A stretch of DNA of 42,078 nucleotides from Elusimicrobiaceae bacterium (GTDB taxonomy: Bacteria > Elusimicrobiota > Elusimicrobia > Elusimicrobiales > Elusimicrobiaceae): positions 1-42,078 of the forward strand of contig JAEEMS010000017.1 of NCBI GenBank assembly GCA_016283355.1, written 5' to 3'. The translations under genes and the position numbers were made by a program. Below, piece by piece: positions 1-42,078 of the stretch. Every line of letters starts with the position of its first letter. Positions within the stretch are counted from its first letter, which is position 1. A model generated the notes under the pieces. It had not been told where the DNA came from, did no database searches, and was given only the letters and a program-made list of their open reading frames with translations.

Positions 1-141
1 GGTAACGGTACCACGTGTGCCTATGGGGGGAGCTTTAGCATCATCCATCTTTACCAACGCCACCCTAGTTCCGTTAGTGTATTTTATCCGAAGTATACCC
101 ACGGCCATTTTGCGGGCGTGTCTTTGTATATTTTTCTCCAT
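1..141 (-). CDS. DUF4314-like small protein (partial, 3' end outside window)
   Basis: Reading leftward from an ATG at 141, 47 codons are open to the window edge. The segment around residues 25-45 (GTRVALVKMDDAKAPPIGT) matches the conserved core I know from DUF4314, a small SH3-like family carried by phages and integrative elements, with no established function. The start is supported by an AAGGAG Shine-Dalgarno eight bases upstream. The gene overlaps the 3' end of the DUF2924-like gene by 58 bp in a different frame, suggesting translational coupling. The C-terminal part lies outside the window. Confidence 0.7.
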   Translation of the reverse strand, partial: MEKNIQRHARKMAVGILRIKYTNGTRVALVKMDDAKAPPIGTRGTVT

Positions 142-467
142 TCCATTAACTCCTTGTGAAAGAATACATAACCCGAAATGGGGTATTCCGTAATAGCCAC
201 TGCAAGACCGGATAAACTCTTGTAAGTTTTGCCTTCCCATTTCAGGCCATCTTCTGTAACCTCTATAAATAGATCTCTACCCTTGAAGCGTTTAGTAAAT
301 GTAGTGCCTGGGACTGGGAGGCGTGGATCTTTGTGAGTTTTACGCACTTCTATCTCCGGAGTGATTTCCGATTCTAGCGTGGCCTTTATCGGGGTTACCT
401 TTGCGGCACAAGTTATGCTTTTGGGGGTAGATTTTTTGATGCTATTTTTTACTGTCTTTTTCTTCAT
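84..467 (-). CDS. DUF2924-like protein
   Basis: A 127-residue protein with a Lys-rich N-terminus (about residues 1-45) followed by a compact domain at 48-105. The domain pattern is R-L-P-V-P-G-T, then a hydrophobic beta-rich stretch, then W-E-G-K-T-Y-K-SLS and ITEYPISGYVFF. This matches DUF2924, a phage- and element-associated family often found near site-specific recombinases; its molecular role is unknown. ATG at 467 is preceded by AAGGAG. It reads divergently from the integrase at 716 and is followed by the overlapping DUF4314-like gene, so these two small genes mark the body of an integrated element extending left of the window. The assignment rests on motif resemblance only. Confidence 0.7.
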   Translation of the reverse strand: MKKKTVKNSIKKSTPKSITCAAKVTPIKATLESEITPEIEVRKTHKDPRLPVPGTTFTKRFKGRDLFIEVTEDGLKWEGKTYKSLSGLAVAITEYPISGYVFFHKELMEWRKIYKDTPAKWPWVYFG

Positions 468-507
468 AATTTCTCTCCTTAAAAGGGGCCTATCTAGCCC
501 GCATACA

Positions 508-537
508 TATTTATGCTTCTTTCAAGGGAATAGTCAA
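508..537 (-). promoter_or_regulatory. Putative promoter of the DUF2924-like gene
   Basis: On the minus strand, TTGACT (537-532) is followed after 18 bp by TAAATA (513-508), about 40 bp upstream of the ATG at 467. The -35 is near consensus and the -10 is moderate. Confidence 0.45.
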
Positions 538-626
538 GCAAATATATCCCCTTTTTGGTGGTACAAAATATAATCCGTAAAATATGTATTCGAAGCCCAA
601 ATTTCTGAATTTCATAAGAAATAGAC

Positions 627-644
627 AGAATAACAACCTATTCT
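627..644. repeat. Perfect dyad upstream of the integrase gene
   Basis: AGAATA at 627-632 and TATTCT at 639-644 form a 6-bp perfect inverted repeat with a 6-bp spacer. It lies 72 bp before the integrase start in an otherwise gene-free stretch (468-715). It could be an operator or an accessory recombinase or excisionase site; the sequence alone does not decide. Confidence 0.35.
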
Positions 645-715
645 ACCCAAAGAAGAGTTACTATGTGTCATACGACGAGAACGTCAAATTTTCGAAGTAA
701 GAGAGGAATTATCGT

Positions 716-1726
716 ATGGCAATAAAACAATTATACGGCAAAACATATTATGCTGATTTTACGGATACACGAGGGAAAAGACATCGCATATCCCTACAAA
801 CGACAAATTTAAAAATAGCTCAACTCAAATATGGAGAAATTATCCATAGACGAAATGCAGTAAAGGAACAGGTGAGCGTAGACATCCCTTGGGATTCTTT
901 CAAAGATAAGCTGTATCAGTTTATGAAGAGAGAAAGGGCAGAAAATACAATAGAAAGGACAAGAATTGCTATTGGGCATTTGGAAAATGTGTATAAGCCG
1001 AAACTTCTTAGCGATATCAGTCCGGCTTTAGTCCAAGAGGTAAAAGAGAAACTGATAGATTTGAATTTAGGTAAACACAATATTAACCGTTTGATTCAAT
1101 GCCTTAAAGCGATGATGCGACATGCTGAGAGGTGGGGGTTGGTCCCCAAACAAGAGTGGGCTGGAATAACTAAAATTAAAACCCCCAAAGGAAGAGTTGT
1201 GTATCACTCAGTTGAAGAAATAAACAAACTATTAACCGCGTGTCCTTCTTTCGGTTGGAAGATAGTAGTCTTATTGGGTGCAGATGCCGGATTGCGCAGA
1301 GGAGAGATGGCCCAGTTGCGTTGGCAGGATGTGAATTTTGAACATAATCAGCTTTACGTTGCTCCGGACAAAACGGAAAACCATCGCTTTGTGCCAATGA
1401 CAGCAGAGTTGCGAAAAGCATTGGAGAAGGCCAAAAATAGCGCAAAAACTGAGTTTGTGGTAGAGGTGGGCAAGAATAGAACAAGCAAATACTTCCTTAC
1501 CGCCTTTTATAGGAAAATAGCCAAGAAAGCCAAAGTAAAAAGTTTCTTACACAAGTTGCGCCATACCTTTGCGAGCCACCTTGTAGAAAACGGGGTAGAT
1601 CTATATAGGGTGAGTAAATTATTAGGTCATAGTAGCATTAAAATGACCGAAATCTACGCGCACCTTTCCCCAAAACCTCTCCGTGAAGCCATTGAATACA
1701 TTCCGGAGAAAAAAATCGTGGAGTAA
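716..1726 (+). CDS. Tyrosine-family site-specific integrase
   Basis: A 336-residue phage-type integrase. Residues 1-50 resemble the arm-binding domain, about 55-145 the SAM-like core-binding domain, and 160-325 the catalytic domain. The active-site set is visible: Arg194 (AGLRRGE), Lys219, His279 and Arg282 in HKLRHTFAS, His305 in LLGHSS, and nucleophile Tyr314 in EIYAHL. It should therefore be active in strand exchange. ATG at 716 has AGAGAGGAA upstream. It is divergent from the DUF2924/DUF4314 pair and ends about 110 bp before a set of repeated motifs, which is the usual arrangement at the att end of an integrative element. Which element it mobilises cannot be seen here. Confidence 0.93.
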
Positions 1727-1791
1727 CTGCGCTGTAACGACTTGAACCTGTCGACGATAGATATATATCTTGTGCGCATTTAAAAACTAAT

Positions 1792-1920
1792 TTTGGCAAG
1801 TTCAAAAAAAGTATGGCAGAAAATTCGTACATACCCGTCGAGAAAACACTGCTTGGTGGGCGCAGATTTGAAGGGTCGCTTTTAAGCGGCCCTTTATTTT
1901 TTCCTCGTCGAGAACTAATC
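1792..1920. repeat. Attachment-like repeat, copy A (with hairpin)
   Basis: This lies in the 472-bp gene-free stretch 1727-2198. It starts with TTTTGGCAA and carries CGTCGAGAA (1836-1844), a conserved block CTTGGTGGGCGCAG, a hairpin at 1871-1894 with a T-rich tail, and a second CGTCGAGAA (1906-1914). The same order recurs at 5399-5537 (copy B). The right half, from CGTCGAGAA through the hairpin, is the best conserved part. The 10-mers GACTTGAACC (1739-1748) and GGTTCAAGTC (1951-1960) form an inverted pair around it. The proximity to the integrase suggests an attachment region, but this is inference. Confidence 0.5.
1871..1900 (+). terminator. Intrinsic terminator or hairpin inside repeat copy A
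   Basis: AAGGGTCGCTT (1871-1881) pairs with AAGCGGCCCTT (1884-1894) apart from one G-T pair, and is followed by TTATTTTTT. It could terminate integrase transcription. A hairpin of different sequence sits at the same place in copy B. Confidence 0.65.
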
Positions 1921-2007
1921 CCTTTCATCCCCCAAAATTAGCAAAAATCTGGTTCAAGTCCGATTTGTTTTCTTCTTAAGTTGCCACACCGACGAGAAGT
2001 TTGGCAA

Positions 2008-2068
2008 TTTTAGCAAAGTTAGCGATAGTAAACTATGCAAACGATGGGCACTTTTTGGGCACACTATA
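2008..2068. repeat. Attachment-like repeat, isolated left half (A2)
   Basis: This resembles the left half of copy B (5400-5459) at roughly 70 percent by eye. Shared blocks are TTTTRGCAAAGTT, CGATAG, ACTAT, GGGCACT and CACNCTA. It is preceded by another CGACGAGAA (1990-1998). Unlike copy B it is not followed by the CGTCGAGAA/hairpin half, as if the site had been split by recombination. Confidence 0.4.
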
Positions 2069-2147
2069 TCTGTCAATTCTACCGCCCTGACGTAATGTTA
2101 GATTCTATAGATAGGTGTGCCATTTTTCATGCTTTTTGGCATAATAA

Positions 2148-2173
2148 AACCCCTCACATTTCTGCAAGGGGTT
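2148..2173 (-). terminator. Terminator of the ankyrin/Cys-rich operon
   Basis: AACCCCT (2148-2154) and AGGGGTT (2167-2173) form a hairpin with a T-rich tail on the minus strand (TTTTATTAT), just after the stop of the ankyrin gene at 2199. Confidence 0.75.
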
Positions 2174-2198
2174 CTATCTAACAGAGGATTTCTATCCC

Positions 2199-3743
2199 CT
2201 AAAACTTTCCTGCGTTCTGTATAGCAAAGTTGGCGGTGTCGTTTACTGCGTTTAAGAGCCCCTGCATTAAAGTTTGCCCAAAACCACCCTCATTGCCATA
2301 TTTAGAGTCGTATTCGGCAACTACTTGTTGAACTTTTTGTTTTGCAAGTGCCAGTTGCCTTTGTTCGTGAGGGGTAAGTGAGGCCCCGTGTCTGCGTAAC
2401 AACTTAGCTTTTTTTACACTATCATCATCGTTATGGACACTAGCAACAAACAAAGCACTTAATCCCTCGTAATCTCTCACGTTTACATCCGCACCGGCGT
2501 CAACAAGAATTTGTGCAGTTTCGGCATTTGCACTAAACAACGGTGTTTGTCCGTACATATTACGCACGTTTACATCCGCACCGGCCCTAAGTAATAATTG
2601 TGATAGTTCTTTATGGCTACGACGTGACGCCTTGGGAAACAACGCGGTAGAGTATGAACGATTACGCGCATTTATATTGGCTCCCGCTTTTATCAGTTTT
2701 CGTGCTATCTCTACATCGGTGTATAACGGAACATAACCTGCCGGATGAATATTCGGATTGGCCCCCGCATCTAACAGGGCTTGTATAACATCCATATTTG
2801 TTTTCTTATTTTCTATATTTTCCATTAACGGCGTACTTCCCTTTTTGTTACGTGCGTTCGGATTAGCCCCTTGTCCCAATAATTTCTTCACCTGCTCCAA
2901 TTTCCCTTTTTTGGCCGCCGCAAGCAATTTTTTATCCAGTTTATTATGTGAGGTCAATTCCTTAATCGCATGATTAATAAGATCACGCTTTTTATTTCTG
3001 TCTACAAAACGCGCCGTGTCAAAAGCAAAAATGTGAGATGCATCTGAAACAGTTTCCCCATGTTGCCAAGGGTCGGCTCCTGCTTTAAGCAACATTTCTA
3101 CTATTTTGGCGGAATTAGGTTTGTTACTATAAATAGCGGTGTGCAAAACGGGGTGGAATAAAGCAACGTTTACATCTGCTCCGTTTTTAAGTAACATCTC
3201 TACTGCACTTATATCATCACTGGCAACCGCAAAGGATAGAGCCGCAGCACTTCCGTTTACAGGATGATTCCAAGGCCTTAAACCGGGAGTATACCCGTAA
3301 TGCCACCACTCTCCCGCAAAACATGATGTCCAAGCCGTCATTCTGGCTTCATCACCCAAACGAACCCGCACCACCGCATTTACATCCGGCTTAGCTTTGA
3401 GTAATCTGGTGCGGATAGTGTTAGCTTCCGGTCCTACTACGGAGAAACTGTTTATTAAAGGAGTGATACCGTTCTCGCCTTTGGCATTTACGTCTGCGCC
3501 TGCATAGAGTAACATATCCACAGCGGCGAGGTTTTCTTTGGCTGCATAGATTAAAGGCGTGTTGCCGTCTTTATCCGTCACATTAGGGTCTGTTCCGGCT
3601 TCTAATAGACCTCTAATCTGCGAGGCATTACCCTCTTTTGCGGCATTAATAAGGGCGAGTTCATACTTTGTCGTGGCTTGTTTAGCTTGTGCTAACCCCA
3701 CGAGCAAGAGTACGGCAAATAAACTGGTTACTAATTTTTTCAT
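2199..3743 (-). CDS. Exported ankyrin-repeat protein
   Basis: A 514-residue protein with a cleavable signal peptide (about residues 1-20, ending AQA) and ankyrin repeats in at least three blocks: about 27-115, 165-235 and 270-470. Units show the usual pattern N-D-G-x-T-P-L-x-x-A and L-L-x-A-G-A-D-V-N. The Cys/Trp-rich segment near 130-160 (SCFAGEWWHYGY) is an insertion between repeats. Ankyrin repeats mediate protein binding; no catalytic domain is visible. ATG at 3743 has AAGGAGAGG upstream. It follows the Cys-rich exported protein after 17 bp, so the two are probably co-transcribed and may act together in the envelope. The partner is unknown. Confidence 0.88.
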   Translation of the reverse strand: MKKLVTSLFAVLLLVGLAQAKQATTKYELALINAAKEGNASQIRGLLEAGTDPNVTDKDGNTPLIYAAKENLAAVDMLLYAGADVNAKGENGITPLINSFSVVGPEANTIRTRLLKAKPDVNAVVRVRLGDEARMTAWTSCFAGEWWHYGYTPGLRPWNHPVNGSAAALSFAVASDDISAVEMLLKNGADVNVALFHPVLHTAIYSNKPNSAKIVEMLLKAGADPWQHGETVSDASHIFAFDTARFVDRNKKRDLINHAIKELTSHNKLDKKLLAAAKKGKLEQVKKLLGQGANPNARNKKGSTPLMENIENKKTNMDVIQALLDAGANPNIHPAGYVPLYTDVEIARKLIKAGANINARNRSYSTALFPKASRRSHKELSQLLLRAGADVNVRNMYGQTPLFSANAETAQILVDAGADVNVRDYEGLSALFVASVHNDDDSVKKAKLLRRHGASLTPHEQRQLALAKQKVQQVVAEYDSKYGNEGGFGQTLMQGLLNAVNDTANFAIQNAGKF

Positions 3744-3760
3744 ATCCTCTCCTTGTAAAA

Positions 3761-5272
3761 TTAAAAGTTATATCCGGACGTCGGACCAAATCTGCATAAA
3801 CAACCTGCAGGTCTGCCACCCGATGAGAAAGCACTATAGCTTGCAGGTTGCATTAACGGGCGACCGAAAGATTGACAGCATTGGTTACATTCCATAGAGT
3901 TACTGGGTTTGTGGTTCACGCAATATTTACAAGTGTTCCCTCTAAAGTATGTACCCATATACGAACAAGTCAAATTGGCAGCATTTTGTTGCTGTTTGGC
4001 TTGATTCTTTGCGGCTTGTGCTTGCTTCTTAGCTTGTTCGGCGGCGTCTTTGGCCTTGTTGTATTCCATTTCTGCTAGTAATTGTTCTGCTTCCATTTCC
4101 GCTCTTGCTCTAGCATCTTGTGCATCCATTTCCGCTTCCGTGGGTAAACTCGCCTCGGGTATTTCCACATTGCTATTAAGCGTGGCCTCATATCCTTGTA
4201 ATAGATTACTTTTAGTTCTTTGGTCCTCAAAAGAAACCTTTGTACTCATGCCTCTACGCTGTGGAGTTTCCACTTTATCTTTTTGGGGCTTTGCATTTGT
4301 GAAACTTTCCGTAGCTCTTACCCCTTCCGGTATAGTAGCTTCCGGTAACTCTACACCCGCACTAGGTTTATAACCTGCTAACTTATTAACGGGTTTAGTT
4401 TCCGTCTTTTCTTCTTCGCAGGTGGTCTTCCCAGGCAAAGGTACGCACTTGGTTTTAATCCCATATTTAAGTGGTTCTGCAGGGATAATTACGCCATTAC
4501 CTGTCATTGTCGGCCCTGTGGGAGTAGAAACCTTTACGGACGGAGTGGTTTTAGCAGGGCGTGTAACTTTAGTGGGTTTAGTGGCTTTAGCTTTTTCTTT
4601 TGCGGCCTGTTCCTTTTCCCATTCTTCTTCCGTGCATACTACCGACTTTCCATTTTTGTCGCAATAATGTTCTATTTGATAATCTTTCAAATGTACGGTC
4701 TTGGGTCTAGCATATTTATCCTCCACTTGTGTAGGAGCGGTTGTAGCTTTGGGCTCTAGTTTCTTTATTTCTTGTGGGGTTAATTTTTGCTCCACGGGAG
4801 TAATGGGTTTTTGTTCCACGGGCGTAGTGGTTTTCTTTTCCACAACTGGAGTTTGCTTTACTTGCACTTGTTCTTGCGTGGTCTTGTTAGAGGGTACCAT
4901 AGGCATAGGTTTCCCTTTAGGCATAGCGACCTTCGGGGAAGAATTATGCGGAGTAATCACTTTGGCCCCACCTTGTAATTGCACTTCCTTGGGGTTATTA
5001 GTAGGAGTTATATTTGTAGGAACTCTTTGCGGTTGCACTACCGCTTTAGTCTTTGGCACATTTACTTTCGTGCCCTTAGTACCGCCGCCAACATCCACCG
5101 CATCCCTATAATCCGCATCTACAGGGTCACTTACTTTCGGGACCACTACATCTTCTTTGTAGTATTTTTCGTCACCTGCTTGGAAGTATTGAACTTTATC
5201 TGCAGGATTATTTGCCGCCCACATACAAATAGGCAGGAAGAATAAAACGGATAGCCCTAGTATTTTTCTCAT
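3761..5272 (-). CDS. Exported low-complexity protein with Cys-rich C-terminal domain
   Basis: About 503 residues, family not recognised. A signal peptide (MRKILGLSVLFFLPICMWAA) is followed by a long Pro/Thr/Lys/Val-rich region (about 30-330), an Ala/Glu/Gln/Lys coiled coil (about 380-440) and a compact C-terminal region of about 70 residues with eight cysteines, including TCKYC, NQCC and GCLC. The cysteines suggest a disulfide-bonded extracellular domain on an extended stalk. A GTG at 5281 would add three residues, but the ATG at 5272 gives a standard signal peptide. It is first in an operon with the exported ankyrin protein and lies between two copies of an attachment-like repeat. Confidence 0.82.
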   Translation of the reverse strand: MRKILGLSVLFFLPICMWAANNPADKVQYFQAGDEKYYKEDVVVPKVSDPVDADYRDAVDVGGGTKGTKVNVPKTKAVVQPQRVPTNITPTNNPKEVQLQGGAKVITPHNSSPKVAMPKGKPMPMVPSNKTTQEQVQVKQTPVVEKKTTTPVEQKPITPVEQKLTPQEIKKLEPKATTAPTQVEDKYARPKTVHLKDYQIEHYCDKNGKSVVCTEEEWEKEQAAKEKAKATKPTKVTRPAKTTPSVKVSTPTGPTMTGNGVIIPAEPLKYGIKTKCVPLPGKTTCEEEKTETKPVNKLAGYKPSAGVELPEATIPEGVRATESFTNAKPQKDKVETPQRRGMSTKVSFEDQRTKSNLLQGYEATLNSNVEIPEASLPTEAEMDAQDARARAEMEAEQLLAEMEYNKAKDAAEQAKKQAQAAKNQAKQQQNAANLTCSYMGTYFRGNTCKYCVNHKPSNSMECNQCCQSFGRPLMQPASYSAFSSGGRPAGCLCRFGPTSGYNF

Positions 5273-5330
5273 AAAGTCCACTCTCGTAATCTCTTTCTCT
5301 TTTATTCCCCAAAGGGGAACTCTTAAAAGT

Positions 5331-5336
5331 ATTGTA
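5331..5336 (-). promoter_or_regulatory. Putative -10 box for the Cys-rich/ankyrin operon
   Basis: TACAAT on the minus strand, about 60 bp upstream of the ATG at 5272. No convincing -35 is seen at 16-18 bp. Confidence 0.3.
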
Positions 5337-5398
5337 CTACATTACTATGGCATTTGCTCTTTGCGCTAGTAAACGTGGAACCACAAAAACACACATAA

Positions 5399-5537
5399 AT
5401 TTTGGCAAAGTTTACGATAGAGGACTATACGGAAATAGGGCACTATTCTGGTCACGCTACCGTCGAGAAACCCTTGGCTTGGTGGGCACAGTAAAATTTG
5501 GGCCTCGCGTAAGCGAGGCCTAAATTTTTCTCATCGA
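5399..5537. repeat. Attachment-like repeat, copy B (complete)
   Basis: This lies in the 402-bp gene-free stretch 5282-5683. The left half, 5400-5459 (TTTTGGCAAAGTTTACGATAG ... GGTCACGCTAC), matches A2. The right half, from CGTCGAGAA (5461-5469) through GGCTTGGTGGGCACAG and a hairpin, matches copy A. It ends in a degenerate CATCGACAA (5532-5540). Copy B is the only place where both halves are joined, so it may be closest to an unoccupied site. Confidence 0.5.
5494..5527. terminator. Strong hairpin inside repeat copy B
   Basis: A 15-bp stem: AAATTTGGGCCTCGC (5494-5508) against 5513-5527 with a GTAA loop and flanking A/T tracts. It has the form of a bidirectional terminator, yet no neighbouring gene ends here: the gene to the left starts at 5272 reading away, and the operon to the right has its own terminator at 5633-5661. 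Confidence 0.7.
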
Positions 5538-5632
5538 CAAAATCAAATTTCCCGCGCAATTTTAGGCCCTAAAAACCGTCCTTTTTTACTGAACCGCTCC
5601 TTTTCATGCTTTCGTGCACTATATCCATAAAA

Positions 5633-5661
5633 AACCGCCCTTGCAGTTAGCTAGAGCGGTT
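5633..5661 (-). terminator. Terminator of the flavoprotein operon
   Basis: AACCGC (5633-5638) pairs with GCGGTT (5656-5661). The minus-strand transcript then reads TTTTTTATGG. It lies 23 bp past the last gene of the operon. Confidence 0.7.
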
Positions 5662-5683
5662 GGTTGGCTACAAAAACTTTTAA

Positions 5684-6277
5684 TTATTCCATGGTTTGTG
5701 CCCAATACTTTAACTCTTCCACTGACGGGTTCCCATTTAAAACTTTGCCCGGTTTAATTTGGGCAATGGTGGCCACGCTCGGTTTTAAGTCCTCAGCGGT
5801 GTTTCCCATGCCGCTGCTGCCGGAAGTGGCAAACAGGACAATCTTTTTATTGGAAAAATCGTGTTTCTCTAAAAACGTTTTCACAATACGCGGAGCCGTA
5901 CCCCACCAAATCGGAAATCCAAGATAAATCACGTCATATTCTTTGACCGAAATATCATTTTCCGCCATTTCCGGACGGGAATTCTCATTACTCATCTCTA
6001 CTGAACTTCTGGACGTTTTATCACGCCAATTTAAATCGGCCGACGTGTAGGGAACGGCAGGTTTGATTTCATAGATATCCGCGTGAAGCGCTTTGGCCAG
6101 ATTTTCCGCTACTGTTTTAGTGGTTCCCGTGGCAGAAAAATACACCACTAATGCTTTTTGGGGGCTTAATGTAGGCACAGGTTGTGTCTCATTTTCGACA
6201 GTTACTTGTGGGGTAGGTTTAGTATGACACGCCGTAGCGAATAGTGCGGCCACTAAAAGTGTGAGTGTTTTTTTCAT
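5684..6277 (-). CDS. Flavodoxin-domain lipoprotein
   Basis: A 197-residue protein. Residues 1-17 form a lipoprotein signal ending in ATAC (Cys17), followed by a short Pro/Thr linker and a flavodoxin domain (about 40-195). The FMN phosphate loop is visible as YFSATGTTKTVAE, the strand plus loop as YDVIYLGFPIWWGTAP, and later FATSGSSGMGN. This is the Flavodoxin_4 type. Ordinary flavodoxins are cytoplasmic one-electron carriers; the signal predicts an envelope location, so its electron donor must also reach the periplasm. An AGGAG Shine-Dalgarno precedes ATG 6277. Last gene of the seven-gene operon. Confidence 0.88.
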   Translation of the reverse strand: MKKTLTLLVAALFATACHTKPTPQVTVENETQPVPTLSPQKALVVYFSATGTTKTVAENLAKALHADIYEIKPAVPYTSADLNWRDKTSRSSVEMSNENSRPEMAENDISVKEYDVIYLGFPIWWGTAPRIVKTFLEKHDFSNKKIVLFATSGSSGMGNTAEDLKPSVATIAQIKPGKVLNGNPSVEELKYWAQTME

Positions 6278-6285
6278 AGGTTCTC

Positions 6286-6909
6286 CTAGTTAATAAAATT
6301 CGTAAATTTTATCGGCTCATATTCCGGCTTATTGATGCCGTGTTTTTGGCCCAGTTCAATACATTTGAGTAACCACGCCATATTTTGTGCCAGTGTACGC
6401 ATGGTTTGCAAACCTTCTATATCTTTGCGTACATCTTCCGGGGTGAATCCGTGTACCATATTCCAATACTGGGATCCGACAATCTGCATATTGGTAATGG
6501 TAAAATACTTGTTCAACCGATCAAAAGAGGCCGTTGCGCCGCCTCTGCGGCAAGATACAACAGCTGCTGCTAACTTGCCGGCCATTTTCTTGGAATTAGA
6601 GAAAAACAGCCGATCACAAAATGAACAAAGTTGACCGGATGGCCCCGCATAATAAACAGGCGAGCCCAGCACGATGGCATCAAACTCATTTAATCGTGCG
6701 CCAATTTCATTGACGCCATCGGTATCAAACACGCATTTACCTGTTTCGCGGCATTTTCCGCAAGCAATACAGTTGGCAATCGGTTTTGTTCCAACGTGAA
6801 AAATTTCACTTTCAATACCGTTTTTTTTAAGAGTGTCGGCAATTTCACTCAGTGCCGTAAAGGTACATCCTTCTTTATGTGGACTTCCGTTAATGAGTAA
6901 TGCTTTCAT
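6286..6909 (-). CDS. NADPH-dependent FMN reductase / iron-sulfur flavoprotein
   Basis: A 207-residue cytoplasmic flavoprotein of the Isf/NADPH-FMN-reductase family. The FMN-binding loop near the N-terminus is LINGSPHKEGCTFTAL. A compact cysteine motif C-x2-C-x2-C-x5-C (CIACGKCRETGKC, about residues 47-59), as in iron-sulfur flavoproteins, predicts a [4Fe-4S] cluster. The segment IVLGSPVYYAGPSG is the second FMN-contacting loop. The family passes electrons between ferredoxin or NAD(P)H and flavin; the substrate here is unknown. The start lies 3 bp after the stop of the DUF362 gene. It is paralogous to the protein at 7877-8416, sharing the same cysteine spacing. Confidence 0.88.
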   Translation of the reverse strand: MKALLINGSPHKEGCTFTALSEIADTLKKNGIESEIFHVGTKPIANCIACGKCRETGKCVFDTDGVNEIGARLNEFDAIVLGSPVYYAGPSGQLCSFCDRLFFSNSKKMAGKLAAAVVSCRRGGATASFDRLNKYFTITNMQIVGSQYWNMVHGFTPEDVRKDIEGLQTMRTLAQNMAWLLKCIELGQKHGINKPEYEPIKFTNFIN

Positions 6910-6911
6910 AG

Positions 6912-7862
6912 TTATTTATCCATATCAACTAACGTATATTCGCCTGTTCCCATGCCCAGTTCTTTCATATAAGAAATTTGCCGGAGTCCTTCGCGTGATT
7001 CAATGCGTTCTTTTAAATCATGTCCTTCGTGTTCCGGCAAGGCGTATACTTGGTCAAGTGATGCTTGGTCTACGGCCATTAAATCTGTAGAGGCCAAAAT
7101 GCCAATATCGTGCGCTTTGGGCTCGGCAGCAGAAGTACCCGCGCAGTCACAATCAACCGACATACGGCGCAATACGTTGATATACACGATTTTCTTGCCG
7201 AAGTGGTCCACCGTGGCCTTGGCAGATTCCACCATATTCTCTTGGAAACGGGCGCCTGTATAACCCCATTGCTGATCGTCTTTTTGGTGAATCATCTTTT
7301 TACCGATTTTCCCATCTGCCATACCGATAGCAATGTTTTTCAAACTTCCGCCGTAACCACCCATAGTGTGCCCCTTAAAGTGCGTGAGTACAACAAGAGA
7401 ATCATAATTTAATATATGGCTTCCCATGGACATTTCTTTAAAGTGTTTACCGCCTTTGACAGGAAGCATAGCCGTACCGTCTTCATCCAGAATATCAACT
7501 TTGCTAAATGTCCAGCCATTTATCTTCAAAGTTTCGCGGTGACCTTCGGTGGTTTGGCGGGGGGAATCGTAAAACACGTTCGTTTCCACAAGCGTACTAT
7601 TGGGGATGTGCTCCCACAACGCTTTTACCATAGGTACCGGTAAAATGTTCGGGCCGTGCGGCTCACCCGTATGAAACTTGATAGCCACTTTACCGTCAAT
7701 GTTTGCGGAAATTTTATCGTAGATTTTGACTAATCCTTCCGGACTAATGTTCCGCGTGAAATACACCACAGGTTTGTTGGTAGATGCCTCTTGTACTTTA
7801 GAAGCATTTTGGCAAGCTGCCAATAGTATGGTTCCAAGTAATACTGAAAGTAATTTTTTCAT
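6912..7862 (-). CDS. DUF362-family lipoprotein
   Basis: A 316-residue protein with a textbook lipoprotein signal (lipobox LAAC). The body is DUF362, shown by VAIKFHTGEPHGPNILP near the N-terminus, LTHFKGHTMGGYGGSLKNIAIG in the middle, and SVDCDCAGTSAAEPKAHDIGILAS further on. The CDC pair is the only conserved cysteine motif, and the ferredoxin module found in many relatives is absent. The biochemical role of DUF362 is not established, although redox functions are suspected. The longer reading from an ATG at 7883 is unlikely, because AAAGGAGAT lies directly before the ATG at 7862. It sits between two Isf-type reductases in the operon. Confidence 0.87.
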   Translation of the reverse strand: MKKLLSVLLGTILLAACQNASKVQEASTNKPVVYFTRNISPEGLVKIYDKISANIDGKVAIKFHTGEPHGPNILPVPMVKALWEHIPNSTLVETNVFYDSPRQTTEGHRETLKINGWTFSKVDILDEDGTAMLPVKGGKHFKEMSMGSHILNYDSLVVLTHFKGHTMGGYGGSLKNIAIGMADGKIGKKMIHQKDDQQWGYTGARFQENMVESAKATVDHFGKKIVYINVLRRMSVDCDCAGTSAAEPKAHDIGILASTDLMAVDQASLDQVYALPEHEGHDLKERIESREGLRQISYMKELGMGTGEYTLVDMDK

Positions 7863-7876
7863 TATGTTATCTCCTT

Positions 7877-8416
7877 TTAGCATTTTTTGCCTATTTCATA
7901 CGCTTTTTTATAGACGGGCAATTCCTTTACTTCGCCAACTTGCCAGGCACCCGTACCGTAAATAATGCCTTTCTCTTTAGTGCCTTCCAGGCAATCCCGC
8001 GTAAAGCCGCGCAGCCCTTCGATTGTGGGGGCTAAATTGTTTTTGTCGGTATCGGCGGCGGACACAATAAAATAGACGTCCTTATTGGAAATTTCCGTAT
8101 ATCGGGACACACAACGGTCAATGAACGTCTTTAATTGTGCGTCCATGGTATAGAAATAAACGGGAGTAGCCAGCACAATTACATCGGCTTCCACCATTTT
8201 ATCCAATAATGCTTTCATATCATCTTTTTGTACACATTTATGCGTATTATTGCACACACCGCAACCCAAACAGTAATTAATTTTATGATTACGCAAAAAG
8301 ATTTTTTCTACATTATGCCCGGCCTCTTTGGCACCTAATAGAAATTGGTCACACAACAAGTCGGAATTGCCCCCTTTGCGAGGCGAAGCAGATATAATTA
8401 ACACTTTTTTAGTCAT
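7877..8416 (-). CDS. NADPH-dependent FMN reductase / iron-sulfur flavoprotein
   Basis: About 179 residues, cytoplasmic. FMN loop IISASPRKGGNSD, then a C-x2-C-x2-C-x5-C motif (CLGCGVCNNTHKC) for a probable [4Fe-4S] cluster, then IVLATPVYFYTMDAQLKTFIDR. This is the Isf-like flavin reductase family. The start at 8416 is chosen because TAGGAGAAAAT precedes it; the alternative ATG at 8443 would overlap the upstream gene and lacks that support. It is the second copy of this family in the operon, so the two may form different redox pairs with the exported flavodoxins and DUF362 protein. Confidence 0.87.
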   Translation of the reverse strand: MTKKVLIISASPRKGGNSDLLCDQFLLGAKEAGHNVEKIFLRNHKINYCLGCGVCNNTHKCVQKDDMKALLDKMVEADVIVLATPVYFYTMDAQLKTFIDRCVSRYTEISNKDVYFIVSAADTDKNNLAPTIEGLRGFTRDCLEGTKEKGIIYGTGAWQVGEVKELPVYKKAYEIGKKC

Positions 8417-8424
8417 ATTTTCTC

Positions 8425-9039
8425 CTATAAATTGTTTAACCAATGCACAATTTTGTTGTGTACGGCTTGGTTATATTCAGGGCCGACATTATTAAAATCG
8501 GCATAAGTGCCCACTTGGGCTTTTTTGGCATTGGTGGTCAAATCCTTTAAAAATGTCCCAGGGTTACTGCCTTGCGTGGAAAAGGGGATTACTTTTTTAT
8601 TTTTAAAGTCCATTTGGCTCAGAAAGGAATACATCGGGGTTGCCATCGTGTACCACCATACCGGGGCGCCTACAAATACGACGTCATAATTGCTCACGTC
8701 GGGCAAGTTACTGGCCAGTGCAGGATAAATTTTGTTGTTTAATTCTTTCTTAATGCGTGCATAAAAAGCCGGAGAACTTTTAAATTCTTCCTGCGTTTGG
8801 ATGCGGTACATATCGCCCTTTGTAAGGGCCGCGATTTGCTCGGCAATATCTTGCGTATGTCCCGTCCAAGAATAATAAACAACAAGCACTTTGCCCAAAT
8901 TGGCGGTATACGTTTTCACCTGTGCAAAAGCGGCCAATTCCTTTTTATTCTTATAAGCAACTTTTAACTGATGCACAAGGGCGCAAATACCCCCGATCAC
9001 TGCCAATACAAGCAAGACAACCAGTATCTTTTTAATCAT
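8425..9039 (-). CDS. Membrane-anchored flavodoxin-domain protein
   Basis: A 204-residue protein. One N-terminal membrane segment (about 4-24, no lipobox and no clear cleavage site) is followed by a short linker and a flavodoxin domain (about 50-203). The FMN loop is YYSWTGHTQDIAEQ; the second loop is YDVVFVGAPVWWYTMATP, and FSTQGSNPGTF follows. The N-in anchor predicts a domain on the periplasmic face. It is related to, but clearly different from, the flavodoxin lipoprotein at 5684-6277. It sits between the MerR gene (8 bp gap) and an Isf-type reductase. Confidence 0.87.
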   Translation of the reverse strand: MIKKILVVLLVLAVIGGICALVHQLKVAYKNKKELAAFAQVKTYTANLGKVLVVYYSWTGHTQDIAEQIAALTKGDMYRIQTQEEFKSSPAFYARIKKELNNKIYPALASNLPDVSNYDVVFVGAPVWWYTMATPMYSFLSQMDFKNKKVIPFSTQGSNPGTFLKDLTTNAKKAQVGTYADFNNVGPEYNQAVHNKIVHWLNNL

Positions 9040-9047
9040 ATTTTCTC

Positions 9048-9425
9048 CTAGAATTTAAGTTCTTTATCTTTAGAAGCAATTGCCTTGTCATAAACGGAGA
9101 TTTTATAATCTAACCGTTTAAGCGTGTCTTGCAGTTCTACAAACCGTTCTTGCAAGGCCTTACGTTCGGTAGCCAACAACTCACGTCTAGCTTTAAGCGT
9201 GCGTTTGCCACACTTAAAGAGTTCAAAATACTTTTTTAATACTTCGATGGAAAGCCCCGCGCTACGCATACATTTAACAAATTCGATGCGTGTACAATCT
9301 TCTTCCGTATAATTACGTACCCCGCCTTCCGTACGGTTGACGTAAGGAATTAGTCCTTCCTTTTCGTAATAACGCAACGTATCGGCAGAAATTTGATATT
9401 TTTTACTTACTTCTGCAATGGTCAT
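9048..9425 (-). CDS. MerR-family regulator, AdhR/NmlR-like with Cys52
   Basis: A 125-residue MerR regulator. The winged helix-turn-helix covers residues 1-70 (TIAEVSKKYQISADTLRYYEKEGL) and a dimerisation coiled coil covers about 80-118. It lacks the C-terminal metal-binding cysteines of MerR/CueR proteins. It has Cys44 and Cys52, the latter in FVKCMRSAGLSI. In the AdhR/NmlR subgroup a cysteine at position 52-54 senses aldehydes or other electrophiles. The ATG overlaps the dehydrogenase stop (TAATG), so the two are co-translated. It probably controls its own operon through the promoter at 10618-10648. Confidence 0.9.
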   Translation of the reverse strand: MTIAEVSKKYQISADTLRYYEKEGLIPYVNRTEGGVRNYTEEDCTRIEFVKCMRSAGLSIEVLKKYFELFKCGKRTLKARRELLATERKALQERFVELQDTLKRLDYKISVYDKAIASKDKELKF

Positions 9426-10591
9426 TATAAACTCTCCTTGAAGATTTGTACAATCTCAGGGCGTTCAAGCACTTTATAACCGCCTTTTAAAATAAGCGTA
9501 GCATCAGCTATACCTTCTATCATTTCGGGCGTGGCTCCCAATTCGCTGATTTTTAAAGTTAGTCCGATTTTTTTCATCCATGCTTCCAATTTAGCAAGTC
9601 CTTCATTTGCTATTTGTTCATCCGTTTTGCCGTCATTGTTTACACCCCACACATTGATTGCAAAGCGTTTGAATTTAGCAATTCCATAAGGCATGATATG
9701 TCGGTAATAGGGCAAGGATACCGCTGCTAATGTCATGCCGTGTGTGGCGTCCGTATAAGCGCCCACCGCTTGGCCCAGCATATGTACCATCCAGTCTGTG
9801 GTCTTCCCTTTGGCAATTAAGGTATTTAGGGCCCAAGTAGCGCACCACATAATATTAGAGCGTGCTTCGTAATCTTGCGGATTTTCAACAGCAATTAAAG
9901 AACTGTGAATGACCGAACGCATAAGGCCTTCGGCTAAATAATCGCTGGTGTTATCGTCGGTGCCAGAAAAATATTGTTCGCAGATGTGGTTAAAAATATC
10001 ATAGATGCCGGCTACCATTTGTTTGTGTGGAAGCGTAAAGGTAAATTTGGGGTTTAAAATGGCAAACTTGGGCATTACTTCTTCCCCAAATACATGACCA
10101 ATTTTTAGGTGTTTTTCGTGATTGGTAATCACAGAACCGCCGTTCATTTCCGATCCTGTACCCACCATGGTCAGCACACACCCGACGGGAAGTATTTTGC
10201 AAGAGGGTTCTTCAAAGCGGATAAAATATTTTTCCCAAGGGTCCTCATTGCAATGAACAGAAACGGAAACCGCTTTGGCATAATCACAGCAGGAGCCGCC
10301 GCCTACCGCTAAGAGAAAATCCACGTTATGCTTGCGGGCAATTTCTATACCTTCTTTGAGTTTTTCGGTGGTGGGGTTAGGCATTACGCCACCGTCCTCC
10401 ACAATTTCTTTACCGTTGTCTTTTAGAATTTTAACGACCAACTCATAAATCCCATTCTTTTTAATAGAACCGCCGCCGTAGATAAGTTGTACGGTTTTGC
10501 CGTATTTCGGGAGTTCCTTGTTTAAATTTTGCAGGGCATCTTCCCCGAAGTAAAGTTTGGTAGGGTTGGCATAGGTAAAGTTTCCTAACAT
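9425..10591 (-). CDS. Iron-containing alcohol dehydrogenase, YqhD/BdhA type
   Basis: A 388-residue cytoplasmic group III metal-dependent alcohol dehydrogenase. The segment YGGGSIKKNGIY (38-49) matches the NADPH-selective loop of YqhD, and VGGGSCCDYAKAV (96-108) is the dinucleotide region. Metal ligands fit Asp198, His202, His270 and His284, one in each expected motif (GIYDIFNH, WMVHMLGQAVGAYTDATHG). YqhD-type enzymes reduce a broad range of aldehydes, including butanal, methylglyoxal and lipid aldehydes, with NADPH. First gene of the operon, with AAGGAG before ATG 10591 and a MerR-style promoter upstream. Aldehyde detoxification is the likely role. Confidence 0.93.
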   Translation of the reverse strand: MLGNFTYANPTKLYFGEDALQNLNKELPKYGKTVQLIYGGGSIKKNGIYELVVKILKDNGKEIVEDGGVMPNPTTEKLKEGIEIARKHNVDFLLAVGGGSCCDYAKAVSVSVHCNEDPWEKYFIRFEEPSCKILPVGCVLTMVGTGSEMNGGSVITNHEKHLKIGHVFGEEVMPKFAILNPKFTFTLPHKQMVAGIYDIFNHICEQYFSGTDDNTSDYLAEGLMRSVIHSSLIAVENPQDYEARSNIMWCATWALNTLIAKGKTTDWMVHMLGQAVGAYTDATHGMTLAAVSLPYYRHIMPYGIAKFKRFAINVWGVNNDGKTDEQIANEGLAKLEAWMKKIGLTLKISELGATPEMIEGIADATLILKGGYKVLERPEIVQIFKESL

Positions 10592-10617
10592 AATACGCTC
10601 CTTAAGTGAGATACTAT

Positions 10618-10648
10618 ATTGTAGCAGTTGGAGTGAACTTTAAGTCAA
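10618..10648 (-). promoter_or_regulatory. MerR-type promoter/operator of the dehydrogenase-flavoprotein operon
   Basis: On the minus strand: -35 TTGACT (10648-10643), a 19-bp spacer, and -10 TACAAT (10623-10618) with an extended TGC. A 19-bp spacer is the mark of promoters activated by MerR proteins. The spacer holds a dyad, TTGGAGTGAACTTTAA at 10628-10643, with half-sites TTRRAGT and ACTYYAA. The start codon follows at 10591 after a leader of about 20 nt with AAGGAG. Confidence 0.75.
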
Positions 10649-10705
10649 GAAGAAAGTTTAAATTATGTCTTGTGCGCTTTTTGGTCACAGTAAAAGTAAT
10701 AAAAA

Positions 10706-10730
10706 AGCCCCCACACTTAAGTAGGGGTCT
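10706..10730 (-). terminator. Terminator after the SnoaL-like pseudogene
   Basis: CCCC and GGGG arms around a CTTAAG-containing loop, followed on the minus strand by GCTTTTTTATTAC. It lies about 20 bp beyond the pseudogene stop. Confidence 0.5.
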
Positions 10731-10748
10731 AAACTTTAACAGTCACGC

Positions 10749-11018
10749 TTATGCTTTTAAAGCTTGGATAATGTCAATCACACTCCTTCCGGCGATATAT
10801 TTGGTAATTTGGTTTTTCTCGTTGAAATAATAAAACTTCACAAACGTAGTTTTAAAACTCTTTTGTGTAGCGGGGATTCCCATAAAGTCGCCTTTGTGTG
10901 TGCCCGTACACTCTCACAAAACGGCTACCTTGTTATCCTACGCTGCCATGTCTAATACATCCGCCGTACATCCGGGAACGACTACTGACAAAGCAATACG
11001 CCAAACGGAAAGAAACAT
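10749..11018 (-). pseudogene. SnoaL/NTF2-like protein, decayed
   Basis: One continuous minus-strand frame from an ATG at 11018 to TAA at 10749 reads as the C-terminal half of a SnoaL-like (NTF2-fold) protein: C-T-G-T-H-K-G-D-F-M-G-I-P-A-T-x-K-S-F, then FVKFYYFNEKNQI and a C-terminal helix. Two in-frame stops, TAG and TGA, interrupt it (about 10939 and 10918), the second where the family usually has Arg-Trp. There is no frameshift, so decay seems recent. The N-terminal part of the fold appears lost. A terminator still follows. SnoaL-like genes often accompany redox or aldehyde-stress operons, which fits the neighbour, but any link is inference. Confidence 0.65.
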
Positions 11019-11039
11019 CCTCAACTACTCTGTATCTGT

Positions 11040-11068
11040 TTGACTTGCGTACCCGCATTGTATAGAAT
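11040..11068 (+). promoter_or_regulatory. Promoter of the small membrane protein gene
   Basis: TTGACT (11040-11045), 17-bp spacer, TAGAAT (11063-11068). It gives a leader of about 24 nt containing GGAG before ATG 11098. Confidence 0.65.
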
Positions 11069-11097
11069 GATACTTGTATTTAATTTTGGAGAAAAGA

Positions 11098-11448
11098 ATG
11101 AAGATCCTTTACTTAATTTTGCTTGTTCTGTTTGCATGGGTTGAATTTCGCTGGTCCTACAATAGAACATTTAAGAAAATCGGTGCCTTTGTATATTTAC
11201 CTGCCGACGGTGGAAAAGCCATACAAATAGCAACGCTTATATTGTTTCTATTGTGTGAAATCTTTGGAGTAATTGCTTTTAACTGGCTAGCGCTTTTAAT
11301 TCCGTACCTCATTGTCGTTATCAACGCCCCCAGGGCACAAAAAAAAGCAATTAAAAGATTAATTCAAGATAACGAAGATGCCGGTATTTCCCCGGAAGAA
11401 ACCATTCGCTTGATAGCGCCCAACCTGAAAAATTATTTCAAACTGTAA
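11098..11448 (+). CDS. Small integral membrane protein, unknown
   Basis: A 116-residue protein, not recognised. It has a hydrophobic N-terminal segment (about 2-18), a second strongly hydrophobic hairpin (about 48-84) and a charged C-terminal tail (about 86-116, APRAQKKAIKRL then an acidic stretch). The start at 11098 is chosen because TTGGAGAAAAGA precedes it; an upstream ATG at 11074 lies close to the predicted transcription start. It has its own near-consensus promoter and stands alone between a pseudogene and a convergent ankyrin gene. Confidence 0.7.
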   Translation: MKILYLILLVLFAWVEFRWSYNRTFKKIGAFVYLPADGGKAIQIATLILFLLCEIFGVIAFNWLALLIPYLIVVINAPRAQKKAIKRLIQDNEDAGISPEETIRLIAPNLKNYFKL

Positions 11449-11511
11449 CCGGTCTAAATAAAAACGCCTACCATTTGGATGATTCAACGCTACAACAATC
11501 TTTGAAACAAT

Positions 11512-11537
11512 AAATCCCCCGCCAAAACGGGGGATTT
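11512..11537. terminator. Hairpin between convergent genes
   Basis: AAATCCCCCG (11512-11521) and CGGGGGATTT (11528-11537) form a perfect 10-bp stem between the small membrane protein (+) and the ankyrin gene (-). The flanking T-tracts are short, so it may terminate weakly in either direction. Confidence 0.65.
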
Positions 11538-11555
11538 AATAACGCTTAAAATTCT

Positions 11556-12317
11556 TTAATTATTTTCCGCCTGTTCGGTTTCGGTCTGTACCGTAAATAT
11601 GGCACTTTCTTCCTCCTGCGCCGTATTGTGTGGTAATTCTTTTTCAACAGAAATGGCGGGAACGGCAACCGGGACCGGTTCCGAATTTTTCTTTGCATCC
11701 CGGGCAGTAGCACGTGCCTCCAATAACGAAACGATAAAAATTACTTGGCGGTAATTGTTTTTCTCCATATCGGAGAGTTTCATGTTTTCCGAAATTAAAT
11801 CTTCCAAGTTTTTGCCGTTATCCCCTGTAATATCCAAAGAAGCATCCGTACGCAATAACGCCGTTATCACTTCCCCGGAGTTGTACCGGGCCGCCAACGC
11901 CAACGGGGAAAAACCGTTTTTGTCCGTTTGGTGCACATCCCCCCCATAGTGGACAAGCATATTCATAATCTCAGCCGACGGATTATTGCGGGCTGCAAAT
12001 AAAAGCGGAGTATCCCCATTGGAATCCGGAGTATCCGCATCTGCCCCCGCCATTAATAAGCTACGCACCAGTTCTTCATCTTGCGAGTGCTTAAGCGCAT
12101 AAAACAGGGCCGATTGACCTTTTTTATCCCGTGCGTTGATATTCTGCGTTTTGGCAATCAGCTTGGTCATTGATTTAAATGAATCATTTTGCTCAATCGC
12201 ACGCATCAACCGTGTGGCTCCGCGTGAATCCGTATCGCGCGTAACGTAGCGATATGCCAATCCTCCTCCAATCAATAAAACAATAAGCCCAATAATAAAA
12301 ATATTGTGTTTTTCCAT
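11556..12317 (-). CDS. Membrane-anchored ankyrin-repeat protein
   Basis: A 253-residue protein. One N-terminal membrane anchor (about 6-23) precedes four to five ankyrin repeats (about 30-165), with units such as DKKGQSALFYALK, DSNGDTPLLFAAR and DKNGFSPLALAAR. A Glu/Pro/Val-rich tail (about 205-253) follows with no recognised domain. The repeats should face the periplasm and bind an unknown partner. AAGGAG precedes ATG 12317. It is divergent from lysS, with an extended -10 (TGCTACAAT, box at 12341-12336). It is not closely similar to the exported ankyrin protein at 2199-3743, which has a cleavable signal and more repeats. Confidence 0.87.
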   Translation of the reverse strand: MEKHNIFIIGLIVLLIGGGLAYRYVTRDTDSRGATRLMRAIEQNDSFKSMTKLIAKTQNINARDKKGQSALFYALKHSQDEELVRSLLMAGADADTPDSNGDTPLLFAARNNPSAEIMNMLVHYGGDVHQTDKNGFSPLALAARYNSGEVITALLRTDASLDITGDNGKNLEDLISENMKLSDMEKNNYRQVIFIVSLLEARATARDAKKNSEPVPVAVPAISVEKELPHNTAQEEESAIFTVQTETEQAENN

Positions 12318-12365
12318 AAACGCTCCTTAGTAAGTATTGTAGCACATTCTTTGTGTCTCTTAATT

Positions 12366-12374
12366 TGCTAAAAT
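12366..12374 (+). promoter_or_regulatory. Extended -10 box of lysS
   Basis: TGCTAAAAT, with the -10 hexamer at 12369-12374. It lies 28 bp before ATG 12403, leaving a short leader that contains AAAGAGG. No clear -35 is seen, as is common with extended -10 promoters. Confidence 0.5.
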
Positions 12375-12402
12375 AGAATTATATTTTAAAGAGGTTTTAT
12401 TT

Positions 12403-13908
12403 ATGGCAGAGCAAACACAACACAACAACGCGCTGGAAGAAATCATTAAGCAGCGCTACGCGGAAGTAGCGGAAATCCGCAATATGGGCATTACCCCTTA
12501 CCCCAACCGCTGCGAAAAACAATTTTCCTGCAAAGAAGCAAAAGAACAACCGGAAAACGCCGAAGTAAAAACAGCCGGCCGCTTGATGCAAATCCGTTTG
12601 ATGGGAAAGGCGGCTTTTGCGCACCTACGCGATTTTTCGGGCCGCATCCAACTCTACGTTGCCAAAGATAATTTGGGAGAAGAACCCTATACTTTCTTCA
12701 AAAAACACATAGCCGTGGGCGATTTTGCCGCCGTGGAAGGGCACATCTTTGTTACTAAAACCGGTGAACGCACTATTAAAGTAACCAAGATGACGCTTCT
12801 TTCCAAAGCCATCCGCCCCATGCCGGAAAAATACCATGGGCTCCAAGATACCGAGGTCCGTTTTAGAAAGCGCCACTTGGATTTAATCGCCAACGAAGAC
12901 GTGAAAGATATTTTTGTCAAACGCGCCAAAATTATTTCTTCTATTCGCAAAACGCTCGATGAAAAAGGGTTTTTGGAAGTAGAAACGCCCATTTTGAACC
13001 CGTCTTCCGGCGGGGCCATTGCACGCCCGTTTGAAACATTCCACAATGCTTTAAAGATGCCGCTTTATATGCGTATCGCTTTAGAGTTGCACCACAAACG
13101 GCTCATTATCGGCGGATTGGATAAAATTTACGAAATCGGGCACATGTTCCGCAACGAAGGGATTGATACTACCCACAACCCGGAATTTACCATGATGGAA
13201 CTTTACCAAGCTTACGGAGACGTGAATACCATGGCTGATTTATTTGACGAAATTTTAGGTAATGCCGCCAAAGCCATTGGTGTGGAAAAAGTACAATTTC
13301 GCGGGTATGAAGTTGATTTGCGCCCGCCGTACAAACGCCTTTATATCCCGGTAGCATGGCAAGAAAAATTTGGCCGAGACATTCATGAAGTATTGAACGG
13401 CCGCAAATTCAACCGTGCCAAATTGGAAGAAGTGGCCAAGGAACAAGGTGTTAAATTTTCTGCAGACGATTCCGACAGCGCCATCTTTGATGAACTGTTT
13501 GAAGGGAAATTGCTAGCCGATTACCACAACCCGGTTATCGCACTCGATTACCCCACAGCCGTGAGTCCCTTCTCCAAAACCAAACCCGGCGACCCGGAAC
13601 TGGTGGAGCGGTTTGAAGTATTCGTCAACGGTCAAGAACTGGGAAATGCTTATACAGAGCTCAACGATCCGGCGGATCAATTACAACGCCTTAAAGATCA
13701 AGCGGCCGCCAAAGCCGCCGCCAAAGGGGAAGATGCCGAAAATGCCGACATTTTGGATGCCGATTACATTGAAGCCATGGAGTCAGGCATGCCCCCCACC
13801 GGCGGAATGGGAATTGGGATTGACCGCATTATTATGATGCTTACCGGTCAAGATTCCATCCGGGAAATCATCTTCTTCCCTACCTTAAAGAAGTTGGAAG
13901 AAGAATAA
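12403..13908 (+). CDS. lysS: Lysyl-tRNA synthetase, class II
   Basis: A 501-residue LysRS that charges tRNA-Lys with lysine using ATP. The N-terminal OB-fold anticodon-binding domain (about 55-150) includes GRLMQIRLMGKAAFAHLRDFSGRIQLY. The class II catalytic domain carries motif 2 (MFRNEGIDTTHNPEFTMMELY) and motif 3 (GGMGIGIDRIIMMLT). Length is normal for the family. The segment between motifs 2 and 3 has a short Ala/Lys-rich stretch (AAAKAAAKGEDAE) at a place that is variable in the family. The gene is single, with its own promoter and terminator. Confidence 0.97.
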   Translation: MAEQTQHNNALEEIIKQRYAEVAEIRNMGITPYPNRCEKQFSCKEAKEQPENAEVKTAGRLMQIRLMGKAAFAHLRDFSGRIQLYVAKDNLGEEPYTFFKKHIAVGDFAAVEGHIFVTKTGERTIKVTKMTLLSKAIRPMPEKYHGLQDTEVRFRKRHLDLIANEDVKDIFVKRAKIISSIRKTLDEKGFLEVETPILNPSSGGAIARPFETFHNALKMPLYMRIALELHHKRLIIGGLDKIYEIGHMFRNEGIDTTHNPEFTMMELYQAYGDVNTMADLFDEILGNAAKAIGVEKVQFRGYEVDLRPPYKRLYIPVAWQEKFGRDIHEVLNGRKFNRAKLEEVAKEQGVKFSADDSDSAIFDELFEGKLLADYHNPVIALDYPTAVSPFSKTKPGDPELVERFEVFVNGQELGNAYTELNDPADQLQRLKDQAAAKAAAKGEDAENADILDADYIEAMESGMPPTGGMGIGIDRIIMMLTGQDSIREIIFFPTLKKLEEE

Positions 13909-13930
13909 GCAACCGTATTTACAACTCAGT

Positions 13931-13965
13931 AAAAAACGGAACCTAAAATTTAGGTTCCGTTTTTT
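13931..13965. terminator. Terminator after lysS
   Basis: AAAAAACGGAACCTAAA against its near-perfect complement TTTAGGTTCCGTTTTTT. The hairpin is symmetric and can serve lysS and the opposing pilin pseudogene. Confidence 0.85.
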
Positions 13966-13983
13966 ACAAAAATCAGTCGGCTT

Positions 13984-14425
13984 TTATTCCGCCCCATTTT
14001 CACAACAACATCCGTCCACTACGTTATAATCCACCTGTGAAATATTGAGTAATTTGGGATATTCCATAGTCGCATCTGGAAGGCCAAATTCATTTGCGCC
14101 GTTGACGGCAATCCCCAATGTCATATCTTCATATCTCTGGTTTATAACCGGGTTACGCATGTAACACAAACAGACATTTTCCCGCAGATATAAGGCCGAA
14201 GGCCCAACAGAGGAAAGTCCGCTACAGTTTAACCCCGAAAATGCAAAATTTTCCGTTTTAAATATTCGTGGACCGGTTCTCCCTTGGAAATATCAATGGA
14301 GAGATTGTCTAATTCACTGCAATTAACAGCGGCAACGCAACGGTGGCCAAAATGCCGATAATTAAGACCACAACTAAAAGTTCCAAAAGTGTAAATCCTT
14401 TCTCATAATTAATTTTATTTTTCAT
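13984..14425 (-). pseudogene. Type IV pilin-like gene, frameshifted and internally deleted
   Basis: ATG at 14425 begins a clear prepilin N-terminus: short Lys-rich leader, then GFTLLELLVVVLIIGILATVALP. The frame closes at TAG just after (14309). The following sequence is readable as pilin-type protein only by changing frame twice: about 14330-14240 as AVNCSELDNLSIDISKGEPVHEYLKR, then 14237 to the TAA at 13984, ending in a Cys-rich tail (DGCCCENGAE). The helical segment that normally follows the N-terminal helix is missing, so a deletion accompanies the frameshifts. The intact gene at 20725-21291 shows what the family looks like. Confidence 0.75.
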
Positions 14426-14518
14426 GTGTATTCTTTTTTCCGTATTGAGATAAAATTGCATACTAAAAAAGGAAAAATGGTGCAAATTTCCGGAAAAAAG
14501 AATCAATAAACCCCTATT

Positions 14519-14527
14519 TGCTATAAT
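14519..14527 (+). promoter_or_regulatory. Extended -10 of lolC, predicted leaderless transcript
   Basis: TGCTATAAT, with TATAAT at 14522-14527. It is consensus and lies six bases before ATG 14534, so transcription should begin at or next to the start codon. No Shine-Dalgarno is present. Confidence 0.65.
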
Positions 14528-14533
14528 AAAAGT

Positions 14534-15751
14534 ATGAACTTCGCACGTGCCATTGCCACCCGTTATTTAACCCGCCGCCAAGGGTTGTTTGCGTTTATTA
14601 CTACGCTTATTGGTGTTGCCGGGGTCAGCGTAGGTGTGGCGGCACTTATCACTACTCTTTCCGTAATGAACGGCTTTCAGACCGACATTAAAGATAAAAT
14701 TATCGGGGCGCAAAGCCATATTCTCGTCTTCGGGCAAATGAGCCGGGAAACGTACACGCAAAATATCGAAAAAATAGAAGCCCTGCCCAAAGTAGCCGCC
14801 GCCGCTCCGCATATTTATGGGCAAGGGATTATCACCTACGGCGGGCAAAGTTTGGGGCTTATTGTGCGCGGATTAGATCCCGAACAAGAGCGAAAAATTA
14901 ACGATTTAATTGATTCCCTCGTGGAAGGTTCTTTCACGCCCGATTGGGGTGAGGATGCCCCTCCGCCGCTTGTGCTGGGAACGGAATTGGCCGCTTCCAT
15001 AGGGGCAGATATCGGGGATGATGTTGTATTGATTTCCCCGCAATCCATCTCTACCTCCGTAGGGATGATTCCTAAAATGAAAAAATTCCGCATCAGCGGT
15101 CTGTTAAAAACGGGATACTACGAATTTGATAACTCCATCGCCTATACTTTGTTATCACACGCCAGTGATTTTTTGGGGTTAAAACAGGGCTCCTCCGGTG
15201 TGGCCGTACGGTTGCACAATATGAATGATGCCAATCGAGTGGCCGAAGAAATCCGCAACGCAATCGGCCGCGGATACTCTGTGCGCACTTTTGCGGAGAT
15301 GAACGCCACGCTCTATGCCGCCTTAAAATTGGAAAAAACAATGATGTTTATCATTCTGTTTTTGATTATTGGCGTGGCATCACTTAATATCGCCAGCAAT
15401 TTAATTTTACTGGGTACCGAAAAACTACGCGATATTGGTATCATGCGCGCCATGGGTGCCAGTCCTAAAATGATACGCAGTATTTTTATGTGGGAGGCAA
15501 TGGTTATTGCCACATTGGGTATTGTATTAGGGCTTTTATTAGCATGCTTATTGTGTTGGATAATCGCCACTTTTAACATCGTAGAACTCCCCGGTGATAT
15601 TTACTACTTAACCAAAGTTCCCGTACGTATGCAACTATGGGATATTGTAGCGGTTATCGGCGGGAGTTATTTGATTTGTTTTGTAGCGGGGTTATATCCG
15701 GCGGTGAAAGCTTCCCGCGTACACCCCACGGATGCCATACGGTACGGTTGA
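14534..15751 (+). CDS. lolC: Lipoprotein-releasing ABC transporter permease
   Basis: A 405-residue LolC/LolE/LolF-family inner-membrane permease. N-terminal membrane helix (about 22-48), large periplasmic MacB-like domain (about 50-265) and three C-terminal helices (about 270-400) ending in ARGS-type residues (YPAVKASRVHPTDAIRYG). With LolD it extracts outer-membrane lipoproteins from the inner membrane and hands them to LolA. Only one permease gene is seen here, so a homodimer (LolF-like) is possible unless a second gene lies elsewhere. lolD starts 3 bp after its stop. The many lipoproteins in this window would be clients. Confidence 0.92.
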   Translation: MNFARAIATRYLTRRQGLFAFITTLIGVAGVSVGVAALITTLSVMNGFQTDIKDKIIGAQSHILVFGQMSRETYTQNIEKIEALPKVAAAAPHIYGQGIITYGGQSLGLIVRGLDPEQERKINDLIDSLVEGSFTPDWGEDAPPPLVLGTELAASIGADIGDDVVLISPQSISTSVGMIPKMKKFRISGLLKTGYYEFDNSIAYTLLSHASDFLGLKQGSSGVAVRLHNMNDANRVAEEIRNAIGRGYSVRTFAEMNATLYAALKLEKTMMFIILFLIIGVASLNIASNLILLGTEKLRDIGIMRAMGASPKMIRSIFMWEAMVIATLGIVLGLLLACLLCWIIATFNIVELPGDIYYLTKVPVRMQLWDIVAVIGGSYLICFVAGLYPAVKASRVHPTDAIRYG

Positions 15752-15753
15752 TT

Positions 15754-16419
15754 ATGATTGAACTGAAAAACCTAACTAAAATTTATGACCAAGCCAAAGA
15801 AAACTTGTGCGTGCTGGATGATGTTTCGCTCACGTTCCCGCGCGGAAAATTTACAGTTCTCCTGGGCCCCAGCGGCTCGGGCAAAAGCACGTTACTCAAC
15901 CTGATTGCCATGCTGGATAAACCCACTTCCGGCAAGATTTTCTTTGACGGAAAAGAACTAACCGCGATGCGCAGCGAAACAGCCCGCTCCAAAGTGCGGT
16001 TGCATAAAATGGGATTTGTATTTCAATTTGATGGGTTGCTGCCGGAATTCTCCTTGCTGGAAAACGTCAATATGCCGGCTGTTATGCGCGGGGAAAATAA
16101 ACCCGAAAAAGGGCAAAAACTATTATCCTCTCTCGGACTGGGGAAAATCAGCCACAAATTACCGGCCGACCTTTCCGGCGGAGAAAAACAACGCGCCAGT
16201 ATTGCGCGCGCTTTACGCAACCAGCCGTCTCTTTTGTTGGCCGACGAACCTACCGGTAACTTAGATGCGGCGCGCAAAATACAAATTTTTCAAGAATTTG
16301 CTACACTTAGTAAAGAGCAGGGACTAACGATTCTAATGGTTACGCACGATGCACACGCCGCCGATTATGCAGATTGTGTATTTACTTTGCGCAACCACAA
16401 ATTGGTGCAACTGAAATAA
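15754..16419 (+). CDS. lolD: Lipoprotein-releasing ABC transporter ATPase
   Basis: A 221-residue ATPase of the LolD/MacB-type ABC subfamily. Walker A is GPSGSGKST, the Q-loop FVFQFDGLLPEFS, the signature LSGGEKQR, Walker B LLLADEPTGNLD and the switch histidine MVTHD. It powers lipoprotein release with the adjacent permease. ATG 15754 gives a normal N-terminus (MIELKNLTKIY); longer in-frame readings run into lolC. Translation is probably coupled to lolC. Confidence 0.95.
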   Translation: MIELKNLTKIYDQAKENLCVLDDVSLTFPRGKFTVLLGPSGSGKSTLLNLIAMLDKPTSGKIFFDGKELTAMRSETARSKVRLHKMGFVFQFDGLLPEFSLLENVNMPAVMRGENKPEKGQKLLSSLGLGKISHKLPADLSGGEKQRASIARALRNQPSLLLADEPTGNLDAARKIQIFQEFATLSKEQGLTILMVTHDAHAADYADCVFTLRNHKLVQLK

Positions 16420-16421
16420 CA

Positions 16422-17057
16422 ATGAATACTTACCCTCTTTTATTGACAGCCGTAGGATTGTTCTCCGCAGCGGGAGCAGTTGTTCTTTGGCGAAGAAACA
16501 CGCAGAAAAAATTACAACAAAAAGCATTAAAAGGGGATCCCAAAGCCCAATACGCCTTGGGGATGTCTTACTATAAAGGGAAAAATCTACCCCAAAGTGA
16601 TACCCAATCTTTCCATTGGTTTTCAAAAGCGGCTGCCCAAGGATATGTACCGGCCCTAAATGCCTTGGCAGGTTTATGCAACGCGGGACGCGGTTGCGAA
16701 AAAAACCCGCAGCAAGCTTTTTCTTATTATGCCCAGGCAGCCGAAACAGGGGACTTTGAAGGGCGGATCAACTTAGCAGTATGTCATTTGCAGGGAATCG
16801 GAACATCGAAAGACGAACAAAAAGGGTTATCCATCTTAGAAAAAGCCGCGCAAGATAAGAGCCCTCTGGCCCAAACTTTACTAGGCCACTTATATGAAAA
16901 AGGCACCGGTTCTATTGCCCCCAGCCAAAAGCAAGCGCTGCATTATTACCTTTTGGCAGCCCAACAAGGAGAACCGATCGCCAAAAAACGTATTTCTCAA
17001 ATCCAACAAAACATCCTGCAACAATACCGCACCGACCAAAACGGAGGGAAAAAATGA
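16422..17057 (+). CDS. Membrane-anchored Sel1-repeat protein
   Basis: A 211-residue protein. An N-terminal membrane segment (about 5-24) is followed by four to five Sel1-like repeats (about 38-195) with the usual pattern of small residues: GDPKAQYALGMSYYKG, GYVPALNALAGLCNAGRG, GDFEGRINLAVCHLQGIG, SPLAQTLLGHLYEKGTG. Sel1 repeats are alpha-solenoid scaffolds. It starts 2 bp after lolD and overlaps the next gene by four bases (ATGA), so it is part of the lolCD transcript. A role in envelope assembly is inference from context. Confidence 0.87.
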   Translation: MNTYPLLLTAVGLFSAAGAVVLWRRNTQKKLQQKALKGDPKAQYALGMSYYKGKNLPQSDTQSFHWFSKAAAQGYVPALNALAGLCNAGRGCEKNPQQAFSYYAQAAETGDFEGRINLAVCHLQGIGTSKDEQKGLSILEKAAQDKSPLAQTLLGHLYEKGTGSIAPSQKQALHYYLLAAQQGEPIAKKRISQIQQNILQQYRTDQNGGKK

Positions 17058-17890
17058 TTCCCTTTTTGATATTCTTTTTTGTATTACTGATTCTTGCGTT
17101 TGGGGTGCTTTCCCTTACGCGCCGCCATCAATTAGAAGTTATCGCAAAGCGGTTGCACCTTTTGTTCAATGGCTATCGCGAAAGTGTAACCACCGCACAA
17201 AGCGCGGGACAGCTTGAATTTTTTACAAAATTCTTTCATCAGTATAACAATGTTTTTACTTTCTCCGATACAGTTGCCTTTTTCCGTATCGCGGATGATA
17301 CTATCTTCCCGGACGATAATCCTCAAACACAACCCAACCACCTCACTATTTTCACGGCGGAATTTAAAAATCAAGAAATGCCTTGTTTTAAAATCGTTCC
17401 GGATCATTCCCCGTTTGCCTCTTCTAAATATCCGTTGGCAGAAACGGATACGTTACAGCTGGGCGAAAATTACCGTCTGTATTGTGAAGACCCCGATTTG
17501 CCCGCCCGTATCCCGGCCGAAATTTTATCCTTGTTCAAAGCGGGCACCTCTCTTTATTTGGAAGTAAACGGAAATGCGTTGGTATTTCACGAACATACGC
17601 TTGTCCAACCTGCAGACGTCCCTGCTTTCCGGTTGCGCGGAATGTTATTGGCACACACCTGTGAGTTGATACGCGTAAAGAGGGCTTCTTCCCCTACCGT
17701 TCCACCAACGACACAACAATTTATTGACGAAACAATTCCCCCGGGGGCCTTCTCCTTTCTGGCAAACAATTCACAAAATACGGCCCCGCGTTCGCAAAAT
17801 TGGTTATTGCTGGGGTCCTTGTTGTTGGTAGGGATTATTGTTGGAATTTCGTTTTTTGCCTTATTTTTACTCAAATATGTACCCCATTAA
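17054..17890 (+). CDS. Bitopic/polytopic membrane protein, unknown
   Basis: A 278-residue protein, not recognised. A hydrophobic N-terminal segment (about 2-21) is followed by a soluble region of about 220 residues, a Ser/Thr/Pro/Asn-rich linker (about 212-248) and a C-terminal membrane helix (about 250-273). The soluble part has mixed alpha/beta character without catalytic motifs I can name. Its start overlaps the Sel1-repeat gene by 4 bp, and no terminator separates it from that gene, so both probably belong to the lolCD operon. Confidence 0.8.
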   Translation: MIPFLIFFFVLLILAFGVLSLTRRHQLEVIAKRLHLLFNGYRESVTTAQSAGQLEFFTKFFHQYNNVFTFSDTVAFFRIADDTIFPDDNPQTQPNHLTIFTAEFKNQEMPCFKIVPDHSPFASSKYPLAETDTLQLGENYRLYCEDPDLPARIPAEILSLFKAGTSLYLEVNGNALVFHEHTLVQPADVPAFRLRGMLLAHTCELIRVKRASSPTVPPTTQQFIDETIPPGAFSFLANNSQNTAPRSQNWLLLGSLLLVGIIVGISFFALFLLKYVPH

Positions 17891-17917
17891 CCCTTTTTTA
17901 AATTTACGCATATTTTC

Positions 17918-17923
17918 TATAAT
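17918..17923 (+). promoter_or_regulatory. -10 box of ispH, predicted leaderless transcript
   Basis: Consensus TATAAT at 17918-17923, six bases before ATG 17930, with no Shine-Dalgarno in between. Confidence 0.6.
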
Positions 17924-17929
17924 ATAGCT

Positions 17930-18790
17930 ATGAGTGAACAAGAGGATGTAATCGTCGCCAAACGGGCAGGATTTTGCCCCGGTGTTAAACGTGCCATCGA
18001 CAAAGTGCTGGAACTGGAAGCTTCCGGGCATTTTCCCGTTTACACCATTGGTCCGCTGATTCATAACAAACAAGTCACGGATATGTTAGCCGCCAAAAAA
18101 ATTTCTGCCATTGAGAAACCGCAAGAAGCTAAAGATAAAAACGGCGTATTGGTGATCCGTGCTCACGGAATTACTCCGGAGTTTCAGAAAGAGGTAGAAT
18201 CCTGCGGTATGAAAGTAGTAGATGCCACTTGTCCGCTAGTTAAACACGCGCAAAATGTTATTGCACAATTTGCCGCAAAAGGATATCACACAATTATCGT
18301 AGGGGATGCCCATCATGCCGAAGTGATAGGCCTTATGGGATACACGCAGGGCAAAGGGATGGTTGTATCCGGCCCGCAGGAGGCCCAACACCTTCCGTAT
18401 TTTGATAAAGTAAACGTCGTCTCGCAAACTACACAAAAAGAAAGTGTATTTTTCGAAACTGCCGAAGAAATTAAAAAACATGCAGACATTTGCCAAGTTT
18501 CCAACACTATTTGCCAACCCACCAAAGACCGCCAGAAGGAAACCATCGAACTGGCCCAAAGTGCAGATTTAGTGATTGTTGTAGGCGGGAAACACAGTGC
18601 CAATACCGCACGTTTGGCGTTGCTATGCAAGGCCCTGTCTTCAGCCGTGCAGCATGTAGAAACAGAAGCAGAATTGGATGAAAATTTAATTCATCATGCT
18701 AAAAAAATTTTTATAACAGCCGGCGCTTCTACCCCCAGTTGGGTAATTGACCGTGTGGCGGAGCGCGTTAAAACATTACGCGCCGATTAA
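17930..18790 (+). CDS. ispH: 4-hydroxy-3-methylbut-2-enyl diphosphate reductase
   Basis: A 286-residue IspH, last step of the MEP isoprenoid pathway: HMBPP is reduced to IPP and DMAPP by a [4Fe-4S] enzyme. The cluster cysteines are Cys16 (GFCPGVKRAI), the Cys in VDATCPLVK and the Cys in NTICQPTKDRQ. Substrate-binding motifs are IHNKQVTDM, VIRAHGI, HHAEVIGLMG, VSQTTQKES, SANTARL and GASTPSWVI. Length is normal. It is followed after 9 bp by pfkA and then rlmB. Confidence 0.97.
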   Translation: MSEQEDVIVAKRAGFCPGVKRAIDKVLELEASGHFPVYTIGPLIHNKQVTDMLAAKKISAIEKPQEAKDKNGVLVIRAHGITPEFQKEVESCGMKVVDATCPLVKHAQNVIAQFAAKGYHTIIVGDAHHAEVIGLMGYTQGKGMVVSGPQEAQHLPYFDKVNVVSQTTQKESVFFETAEEIKKHADICQVSNTICQPTKDRQKETIELAQSADLVIVVGGKHSANTARLALLCKALSSAVQHVETEAELDENLIHHAKKIFITAGASTPSWVIDRVAERVKTLRAD

Positions 18791-18799
18791 GAGGAACTT

Positions 18800-19900
18800 A
18801 TGACCATTAAACGTATCGGAATTTTAACTGCCGGAGGCGATTGTCCGGGCCTCAATGCCGTAGTACGCGCTGTAAGCAAAAATGCATTAGGCCACGGAAT
18901 TGAAGTATGGGGTATACGCAACGGGTTCGACGGACTCGTGCGCAACGATTTATTTAAAATTACCGATGAAACCGTATCCGGTATTTTAACATTGGGCGGA
19001 ACCGTTTTGGGCTCCAGCAATATTGCGGATCCCTTTCACTACACGTTAGCCCCGTTCGGCACCCCGCAAGACCCCAAAGATTTGTCCGATGTAGTGTTGC
19101 ATCATTTTAAAGAACGCAATTTGGATGCACTCATCACCGTAGGCGGAGACGGGACATTGCACATGTCCCAGAAATTTGTGGAATTAGGGCTTCCTATTGT
19201 AGCCGTTCCCAAAACAATTGATAACGATTTGGACGCCACAGACCAGACTTTCGGGTTTGATTCGGCACTGCATATTGCTACCGAAGCCATCGACCGTCTG
19301 CATACTACCGCCCAATCTCACCACCGTGTTATGATCGTAGAAACAATGGGCCGTTATGCCGGTTGGATTGCGTTGCGTTCCGCATTGGCCGGTGGTGGCG
19401 ACATTGTGCTCATTCCAGAAATTCCTTACAACGACGATGTGATTGTAAATCACATCCTTGAACGTAAAAATCGGGGAAAAAATTTCAGTATTGTGGTAGC
19501 GGCCGAAGGTGCCAAAAACGAAGCAGGGCAACAAAGTATCGCCCGCACCGTAGAAGGCAGTACCGATTCTATCCGTTTGGGTGGTATTGCCTATCAATTA
19601 AGCGACCGCATCGAACAACGCACCGGCATTGAATCGCGTGCGTGTATTTTGGGCCACACACAGCGCGGGGGTACCCCCACTGCATTTGACCGTTGGCTTT
19701 CTACGCTCTACGGAGCCAAAGCCCTGGACATGGTCCTCGAAAATAAATTTGGGTATATGGCCTCTTTTAAAAATTTCCAAATTACCGAAGTCAAAATTGC
19801 GGACGCTATCGCCCGCTTGAAACGCGTGGACCCCAACGGAATAGAAGTAAAAGCCGCGTTGGCAATCGGCATGAGTTTCGGTTCGGCCCAAATCGGCTAG
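18800..19900 (+). CDS. pfkA: 6-phosphofructokinase (group III, ATP-type signature)
   Basis: A 366-residue phosphofructokinase that phosphorylates fructose 6-phosphate at C1. Motifs are TAGGDCPGLNAVVRA, GGDGTLHMS, PKTIDNDLDATDQTFGFD, ETMGRYAGWIA and LGHTQRGGTPTAFDR. Length and PKTIDND place it in the group III (mixed-substrate) clade. Gly118 (GGDGT) corresponds to E. coli Gly104, where pyrophosphate enzymes carry Asp. Lys138 corresponds to position 124, which is Gly in classical ATP enzymes. The Gly/Lys pair is known from ATP-using actinobacterial enzymes. A GAGGAA Shine-Dalgarno precedes ATG 18800. Confidence 0.95.
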   Translation: MTIKRIGILTAGGDCPGLNAVVRAVSKNALGHGIEVWGIRNGFDGLVRNDLFKITDETVSGILTLGGTVLGSSNIADPFHYTLAPFGTPQDPKDLSDVVLHHFKERNLDALITVGGDGTLHMSQKFVELGLPIVAVPKTIDNDLDATDQTFGFDSALHIATEAIDRLHTTAQSHHRVMIVETMGRYAGWIALRSALAGGGDIVLIPEIPYNDDVIVNHILERKNRGKNFSIVVAAEGAKNEAGQQSIARTVEGSTDSIRLGGIAYQLSDRIEQRTGIESRACILGHTQRGGTPTAFDRWLSTLYGAKALDMVLENKFGYMASFKNFQITEVKIADAIARLKRVDPNGIEVKAALAIGMSFGSAQIG

Positions 19901-19908
19901 GAGGATAT

Positions 19909-20661
19909 ATGCAAGATAATCAAGATATTATTTACGGGATTCACCCGGTCATGGAAGCCCTTCGCAGCAAGAAACGCAACGTTACCCAGTTGTACGTATC
20001 GGATTCCAAAGCCGGACACCGCTCGGTAGAAGACATTATCCGCTTGGCGAAACGTGCCAATGTGCGCATAGACCGAATTGATAACAAAACCTTAGACCGC
20101 CTGACACACCATGCCAACCATCAGGGAATTATGGCCAAAGTACAGCCCATCCAACTCATGAAACTTTCCACCGCCATTTATGATATGGAAGGGAAAAAGG
20201 ACGAATTGTGGCTTGCAATAGATGAAATGACGGACCCACAAAACTTGGGGGCTATTATCCGCAGTGCATCGTGTTTAGGTTTTTCAACGATCATTCTCCC
20301 TAACCGCCGGACCGTTGGGATTACTCCTGCAGTATATAAGGTGGCCTGCGGAGCCATTGAAAACGTGAAAATTGTGGAAGTGGCAAATTTATCTTCCGCA
20401 TTAAACGATTTAAAAGAAGAAGGATTTTGGATTTACGGTGCCGATATGTCCGGCAAACCCATCCATAAAATGAAGTACAATTCCCCGGCCGTACTGGTAA
20501 TCGGTTCGGAAGGATTCGGTATCCGCGAAAAGACAGCCGAAAACTGTGATGAAGTCATATCCATTGAACAAAAACAGATGGGAGGCGTGGACAGTTTAAA
20601 TGCTTCCGCCGCAGCCAGCATCATTATGTACGATATGATGGCCAAAGTAAAATTAAAATAA
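19909..20661 (+). CDS. rlmB: 23S rRNA 2'-O-methyltransferase, RlmB/TrmH family
   Basis: A 250-residue SPOUT-class RNA methyltransferase. The N-terminal L30e-like substrate-binding domain (about 8-80) begins YGIHPVMEAL. The SpoU domain (about 95-245) has motif 1 DPQNLGAIIRSA, motif 2 VLVIGSEGFGIR and motif 3 SLNASAAASIIMYD. Family members of this type methylate G2251 of 23S rRNA; exact position specificity is inferred. GGAGG precedes ATG 19909. Last gene of the ispH-pfkA-rlmB run. Confidence 0.92.
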   Translation: MQDNQDIIYGIHPVMEALRSKKRNVTQLYVSDSKAGHRSVEDIIRLAKRANVRIDRIDNKTLDRLTHHANHQGIMAKVQPIQLMKLSTAIYDMEGKKDELWLAIDEMTDPQNLGAIIRSASCLGFSTIILPNRRTVGITPAVYKVACGAIENVKIVEVANLSSALNDLKEEGFWIYGADMSGKPIHKMKYNSPAVLVIGSEGFGIREKTAENCDEVISIEQKQMGGVDSLNASAAASIIMYDMMAKVKLK

Positions 20662-20676
20662 AATATTTTTTATCAC

Positions 20677-20708
20677 AAAAAGCCCTCGGGTGTACCCGAG
20701 GGCTTTTT
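20677..20708. terminator. Bidirectional terminator between rlmB and the pilin gene
   Basis: AAAAAGCCCTCGGG, loop TGTA, then CCCGAGGGCTTTTT: a perfect 14-bp stem with T-tracts usable from both sides. Confidence 0.9.
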
Positions 20709-20724
20709 AAAATGATACGTGCTA

Positions 20725-21291
20725 CTATAACGGAATTTCATACTTGCGGGAAGTGGCACTCCTACTATAAAATGTACCATCCATAATATCTTCGCAATAT
20801 GATCCCTCTCCCTTTTTATATTTAAAACGGCCCTTAACATTTTCTACACAGGCCACTTTCTCCAAGGGGAACTGTATACCGTCTGCACGTTCCAGTTGTA
20901 TGAAAAATCCGGCTCCGGCGTAAGGCCCGGAAATAAGTCCCACAGCAATGGATGGGTTCTTCCCTTTTTCCAATTCAACAGACCACATCTTCCCCTTAAT
21001 CCCTTCCGTATTGTAATACCCCCAACAAGGAGAGTTGTTATTTTGCGCACACTTCACTCTTTCTCCTTGGAAAGAAATTGAAAGAGCATTCAAAGAACTG
21101 GCAAAAGAGCCGTGCGACATTTGGAACATTTTTTCCGCATGGTATATGGAGCGTAACAGCGAAATCGCTTCCATGGCGCGCGTACGTTCCGTCGCTTTAC
21201 GATATTCCACAACCCCTATCGAAACAAGCACCGCGATTATAAGTGTAACAACGAGCATTTCTAAAAGTGTAAACCCATTTCTCTCTTGCAT
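20725..21291 (-). CDS. Type IV pilin-like protein (intact prepilin)
   Basis: A 188-residue prepilin-like protein. A short charged leader (MQERN) is followed by the prepilin peptidase motif G-FTLLE and a hydrophobic helix (about 7-30). Then comes YRKATERTRAMEAISLLRSIYHAEKMFQMSHGSF, typical of pseudopilins and minor pilins. Four cysteines occur in the globular part (about 78-172). It is expected to be cleaved and methylated by PilD and assembled into a type IV pilus or type II-like pseudopilus. AGAGGAAA precedes ATG 21291. It stands alone, with no pilus machinery in the window. Confidence 0.88.
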   Translation of the reverse strand: MQERNGFTLLEMLVVTLIIAVLVSIGVVEYRKATERTRAMEAISLLRSIYHAEKMFQMSHGSFASSLNALSISFQGERVKCAQNNNSPCWGYYNTEGIKGKMWSVELEKGKNPSIAVGLISGPYAGAGFFIQLERADGIQFPLEKVACVENVKGRFKYKKGEGSYCEDIMDGTFYSRSATSRKYEIPL

Positions 21292-21419
21292 ATATTTCCT
21301 CTTGTTATAGTATACAAAAATAAAAGGACCTTTCTGAAAAGATAATTTATTTCTCTTTTCTTTTCTCTCTTCAAATGCTATGCTGAAGACAAGAAGAAAA
21401 TTTATGGGGAGGTGTGCTT

Positions 21420-22736
21420 ATGCGCATGTTGGATATTATTATCAAAAAACGCAACGCTCAATCTTTAACGCAGGAAGAATTTAACTTTGTGGCGCAGGGA
21501 GCCGCCAAAGGAACCGTTCCCGATTACCAACTTTCCTCTTTTTTAATGGCTTGCTTCTTAAACCCGCTTTCAGAAAAAGAAACCGCCATGCTGACCAAAG
21601 CGATGGCACACTCCGGCGGACGGCTTGATTTTTCAAAGGTAACTACTTTGCCCAAAGTAGATAAACATTCTACCGGCGGCGTAGGGGACGGAATTTCGCT
21701 GGCATTGGCTCCACTGGCTGCCTGTGGCGGCGTAGCCGTACCCATGATGTCCGGCCGCGGGCTTGGCCACACGGGTGGCACGTTGGATAAATTGGAATCC
21801 ATGAAAAATTTTGAAGTACGTGTCCCGGTAAATTTAATTTATCGTCAAATTAAAAAATTAAATGTTTGTATGTTCGGCCAAACAAATGACCTTGCGCCCG
21901 CCGACCGCAAACTTTATTCGCTGCGCGATGCCAGTGGTTCCGTAGAAAGTCGCCCCCTGATTGTGGCAAGTATCCTTTCCAAAAAATACGCCGAAGGGGT
22001 AGATAGTTTACTGATGGACGTTAAATATGGATCCGGTGCGTTTATGCAAAAGTTGGAAGACAGCCGCAAATTGGCCCGCGCTTTGGTAACCGTTGCCAAA
22101 CAACTAGGACTCAAATGCCGCGCCCTGATTACCTACATGGACCAACCTTTAGGCCGTGCCATCGGGAACGCTAATGAAATGTTCCAAACCATCAAAATTT
22201 TGCAGGGAGACAAAGAAATTGCGCCTGATTTTTATGAACTCTTGATTGAAGAAGCCGCTACTATGCTCGTTATCAGTGGGAAACAAAAAGATATGGCCAA
22301 AGCTCGCGCTCTTATGAAAGAGAAAATCGAAAACGGGGAAGCCCTCGCAAAGTTACGTGAGATGATTAAATGGCAAGGGGCCTCCCCCGATGCTGTGGAC
22401 CGTCCGGAACGATACTTTAAAAATGCTCCGTTAACGGCTATTTTCCAAGCTCCCTCCAGCGGTTATGTGCAGCATATCGATGCCAAAATCAGCGGGGTAG
22501 CCGCCGTTGCCTTGGGAGCCGGCCGTAACACCATGGAAGATGCCATTGACTACGGAGCCGGCATTTGGTTAGAACGAAAAGCGGGTGATCCCGTCAAAAA
22601 AGGGGATACGATTGCCCTGTTGTACGCGTCGGACAAAAAACGGTTGGCCCAAGGGCTGGAATTATTCTCTAAGGCCGTGAAAATAGGTAAACAAAAACCG
22701 GCACCTTATAAAATCGTAAAAGAAATCATCAAATAA
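21420..22736 (+). CDS. pdp: Pyrimidine-nucleoside (thymidine) phosphorylase
   Basis: A 438-residue member of the thymidine/pyrimidine-nucleoside phosphorylase family, which splits pyrimidine (deoxy)nucleosides with phosphate into base and (deoxy)ribose 1-phosphate. Signature KHSTGGVGDGISLALAPL is followed by SGRGLGHTGGTLDKLES. The C-terminal lobe (about 345-435, SSGYVQHIDA, GAGR) is present and length is normal. Whether it prefers thymidine (DeoA) or is broad (Pdp) cannot be read here. GGGGAGG lies 7 bases before ATG 21420; the GTG at 21414 is too close to this site. Confidence 0.93.
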   Translation: MRMLDIIIKKRNAQSLTQEEFNFVAQGAAKGTVPDYQLSSFLMACFLNPLSEKETAMLTKAMAHSGGRLDFSKVTTLPKVDKHSTGGVGDGISLALAPLAACGGVAVPMMSGRGLGHTGGTLDKLESMKNFEVRVPVNLIYRQIKKLNVCMFGQTNDLAPADRKLYSLRDASGSVESRPLIVASILSKKYAEGVDSLLMDVKYGSGAFMQKLEDSRKLARALVTVAKQLGLKCRALITYMDQPLGRAIGNANEMFQTIKILQGDKEIAPDFYELLIEEAATMLVISGKQKDMAKARALMKEKIENGEALAKLREMIKWQGASPDAVDRPERYFKNAPLTAIFQAPSSGYVQHIDAKISGVAAVALGAGRNTMEDAIDYGAGIWLERKAGDPVKKGDTIALLYASDKKRLAQGLELFSKAVKIGKQKPAPYKIVKEIIK

Positions 22737-22741
22737 AAATG

Positions 22742-22770
22742 GCCCCTTTCCTTTAGAAAGGGGCGTTTTA
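22742..22770 (+). terminator. Terminator after the pyrimidine phosphorylase gene
   Basis: GCCCCTTTC (22742-22750) pairs with GAAAGGGGC (22756-22764), followed by GTTTTA. It lies only 30 bp before ruvA, so the T-tract occupies the place of the ruvA -35. Confidence 0.85.
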
Positions 22771-22785
22771 TCTATTCTTGTTATA

Positions 22786-22794
22786 TGCTAAAAT
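22786..22794 (+). promoter_or_regulatory. Extended -10 of ruvA, predicted leaderless transcript
   Basis: TGCTAAAAT, with the hexamer at 22789-22794. It lies six bases before ATG 22801, with no Shine-Dalgarno. Confidence 0.55.
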
Positions 22795-22800
22795 GAAACT

Positions 22801-23412
22801 ATGATTGCTTATTTACAAGGAACCGTATTGGAAACTTCACAAGATCGTGCCGTAGTGGTATGCGGTGGCGTAGGATATGAAGTTAATTTGACGCCTGCCA
22901 CTCTTCAGGAATTAACCATCGGAACGGAAGTTTCACTTTATATCGCGGAATCTCTTTCTCCTTACGATGGTACCGCGTTGTACGGTTTTCTACACAAAGA
23001 AGATAAAGATTTGTGGTACTTGTTCAAAACTGCTATTCCCAATACCGGGCCCAAAAAAGCCCTGGAATATTTGAACAAAGCGTTGCGCTCGGTGGCGGAT
23101 TTTCACAATGCTATTTTGCAGCGGGATCCTAAAATTTTAACCAGTATTTTTGGGTTTACCGCCAAAACAGCCGAAAAACTCATTACGTCGTTAAAAGACA
23201 AAATGGATGCTATCACCGTACAGGGGGAAAGCAAAATCAAAGTGTTGGACACACCCCCGCAACTTTCCGGCGTATTGGAAGCATTGAGTGCTTTGGGATA
23301 TTCTCCCGCGGAATCCCGCCGGGCCATGGATAAACTTTATACACAAGGCATGAATCCCAATGATAAGTTGGAAAATATAGTTAAGGAAGCATTGCGGGTA
23401 TTGAAAAAATGA
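22801..23412 (+). CDS. ruvA: Holliday junction branch migration protein RuvA
   Basis: A 203-residue RuvA, the junction-binding tetramer that loads RuvB. The N-terminal OB domain (about 1-62) includes [12 protein letters not shown]. The two helix-hairpin-helix motifs are diverged: [11 protein letters not shown] (about 82-92) and [17 protein letters not shown] (about 119-135), where the usual second motif is closer to GIGKKTAERL. The C-terminal RuvB-contact domain (about 155-203) has [17 protein letters not shown]. Its stop overlaps the ruvB start (ATGA). Confidence 0.94.
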
Positions 23413-24428
23413 GCAACCAAAACGAAATTTTAGATGTCACCCAATTAACCGACGAATCGGCCGGCTTGGAAGCCGCGTTGCGCCCTACTACATTGGATGA
23501 GTTCGTCGGTCAGGAAAAACTCAAAGAGAATTTGCGTATTTTTATCGCAGCCGCCGCCTCCCGCAAGGAAGCATTGGACCACTGCTTGTTTTATGCTCCG
23601 CCCGGCCTCGGCAAAACAACCCTCGCCAATATTTTGGCCAAAGAATTGGGTGTAAATATTAAAGTAACTTCTGGGCCGGTATTAGCACGCCCGGGGGATT
23701 TGGCCGCCATGTTAACCACAGAGTTGGCCGAGGGAGACATTTTGTTTATTGATGAAATTCACCGTCTTAATCCCGCCGTAGAAGAAGCGCTTTATCCCGC
23801 GATGGAAGATTTTACTTTTTTCATCAATACCGGCAAAGGCGCGGGCTCCACAACATTAAAATTGGCTGTTCCGCATTTCACGTTAGTAGGAGCTACCACA
23901 CGTTCGGGTTTATTAACCGGTCCTCTACGGGATCGCTTCGGCATAGTATTTAATTTGGGATTTTATGAAATCAACGAAATTACAGATATTTTAGCCCGTT
24001 CCGCTAAATTATTATCAATCGAAGCAGACAGAGCCGGACTTATAGAATTAGCCAAACGTTCCCGCGGCACACCGCGTATTGCCAACCGGCTTTTACGCCG
24101 GGCACGGGATTTTGCTCAAGTAAAAGGAAACGGCATCATTACTTACGAAATTGCCACCTTGGCTATGGATTCGCTAGATATCGACAGCGAAGGGCTCGAT
24201 AGCGTGGACAAACGAATTTTGGAATCGTTGATTGACCGTTTTTCCGGCGGGCCCGTTGGCGTAGAAAACTTAGCCATTGCGGTTTCCGAATCGGTTGACA
24301 CATTAACAGACGTCATTGAACCGTTTTTAATCAAAGCTGGGTTTATTGCGCGTACCCCGCGCGGACGTATCGCCACTCCAAAGGCGTACGCACATATGGG
24401 ACGCAAACCGGCAGAATCACTATTCTAG
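23409..24428 (+). CDS. ruvB: Holliday junction branch migration ATPase RuvB
   Basis: A 339-residue AAA+ motor that drives branch migration with RuvA. Conserved [19 protein letters not shown] is followed by Walker [10 protein letters not shown], Walker [12 protein letters not shown], sensor 1 LVGATTRSG, arginine finger GPLRDRFG and the C-terminal winged helix ending in [18 protein letters not shown]. Full length. It overlaps ruvA by 4 bp. The stop is followed by AGGAG, which serves the next gene. Confidence 0.97.
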
Positions 24429-24437
24429 GAGTAACCA

Positions 24438-25691
24438 TTGAACCGCCCGTTTCGTTTTTTCAGTGCTTTAATCGGTGTTGCTTGTATAGGAGCTTGTGCC
24501 GTACCTTCCGCACGGGTAAAAACATCGTCCGCTGAAGTATCAACAACAACCACCCCTGCAGCACAAAACTCCGCATTGGAAGAACCCAGTGTATTGCAAT
24601 CCGATTCTCCGGAATCGGAGCAAGAAAAAATTCAACATCACAAAATCGTCCGCGTACTATTGGCAGAAAATCAACCCGAAGCTTTTATTAAACACTCTAA
24701 CCGGGTCAATATTTTCACGCAAGATGAAACCAAAAAATACAAAATTTCTCAAGCCGGAACAATAGCGGTCAAAGGGCTTGCCAACGGTCAAATCCAAGTA
24801 GGAACTCTTAAATCTACCCAACCCGTTTGGATAGAACCTGCCGATGCTACTTTAGAGTGGAAAAGCAACTCCTATACCGGCAAATTTTTAATTCTGCCGG
24901 GCACCGGAAGCACTTTTTCCATTGTGGAATATGTCAAACTGGAAGATTACCTTTATGGGGTACTCCCCTATGAAATGAGCCCTTCGTGGCCGGTAGAAGC
25001 ACTCAAAGCCCAAGCCGTAGCGGCCCGTACTTATACGCTCAAATCACTGGAAAATGTTAAAAATAAAAATTTCGATCTTTATAGCGATGTGCGGAGCCAA
25101 ATGTACCGCGGAAACGGCAAACGTTACGATAACGTTACCCGCGCTATTGATGAAACCAAGGGAGAAATTTTGACCTATCAAGACAACCTCTTTTTTACTT
25201 ACTATCATGCTAACTGCGGGGGCGCTACGGACGATGTAAGCAGCTGGCATTTTTCCACCAAATCCATCAAACCGCTTTCGGGAGCTTCGTGCAACTTTGA
25301 TTCCCATTCCAAAAGTTATTCCTGGAGTATGACCATCCCCACTTCTAAAGTGGAAAAATATGCCCAAAGTGTGGGCCTCAAAGGAACGCTTAAAAGTATC
25401 CGTATTGTCCGCAAAACAGGTACCGGCCGCGCGACCAATTTAACGCTTTCTACTACAAAAGGCAGCAAAACGGTACCGTGCGGGGCCTTCCGCTTGGCTA
25501 CGGGCATCCGCAGTTGTAAAATTACCCGCGTTGCCACCACCACCAAAGGAGTGCAGTTCGCCGGGCGGGGTTATGGCCACGGAATCGGAATGTGCCAAGA
25601 CGGAGCTTACGGTATGGCTAAACGGAATCACTCTTATAAAGAAATTTTGAAACATTATTATCCGGGGGCTTCCCTGGAACAATTGAAATAA
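24438..25691 (+). CDS. SpoIID/LytB-domain lipoprotein
   Basis: A 417-residue protein with a lipoprotein signal (IGAC lipobox near residue 20), a low-complexity Thr/Ser linker (to about 65) and a SpoIID/LytB domain. Characteristic stretches are VEYVKLEDYLYGVLPYEMSPSWPVEALKAQAVAARTYTLK, TYYHANCGGATDDV and a C-terminal GRGYGHGIGMCQDGAYGMA. SpoIID is a lytic transglycosylase acting on peptidoglycan glycan strands lacking stem peptides; relatives in Gram-negatives are envelope-located. The start is TTG at 24438, seven bases after AGGAG. The context ruvA-ruvB-this gene-queA suggests simple operon membership. Confidence 0.9.
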   Translation: MNRPFRFFSALIGVACIGACAVPSARVKTSSAEVSTTTTPAAQNSALEEPSVLQSDSPESEQEKIQHHKIVRVLLAENQPEAFIKHSNRVNIFTQDETKKYKISQAGTIAVKGLANGQIQVGTLKSTQPVWIEPADATLEWKSNSYTGKFLILPGTGSTFSIVEYVKLEDYLYGVLPYEMSPSWPVEALKAQAVAARTYTLKSLENVKNKNFDLYSDVRSQMYRGNGKRYDNVTRAIDETKGEILTYQDNLFFTYYHANCGGATDDVSSWHFSTKSIKPLSGASCNFDSHSKSYSWSMTIPTSKVEKYAQSVGLKGTLKSIRIVRKTGTGRATNLTLSTTKGSKTVPCGAFRLATGIRSCKITRVATTTKGVQFAGRGYGHGIGMCQDGAYGMAKRNHSYKEILKHYYPGASLEQLK

Positions 25692-25692
25692 T

Positions 25693-26730
25693 ATGGCCTT
25701 CGAACGTTTTAAACAATTGAATTTGGACCCACTCATTGCCAAACAACCCGCTACCCCGCGCGATTCTTCCCGCCAAATGGTATTACACCGGGATAGCCAC
25801 ACTATCGAACACCGGATTTTTCGGGATATTCACGAGTATTTTAACGCAGGGGACGCGTTGGTTATCAATAATACCAAAGTTTTTCCTGCCAAATTATTTG
25901 CCCATAAACCCACGGGCGGAAAAGTGGAAGTATTACTGGTGCGCCCGTTGCCGGATCCTACCGTTTGGGCCGTTTTAACACGGGATTATAAAGAAGGCAT
26001 GACCCTTGATTTTGGTAACGGATTAACGGCCAAAGTTATCGGGAAAACGGAACAAAACGAAGCATTGCTGCAATTTAACCAATCCGATATTTTACCTTTT
26101 TGCCATGCGCACGGGTTAATGCCACTGCCACAGTATATTGAAAAAGCCCGGAAACACAGCGGCCTTTCCGCCAGTATTGAAACCGACAAAGAACGCTACC
26201 AAACCGTATACGCCAAGTACGAAGGGTCGATTGCCGCGCCGACAGCCGGATTTCATTTTACGCCGGAATTGCTACAGAAAATAGCCGACAAGGGCGTAAA
26301 AATTTGTTACATCACTTTGCATGTAGGATGGGGTACGTTTAAACCGCTGCGCGGAGAACCGCAAGAACACAAAATGTTGGCCGAACTTGGAGAAATTTCC
26401 GAAGGAACCGCAGCCACTTTAAACGAAGTCCGCGCCCACGGTGGACACGTTTTTTCTTGCGGCACAACCAGTACCCGAACTCTTGAGAGTTTTACGGACG
26501 CGCAACACATTACCCATAGCGGTAAGAAATGGACGGACCTATTTATTTATCCCGGATACACCTTCAAAGCCATTGATTGTTTAATCACCAATTTTCACTT
26601 CCCGGATTCTACACCGCTCTGCATGACCAGCGCTTTTGCCGGGGAAGATTTTATTTACGAGGCCTATTTGCAAGCCGTTGAAAAGAAATACCGTTTTTAT
26701 TCGTTTGGCGACAGCATGATGATCTTGTAA
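25693..26730 (+). CDS. queA: S-adenosylmethionine:tRNA ribosyltransferase-isomerase
   Basis: A 345-residue QueA that transfers and rearranges the ribosyl group of SAM onto preQ1 in tRNA to give epoxyqueuosine. Recognisable segments are GDALVINNTKVFPAKL, GGKVEVLLVR, RYQTVYAKYEGSIAAPTAGFHFT, HVGWGTFKPLR and NFHFPDSTPLCMTSAFAG. Length is normal. ATG 25693 follows the preceding stop by one base. Association with ruvAB is common in Gram-negatives. It implies queuosine modification in this organism. Confidence 0.96.
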   Translation: MAFERFKQLNLDPLIAKQPATPRDSSRQMVLHRDSHTIEHRIFRDIHEYFNAGDALVINNTKVFPAKLFAHKPTGGKVEVLLVRPLPDPTVWAVLTRDYKEGMTLDFGNGLTAKVIGKTEQNEALLQFNQSDILPFCHAHGLMPLPQYIEKARKHSGLSASIETDKERYQTVYAKYEGSIAAPTAGFHFTPELLQKIADKGVKICYITLHVGWGTFKPLRGEPQEHKMLAELGEISEGTAATLNEVRAHGGHVFSCGTTSTRTLESFTDAQHITHSGKKWTDLFIYPGYTFKAIDCLITNFHFPDSTPLCMTSAFAGEDFIYEAYLQAVEKKYRFYSFGDSMMIL

Positions 26731-26743
26731 TAAAACGCTCTTA

Positions 26744-26776
26744 AAAAACGCCCCTTCTTTCGGAAGGGGCGTTTTT
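26744..26776. terminator. Bidirectional terminator between queA and the permease gene
   Basis: AAAAACGCCCCTTC, a short loop, then GAAGGGGCGTTTTT: a perfect stem with T-tracts in both directions between converging genes. Confidence 0.9.
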
Positions 26777-26791
26777 GTATTCAGAGAAAAG

Positions 26792-27811
26792 TTAATTCGG
26801 CAAACGGCCTGCCATAAACTCGGCTACCGCACGCGTATGTTTAATTTTGCTTAACACAATTTTTAGCGACGCCGTCAGCGGTACAGATAGAAACGCACCG
26901 GGCACTCCCCAAACCAACGTCCAAAAAATAAGGGAGGTCACTACTGTAGCCGGATGGAGATCTAATCCTTCCCCCAAGAAACGGGGTTCCAACATATTCC
27001 CGATTATAAATTCAGAAATGGACAAAAGTCCCAATACTATAAAGAACCGATGTCCTAAACCAAACTGCAAAAATAAAACGGGAATCGGCAACAAAACAGC
27101 CAAAATAGAGCCCACACTGGGGATAAAATTGAGCAAGAAAACAAACAGCGCAAACACTATGGCCAATTTTACTTGGAAACCAAATAAAATACCGGCTGCC
27201 ACAATCCCCGTAATCAGCGATGCCGTTAACTTAACGGACAAATATACCGATACATTGGATAACATTTCTTTAATAGCCGGGTTGGTAATAGGGGGTGTTT
27301 TCTTGCTGCCAAACAAGAAAAATGTCATAAACAATACAATGAGCAACGCGCCGGATACCACGCTAAACACTTTCCCGCCCACATTTTTAAGCCAATTAAA
27401 TACCGGCAAATCCCGCAAATAATTCTCTACGAAACTTTGGTCCACCGTAATACCGTGATTTTGCACGGTTGTCAGCACATTATTAGCCGTTTCCACCAAA
27501 CTTTGGCGATATACTTCCACGCCTTTTAAAAAATCACCTACAGCATTAACGGTAAATACCACTACTGCCGCAAAAAAAGCAACAAACAACAAAATAGAGA
27601 AAGCCAGTGCCACCCATTTAGGGAAATGAAACCGATGGCGCAAATACAACGTCATCTGCGCCAAAATGGTGTAGAAAAAAATCGAAATGACCAACGGAAT
27701 AAGCAACGCCTTGGTATACACCAAAAAAGCCGTCACAATTCCCGCCGCGATAATCGTCAGACATACGGCACTTGTCTTTAAATAATAATAGTAAGGTTTA
27801 TCGGCACGCAT
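26792..27811 (-). CDS. AI-2E family transporter-like permease
   Basis: A 339-residue polytopic membrane protein of the AI-2E/UPF0118 family. Two N-terminal helices form a hairpin (about 15-55) and a third follows (about 65-90). A soluble segment (about 95-150) precedes the later helices, with family features FLLNFIPSVGSILAVLLPIP and EPRFLGEGLDLHPATVV. Members are linked to autoinducer-2 export, Na+/H+ exchange or other export, so the substrate is open. It overlaps the preceding gene by 14 bp and is last in the operon. Confidence 0.9.
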   Translation of the reverse strand: MRADKPYYYYLKTSAVCLTIIAAGIVTAFLVYTKALLIPLVISIFFYTILAQMTLYLRHRFHFPKWVALAFSILLFVAFFAAVVVFTVNAVGDFLKGVEVYRQSLVETANNVLTTVQNHGITVDQSFVENYLRDLPVFNWLKNVGGKVFSVVSGALLIVLFMTFFLFGSKKTPPITNPAIKEMLSNVSVYLSVKLTASLITGIVAAGILFGFQVKLAIVFALFVFLLNFIPSVGSILAVLLPIPVLFLQFGLGHRFFIVLGLLSISEFIIGNMLEPRFLGEGLDLHPATVVTSLIFWTLVWGVPGAFLSVPLTASLKIVLSKIKHTRAVAEFMAGRLPN

Positions 27812-28322
27812 AAGGTTTTCTGTTCCGCTCCGTTTTTTGGGCTATCTCCCGTGCCAGAAATAAAATTTTCCCCGTCAAGTTAGCAATGTCCGTTTGGCAG
27901 GAAGTAAGCAACCATACATTTAATTTGGCTGCCGTAAAATTTTTATAATGTTTACAAAAAGCATCGTACTGCGTAATAAATTCGTCACACGCCCGAGAAA
28001 GCATTTTGGCACGGCTATTTAACCCTTTAGCAGACAGCGTCAAAGAACCGTCCCATTCCGTTTCTTTGTGCGTGCGGATTTCCATTCGCAACCGTGCCCA
28101 TGTGGGTTCCTGTGCATTGACTTGCTCGCGCAATTGTTGGCAAAACTGATTAAACTCCTCCGCAAAAGTAACATCGCGCACTTCGATATTTTTGCGAATT
28201 TGTTGTAAAATTTGTACCAACCGTTTGCTGAAATCAGCCAAACTCGAACCCGCTCCCAACACTTCACAGCGAAGCAGCTCACACTGGGCACAAATCGCAT
28301 CTAATAATTGTTCGGTTGTCAT
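27798..28322 (-). CDS. Helical cytoplasmic protein, unknown
   Basis: A 174-residue protein predicted to be almost fully alpha-helical, with no signal or membrane segment and seven cysteines scattered through it. Family not recognised. The ATG at 28322 lies 5 bp after the histidine kinase stop; longer in-frame readings overlap the kinase and are rejected. Its place directly after a kinase that lacks any sensor domain makes a regulatory or partner role possible, but nothing in the sequence shows it. Confidence 0.72.
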   Translation of the reverse strand: MTTEQLLDAICAQCELLRCEVLGAGSSLADFSKRLVQILQQIRKNIEVRDVTFAEEFNQFCQQLREQVNAQEPTWARLRMEIRTHKETEWDGSLTLSAKGLNSRAKMLSRACDEFITQYDAFCKHYKNFTAAKLNVWLLTSCQTDIANLTGKILFLAREIAQKTERNRKPYACR

Positions 28323-28326
28323 ATTA

Positions 28327-29076
28327 TTAACGTGCAAATTTAACAGTAAAAATGGAACCCAGCCCTCGGTCCGATACCACGCTGGCAGATCCGCCATGTA
28401 ACTGCGCAATGCGTTGCACCATCGGCAAGCCAAGCCCTAACCCGCTGATTTGCCCGGTAAAATCATCATCCACCTGGAAAAACGGTTCAAAAATACGGCC
28501 TACATCTTGCGGGCGGACCCCTACCCCGTAATCGCGTACAGAAATGGAAATGCTATCTCCGTGGTTCGCCACTTGCACTTTAATATTCTTTTCCATCTTG
28601 TTATTAAATTTAATAGCATTGGAAAGGAGTTCTTCTATCCCCAAACGCACCATTTCTTCATTTGCATTGAGAGATAAATTAGCTGGGCAATCAATATCAA
28701 TAAATGTGCCCCGTTTAACCATGGTCTTTCCCGCATCGGTTGTTTCCAAACCGGTATCGTTCTTTTCTTGTAATACGGCTTGCGACGCACAGTCCTTCAA
28801 CAATTCTTTGAGTCCAAGTGTTTTCTTTTCCAATGCTTTTGGCGAAGATTCCATCACTTTATTGAAAGCACCAAGTTTGCGAACCAATTCCGCCAGATGT
28901 CTTCCTTGGACGTTAATTTCATCCAAAGCTTTGGCAGTAAAAGGGGAAAATTTTTCTTTATCCGCTTGCACCAAAACAGCTTCCGAATATCCGTTAATGA
29001 TAGAAAGCGAGGTGCGAAATTTATGTGCAATAATTGCTAACGCCCGAATGCTCAACCCTGTTTCATTTGGCTTCAT
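28327..29076 (-). CDS. Sensorless histidine kinase
   Basis: A 249-residue soluble histidine kinase. The HisKA-like helix begins almost at once, with phospho-acceptor His18 in AHKFRTSLSIINGYSE (usual H-E-x-R-T-P-L). The HATPase domain (about 130-249) has N box ELLSNAIKFN, G1 RDYGVGV, F box IFEPFFQ and G2 GLGLGLPMV, so ATP binding is intact. There is no PAS, GAF, HAMP or membrane segment, and no response regulator next to it. AAGGGG precedes ATG 29076, 9 bp after the outer-membrane protein gene. Signal input must come from another protein. Confidence 0.9.
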   Translation of the reverse strand: MKPNETGLSIRALAIIAHKFRTSLSIINGYSEAVLVQADKEKFSPFTAKALDEINVQGRHLAELVRKLGAFNKVMESSPKALEKKTLGLKELLKDCASQAVLQEKNDTGLETTDAGKTMVKRGTFIDIDCPANLSLNANEEMVRLGIEELLSNAIKFNNKMEKNIKVQVANHGDSISISVRDYGVGVRPQDVGRIFEPFFQVDDDFTGQISGLGLGLPMVQRIAQLHGGSASVVSDRGLGSIFTVKFAR

Positions 29077-29085
29077 AGATACCCC

Positions 29086-29961
29086 TTAAAAAACCCATCC
29101 AAGGTGCGCATACAAGATATCCCGTTTATGGCGGCTATGTACCGATTGTATATGGTTGTAACCCACATCCGCCCGGATAGCTTGCGTAAGGGAAAAAGTA
29201 TTTCCCACCACAAAAGAGTGTTCCGGTTCGGTGGAATAAAATTCCGCAAAACGATATCCCGCATACAAAGAGGCCTGACGTTCCATCCAAATACGTGTCA
29301 AACGTGCCCCCACATTGTATTTCCCCAGGTCGTGGCTAAAATCAAAAGTTTGGGAAGGCGCCAAATCCTGTTGATCCATAATACCGCGGAACCCTTCTAC
29401 GCCCGTAATTCCGTCGGGGTAATGATAAGCATTCCCCGTTACTTCAAAACTAAAAGAACGGAAGAAATTTTTGTGCACCCCTAGCGTATAAGCCAACTGA
29501 TTATACGATTGATTAGAGGCCGTTCCGTTGTCCAGAAACAAAGTGCCGGTTTGGCGAGCAAAAGAAACCCCGACGTACGCATGCGTGTACAATTCTTCCA
29601 CGCTGTCTTCCTGCAACGTCATAAGCAAGCGCCCGGTCACGCCCCAAGCAGAAGCATCTTGATATTCGCTTTGGTGGCTTTTATTTTTGAAATAGTAAAA
29701 AGGTGTTACGTATGCTTTGAGCAATTCATTTTCCAGTTGCAAAGGCACGTAGACGGAATAAATGGGATCTTTTAATGCCTTTTCATCTGTAAAACGTGCT
29801 TCTATCCCTGTAGAAAAAGAAAGCGAAAGATTTGTTTCAATCGCAGCGGCCGCTTGATAAAACTTAGAAGAGCCGCGATAAGCGGCCGAAATTTCCCACG
29901 GAGCGGAAAACCCGTTCAAACCGCTAAGCACTACTACAAACCCTAGAATAAATTTCTTCAT
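29086..29961 (-). CDS. Probable outer-membrane beta-barrel protein
   Basis: A 291-residue exported protein with a signal peptide (about 1-19) and many short alternating hydrophobic strands rich in aromatic residues. It ends in LYAHLGWVF, a terminal aromatic that fits the outer-membrane insertion signal. No family recognised; the size suggests 10-14 strands. The start has no Shine-Dalgarno, but TTTAAT lies six bases upstream. First gene of an operon with a histidine kinase, a helical protein and an AI-2E-type permease. Confidence 0.75.
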   Translation of the reverse strand: MKKFILGFVVVLSGLNGFSAPWEISAAYRGSSKFYQAAAAIETNLSLSFSTGIEARFTDEKALKDPIYSVYVPLQLENELLKAYVTPFYYFKNKSHQSEYQDASAWGVTGRLLMTLQEDSVEELYTHAYVGVSFARQTGTLFLDNGTASNQSYNQLAYTLGVHKNFFRSFSFEVTGNAYHYPDGITGVEGFRGIMDQQDLAPSQTFDFSHDLGKYNVGARLTRIWMERQASLYAGYRFAEFYSTEPEHSFVVGNTFSLTQAIRADVGYNHIQSVHSRHKRDILYAHLGWVF

Positions 29962-29967
29962 ACTATT

Positions 29968-29973
29968 ATTAAA
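29968..29973 (-). promoter_or_regulatory. -10 box of the outer-membrane protein gene, predicted leaderless
   Basis: TTTAAT on the minus strand, six bases before ATG 29961. It has the same geometry as lolC, ispH, ruvA and the gene at 30043. Confidence 0.4.
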
Positions 29974-30027
29974 CTAAATTTCCGCGTTTTTTAAAAGAAA
30001 AATGAACAGCGTGTCCCGTTCCAGATT

Positions 30028-30036
30028 TGGTACAAT
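30028..30036 (+). promoter_or_regulatory. Extended -10 of the metallophosphoesterase-fold gene, predicted leaderless
   Basis: TGGTACAAT, hexamer at 30031-30036, six bases before ATG 30043. No Shine-Dalgarno. Confidence 0.5.
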
Positions 30037-30042
30037 AAAGTC

Positions 30043-31287
30043 ATGAAAAAAATGTTTTTCTTTTTTACTTTGTGTCTTTTTTTGACGGGGACGCTACAAG
30101 CCGCCCAAATTATTCGCGGACCTTATTTGGAAAATGTTACCCAAAATACCATCATTTTGAAATGGCAAACCGACACCGCCACTCCCAGTTGGTTGGAATA
30201 TGGCCCTGCACCCGATAATTGCAATCAAATCATGACGTTGACCCCTTCCGGCTACAGTCACCGCGTTGTTTTATACGGATTGGTGCCAAACCAAGATTTT
30301 TGTTACCGCGTGTATGTAGGGAACAATGCGCAAACCGGTGTGCAAAACCCGGTAGAAGGTTCTTTCCGCACGCTGTTTTCGGCCGAGCGCAAAATTGTTA
30401 ATTTTTTGGCCATTGGTTCCACCTCCTCTTCCGCACAGACGTTGCCCGAAGTAGATCTAAGCGGAGATCTTTCCCAACCCCTCGCGACAACAGATGCGGC
30501 CGCCGTCCCACGTGCTGAACTGGGAGCACTGATGGCCCAACACAACGCAGATTTCTTGATTCATACCGGCAATCTCACACACAGCGGACTTAATCAGGAC
30601 GCTAACAAAGAATTCTTTGCACCGCTACGCGATGTGCTCAAAAAAACTCCTCTCTTTGTAGCGTTAGGGCCCAATGAATACGGCCCAAACCGGCAGAGCA
30701 AAGACAGCCAAACTTTCCTGCGCACCAATTACTCCCGTTATCATGATATGACGTGGAGCAATGCCACTCCCAAATACTATTCTTTTGATACGGCCAATGC
30801 GCGTTTTGTGTTTTTAGATACAAACATCACCCAAGGAGCTACTTGGGCACCCGAATTGGGGGAGGAATCTGCGCAAATAAAGTGGCTGAAAACCACGTTA
30901 GCCGGCGCACCGGAAAAATGGAAAATAGTGGTAATGAATACACCGGCGTATTCCACCGGGGCAAATGGTTTTAATCAAGAAGTGCGGGACAGATTATCCA
31001 AAATATTTGAAGATTACCGCGTAAAACTTGTATTGCAAGGCGGAGATGCCAACTACGAGCGCACCTTCCCCATGCTACGTGGGGAAACCAACCAACGCGG
31101 TGTAACGTACGTTACCTTGGGAACCGCCGGCCCGACCCCTACCAAACGCGTCTCCAGCGACCCTTCCACCGCACGTTTTGTGGCCACTCCTCACTATGCC
31201 GTGGGTAAAATTGTGGACCACAAATTAACATTAACTGTTTTTAGTAATACCGGCAAACAGTTAGATAAACTGGAAATATATCTATAA
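30043..31287 (+). CDS. Exported metallophosphoesterase-fold protein lacking metal ligands
   Basis: A 414-residue exported protein with a signal peptide (1-20), a fibronectin-III-like purple-acid-phosphatase N-domain (about 21-112) and a calcineurin-like phosphoesterase domain (about 118-400). The fold is easily traced by motif position, but the ligands are replaced. HTGN (Asn177) stands where HTGD is expected, GPNE (209-212) for GNHE, VMNTPAYS (Asn299) for a His, and QGGDANYER (332-340) for SGHDHNYER. The first Asp-x-His motif is also missing (IGSTSSS). It is therefore probably a non-catalytic binding protein. The gene is intact and single, with its own promoter and terminator. Confidence 0.87.
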   Translation: MKKMFFFFTLCLFLTGTLQAAQIIRGPYLENVTQNTIILKWQTDTATPSWLEYGPAPDNCNQIMTLTPSGYSHRVVLYGLVPNQDFCYRVYVGNNAQTGVQNPVEGSFRTLFSAERKIVNFLAIGSTSSSAQTLPEVDLSGDLSQPLATTDAAAVPRAELGALMAQHNADFLIHTGNLTHSGLNQDANKEFFAPLRDVLKKTPLFVALGPNEYGPNRQSKDSQTFLRTNYSRYHDMTWSNATPKYYSFDTANARFVFLDTNITQGATWAPELGEESAQIKWLKTTLAGAPEKWKIVVMNTPAYSTGANGFNQEVRDRLSKIFEDYRVKLVLQGGDANYERTFPMLRGETNQRGVTYVTLGTAGPTPTKRVSSDPSTARFVATPHYAVGKIVDHKLTLTVFSNTGKQLDKLEIYL

Positions 31288-31304
31288 GCAAACTCTATAT
31301 GATA

Positions 31305-31330
31305 GCCCCCGGCGTTTATCCGGGGGTTTT
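31305..31330 (+). terminator. Terminator after the metallophosphoesterase-fold gene
   Basis: CCCCCGG (31306-31312) pairs with CCGGGGG (31320-31326), followed by TTTT. Confidence 0.85.
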
Positions 31331-31346
31331 AAATATAACGATTCTT

Positions 31347-33104
31347 CTACTTTTTAAGATTCTCTACGCTATTCCAATAATTTGCCACTTGTCGCAACAA
31401 ATCCCTCAACTCCGGATATTGGGTCCGATTAAGAGGGCTCTCCAATTTTGGTCGGATGCCGTTGACAAGCCAATCTTCGGCCATGCGCGCTTTGTTGTAG
31501 AGTTGCTGCGCATGCGCGGCAGACAATAGCGGATAGTCACCGGTAGCATCCAATTCAATGAGCAGTTGGTTTTGGCACAGTAACTCCCGGGCATACGCAA
31601 AGGCGTAAAACTGTTCTACCCAACCCCTTTCGGCCAATACGGACTTTTCCTGGTTGGTAGGCGGAAGCATTCCAATCCAAAAAGCAGACGGATCTGTTAT
31701 TGAGGCACGAACGAAGTCAAAATCGCCTTGACTTACAATGTTTTTCTCTTTTGAGGGGAGAAATGGGTTTTTCTCCCTTAACATTTGCGACAATTCGGTA
31801 GCTTGTGCGCGCACCTGTTCTTCCGAATACTCCGTCGCGTTTTTATTTTTCAGCTTATAATCATGAGGGCGGTTACTCAGTAACAAGGGATCGGCCCAAT
31901 TACTCGTTTGGCGGGGTCGCCCGATCCAATGAGGATGAACATCTTCGGAAAAACCATATTTTTCTTGATATTTTTGAGGAATTTTTACGCTGCGCGGTTG
32001 CAAAAAACGATAGTATTCGGCCAAGCGGGAAAGCGCTTCATACAAATCGTGTTGCAAAGGAGTTCCTCCGTCCATATTGTATTGAATAAATGCGACCAAT
32101 TGCGCTTTTACCGCGTATACTTCCCCTCGGAGTTGACTAGCCAAACGTTCCATATCTCCGGAGGAAAATTGTTGCGGATGTTCCAAATAATCTTGTAAAT
32201 TGGCAATATGTCGCTTCAGTTCGGAAATGATTGTTTGATTGATAGATTCATACCTATCCAAAAACGCTTGCGTTACTTTGTCTTTATGACTGGCAGGCCA
32301 ATACTCATTTTCATAATAAACACAAAGAAACTCTTGGTCTGTTGTGTTTTCTGCTTTTTCCAAAGTGTTCTCTAACATCTTCAATACATTTTCGGTCTGT
32401 TCAATATGATAGCGTGGCCTTTCCTTCTGTTCGCGGGCCAATACATTTAACGCTTCATCTTCCGGGGTTCCTTTTACAGGCAACCAAGCATAGATGGATT
32501 CCTCTGTAAATTGGTCCATCATGAGAAGCAATGGGTCTTTGATGCCGTTACCGACCATTCCATTTTTCGCGTAGCTAATCATTCGTTCAGACAAGGGAAT
32601 ACTTTCTGCAGAGTAGAGTACATTAGGAAAAACTGCCAACGCTTCGTATTTGTAAGCGGCCACCCGATAGGCAGCTTGATAAAAATCCCCTCCCAGTTCC
32701 TGTTCCAATATGAAGCGGTTTAAAAAATCAAATTCTCCGTGGCGTAGTGCCACATCCACTGCCAACTCTCCAAAATAAGCTCCTTCCGGTTTGTCGCGAA
32801 ATAACTTGTAAGAGTCCTCTATGAGGGGCAAAACATCCTGTGAAGTAATATGGCCAAGAGGTATAAGGTCCTGCAAAAGAACAGAGGCATTGTGTATCTC
32901 CAATGGAGATGACCCTAACGGAGAGAACCTCTTGCGATCTGTCAAAAGAGACAAATTAGTCCGCACACGATGTAAAGCAGCATCAAATCCTCCCCTTTGT
33001 TTCAAAATGTTGTTAATTTGCAAAGGGTTTATTTTTGGTTTTCCGGCAGCAATTGCCGATAACGGCAACCAGGCGGCCAAGATAAGTAAAATTATTTTCT
33101 TCAT
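31347..33104 (-). CDS. Large exported helical protein, unknown
   Basis: A 585-residue protein with a signal peptide (about 1-19, ending AIAA) and a long, mostly helical body rich in Leu, Glu, Gln and Tyr. I do not recognise the family and see no catalytic motif. ATG 33104 is chosen because GGAGG precedes it by five bases. It appears to be a single gene, bounded by terminators at 31305-31330 and 33243-33265. Its 5' region (33105-33240) contains a small hairpin (GACCC/GGGTC near 33152-33165). Periplasmic or surface location is inferred from the signal. Confidence 0.8.
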   Translation of the reverse strand: MKKIILLILAAWLPLSAIAAGKPKINPLQINNILKQRGGFDAALHRVRTNLSLLTDRKRFSPLGSSPLEIHNASVLLQDLIPLGHITSQDVLPLIEDSYKLFRDKPEGAYFGELAVDVALRHGEFDFLNRFILEQELGGDFYQAAYRVAAYKYEALAVFPNVLYSAESIPLSERMISYAKNGMVGNGIKDPLLLMMDQFTEESIYAWLPVKGTPEDEALNVLAREQKERPRYHIEQTENVLKMLENTLEKAENTTDQEFLCVYYENEYWPASHKDKVTQAFLDRYESINQTIISELKRHIANLQDYLEHPQQFSSGDMERLASQLRGEVYAVKAQLVAFIQYNMDGGTPLQHDLYEALSRLAEYYRFLQPRSVKIPQKYQEKYGFSEDVHPHWIGRPRQTSNWADPLLLSNRPHDYKLKNKNATEYSEEQVRAQATELSQMLREKNPFLPSKEKNIVSQGDFDFVRASITDPSAFWIGMLPPTNQEKSVLAERGWVEQFYAFAYARELLCQNQLLIELDATGDYPLLSAAHAQQLYNKARMAEDWLVNGIRPKLESPLNRTQYPELRDLLRQVANYWNSVENLKK

Positions 33105-33236
33105 ATATTCCTCCAATAGGGATATTTATAATGTAGCTAATCGCCGGAAGGACCCACAAGGGTCTTTAGGCCCAGGGAGAAAATAGGTCTTTTGGGAAAT
33201 GATAAAAAGGATTACAACAAGGGTTGGAGAAGCGCA

Positions 33237-33265
33237 CAAAAAAGGGCCGCCTCAAAGGCGGCCCT
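33237..33265 (-). terminator. Terminator of the lipoprotein/FKBP operon
   Basis: AGGGCCGCC (33243-33251) and GGCGGCCCT (33257-33265) with a TCAAA loop. The minus-strand transcript continues into TTTTTT. It lies directly after the 179-residue gene. Confidence 0.88.
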
Positions 33266-33282
33266 CTCTGATCACAAAAACA

Positions 33283-33822
33283 TCAATGAGTGGCATCCTC
33301 TTCGTATTCTTTACGAACTCTTTCAAACAAATTGGTAGCCGTTGCCCGTTGCAAGAATGATTCCCACTCTGCCGGGGTCAAATCAAAATCATCCATTACC
33401 GTATAGGAAATGTCCTTCGCCATATCTTTTGTATCCAATTTCTTTTTGGCATACTCTTGTTCCAGTTCCACATAGCGGCTGGCAATGGCATAGTCCACTT
33501 CATCTTGCGTATAGCTTGATTGTACCACCGCCGGTTTGGTTTGATTTAACGGATCAACCGGGGTAGGAGTAATCGTAGTAACAGTGGTAGTGGTGGTGGT
33601 AGTAGTATCCGCCGGAGTCGTTTGCATAATTTCTTCTTTATCTCCGGTAGGAGCCAACAATTCATTTTTGCGGCTGGTCGGATCGGGTTGTTTAAAGGAA
33701 GTGTCCATGGAATTAACTACTCGGCCGTTGATAAGATTGGAACAAGCCGAAGGGTTTACAATAAAATAGACACTTAGTATCACACACACCAATACAAAAG
33801 CTTTGAATAAAATTTTAATCAT
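33283..33822 (-). CDS. Membrane-anchored protein with poly-Thr linker, unknown
   Basis: A 179-residue protein. An N-terminal hydrophobic segment (about 5-24) may be an anchor or an uncleaved signal. It is followed by a low-complexity linker with eight consecutive threonines and more Thr/Pro (about 68-90), then an acidic helical C-terminal domain (about 102-179). The Thr run is encoded by a mixed ACN triplet tract near 33571-33605. Not recognised. Last gene of the envelope operon, 40 bp after its neighbour, with which it shares the anchor-linker-helical-domain plan. Confidence 0.75.
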   Translation of the reverse strand: MIKILFKAFVLVCVILSVYFIVNPSACSNLINGRVVNSMDTSFKQPDPTSRKNELLAPTGDKEEIMQTTPADTTTTTTTTVTTITPTPVDPLNQTKPAVVQSSYTQDEVDYAIASRYVELEQEYAKKKLDTKDMAKDISYTVMDDFDLTPAEWESFLQRATATNLFERVRKEYEEDATH

Positions 33823-33862
33823 GTGTTTCCTCCACTTTCATAGCATACAATATTTTCTGCAA

Positions 33863-34411
33863 TTATTCAGCACTCTGCGGCACTTTCCCGCCCTGGAGTT
33901 TCTGAACACTTTGTTGGTACTGCGGATTTGAAAAAATCTGTTTTAGCACGGCCGCAAAATCTTCGTTCGCGCTGTTGTTATTAACCACTTCTTGAATTTC
34001 GGGATGTTGCTCCAGCAATAATTCGAGTCCACGGTTGCTTAATTCTTCCAAGCTGCGCACATCCCCCTTGGTAGCTTGTTCCAGCTCCCGGTTAAATTTG
34101 ATAAGGGCCGGGTCTAATTGAAAATCTCTTAAAATGGAAGCGATGGTTTCCCGTGCTTGTTGTTCTTGTAATGCTTCCGGGAGCGGTTGCTGCTCCAGAA
34201 AAATATCTTCCCGGGCCGGAGCCCATCTTTCTAACGGGGTATTTTCATCCAATAAGGGCTCCTCTTCCGTTTGCACCAATCGTATCGGTGCGGGATGTTT
34301 TTCATTATATATTTCTACACGGTGCTGGACCCACTGATACGTGCGCAGCGCCCCCATATAAATGAGGGCACTACACATAATAAACAATAATATCCAGCTT
34401 TTCTTTGACAT
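33863..34411 (-). CDS. Membrane-anchored helical protein, unknown
   Basis: A 182-residue protein with one N-terminal membrane helix (about 6-23) and a Glu/Gln/Leu-rich helical periplasmic part. Family not recognised. The start codon shares a base with the stop of the FKBP gene (TAATG), so translation is coupled and the two products are probably made in step. A role with the FKBP foldase or the envelope lipoproteins upstream is inferred from position only. Confidence 0.78.
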   Translation of the reverse strand: MSKKSWILLFIMCSALIYMGALRTYQWVQHRVEIYNEKHPAPIRLVQTEEEPLLDENTPLERWAPAREDIFLEQQPLPEALQEQQARETIASILRDFQLDPALIKFNRELEQATKGDVRSLEELSNRGLELLLEQHPEIQEVVNNNSANEDFAAVLKQIFSNPQYQQSVQKLQGGKVPQSAE

Positions 34412-35091
34412 TATTTATCCACGCTGATCATCTCTACGTCAAATACCAACACAGAGTTGGGCGGAATAGGCCCTACCGGACGATTCCCGTAAGCCGTTTG
34501 TGGCGGGCAAACTAATTGCGCACGCGCCCCCGGTTTCATTTGTTGCATTCCTTTTGTCCAACAGGGAATCACGTCCGTTAATTTGGTTTGAAACGGTTTA
34601 TTGCGGTCGCGGGAGCTGTCAAACTTGGTACCGTCGAGCAACGTGCCTGTATAATGCACGGTAACCGTGCTATCTGCCTTGGGCGTTTTGCCAGAACCGG
34701 CGCGCGAAAGTTTAATCATTGCTCCATTATCCAGTACCTTAACCCCTTTTTCTTTTTGGAAACCGGCCAAATATTCTTGTTGTTCCTCCGCACGTTTGGC
34801 TATGATTTTTTGGGCATCTTCTTCGTACTTTTGCATGATTTGCGGTTTGTACTGTTCTACATCCGTCTGCGCTTGTTTATTAAGCAAACTATCCCGCATC
34901 CCTTGGGAAACAGCTTTGTAGTCATCTTCGTTATCCAAAATCAGTTGGCGTTTCAAATTGTCGCCCAATAAAAACCCCAACGAATACAACATTTTATTGC
35001 GTTCCGCCGTATCTTGGGAAGCATCAGAAGCTTCTTGCGCGCAGGCGGCAAGCGGAAATAAACAAAGTAAAGCTACAATTATTTTCTTCAT
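34411..35091 (-). CDS. FKBP-type peptidyl-prolyl isomerase lipoprotein
   Basis: A 226-residue FkpA/Mip-like protein with a lipoprotein signal (LAAC lipobox, Cys17). The N-terminal helical dimerisation domain (about 28-118) includes YSLGFLLGDNLKRQ. The FKBP domain (about 122-225) has VTVHYTGTLLDGTKFDSSRDRNKPFQ, VIPCWTKGMQQMKPGARAQLVCPPQTAYG and PPNSVLVFDVEMISV. It catalyses cis-trans proline isomerisation and acts as a chaperone, here in the periplasm attached to a membrane. Active-site aromatics are mostly kept. Fourth gene of an envelope lipoprotein operon. Confidence 0.93.
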   Translation of the reverse strand: MKKIIVALLCLFPLAACAQEASDASQDTAERNKMLYSLGFLLGDNLKRQLILDNEDDYKAVSQGMRDSLLNKQAQTDVEQYKPQIMQKYEEDAQKIIAKRAEEQQEYLAGFQKEKGVKVLDNGAMIKLSRAGSGKTPKADSTVTVHYTGTLLDGTKFDSSRDRNKPFQTKLTDVIPCWTKGMQQMKPGARAQLVCPPQTAYGNRPVGPIPPNSVLVFDVEMISVDK

Positions 35092-35100
35092 ATAAAACTC

Positions 35101-36036
35101 CTATTTACTGTTGAGATATGTTTCCAAACGGGCCTCTATTTCTCGGGCCGCTTGTTCGCCCGCGGTTTGCATGCTGCGGCGCAACGAATCTTCTCGACGG
35201 GTAGTGCCGGCGCGTTGGCTTACATTAAAGCGGGAAAAGGTGGCCCCTTGCGCCGCATCTATTAAACTTACAGCCGCGCTGCTGGTACACCAAATAAGTC
35301 CGTTTATCTTTTTGGAATTATACCCCTCCACTTCCGTTTGAACTTTTACGGTAAGCACTTGGTTGGGGTTTTCTTCCTGCACTACGCCAAATCCCATTTT
35401 GTTTAGTGCATCCACCACATAGGTAACCATTACGGTACTTTCACGTCCTTCTCCTTCAATCCCCACTAAAACGGCCGCCATTTTTTGTTTTAAAATGTTT
35501 CGGTACGGCCCGAAGGTCTCCGGCATATACGAACGGCTACTTTCATCTACAAATTGGTACACTTCATCCAGTTCCTTGCGCCGTTGCACTAACGGTTGCA
35601 TTTTATAAGCCACTTTCAAATCAGCCAACGGGTCCGCCGGGTCACTAAATTGTGCGGCAAGCCCCCCTAACTGAGCATCGGTTTGATTGAGAAGCGGCGT
35701 TAAAACGGTCTGCGCATTTTTGCGCGGCAACACCGCCAATGAATAATAATGTTTGGCAGCGGTTTCCGGATCACGCCATGTTTTTTTAACGGAAGCATTG
35801 GCCATTAAATCTCCTGTTACTCCCAGGGCGGTTGCAGGTGTATGCTGGTGCAATTCTTGCTGCATACGTTCCAATGCGTTTTGAGCAGAATCCTTTTTGG
35901 AAGACCCTTCCCCGGCTACCACATAGTACTTAGATGCATCCCATTTGGCTACTTGGTAGCTGACTGTTTTTTTATTTAGTCCGCTGCAAGCGCTCAACAG
36001 CAACGCTGCAGCCGATAACACAATGATTTTCTTCAT
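35101..36036 (-). CDS. LPP20-family lipoprotein
   Basis: About 311 residues with a classic lipobox (LSAC). The segment AKWDASKYYVVAGEGSSKKDSAQNALERMQQEL matches the N-terminal part of LPP20/FlgP-like lipoproteins, which begin with an SHS2-like domain. A second part (about 175-310) includes a conserved-looking hydrophobic stretch (MAAVLVGIEGEGRESTVMVTYVVDAL). Function is not established. ATG 36036 is chosen because GAGAGG precedes it. It follows the COG3014 gene by 8 bp. Confidence 0.82.
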   Translation of the reverse strand: MKKIIVLSAAALLLSACSGLNKKTVSYQVAKWDASKYYVVAGEGSSKKDSAQNALERMQQELHQHTPATALGVTGDLMANASVKKTWRDPETAAKHYYSLAVLPRKNAQTVLTPLLNQTDAQLGGLAAQFSDPADPLADLKVAYKMQPLVQRRKELDEVYQFVDESSRSYMPETFGPYRNILKQKMAAVLVGIEGEGRESTVMVTYVVDALNKMGFGVVQEENPNQVLTVKVQTEVEGYNSKKINGLIWCTSSAAVSLIDAAQGATFSRFNVSQRAGTTRREDSLRRSMQTAGEQAAREIEARLETYLNSK

Positions 36037-36044
36037 AACACCTC

Positions 36045-37346
36045 TCAATAGGCACTGCGGTGATGCAAGAACACCCGTCCGCCGCGCCCTACCGTTACAT
36101 TTTTAAAAGTTTTTTCCCCTATTATATTACCATTTCTGTCTTTTAAAAACAGACGAATTTCATGCGTACCGGGAGCCACAAAAATCCGTGTCAAATGCAC
36201 TTCGGCCGGCAATGTAAACCACTGACGTGTATCGGCCTTTTCAAAAGCCGCTCCCAGTATAGAAACTACCATTTCGGCCAAATCCCCGACATTTCTATCT
36301 TCGCTGGATCGTTGGGCAGCATGACGCGCTTGTACGGCCGCAATACGTTTGACGACGGCCCGCGTAACTGTACGAAACCAAATTCCCGGCATCTTTTCAT
36401 CTAAATCTTGGCGTGCCAAAACAGCCAAATCGGCCATTTTTGCCAGCGGATATTGTTGCCCGTCCACCATTGCCATTGAGGAGCGGACCGCGTAATGTTG
36501 CGGCTCAAGCACAGGTAAAGCGATAGTAACGGCTGACCCCATAATCCCGGCATAAATGGCATTTTGCACTTCCGGAGCCACTTGATAGCGTGTTTCTTGC
36601 GGCGAAGAAGCAATACTCATCGCCCGGTCCCACGCCAGTTGAAGCGTTTGCGTCTTTTTAAGCGGCACGCGGCCATTGTAATGAAATAAAATAATTTCCC
36701 CCAATTGATCTGCCTGTGCGGGCACCGTAAAGTGAGCAACGGGCAGACCTTGCTTACGCATGGCATTTTCGGCATTTTGGCGGGAAATACGTGCATCGGA
36801 AACTTGCCCGACCGACTCAAAAATCAAACTGGCTACATACTGAATAAAAGGATCATCCGTATAGCCGTCTTTTTTACGCCCGCGCAAATCATCTAAAAAG
36901 AAAACGGCCTTGCGCGCTTCCACGGCGGCATCTTGTAAATTTTCCTGTTCCAAAAAATTTAGGGCACGGTAAAAATAAGTAAAAGCATGTTCATAATCAG
37001 CCACGTCGTAAGGAGTAGTCAAATCATTTACAACCACTTTTCCCATTGTAGCCGTAGCACTCTTGGTATAAAGGTCTTCTATGCGGTCTTGCGCCTGAGA
37101 AAACAAAACATCACTTTGTGATAATTGATGAGCATCATGCAGTAGCGCGGCTTTATCTAAAGCGTACAAGTGGGCATCTCTGGCCGCATACATTTTATTC
37201 TTCTTCGACTCAATATGGCTGGCAGCTTCTTCCGGCTTACCGCTTTCCATGAGTTTTTGTACGTCGGATTTATAGCGCAAAGAAGGCGCCGCACACGCGG
37301 AGCATACAACTGCCAGCCCCAACACCCATATACGCGCCTTCTTCAT
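36045..37346 (-). CDS. COG3014-like lipoprotein with TPR-type region
   Basis: About 433 residues. The signal ends near CSACAAP, so it is probably lipidated. A helical TPR-like N-terminal half (about 25-190: hairpins such as YEHAFTYFYRALNFLEQENLQDAAVEARKA) is followed by a middle region and a beta-rich C-terminal domain (about 355-433: HLTRIFVAPGTHEIRLFLKD). The pattern fits COG3014, a family that often neighbours LpoB and LPP20 genes. It begins 2 bp after the lpoB-like stop with only a weak Shine-Dalgarno, so translation is likely coupled. Confidence 0.78.
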   Translation of the reverse strand: MKKARIWVLGLAVVCSACAAPSLRYKSDVQKLMESGKPEEAASHIESKKNKMYAARDAHLYALDKAALLHDAHQLSQSDVLFSQAQDRIEDLYTKSATATMGKVVVNDLTTPYDVADYEHAFTYFYRALNFLEQENLQDAAVEARKAVFFLDDLRGRKKDGYTDDPFIQYVASLIFESVGQVSDARISRQNAENAMRKQGLPVAHFTVPAQADQLGEIILFHYNGRVPLKKTQTLQLAWDRAMSIASSPQETRYQVAPEVQNAIYAGIMGSAVTIALPVLEPQHYAVRSSMAMVDGQQYPLAKMADLAVLARQDLDEKMPGIWFRTVTRAVVKRIAAVQARHAAQRSSEDRNVGDLAEMVVSILGAAFEKADTRQWFTLPAEVHLTRIFVAPGTHEIRLFLKDRNGNIIGEKTFKNVTVGRGGRVFLHHRSAY

Positions 37347-37348
37347 AT

Positions 37349-37939
37349 TTACCAAGAAACTTTGCTATTCTTGACGTATTTTTTAATTTGTTTTTGACCG
37401 TTCCACACAATTTGATTCGTTTCCAAATTAATCATTTTCAAATTGGCTTGGTAAAAAACGAGCGATTTGCTCTTTGCTTTATCTACTACGGAGTTGAGCA
37501 CTCCACTAAGCATAAAATCCGCGCCCACTTCACGGCCGAATGCCTTGCGGGTTTCTTCGCTGGCGAACTCGTCCTGATCCAAACGTTCGGTTCGTATTTC
37601 CCCGCGTTCGGCGGCAGAAGCCACAAAATCCACTTTGGCGGAATTAATTAATGCCCGTTGCATTTCTTCCACGAATACACCGGTGTTGATGTGTTCCATC
37701 GTGTTATTGAGCACAGTTCCCACAATCACCACGGGTTCTTTCCCTTTTTGGGTTAAGAATTTGGAATACCAACCGCTGTTAAGGCAGTCCGTAATCATTT
37801 CCTGGGCTACCATTTGGGCGTCTGTGTCATTCCAACCGCCGCTTACATCTTTCACGAGGTTCGTTTCCACCCTTTTTACTTTAGGAGAACACGCAAACAC
37901 CAACGGTGCCGCTAGTAATACAATCCAGAGTTTTTTCAT
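37349..37939 (-). CDS. LpoB-like penicillin-binding-protein activator lipoprotein
   Basis: A 196-residue lipoprotein (VFAC lipobox, Cys17). The C-terminal domain (about 35-190) matches the LpoB/COG3417 pattern: VKDVSGGWNDTDAQMVAQEMITDCL, PVVIVGTVLNNTMEHINTGVF, EVGADFMLSGVLNS and a terminal INLETNQIVWNGQKQIKK. In enterobacteria LpoB spans the periplasm to activate PBP1b; here the same role is plausible but the partner is not in the window. It is followed directly by the COG3014 and LPP20 lipoproteins. Confidence 0.87.
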   Translation of the reverse strand: MKKLWIVLLAAPLVFACSPKVKRVETNLVKDVSGGWNDTDAQMVAQEMITDCLNSGWYSKFLTQKGKEPVVIVGTVLNNTMEHINTGVFVEEMQRALINSAKVDFVASAAERGEIRTERLDQDEFASEETRKAFGREVGADFMLSGVLNSVVDKAKSKSLVFYQANLKMINLETNQIVWNGQKQIKKYVKNSKVSW

Positions 37940-37952
37940 ATACGCTCCTTTT

Positions 37953-38393
37953 CTATAAGTTTAAATCTGATACATCCATTCTATCACAAATATGTTCCCC
38001 GGCCCAAGAATTTTCTTCATAGGAACAACGCACAGTCCCGGCATCAATATCCAGTTCAAACCACTCGGGCATATCCTCGTGGTCCACCCGTACAATATGG
38101 CCGTCTTGTAAATAGAACACATAATTACCACATTTCATTGCAGGTTTTTCTTGGTTTGTAGTAGCCGGGCAAGAAACAGAAAGTTCTAATTGAGTAAAAT
38201 CCGGCTGATAACTACCGTGGGAAGTTTTGTAAACAGATTCCTGGTAAGCAATTTCCCGCCCGAGGTCCAAGGCATGGCGCGCGTGGATAATCGTTTGGTG
38301 TTTTCTGTATTGCGGCCAGCCCAGGGCAATTCCAAAGCCGACGAGCATCACAACCGCTACAACTAATTTGTGCAAAATATTATGGATGTTCAT
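37953..38393 (-). CDS. Pilin-like protein without a prepilin peptidase site
   Basis: A 146-residue protein. The N-terminal hydrophobic helix (about 8-27, LHKLVVAVVMLVGFGIALGW) is followed by PQYRKHQTIIHARHALDLGREIAYQESVYKTSHGSYQ. This parallels the intact pilin of this window (EYRKATERTRAMEAISLLRSIYHAEKMFQMSHGSF). The G-F-T-L-L-E cleavage motif is absent, so the helix should stay as a membrane anchor. Four cysteines lie in the periplasmic part. First gene of the lipoprotein operon, with GAGGGG before ATG 38393 and TACAAT at 38421-38416. Confidence 0.78.
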   Translation of the reverse strand: MNIHNILHKLVVAVVMLVGFGIALGWPQYRKHQTIIHARHALDLGREIAYQESVYKTSHGSYQPDFTQLELSVSCPATTNQEKPAMKCGNYVFYLQDGHIVRVDHEDMPEWFELDIDAGTVRCSYEENSWAGEHICDRMDVSDLNL

Positions 38394-38397
38394 AGTC

Positions 38398-38440
38398 CCC
38401 TCTGTTGTTTTTTATATTGTATCTTTTTTACAACAGAAGG
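38398..38440 (-). promoter_or_regulatory. Promoter and hairpin ahead of the pilin-like/lpoB operon
   Basis: TACAAT (38421-38416) is the probable -10, giving a leader of about 16 nt. The inverted arms CTTCTGTTGT and ACAACAGAGG flank it. The right arm runs into the GAGGGG Shine-Dalgarno, so only a read-through transcript from the upstream gene could form the full hairpin. Confidence 0.4.
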
Positions 38441-38448
38441 GCCACTTT

Positions 38449-39438
38449 TTAGCGTTTCCAGTGGTGTTTATCGCGGTAATAGTAATAGTTGCGTAGCGCT
38501 TGCAAAAATTGTTTATAGAAGGGGTCTTTTCCCTTTGCTTCTATTTTTTGGAAGATTTCCCGCAAATCGCCCAGTTCTTCCGGTTTCAAATTAAAATCAT
38601 TCTCTGCATAAACAGCAGCCACTTCTTCTTCCGCTCTCAATCCGTCAAGCGAAATCATCCCATCTAATCCTGCTCGAAACCATGCACGCATATTTGTATT
38701 TTTGGGGTCATAGTTCGTAGTGGCCAATACGGTTCCTCCAAATTTTTGACGGCGCAACTGTAACGTCAAATAAACTCCGCCCCCGTTATTGATAAGAATG
38801 TCTGTAAGGACTAAATCGTATTTTAAGTGGCTGGGCGTACCTAAAAAATTTTCAGGATCTGCATAAAAATCCACTTGCCAATCTTCCAATTCCGCTACGT
38901 GACCTTTCATCCACCTTAGCCAAAATCTACACGCCACGCTGTCCATGACCGCCGCCACTTTAAGTTGCTTGGGTAACGGCAATTTTGCGGCCCACTCTTC
39001 TTGATGAGCAAAAAAATTAGGTTGCGAGGGATCTTCAATAGGAGGAAACGGGGTCCCCAGTGAGAATTCCACATAATTAAGCGTTCGATCCGCTCGTTCT
39101 TCGGGTGTATAATTCTGCCCCACCCATAAGAGAGAAGGGATAATCCCTGTTCCAACAGCCGTCAAATATTGTTCAACATTTGTTAAATAAGATGTCGCAT
39201 TCCAAAACCCCTCATCTCCGGGTTCTAAATATAAGCTTGCCTCATTAAGTTGGGTTCGTGCTTCCAGCAATTCACCATAAATACTTTCTATTTCGATTTG
39301 CGAAAAAGGGGTATATTCTTCGCCACATTGATAATAAACACGCGCATCAAAATTTTTTGCGAAAGCTTCTATTGCTTTCAAAGCACTTATATAAGTATCA
39401 TAAGCTTCCTTCGACTGCCTTTGGGAAGGGTTGTACAT
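38449..39438 (-). CDS. Protein with degenerate response-regulator-like C-terminal domain
   Basis: A 329-residue cytoplasmic protein. The N-terminal part (1-155) is helical and not recognised. Residues about 158-275 look like a receiver fold: KVAAVMDSVACRFWLRWM (start, acidic Asp166), KYDLVLTDILINNGG (strand 3, Asp213 at the phospho-acceptor place), GGTVLATTNYDP (strand 4 with Thr) and AGLDGMISLDG. At that last position the usual K-P is replaced. No DNA-binding domain follows. ATG 39438 is chosen because AAGG precedes it by seven bases; longer readings (TTG 39531, ATG 39495) lack that support. Confidence 0.7.
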   Translation of the reverse strand: MYNPSQRQSKEAYDTYISALKAIEAFAKNFDARVYYQCGEEYTPFSQIEIESIYGELLEARTQLNEASLYLEPGDEGFWNATSYLTNVEQYLTAVGTGIIPSLLWVGQNYTPEERADRTLNYVEFSLGTPFPPIEDPSQPNFFAHQEEWAAKLPLPKQLKVAAVMDSVACRFWLRWMKGHVAELEDWQVDFYADPENFLGTPSHLKYDLVLTDILINNGGGVYLTLQLRRQKFGGTVLATTNYDPKNTNMRAWFRAGLDGMISLDGLRAEEEVAAVYAENDFNLKPEELGDLREIFQKIEAKGKDPFYKQFLQALRNYYYYRDKHHWKR

Positions 39439-39766
39439 CGAAAACCTTATATCTTTTTGCGGGGTTATTTTTGGGCGAAACGAATGATCTCTCATTTGGC
39501 AGGAAATGGTACGTTGTAATCTTCTGGACAACCCATTTACGACATTTCCGGTTATCCCCCCCCCTTTGGTAAAATGGACGGTTTTAAGGAAAAACCGGGA
39601 ATGCTTACTAAAATCCCCATCATACAGACAATTATTTTGTAAATCATAAAATTATTCTTTCCTCGCTTTGAGAGCACCTTTATTGTCCAAAATTCGCAGC
39701 ACACGCACAAGGGACAAAAGACCTATTTTTCCCTTCTTTTTGGACCTAGGTTTTTTCTGGGACTTT
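39439..39766. other. Intergenic stretch, no gene seen
   Basis: 328 bp between the receiver-like gene and the permease gene. It has a run of nine C (39556-39564) and a 15-base segment, CAAAAGACCTATTTT (39715-39729), that recurs inverted at 33180-33194. I see no convincing small gene or RNA. The promoter of the receiver-like gene should lie here, but I could not place it with confidence. Confidence 0.4.
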
Positions 39767-40831
39767 TTACAGAAAGATAAGCAAACAGATGAAATAGCCG
39801 CCCATTAATACTAATCCGGTCGGCACGGCTACAATAGCCCATTCGCGGGATTTTATCCCTAATTTTTCGGCTGCCACAATGTTGGGTAAATTCCCTTGTA
39901 CGAGCATACTGCCAAAGGCCGCCAACCCGATAACCATATAAGTAAGATCCGTCACGGAAATGGTAGGGACAATTTCGATAGCGGCCAACGTGGCATTATC
40001 AATAATAACCGATACGGCATTTGCAAAGAAAAGGACCTTCCCCCCCAAATGCACAATTGTGCTTTGCGCCAACGGCCGCAACCCGGCACTAATGAGGTTT
40101 AAGGCCGCCACGAACATATATACATGTAACGTGCGGCGCAGCATGGAAGCATAGGGCTCTTTATCTTCCCGAATATGCATCGATAAACTGGACCCGGCCT
40201 TACGCGCCGCGTATCCGCCCGCAGATGCCAGCGCAACGACCGCCGGTAAAATCCATCCAAAAAAGTGACGCAGCAGAAAGAAGAAATCCGCATGATGCGG
40301 CGCCCCGGAAAGAGCTTTGCTGATAATCAGTCCCAACGGCTCGGCCAGGGGTGTCAAAATGGCCCCCAATCCTATGGCATAACAGGCAAAAACGGTAATT
40401 TTGACCGTGGCTTCTCTCTCAAGGTTGACCACTTTAAGGACTTCCGCCAACACCAGTGCCGCCACCGTCACGCTTACCAAGGAGGACGCCATCCCCAGCA
40501 AAAGAATTAATAAGGCAAAACTGTACTGCGGCTCCAAAGCACGGAAAAAAATAAATAAAATACGGAAAATATAACGGGAATAATTATTAAAAATCACGCT
40601 TACCACAATCACAATAAAGGCGACATTCACCGGGGAAACCAGCGTTTCCTTTACAAAATCCCAACTCCACCCTCCGCTAATCGTTACCGCTACGGCCCCC
40701 ACGGCCAAAAGGAATAACTCCAGGTGGCTCTCCACCCGACGAGATACCAATGGCCATACCAACAAATTAACGGCCACTATTCCCAGCAAAATATTTACCC
40801 ATAAAGGAGTATAAGCAACAACATTTTCCAT
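39767..40831 (-). CDS. DUF1646-like polytopic permease
   Basis: A 354-residue protein with about ten hydrophobic segments. The overall shape, with an inverted-repeat-like arrangement and the stretches ASSLVSVTVAALVLAEVLK, AIGLGAILTPLAEPLG and FANAVSVIIDNATLAAIEI, fits DUF1646, a family of predicted cation transporters in the wider ion-transporter (NhaD/CitM-like) group. Substrate unknown. The start at ATG 40831 lacks a strong Shine-Dalgarno. It stands alone between two unrelated genes. The main alternative is another IT-superfamily member. Confidence 0.65.
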   Translation of the reverse strand: MENVVAYTPLWVNILLGIVAVNLLVWPLVSRRVESHLELFLLAVGAVAVTISGGWSWDFVKETLVSPVNVAFIVIVVSVIFNNYSRYIFRILFIFFRALEPQYSFALLILLLGMASSLVSVTVAALVLAEVLKVVNLEREATVKITVFACYAIGLGAILTPLAEPLGLIISKALSGAPHHADFFFLLRHFFGWILPAVVALASAGGYAARKAGSSLSMHIREDKEPYASMLRRTLHVYMFVAALNLISAGLRPLAQSTIVHLGGKVLFFANAVSVIIDNATLAAIEIVPTISVTDLTYMVIGLAAFGSMLVQGNLPNIVAAEKLGIKSREWAIVAVPTGLVLMGGYFICLLIFL

Positions 40832-40880
40832 ATAACCTTATTTTACTAAATAAACGGGACTGCTCCAATCTATTAAATAA

Positions 40881-40909
40881 TTGAGTAAACCCTAAAATTT
40901 TAGTAAAAT
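40881..40909 (+). promoter_or_regulatory. Promoter of the Lys/Ala-rich secreted protein
   Basis: TTGAGT (40881-40886), 17-bp spacer, TAAAAT (40904-40909). The leader of about 30 nt contains AAAGGAG before ATG 40945. It appears strong and suggests high expression. Confidence 0.65.
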
Positions 40910-40944
40910 GAAAGAAACCGATTCTTTAAAAGGAGAAACATAGC

Positions 40945-41745
40945 ATGAAAAAAGTATTCGTATTTGCATTTGCCGCAGCTGTGCTGTCTGTAAATGCATT
41001 TGCCGCCGATTGCGGTTGTGCCTCAACCGATGTAACCTGCATCAATAATTGTACTTTATCCCAAGTATCCGTGTTGAGACAAAAAATTCAAACAAAAAAA
41101 GAAGTGGCCATCGCCAATGCTCAAATTGCCAAAGCCGATGCCCTTTCCGCCAATGCTAACATGAAAACCAAAATAGAAGCCAACAAATTGCAATTGCAAT
41201 CTGTTGCAAAAGCCCAAAAAGCACAAGCGGAGAAAAAAGAATCTCAACTCAAAGCTGAAGCAAAAGCTAAAAAACAACAAGCCAAAGCCGACGCCAAAGC
41301 TAAAAAAGAAGAGTTAAAAAAACAAAAAGAAGCAGCTAAAGCGCAAGCCAAAGCCAAAAAAGAACAGGCCGAAAAAGCAGCAAAAGATGCCAAAAATCAA
41401 GCCGAAAAGAAAGTAAACGATTCCAAGAAAAAAGTCGAACAAGCCAAGGCCGATGCTAAAGCTAAAAAAGAAGAGCTGAAAAAACAACAAGAAGAGGCCA
41501 AAGCGCAAGCTAAAGCCAAAGCCGAAGCTCAAAAAGCCGCCATTGCCCAAGCAAAAGCGGATGCTAAAGCCAAAGCCGAAGCTCAAAAAGCCGCCGTTGC
41601 CAAAGCAAAAGCGGACGCCAAAGCAAAGGCAGAAGCCGAAAAAGCTGCCGCCAAAGCCAAAAAAGAAGAAGCTAAAAAAACAGCTGCCAACACCAAAGCT
41701 GCTTTACAAAACGAAAAGAAAGCTTGGCAAAATTTAGCCAAATAA
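40945..41745 (+). CDS. Secreted Lys/Ala-rich coiled-coil protein
   Basis: A 266-residue protein with a signal peptide ending AFA after residue 20. Four cysteines follow in a short N-terminal motif (Cys23, 25, 32 and 36; C-x-C-x6-C-x3-C). The remaining 210 residues form one long helix of Lys, Ala, Gln and Glu, with near-repeated units such as KADAKAKKEELKKQ (two copies) and KADAKAKAEAQKAA (two copies). Net charge is strongly positive. It could be a cell-surface or peptidoglycan-associated spacer held by disulfides. No family recognised beyond low complexity. Internal repetition means database matches will be unreliable. Confidence 0.82.
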   Translation: MKKVFVFAFAAAVLSVNAFAADCGCASTDVTCINNCTLSQVSVLRQKIQTKKEVAIANAQIAKADALSANANMKTKIEANKLQLQSVAKAQKAQAEKKESQLKAEAKAKKQQAKADAKAKKEELKKQKEAAKAQAKAKKEQAEKAAKDAKNQAEKKVNDSKKKVEQAKADAKAKKEELKKQQEEAKAQAKAKAEAQKAAIAQAKADAKAKAEAQKAAVAKAKADAKAKAEAEKAAAKAKKEEAKKTAANTKAALQNEKKAWQNLAK

Positions 41746-41763
41746 ACAACTTTCCGATTGTTT

Positions 41764-41793
41764 AAACCGCCCCGTAACAAGGGCGGTTTTTTT
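41764..41793 (+). terminator. Terminator of the Lys/Ala-rich gene
   Basis: AAACCGCCC (41764-41772) pairs with GGGCGGTTT (41781-41789), followed by a run of T. Confidence 0.9.
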
Positions 41794-41798
41794 ATGCA

Positions 41799-41827
41799 AA
41801 AAAATCCCGCCCTTTTAAAGAGCGGGA
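41799..41827 (-). terminator. Terminator of the MntP-like gene
   Basis: TCCCGC (41805-41810) and GCGGGA (41822-41827), with an inner CTTTTAAAG. The minus-strand transcript ends in TTTTTTT. Confidence 0.8.
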
Positions 41828-41847
41828 CATTTAAAATTGCAGCAATA

Positions 41848-42078
41848 CTAAATTACAATAATCATCCAAATAGCTATTATCAGCAAGATAATACCGGCCA
41901 CCAACTCTAATTTCTTACTTACCACCGTAGTTGAGTTCGGATTGGCCAAGTGGAATCCCACAATGGTGGAAACAAAAGTGATAACCCCCAACAAAATTAC
42001 CAACGGGAAAAAAGAACGTCCCATCGTTTCCAAAGCATACCCTACCAAAAAACTGTTAAGCCCGATGATACAGGATAC
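41848..42078 (-). CDS. MntP-like manganese efflux family protein (partial, 5' end outside window)
   Basis: The open frame continues without a start to the window edge; 76 residues are visible. The pattern GLNSFLVGYAL, then two hydrophobic helices, then SKKLELVAGIILLIIAIWMII, aligns by eye with the C-terminal half of MntP/YtaF-type proteins (SLDAMAVGVGLAFL ... KKAEILGGLVLIGIGVQIL). The conserved Asp of the SLD motif appears as Asn here, so transport chemistry may differ. The N-terminal half, with the first repeat, lies beyond 42078. Confidence 0.55.
   Translation of the reverse strand, partial: VSCIIGLNSFLVGYALETMGRSFFPLVILLGVITFVSTIVGFHLANPNSTTVVSKKLELVAGIILLIIAIWMIIVI

Follow-up and report, generated by a model that had tools for sequence, protein, structure and literature searches.

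A MerR-type promoter conserved with nmlR in Elusimicrobiaceae, the probable switch of an autoregulated NmlR/AdhR-type operon

The promoter, the operon and its regulator

As shown in Table 1, the analysed stretch of DNA (42,078 nucleotides of an Elusimicrobiaceae bacterium, referred to below as the window) carries on its minus strand a MerR-type promoter followed by seven genes that are separated by gaps of no more than 14 bp, in the order adh, nmlR, flavodoxin, FMN reductase, DUF362, FMN reductase, flavodoxin. The ATG of nmlR overlaps the stop codon of adh (TAATG).

Table 1. Features of the nmlR operon and its promoter in the window.
Feature	Position	Strand	Basis or sequence
MerR-type promoter	10618..10648	-	reads TTGACTTAAAGTTCACTCCAACTGCTACAAT
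Promoter -35	10643-10648	-	TTGACT
Promoter spacer, exactly 19 bp	10624-10642	-	TAAAGTTCACTCCAACTGC
Promoter -10	10618-10623	-	TACAAT
Operator dyad, 5/7 pairs matched	10628..10643	-	TTAAAGT-TC-ACTCCAA
Shine-Dalgarno-like AAGGAG, ahead of adh ATG	10598..10603	-	sequence
adh, iron-containing alcohol/aldehyde reductase, YqhD/butanol-dehydrogenase group	9425..10591	-	PF00465 2.7e-44; PDB YqhD 1oj7 1.9e-66, 7w9x 2.3e-83
nmlR, MerR regulator of 125 aa, Cys44/52/72	9048..9425	-	profile and structure matches
Flavodoxin-like protein (Flavodoxin_4), N-terminal hydrophobic stretch	8425..9039	-	domain match; stretch from sequence
NADPH-dependent FMN reductase family protein	7877..8416	-	domain match
DUF362 protein, lipoprotein-like N-terminus	6912..7862	-	domain match; N-terminus from sequence
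Second FMN reductase family protein	6286..6909	-	domain match
Second Flavodoxin_4 protein, lipoprotein-like N-terminus	5684..6277	-	domain match; N-terminus from sequence
Terminator-like stem-loop 3′ of the last gene	5633..5648	-	pattern match

The initial annotation had read TTGACT, exactly 19 bp and TACAAT at this place, and the same arrangement was recovered on the minus strand as a unique match: the pattern composed of these elements occurs once in the window (none in 100 shuffles) and once in the 1.4-Mb genome (reversed control 0). The separation of 19 bp lies within the 19–20 bp of MerR-type activated promoters. A genome search for TTGACTTRRAGTNNACTYYAA with up to three mismatches found this place alone, whereas the reversed control gave three matches, so that at this tolerance the pattern alone does not discriminate. 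An overlapping 17-bp sigma-70 promoter was ruled out, since a consensus scan with spacers of 16–18 bp gave none at the site. The spacer ends in TGC directly 5′ of the -10 box, an extended -10 form. Transcription would start near position 10611, giving adh a predicted leader of about 20 nt.

The dyad begins at the last base of the -35 box and its centre lies 7 bp from that box, within the 7–8 bp looked for in MerR-type spacers; a centre at 7 bp is reported for CueR/CadR-type sites and at 8 bp for MerR sites (PMC5045206). The operator had been called complete. A dyad is indeed present in the 19-bp spacer, but two of its seven pairs are unmatched, which the IUPAC form TTRRAGT-N2-ACTYYAA conceals, and “complete” is therefore too strong. 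Since about 1.4% of random 14-letter draws reach five or more matched pairs by chance, the dyad of the window is weak when taken alone, and it is conservation that carries the case.

The adh product is assigned to the YqhD group but not as a YqhD equivalog, its score against NCBIfam PRK15138 being 265 bits with a cut-off of 645. Its closest solved relatives are 7w9x, 1vlj and 1oj7; because it matches YqhD as well as structures that bear the name NADH-dependent butanol dehydrogenase, its coenzyme may be either NADPH or NADH. At the other end of the operon, hairpin matches in the region are about as numerous as in shuffles (7 against 6.8 expected), and the terminator-like stem-loop is supported by its position alone.

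The second gene had been predicted to encode a MerR protein with a cysteine at position 52, and this proved correct; cysteines are found at positions 44, 52 and 72. The protein scores 131 bits against the NmlR model (next best CueR, 62), which at E ≤ 0.001 matches nothing else in the genome. This score is below the NCBIfam NmlR equivalog cut-off of 175 bits, which none of 14 control genomes passes, B. subtilis included (nine match below it); the cut-off was therefore treated as narrower than the NmlR/AdhR clade. Membership of that clade, without a claim to the NCBI equivalog, is supported for the predicted protein, a short winged helix of 125 aa (PF13411, PF00376, PF09278) that has no C-terminal sensor domain and is matched over residues 2–117 by structures of H. 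influenzae NmlR (HiNmlR).

The proposal that Cys52 occupies the sensing position of AdhR/NmlR-type regulators is supported by the alignment, in which all 63 orthologues (53 from the window's family and 10 from a distant one, described below) have this residue and it corresponds to Cys54 of HiNmlR (5d8c). In a review (PMC4776306) the clade cysteine, Cys54 or Cys52, is described as absolutely conserved and needed for the response to formaldehyde, and the C52A variant of AdhR as giving no adhA transcript upon formaldehyde challenge. Cys44 is present in 53 of the 63 orthologues, namely in all those of the window's family and in none of the distant one. Cys72 was considered as the counterpart of the second reactive cysteine of HiNmlR, given as C71 (PMC9938897), and was rejected: it occurs in the window protein alone among the 63 orthologues and lies outside that alignment column, in which C71 aligns with Leu69.

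Conservation of the site together with nmlR

The distribution of the site was examined in 294 genomes of the phylum, sampled from a larger group, of which 79 (the window's own included) belong to the window's family. Orthologues of nmlR (E ≤ 1e-12) were identified in 63 of these genomes: 53 in the window's family and 10 in the distant family f15. It had been stated in advance that the reading would fall if orthologous operons lacked the dyad and the 19-bp spacer upstream; both are present in each of the 53 nmlR-containing genomes of the family. The site agrees exactly with the degenerate pattern in 51 of them and deviates by one -35 letter in two (loci L045 and L092). It is located directly 5′ of nmlR in 46 genomes and before an adh gene preceding nmlR in seven. 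The name “YqhD operon” given in the initial annotation holds insofar as the first gene of the window's operon falls in the YqhD group, but it is loose, and “nmlR operon” should be preferred, because adh heads the operon in just these 7 of 53 genomes whereas nmlR is constant. Among close relatives (loci L065–L080) the gene order 3′ of nmlR is strongly shuffled and the promoter is kept.

The degenerate site was found in 62 of the 294 genomes (53 nmlR-positive and 6 nmlR-negative members of the family, and 3 of f15), and the reversed control in none. Within the family it is present in 53/53 genomes with nmlR versus 6/26 without (Fisher p ~9e-14, a value to be read with the caveats that sites already seen had served to draw up the pattern and that related genomes are not independent). 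In three of the six genomes with a site but no nmlR found (G195, G234 and G255), the site lies 67–395 bp from a contig end, so that the gene after it is truncated or absent; the other three (G215, G237 and G249) are 82–85% complete genomes and constitute unexplained exceptions.

This co-occurrence also bears on which protein uses the site. The genome encodes a second MerR_1 protein (114 aa, C3:74429-74635), which might in principle be its user. However, the NmlR model does not match this protein at E ≤ 0.001 and the site tracks nmlR itself over 53 genomes, which makes the use of the site by another MerR-family protein of the cell very unlikely.

In f15, eight of the ten genomes contain a more distant nmlR homologue without the site. 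The site is present in the remaining two (G026 and G125), in each of which one copy is divergent from the regulator gene and 105–208 bp upstream of it, and a further genome (G133) has a site but no nmlR homologue. Since the site accompanies just two of the ten homologues and also occurs in G133 without one, a different operator may serve most of the f15 homologues.

Spacing was analysed in the window and in the 62 loci that had been selected by protein; this set replaced all loci, as fetching with the pattern favours 19 bp. TAnnnT follows 19 bp after the -35 box in 76 of 78 matches of the -35 and dyad motif. It is also seen at 21 bp (31 matches), 24 bp (21) and 16 bp (8), largely because the -10 box continues into TA-rich DNA. 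In the same loci the reversed -35 and dyad motif had no match.

Among the 51 pattern-matching promoters, mean identity is 79% over the 31-bp site, for which the pattern itself selects, 32% over the 40 bp upstream and 40% over the 15 bp downstream. Taken alone, the imperfect dyad of the window, with its frequency of about 1.4% in random draws, would allow a chance resemblance to a MerR promoter. This explanation was rejected on the basis of conservation, reversed controls (0/294 genomes for the pattern) and uniqueness in the genome, and with the site kept while its flanks diverge it is considered extremely improbable.

The consensus dyad of the relatives is TTGGAGT-N2-ACTCCAA; the window has a weaker form, its A8A9 being shared by 19 of 140 distinct sites. 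Covariation of the half-sites was evaluated as proof of dyad recognition and was dropped: in the 140 distinct sites the variable pairs showed no clear excess over shuffles, the best pair (8–19) being matched in 82/140 against a shuffled mean of 74.9, with 147 of 2000 shuffles as high.

A proposed electrophile switch and its signal

The comparative tests (site in 53/53 genomes, TAnnnT in 76/78 matches, Cys52 in 63/63 orthologues) support the autoregulation, the regulator type and the site layout that had been predicted. The site is thus very probably both promoter and operator of an NmlR/AdhR-type operon that regulates itself and is switched by electrophiles through Cys52 and spacer untwisting. 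The site, its spacing, its conservation with nmlR, Cys52 and the layout of the operon are read from the DNA itself, and the steps set out below, with mechanism and inducer taken from characterised relatives, are conditional on that analogy.

An NmlR dimer would bind the dyad in the over-long 19-bp spacer and keep the promoter in a shape unfavourable to RNA polymerase, so that expression of its own operon would stay low. Modification of Cys52, in helix alpha-3, by a reactive electrophile would then kink the dimer and untwist the spacer, so that the -35 and -10 boxes would be aligned as in a 17-bp promoter. The seven genes from adh to the second flavodoxin would be activated as one transcription unit, and their products would reduce reactive carbonyls or quinones, the enzyme chemistry and substrates being likewise putative. 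MerR regulators are described as binding a palindrome in a 19–20-bp spacer which, when triggered, is shortened and untwisted to mimic a 17-bp promoter, and crystals of ligand-bound family members on DNA, NmlR among them, are reported to show the distortion (PMC9909328). The 19-bp mer promoter is reported not to be activated without MerR, and its 17–18-bp variants to be generally constitutive (PMC11049809).

The extended -10 form allows a different reading, namely that TGC-TACAAT acts mainly as an extended -10 promoter at which the bound MerR protein only represses, without activation by untwisting. The TG one base before the -10 box is shared by the window and 50 of the 140 distinct sites, and the adh copy of genome G154 (L322) retains its leader and TGCTACAAT, including the -10 box, where a terminator replaces the -35 box and dyad. 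Against this, 90 of the 140 distinct sites have no TG at that position, and 76/78 matches keep the -35 box with its 19-bp spacing, features that are dispensable for an extended -10 promoter. Repression only is therefore regarded as unlikely, and untwisting activation is retained as the preferred mechanism, with the reservation that the TG could give basal activity without the regulator.

The class of inducer is likewise proposed by analogy with AdhR/NmlR of other bacteria, with formaldehyde, methylglyoxal, glyoxal, quinones and disulfide stress all as candidates. Flavodoxin and FMN-reductase proteins, of which the operon encodes four, are more typical of quinone or redox chemistry. The signal could thus be disulfide or oxidative stress, quinones or a metal ion rather than a carbonyl electrophile, with regulator and promoter acting as described above. 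Gonococcal NmlR has been linked to thiol/disulfide stress in a review (PMC4776306), and the B. subtilis AdhR regulon is reported to respond to allicin (PMC6943732). On the other hand, a YqhD-group reductase heads the operon of the window, and AdhR of B. subtilis is described as answering to methylglyoxal and formaldehyde (PMC4776306). A non-carbonyl signal is accordingly held to be possible but the less probable choice, and a carbonyl electrophile is preferred.

Genes headed by the site and related systems

In total 155 sites were analysed; they come from the window, 62 loci centred on nmlR and 75 centred on other sites, and the counts are a lower bound. An ORF begins 15–156 bp downstream on the same strand at 153 of these sites (within 60 bp at 142), and the other two lie at contig ends. 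The first genes, identified by mechanical gene calls and named after one representative of each family or the window's member, are nmlR (44), carboxymuconolactone decarboxylase (25), alpha/beta hydrolase (18), DUF362 (14), adh (10), flavodoxin (8), TM1506/DUF1893 (8), cupin (7), FMN reductase (6), aldo/keto reductase (3), DXS-like (3) and others (7). No AdhC-type zinc dehydrogenase was present among the annotated families (148 of the 153 first genes, one representative per family). The -10 box reads TATACT before 8/8 TM1506 genes and 17/25 decarboxylase genes, and TACAAT before 26/44 nmlR and 10/14 DUF362 genes. The genome of the window has a single site.

These observations raise the idea that a single NmlR controls an extensive and modular reductive-stress regulon, in which genes are shuffled under copies of one 31-bp promoter and -10 variants set the strength of each unit. 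Its members would comprise nmlR, the YqhD-group reductase, aldo/keto reductase, carboxymuconolactone decarboxylase, alpha/beta hydrolase, cupin, flavodoxins, FMN reductases, DUF362, TM1506-type (DUF1893) proteins and a deoxyxylulose-phosphate-synthase-like enzyme; we give this proposal an even chance of being right.

A deoxyxylulose-phosphate-synthase-like gene (DXP_synthase_N 1.3e-85 for the representative) is found under NmlR-type sites both as first gene (L151, L152 and L194) and within nmlR operons (L034, L035, L037, L042, L044 and L093).

Orthologues of adh (E ≤ 1e-100) were identified in 16 of the 294 genomes. Twelve of these belong to the window's family, and in ten of the twelve adh lies in a site-headed operon. 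The others are the copy of G154 described above and that of G286 (L317), in which the spacing, the -10 box and the leader are kept but the -35 box and half-sites are degraded, and where no nmlR was found (genome 79% complete). These two copies constitute natural operator-less variants. In the four genomes outside the family the site pattern is absent. The adh gene of locus L072 (G243:C25:39296-40459), under a conserved site, contains one in-frame TAG.

Beyond the phylum, the pattern TTGACTTRGAGTNNACTCYAA-N4-TAYAAT, a stricter version of the consensus, was found in at least 118 stretches of genome records, and most of 80 record titles name Bacillota. Among the matches listed (118 stretches of up to 8 kb each), an NmlR-like gene is present in 76, as the first downstream gene in 38, and was not found in 42; in 23 of all 118 stretches it is divergent and lies no more than 500 bp from the site. 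The occurrence of the site in Bacillota indicates that the operator is a general property of the regulator clade and no invention of this lineage. While the operator is alike in Bacillota genomes, their gene content is unlike that of the window's operon.

Several characterised systems resemble the one described here. AdhR (YraB) of B. subtilis, likewise a MerR regulator, has its Cys52 in the same register and is described as activating an aldehyde-detoxifying dehydrogenase and a carboxymuconolactone decarboxylase, the latter also found in the window's relatives (PMC4776306, PMC11577753). However, the thiol-dependent AdhA and YraA of its regulon are both absent from the window's operon, which contains a YqhD-group reductase, flavodoxins, FMN reductases and DUF362 instead. 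NmlR of H. influenzae and Neisseria is, like that of the window, a short MerR protein reported to have no recognisable C-terminal sensor region (PMC9938897), and its gene also adjoins a dehydrogenase gene; it is described as divergent from adhC-estD (PMC4776306), whereas nmlR of the window lies inside its operon. The Tn501/Tn21 mer promoter shares the 19-bp spacer and a dyad adjoining the -35 box (PMC11049809), but it is served by a metal-sensing MerR, with another dyad sequence whose centre is given at 8 bp (PMC5045206), compared with 7 bp in the window.

The kind of switch is thus known, and the set of genes apparently controlled by it in this lineage seems to be the new detail. In the titles and abstract openings of the open-licence papers listed we saw neither a published regulon for this gut/rumen lineage nor a MerR regulator with this gene set, and a text search with the operator half-site gave, among the matches listed, titles unrelated to the regulator. 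The lineage gains a regulator, an operator and a testable list of targets, and proteins whose role is unclear (DUF362, flavodoxin, FMN reductase) are connected with what is likely a response to electrophiles or redox stress.

Finally, adh copies with 76% identity lie beside NmlR homologues in Kandleria vitulina and Eubacterium uniforme (L266 and L268), which suggests transfer of adh between Bacillota and this lineage. In K. vitulina the site, the NmlR homologue and adh are located on one strand within about 2.5 kb.

What the first reader, a model, noticed from the sequence alone, without database searches (positions are those of the whole stretch)
30043..31287. Intact metallophosphoesterase fold with its metal-ligand motifs substituted
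The motif positions are easy to align (HTGD to HTGN, GNHE to GPNE, His to Asn299, GHDHNYER to GGDANYER, first D-x-H absent), and the purple-acid-phosphatase N-domain is kept. Loss at each site with an intact reading frame and its own promoter points to a selected pseudoenzyme, perhaps a binding protein for phosphorylated or sugar ligands in the envelope.
Basis: partly seen in the sequence, partly recalled or inferred. Interest (0 to 1): 0.6.

Follow-up and report, generated by a model that had tools for sequence, protein, structure and literature searches.

The report
Secreted phosphatase without its metal site
A secreted protein of gut Elusimicrobiota keeps the shape of a purple acid phosphatase but has lost every metal-holding residue, and related copies lost theirs independently at least twice more, so the protein seems to be kept for something other than cutting phosphates.

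Summary
ORF 30043-31287 (414 aa) has a signal peptide, a PAP-type N-domain and a calcineurin-like domain (both over Pfam cut-offs), and none of the metal ligands of that fold. The losses are not an accident of one genome: all 36 high-quality genomes of the genus carry the gene, none of 42 aligned orthologues keeps more than two of six ligands, and dN/dS is about 0.03-0.12. Relatives in a sister family of the same order mostly keep all six ligands (GDSG, HTGD, GNHDY, VxxH, GHDHxYERT) and lie directly behind adenine deaminase. Degenerate copies sit at that same locus, so the site was lost in place. At least three losses are independent (AU test rejects one degenerate clade, p = 0.0016). In the window's genus the six ligand columns moved from the 7th to the 61st rate percentile, while equally conserved non-ligand columns stayed at the 32nd (P = 0.003). 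Constraint on the metal pocket is gone; the fold is held. 'Selected pseudoenzyme' is supported. 'Binding phosphates or sugars in the old pocket' is not specifically supported, since the pocket evolves at an average pace. I favour a non-catalytic envelope adaptor or scaffold. Function is inferred, not shown.

The parts
30026..30036 (+). Extended -10 promoter box TTTGGTACAAT, ending 6 nt before the start codon (apparently leaderless transcript)
   Evidence: Box recurs in the upstream DNA of nearly all of 19 orthologues inspected; exact match located; the generic sigma-70 scan missed it
30043..31287 (+). Pseudo-purple-acid-phosphatase gene, 414 aa, including stop
   Evidence: ORF; Pfam; orthologues
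30043..30105 (+). Signal peptide, residues 1-21 (cleavage site inferred by eye, about LQA|AQ). No lipobox cysteine
   Evidence: Sequence; LPAM_1 hit below cut-off; helix 3-16 in the model
30106..30378 (+). PAP-type N-domain (FnIII-like), residues 22-112, with C60 and C87 conserved in intact and degenerate homologues (possible disulfide)
   Evidence: Pfam Pur_ac_phosph_N; conserved columns; model
30394..31284 (+). Metallophosphoesterase-fold domain, residues 118-414, without metal ligands
   Evidence: Pfam Metallophos; Foldseek to PAPs
30418..30420 (+). Former ligand, motif I: D126 -> Ser (M1 metal)
30571..30573 (+). Former ligand, motif II: D177 -> Asn (metal-bridging Asp)
30670..30675 (+). 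Former motif III: N210 -> Pro (M2 ligand), H211 -> Asn (second sphere)
30937..30939 (+). Former ligand, motif IV: H299 -> Asn (M2)
31042..31050 (+). Former motif V: H334 -> Gly (M2), D335 kept, H336 -> Ala (M1)
31304..31328 (+). Terminator-like hairpin (stem of 9 pairs, loop of 7) shortly after the stop codon
   Evidence: Fold z-score -3.2; not flagged by the terminator scan
29086..29961 (-). Divergent neighbour: outer-membrane beta-barrel protein of 291 aa, adjacent throughout the genus and in some sister genera
   Evidence: Synteny; AF2 pLDDT 89.9, all-beta; Foldseek to OmpG and other outer-membrane barrels; C-terminal Phe in 41 of 41 orthologues
28327..29076 (-). Histidine kinase without an evident membrane segment, part of the conserved neighbourhood
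   Evidence: Pfam HATPase_c, HisKA; synteny
26792..27811 (-). AI-2E family transporter, part of the conserved neighbourhood
   Evidence: Pfam; synteny

Best explanation
The gene encodes an exported, catalytically dead member of the purple-acid-phosphatase / calcineurin-like metallophosphoesterase fold. Shown: homologues in the sister family lie behind adenine deaminase and are intact in most of its genera; the dimetal site was lost at that locus several times; in the window's family the gene is not at that locus and mostly sits beside an outer-membrane barrel gene; the protein is under strong purifying selection while its former metal positions are no longer specially constrained. Inferred: it folds without metal and works in the periplasm or at the envelope by contact, as an adaptor, scaffold or binding protein using surfaces other than the old pocket. 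Repeated loss of catalysis without loss of the gene suggests that this non-catalytic role was already present in the active ancestor. Also inferred, and weaker: the partner may be an envelope component such as the neighbouring barrel.
For: Fold and domains kept: (Foldseek: plant PAPs E down to 4e-21, mammalian PAPs TM 0.65-0.72 by target length). All six ligands absent here, at most two of six in any of 42 genus orthologues. Present in all 36 high-quality genus genomes. dN/dS 0.03-0.12, similar to the AI-2E transporter and mostly lower than the barrel. Ligand columns shift from the 7th to the 61st rate percentile, matched non-ligand columns 32nd, P = 0.0034. Independent losses. Adenine deaminase just upstream in 48 of 48 sister-family loci with at least 250 nt of upstream DNA, 14 of them degenerate. 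Barrel neighbour.
Against: No activity, metal or binding data exist. The barrel gene is unlinked in several sister-genus genomes and in the sister family, so a barrel partnership is only a lead; no partner is shown. In sister genus g5 some copies keep D177, H299 and H334 with Glu at 210, which could still hold one metal.
Confidence: 0.62

Rival explanations
1. The old active site was rebuilt into a metal-free pocket that binds a phosphorylated compound or sugar.
For: Asn is common at 177, 211 and 299 in the genus (31, 38 and 39 of 42), giving a polar cleft; flanking motifs YER, EYG and PxYSxG are invariant.
Against: The six ligand columns sit at the 61st rate percentile on average in this genus; 126, 180 and 336 vary freely. 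Intact and degenerate copies share the flanking motifs, so these probably hold the fold rather than a new pocket.
Confidence: 0.18
2. It is still an enzyme, with one metal or with ligands from shifted positions.
For: Sister genus g5 keeps three of six ligands in some copies plus Glu at 210. D/E335 and E212 are conserved acidic residues near the site.
Against: Of 15 Asp/His columns invariant in the intact set, D126, D177, H211, H299, H334 and H336 are all replaced in the genus, and no new invariant Asp or His appears next to the motifs. Ligands of both metals are gone.
Confidence: 0.08
3. It regulates an active phosphatase as a non-catalytic partner or decoy.
For: Six other Metallophos-domain genes exist in the genome. 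Pseudoenzymes often regulate active relatives (general knowledge).
Against: The window genome has no second protein with a PAP N-domain, and no other metallophosphoesterase was found among the neighbours.
Confidence: 0.08
4. A decaying relic on its way to loss.
For: All catalytic residues are gone.
Against: Kept in 36 of 36 high-quality genus genomes, no stops inside, dN/dS 0.03-0.12, conserved promoter box.
Confidence: 0.02

Closest known systems
Purple acid phosphatases with an N-terminal FnIII-like domain (kidney bean PAP 1kbp/2qfp, lupin PPD1 3zk4) and mammalian PAP/TRAP (1ute, 1qhw)
   Same: Domain order, fold and motif positions
   Different: PAPs have seven invariant metal ligands (PMC2267794: D135, D164, Y167, N201, H286, H323, H325); none of them is kept here
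Plasmodium GAP50 (3tgh)
   Same: PAP fold that serves as a membrane anchor of the glideosome (PMC8949495); structural match E 5.9e-14
   Different: GAP50 has also been described as a phosphatase (PMC8949495, PMC4256932); eukaryotic. Its ligand set was not compared here
Vps29 (5xcj)
   Same: Metallophosphoesterase fold used as a protein scaffold in retromer (general knowledge); weak structural match
   Different: Cytosolic, smaller, no N-domain
Intact homologue in the same order (for example L130, encoded behind adenine deaminase)
   Same: Same two-domain exported protein, profile E about 1e-113
   Different: All six ligands present; different gene neighbourhood

Membership tests
Calcineurin-like metallophosphoesterase superfamily (homology) | Pfam Metallophos over its curated cut-off, and the fold | tested here: met
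   31.3 bits against 21.5; Foldseek to PAPs
Purple acid phosphatase (as an enzyme) | Seven metal ligands D, D, Y, N, H, H, H | tested here: not met
   All absent; ligand set from PMC2267794
Purple acid phosphatase (as an enzyme) | N-terminal PAP domain | tested here: met
   33.1 bits against cut-off 30
Purple acid phosphatase (as an enzyme) | Metal-dependent acid phosphatase activity and purple colour | not testable with these tools
   Needs purified protein
Pseudoenzyme | Catalytic residues lost from an ancestor that had them | tested here: met
   Outgroup homologues of the class and most of the sister family are intact; trees
Pseudoenzyme | Kept by selection | tested here: met
   36 of 36 high-quality genomes; dN/dS
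Pseudoenzyme | Lack of activity measured | not testable with these tools
   Needs an assay

The most novel reading that the evidence does not exclude
A bacterial PAP-fold protein had a non-catalytic envelope function from early on, so that its dimetal site was dispensable and was lost at least three times, with different replacement residues each time, while the protein stayed under purifying selection.
Probability: 0.45. Interest if true: 0.58.

Novelty: new variant of a known kind. Interest (0 to 1): 0.44.

Why it matters
Pseudoenzymes are usually recognised as single dead paralogues. Here active-looking and dead versions occupy the same locus in one bacterial family, with partly degenerate forms in a sister family. 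That allows a direct test of whether a hidden non-catalytic role came before the loss of catalysis. It also warns that 'phosphatase' annotations are probably wrong for this gene in gut Elusimicrobiota.

Tried and rejected
Ligands supplied from neighbouring positions: no new invariant Asp/His near the motifs in the genus. Frameshift or assembly error: same state in 42 orthologues, no stops. Active paralogue in the genome: no other PAP-N protein. One common loss for all degenerate copies: rejected by AU test, p = 0.0016; but one loss for all degenerate copies outside genus g18 was not rejected, p = 0.257, so I claim three losses and not seven. Special conservation of the N-domain in the genus: none found (mean percentile 0.47 against 0.50). 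The GAP50 structure paper is not held. No paper in the library pairs 'purple acid phosphatase' with 'pseudoenzyme'.

Full report
Observation. The ORF at 30043-31287 codes for 414 residues. It starts with a signal peptide and contains a PAP N-domain and a Metallophos domain, both over Pfam's cut-offs. Sequence searches of solved structures give mammalian and plant purple acid phosphatases. A model (pLDDT 77.8) matches the same proteins and Plasmodium GAP50 by fold. The metal ligands of red kidney bean PAP are D135, D164, Y167, N201, H286, H323 and H325 (PMC2267794). Their counterparts here are S126, N177, none (tyrosine lost by a one-residue deletion in the whole order), P210, N299, G334 and A336.

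Distribution. The window lies in a 1.4 Mb genome whose relatives are gut Elusimicrobiota (record titles: Elusimicrobiaceae, Candidatus Avelusimicrobium). Of 66 genomes of the genus 64 have the gene, and all 36 of high quality. Across 42 orthologues the ligand columns read A/N/S at 126, N (D in one subclade) at 177, P/A at 210, N at 299, G/A at 334, and mostly A but variable at 336. None keeps more than two of six ligands. Pairs of close orthologues have dN/dS 0.03-0.12 (several dS values are near saturation, so these are approximate).

Where it came from. A profile search of 341 genomes of the phylum found homologues in 29 of 100 genera. In the sister family of the same order most genera keep GDSG, HTGD, GNHDY, VxxH and GHDHxYERT, as do more distant homologues in the class. 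In that family the gene follows the adenine deaminase gene in all 48 loci that have at least 250 nt of upstream DNA (L131 and L136 have larger gaps, the others less than about 85 nt). Fourteen of these 48 are degenerate. They occupy the same place as the intact copies, so catalysis was lost there without loss of the gene. In the window's family, adenine deaminase is mostly absent (5 genomes have it), and the gene sits beside the outer-membrane barrel, histidine kinase and AI-2E transporter genes in the genus, in g2, in g6 (kinase not detected there) and in part of g5. That the copies of the two families are orthologous rests on the tree (one clade of 47 rows, 100/100), not on synteny.

Independent losses. 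Trees built without the ligand columns place L190 with the intact L197 (100/95) and L188 plus L194 with the intact L158 (100/99). Holding all degenerate rows in one clade is rejected (p-AU 0.0016); holding all but the g18 rows together is not (p 0.257). The minimum is therefore three losses if regain of six ligands is excluded. The replacement residues differ between lineages, for example E126/G177 with S210/S211 in g16, G126 with L210/S211/N299 in L188 and L194, and S126/N177/P210/N211/N299 in the window. The PAP tyrosine is missing from the whole order, including intact copies, so its loss is older.

Constraint. In 30 intact homologues the six ligand columns lie at the 7th rate percentile on average. 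In the genus they lie at the 61st, while 83 other columns that are also in the slowest quarter of the intact set lie at the 32nd (P = 0.0034 by resampling). So the metal site has lost its special constraint and the rest of the fold has not. The N-domain is not more constrained in the genus than in the intact set. This speaks against both continued metal catalysis and a strongly selected new pocket at the old site.

Expression. A box TTTGnTAnAAT lies a few nucleotides before the ATG in nearly all of 19 orthologues inspected, which implies a transcript that starts at or next to the start codon. A hairpin follows the stop codon.

Mechanism. Shown: PAP fold by sequence and model, ligands absent, selection on the protein. 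From sequence: export by signal peptide. Inferred: no catalysis; function by contact in the envelope. The barrel neighbour (AF2 pLDDT 89.9, matching OmpG and other outer-membrane barrels) is a candidate partner, but the two genes are unlinked in the sister family and in several g5 genomes.

Limits. Most genomes are metagenome-assembled. Tree positions of L127, L128 and L129 are unsure because of long branches. No biochemical data exist.

Noticed in passing
30026-30036; also before 14534 and 22801: Extended -10 boxes TGnTAnAAT end 6 nt before the ATG at three genes of the window, implying leaderless transcripts; over 450 genes of the genus loci 27 have the box at 6-7 nt, though many of these are the same gene in different genomes.
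   Followed up: partly
L130 and other sister-family loci: A secreted PAP-like phosphatase gene directly follows adenine deaminase throughout a family of Elusimicrobiota; a link to purine salvage is possible but untested.
   Followed up: partly
L122-L126, L160-L170 (genus g5): Intermediate state: some copies keep D177, H299 and H334 and have Glu at 210, so one metal (M2) may still bind.
   Followed up: partly
27798-28433: A 211-aa ORF without Pfam match lies between the histidine kinase and the AI-2E transporter and is kept in that order across the genus; from its TTG start it overlaps the kinase ORF, so the true start is probably further in.
   Followed up: no
31347-33116: 589-aa ORF with signal peptide and no Pfam match, convergent to the gene; no homologue was found in any of the fetched genus loci, and in the nearest relative L002 the next gene follows directly, so it looks like an insertion in this genome.
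   Followed up: partly
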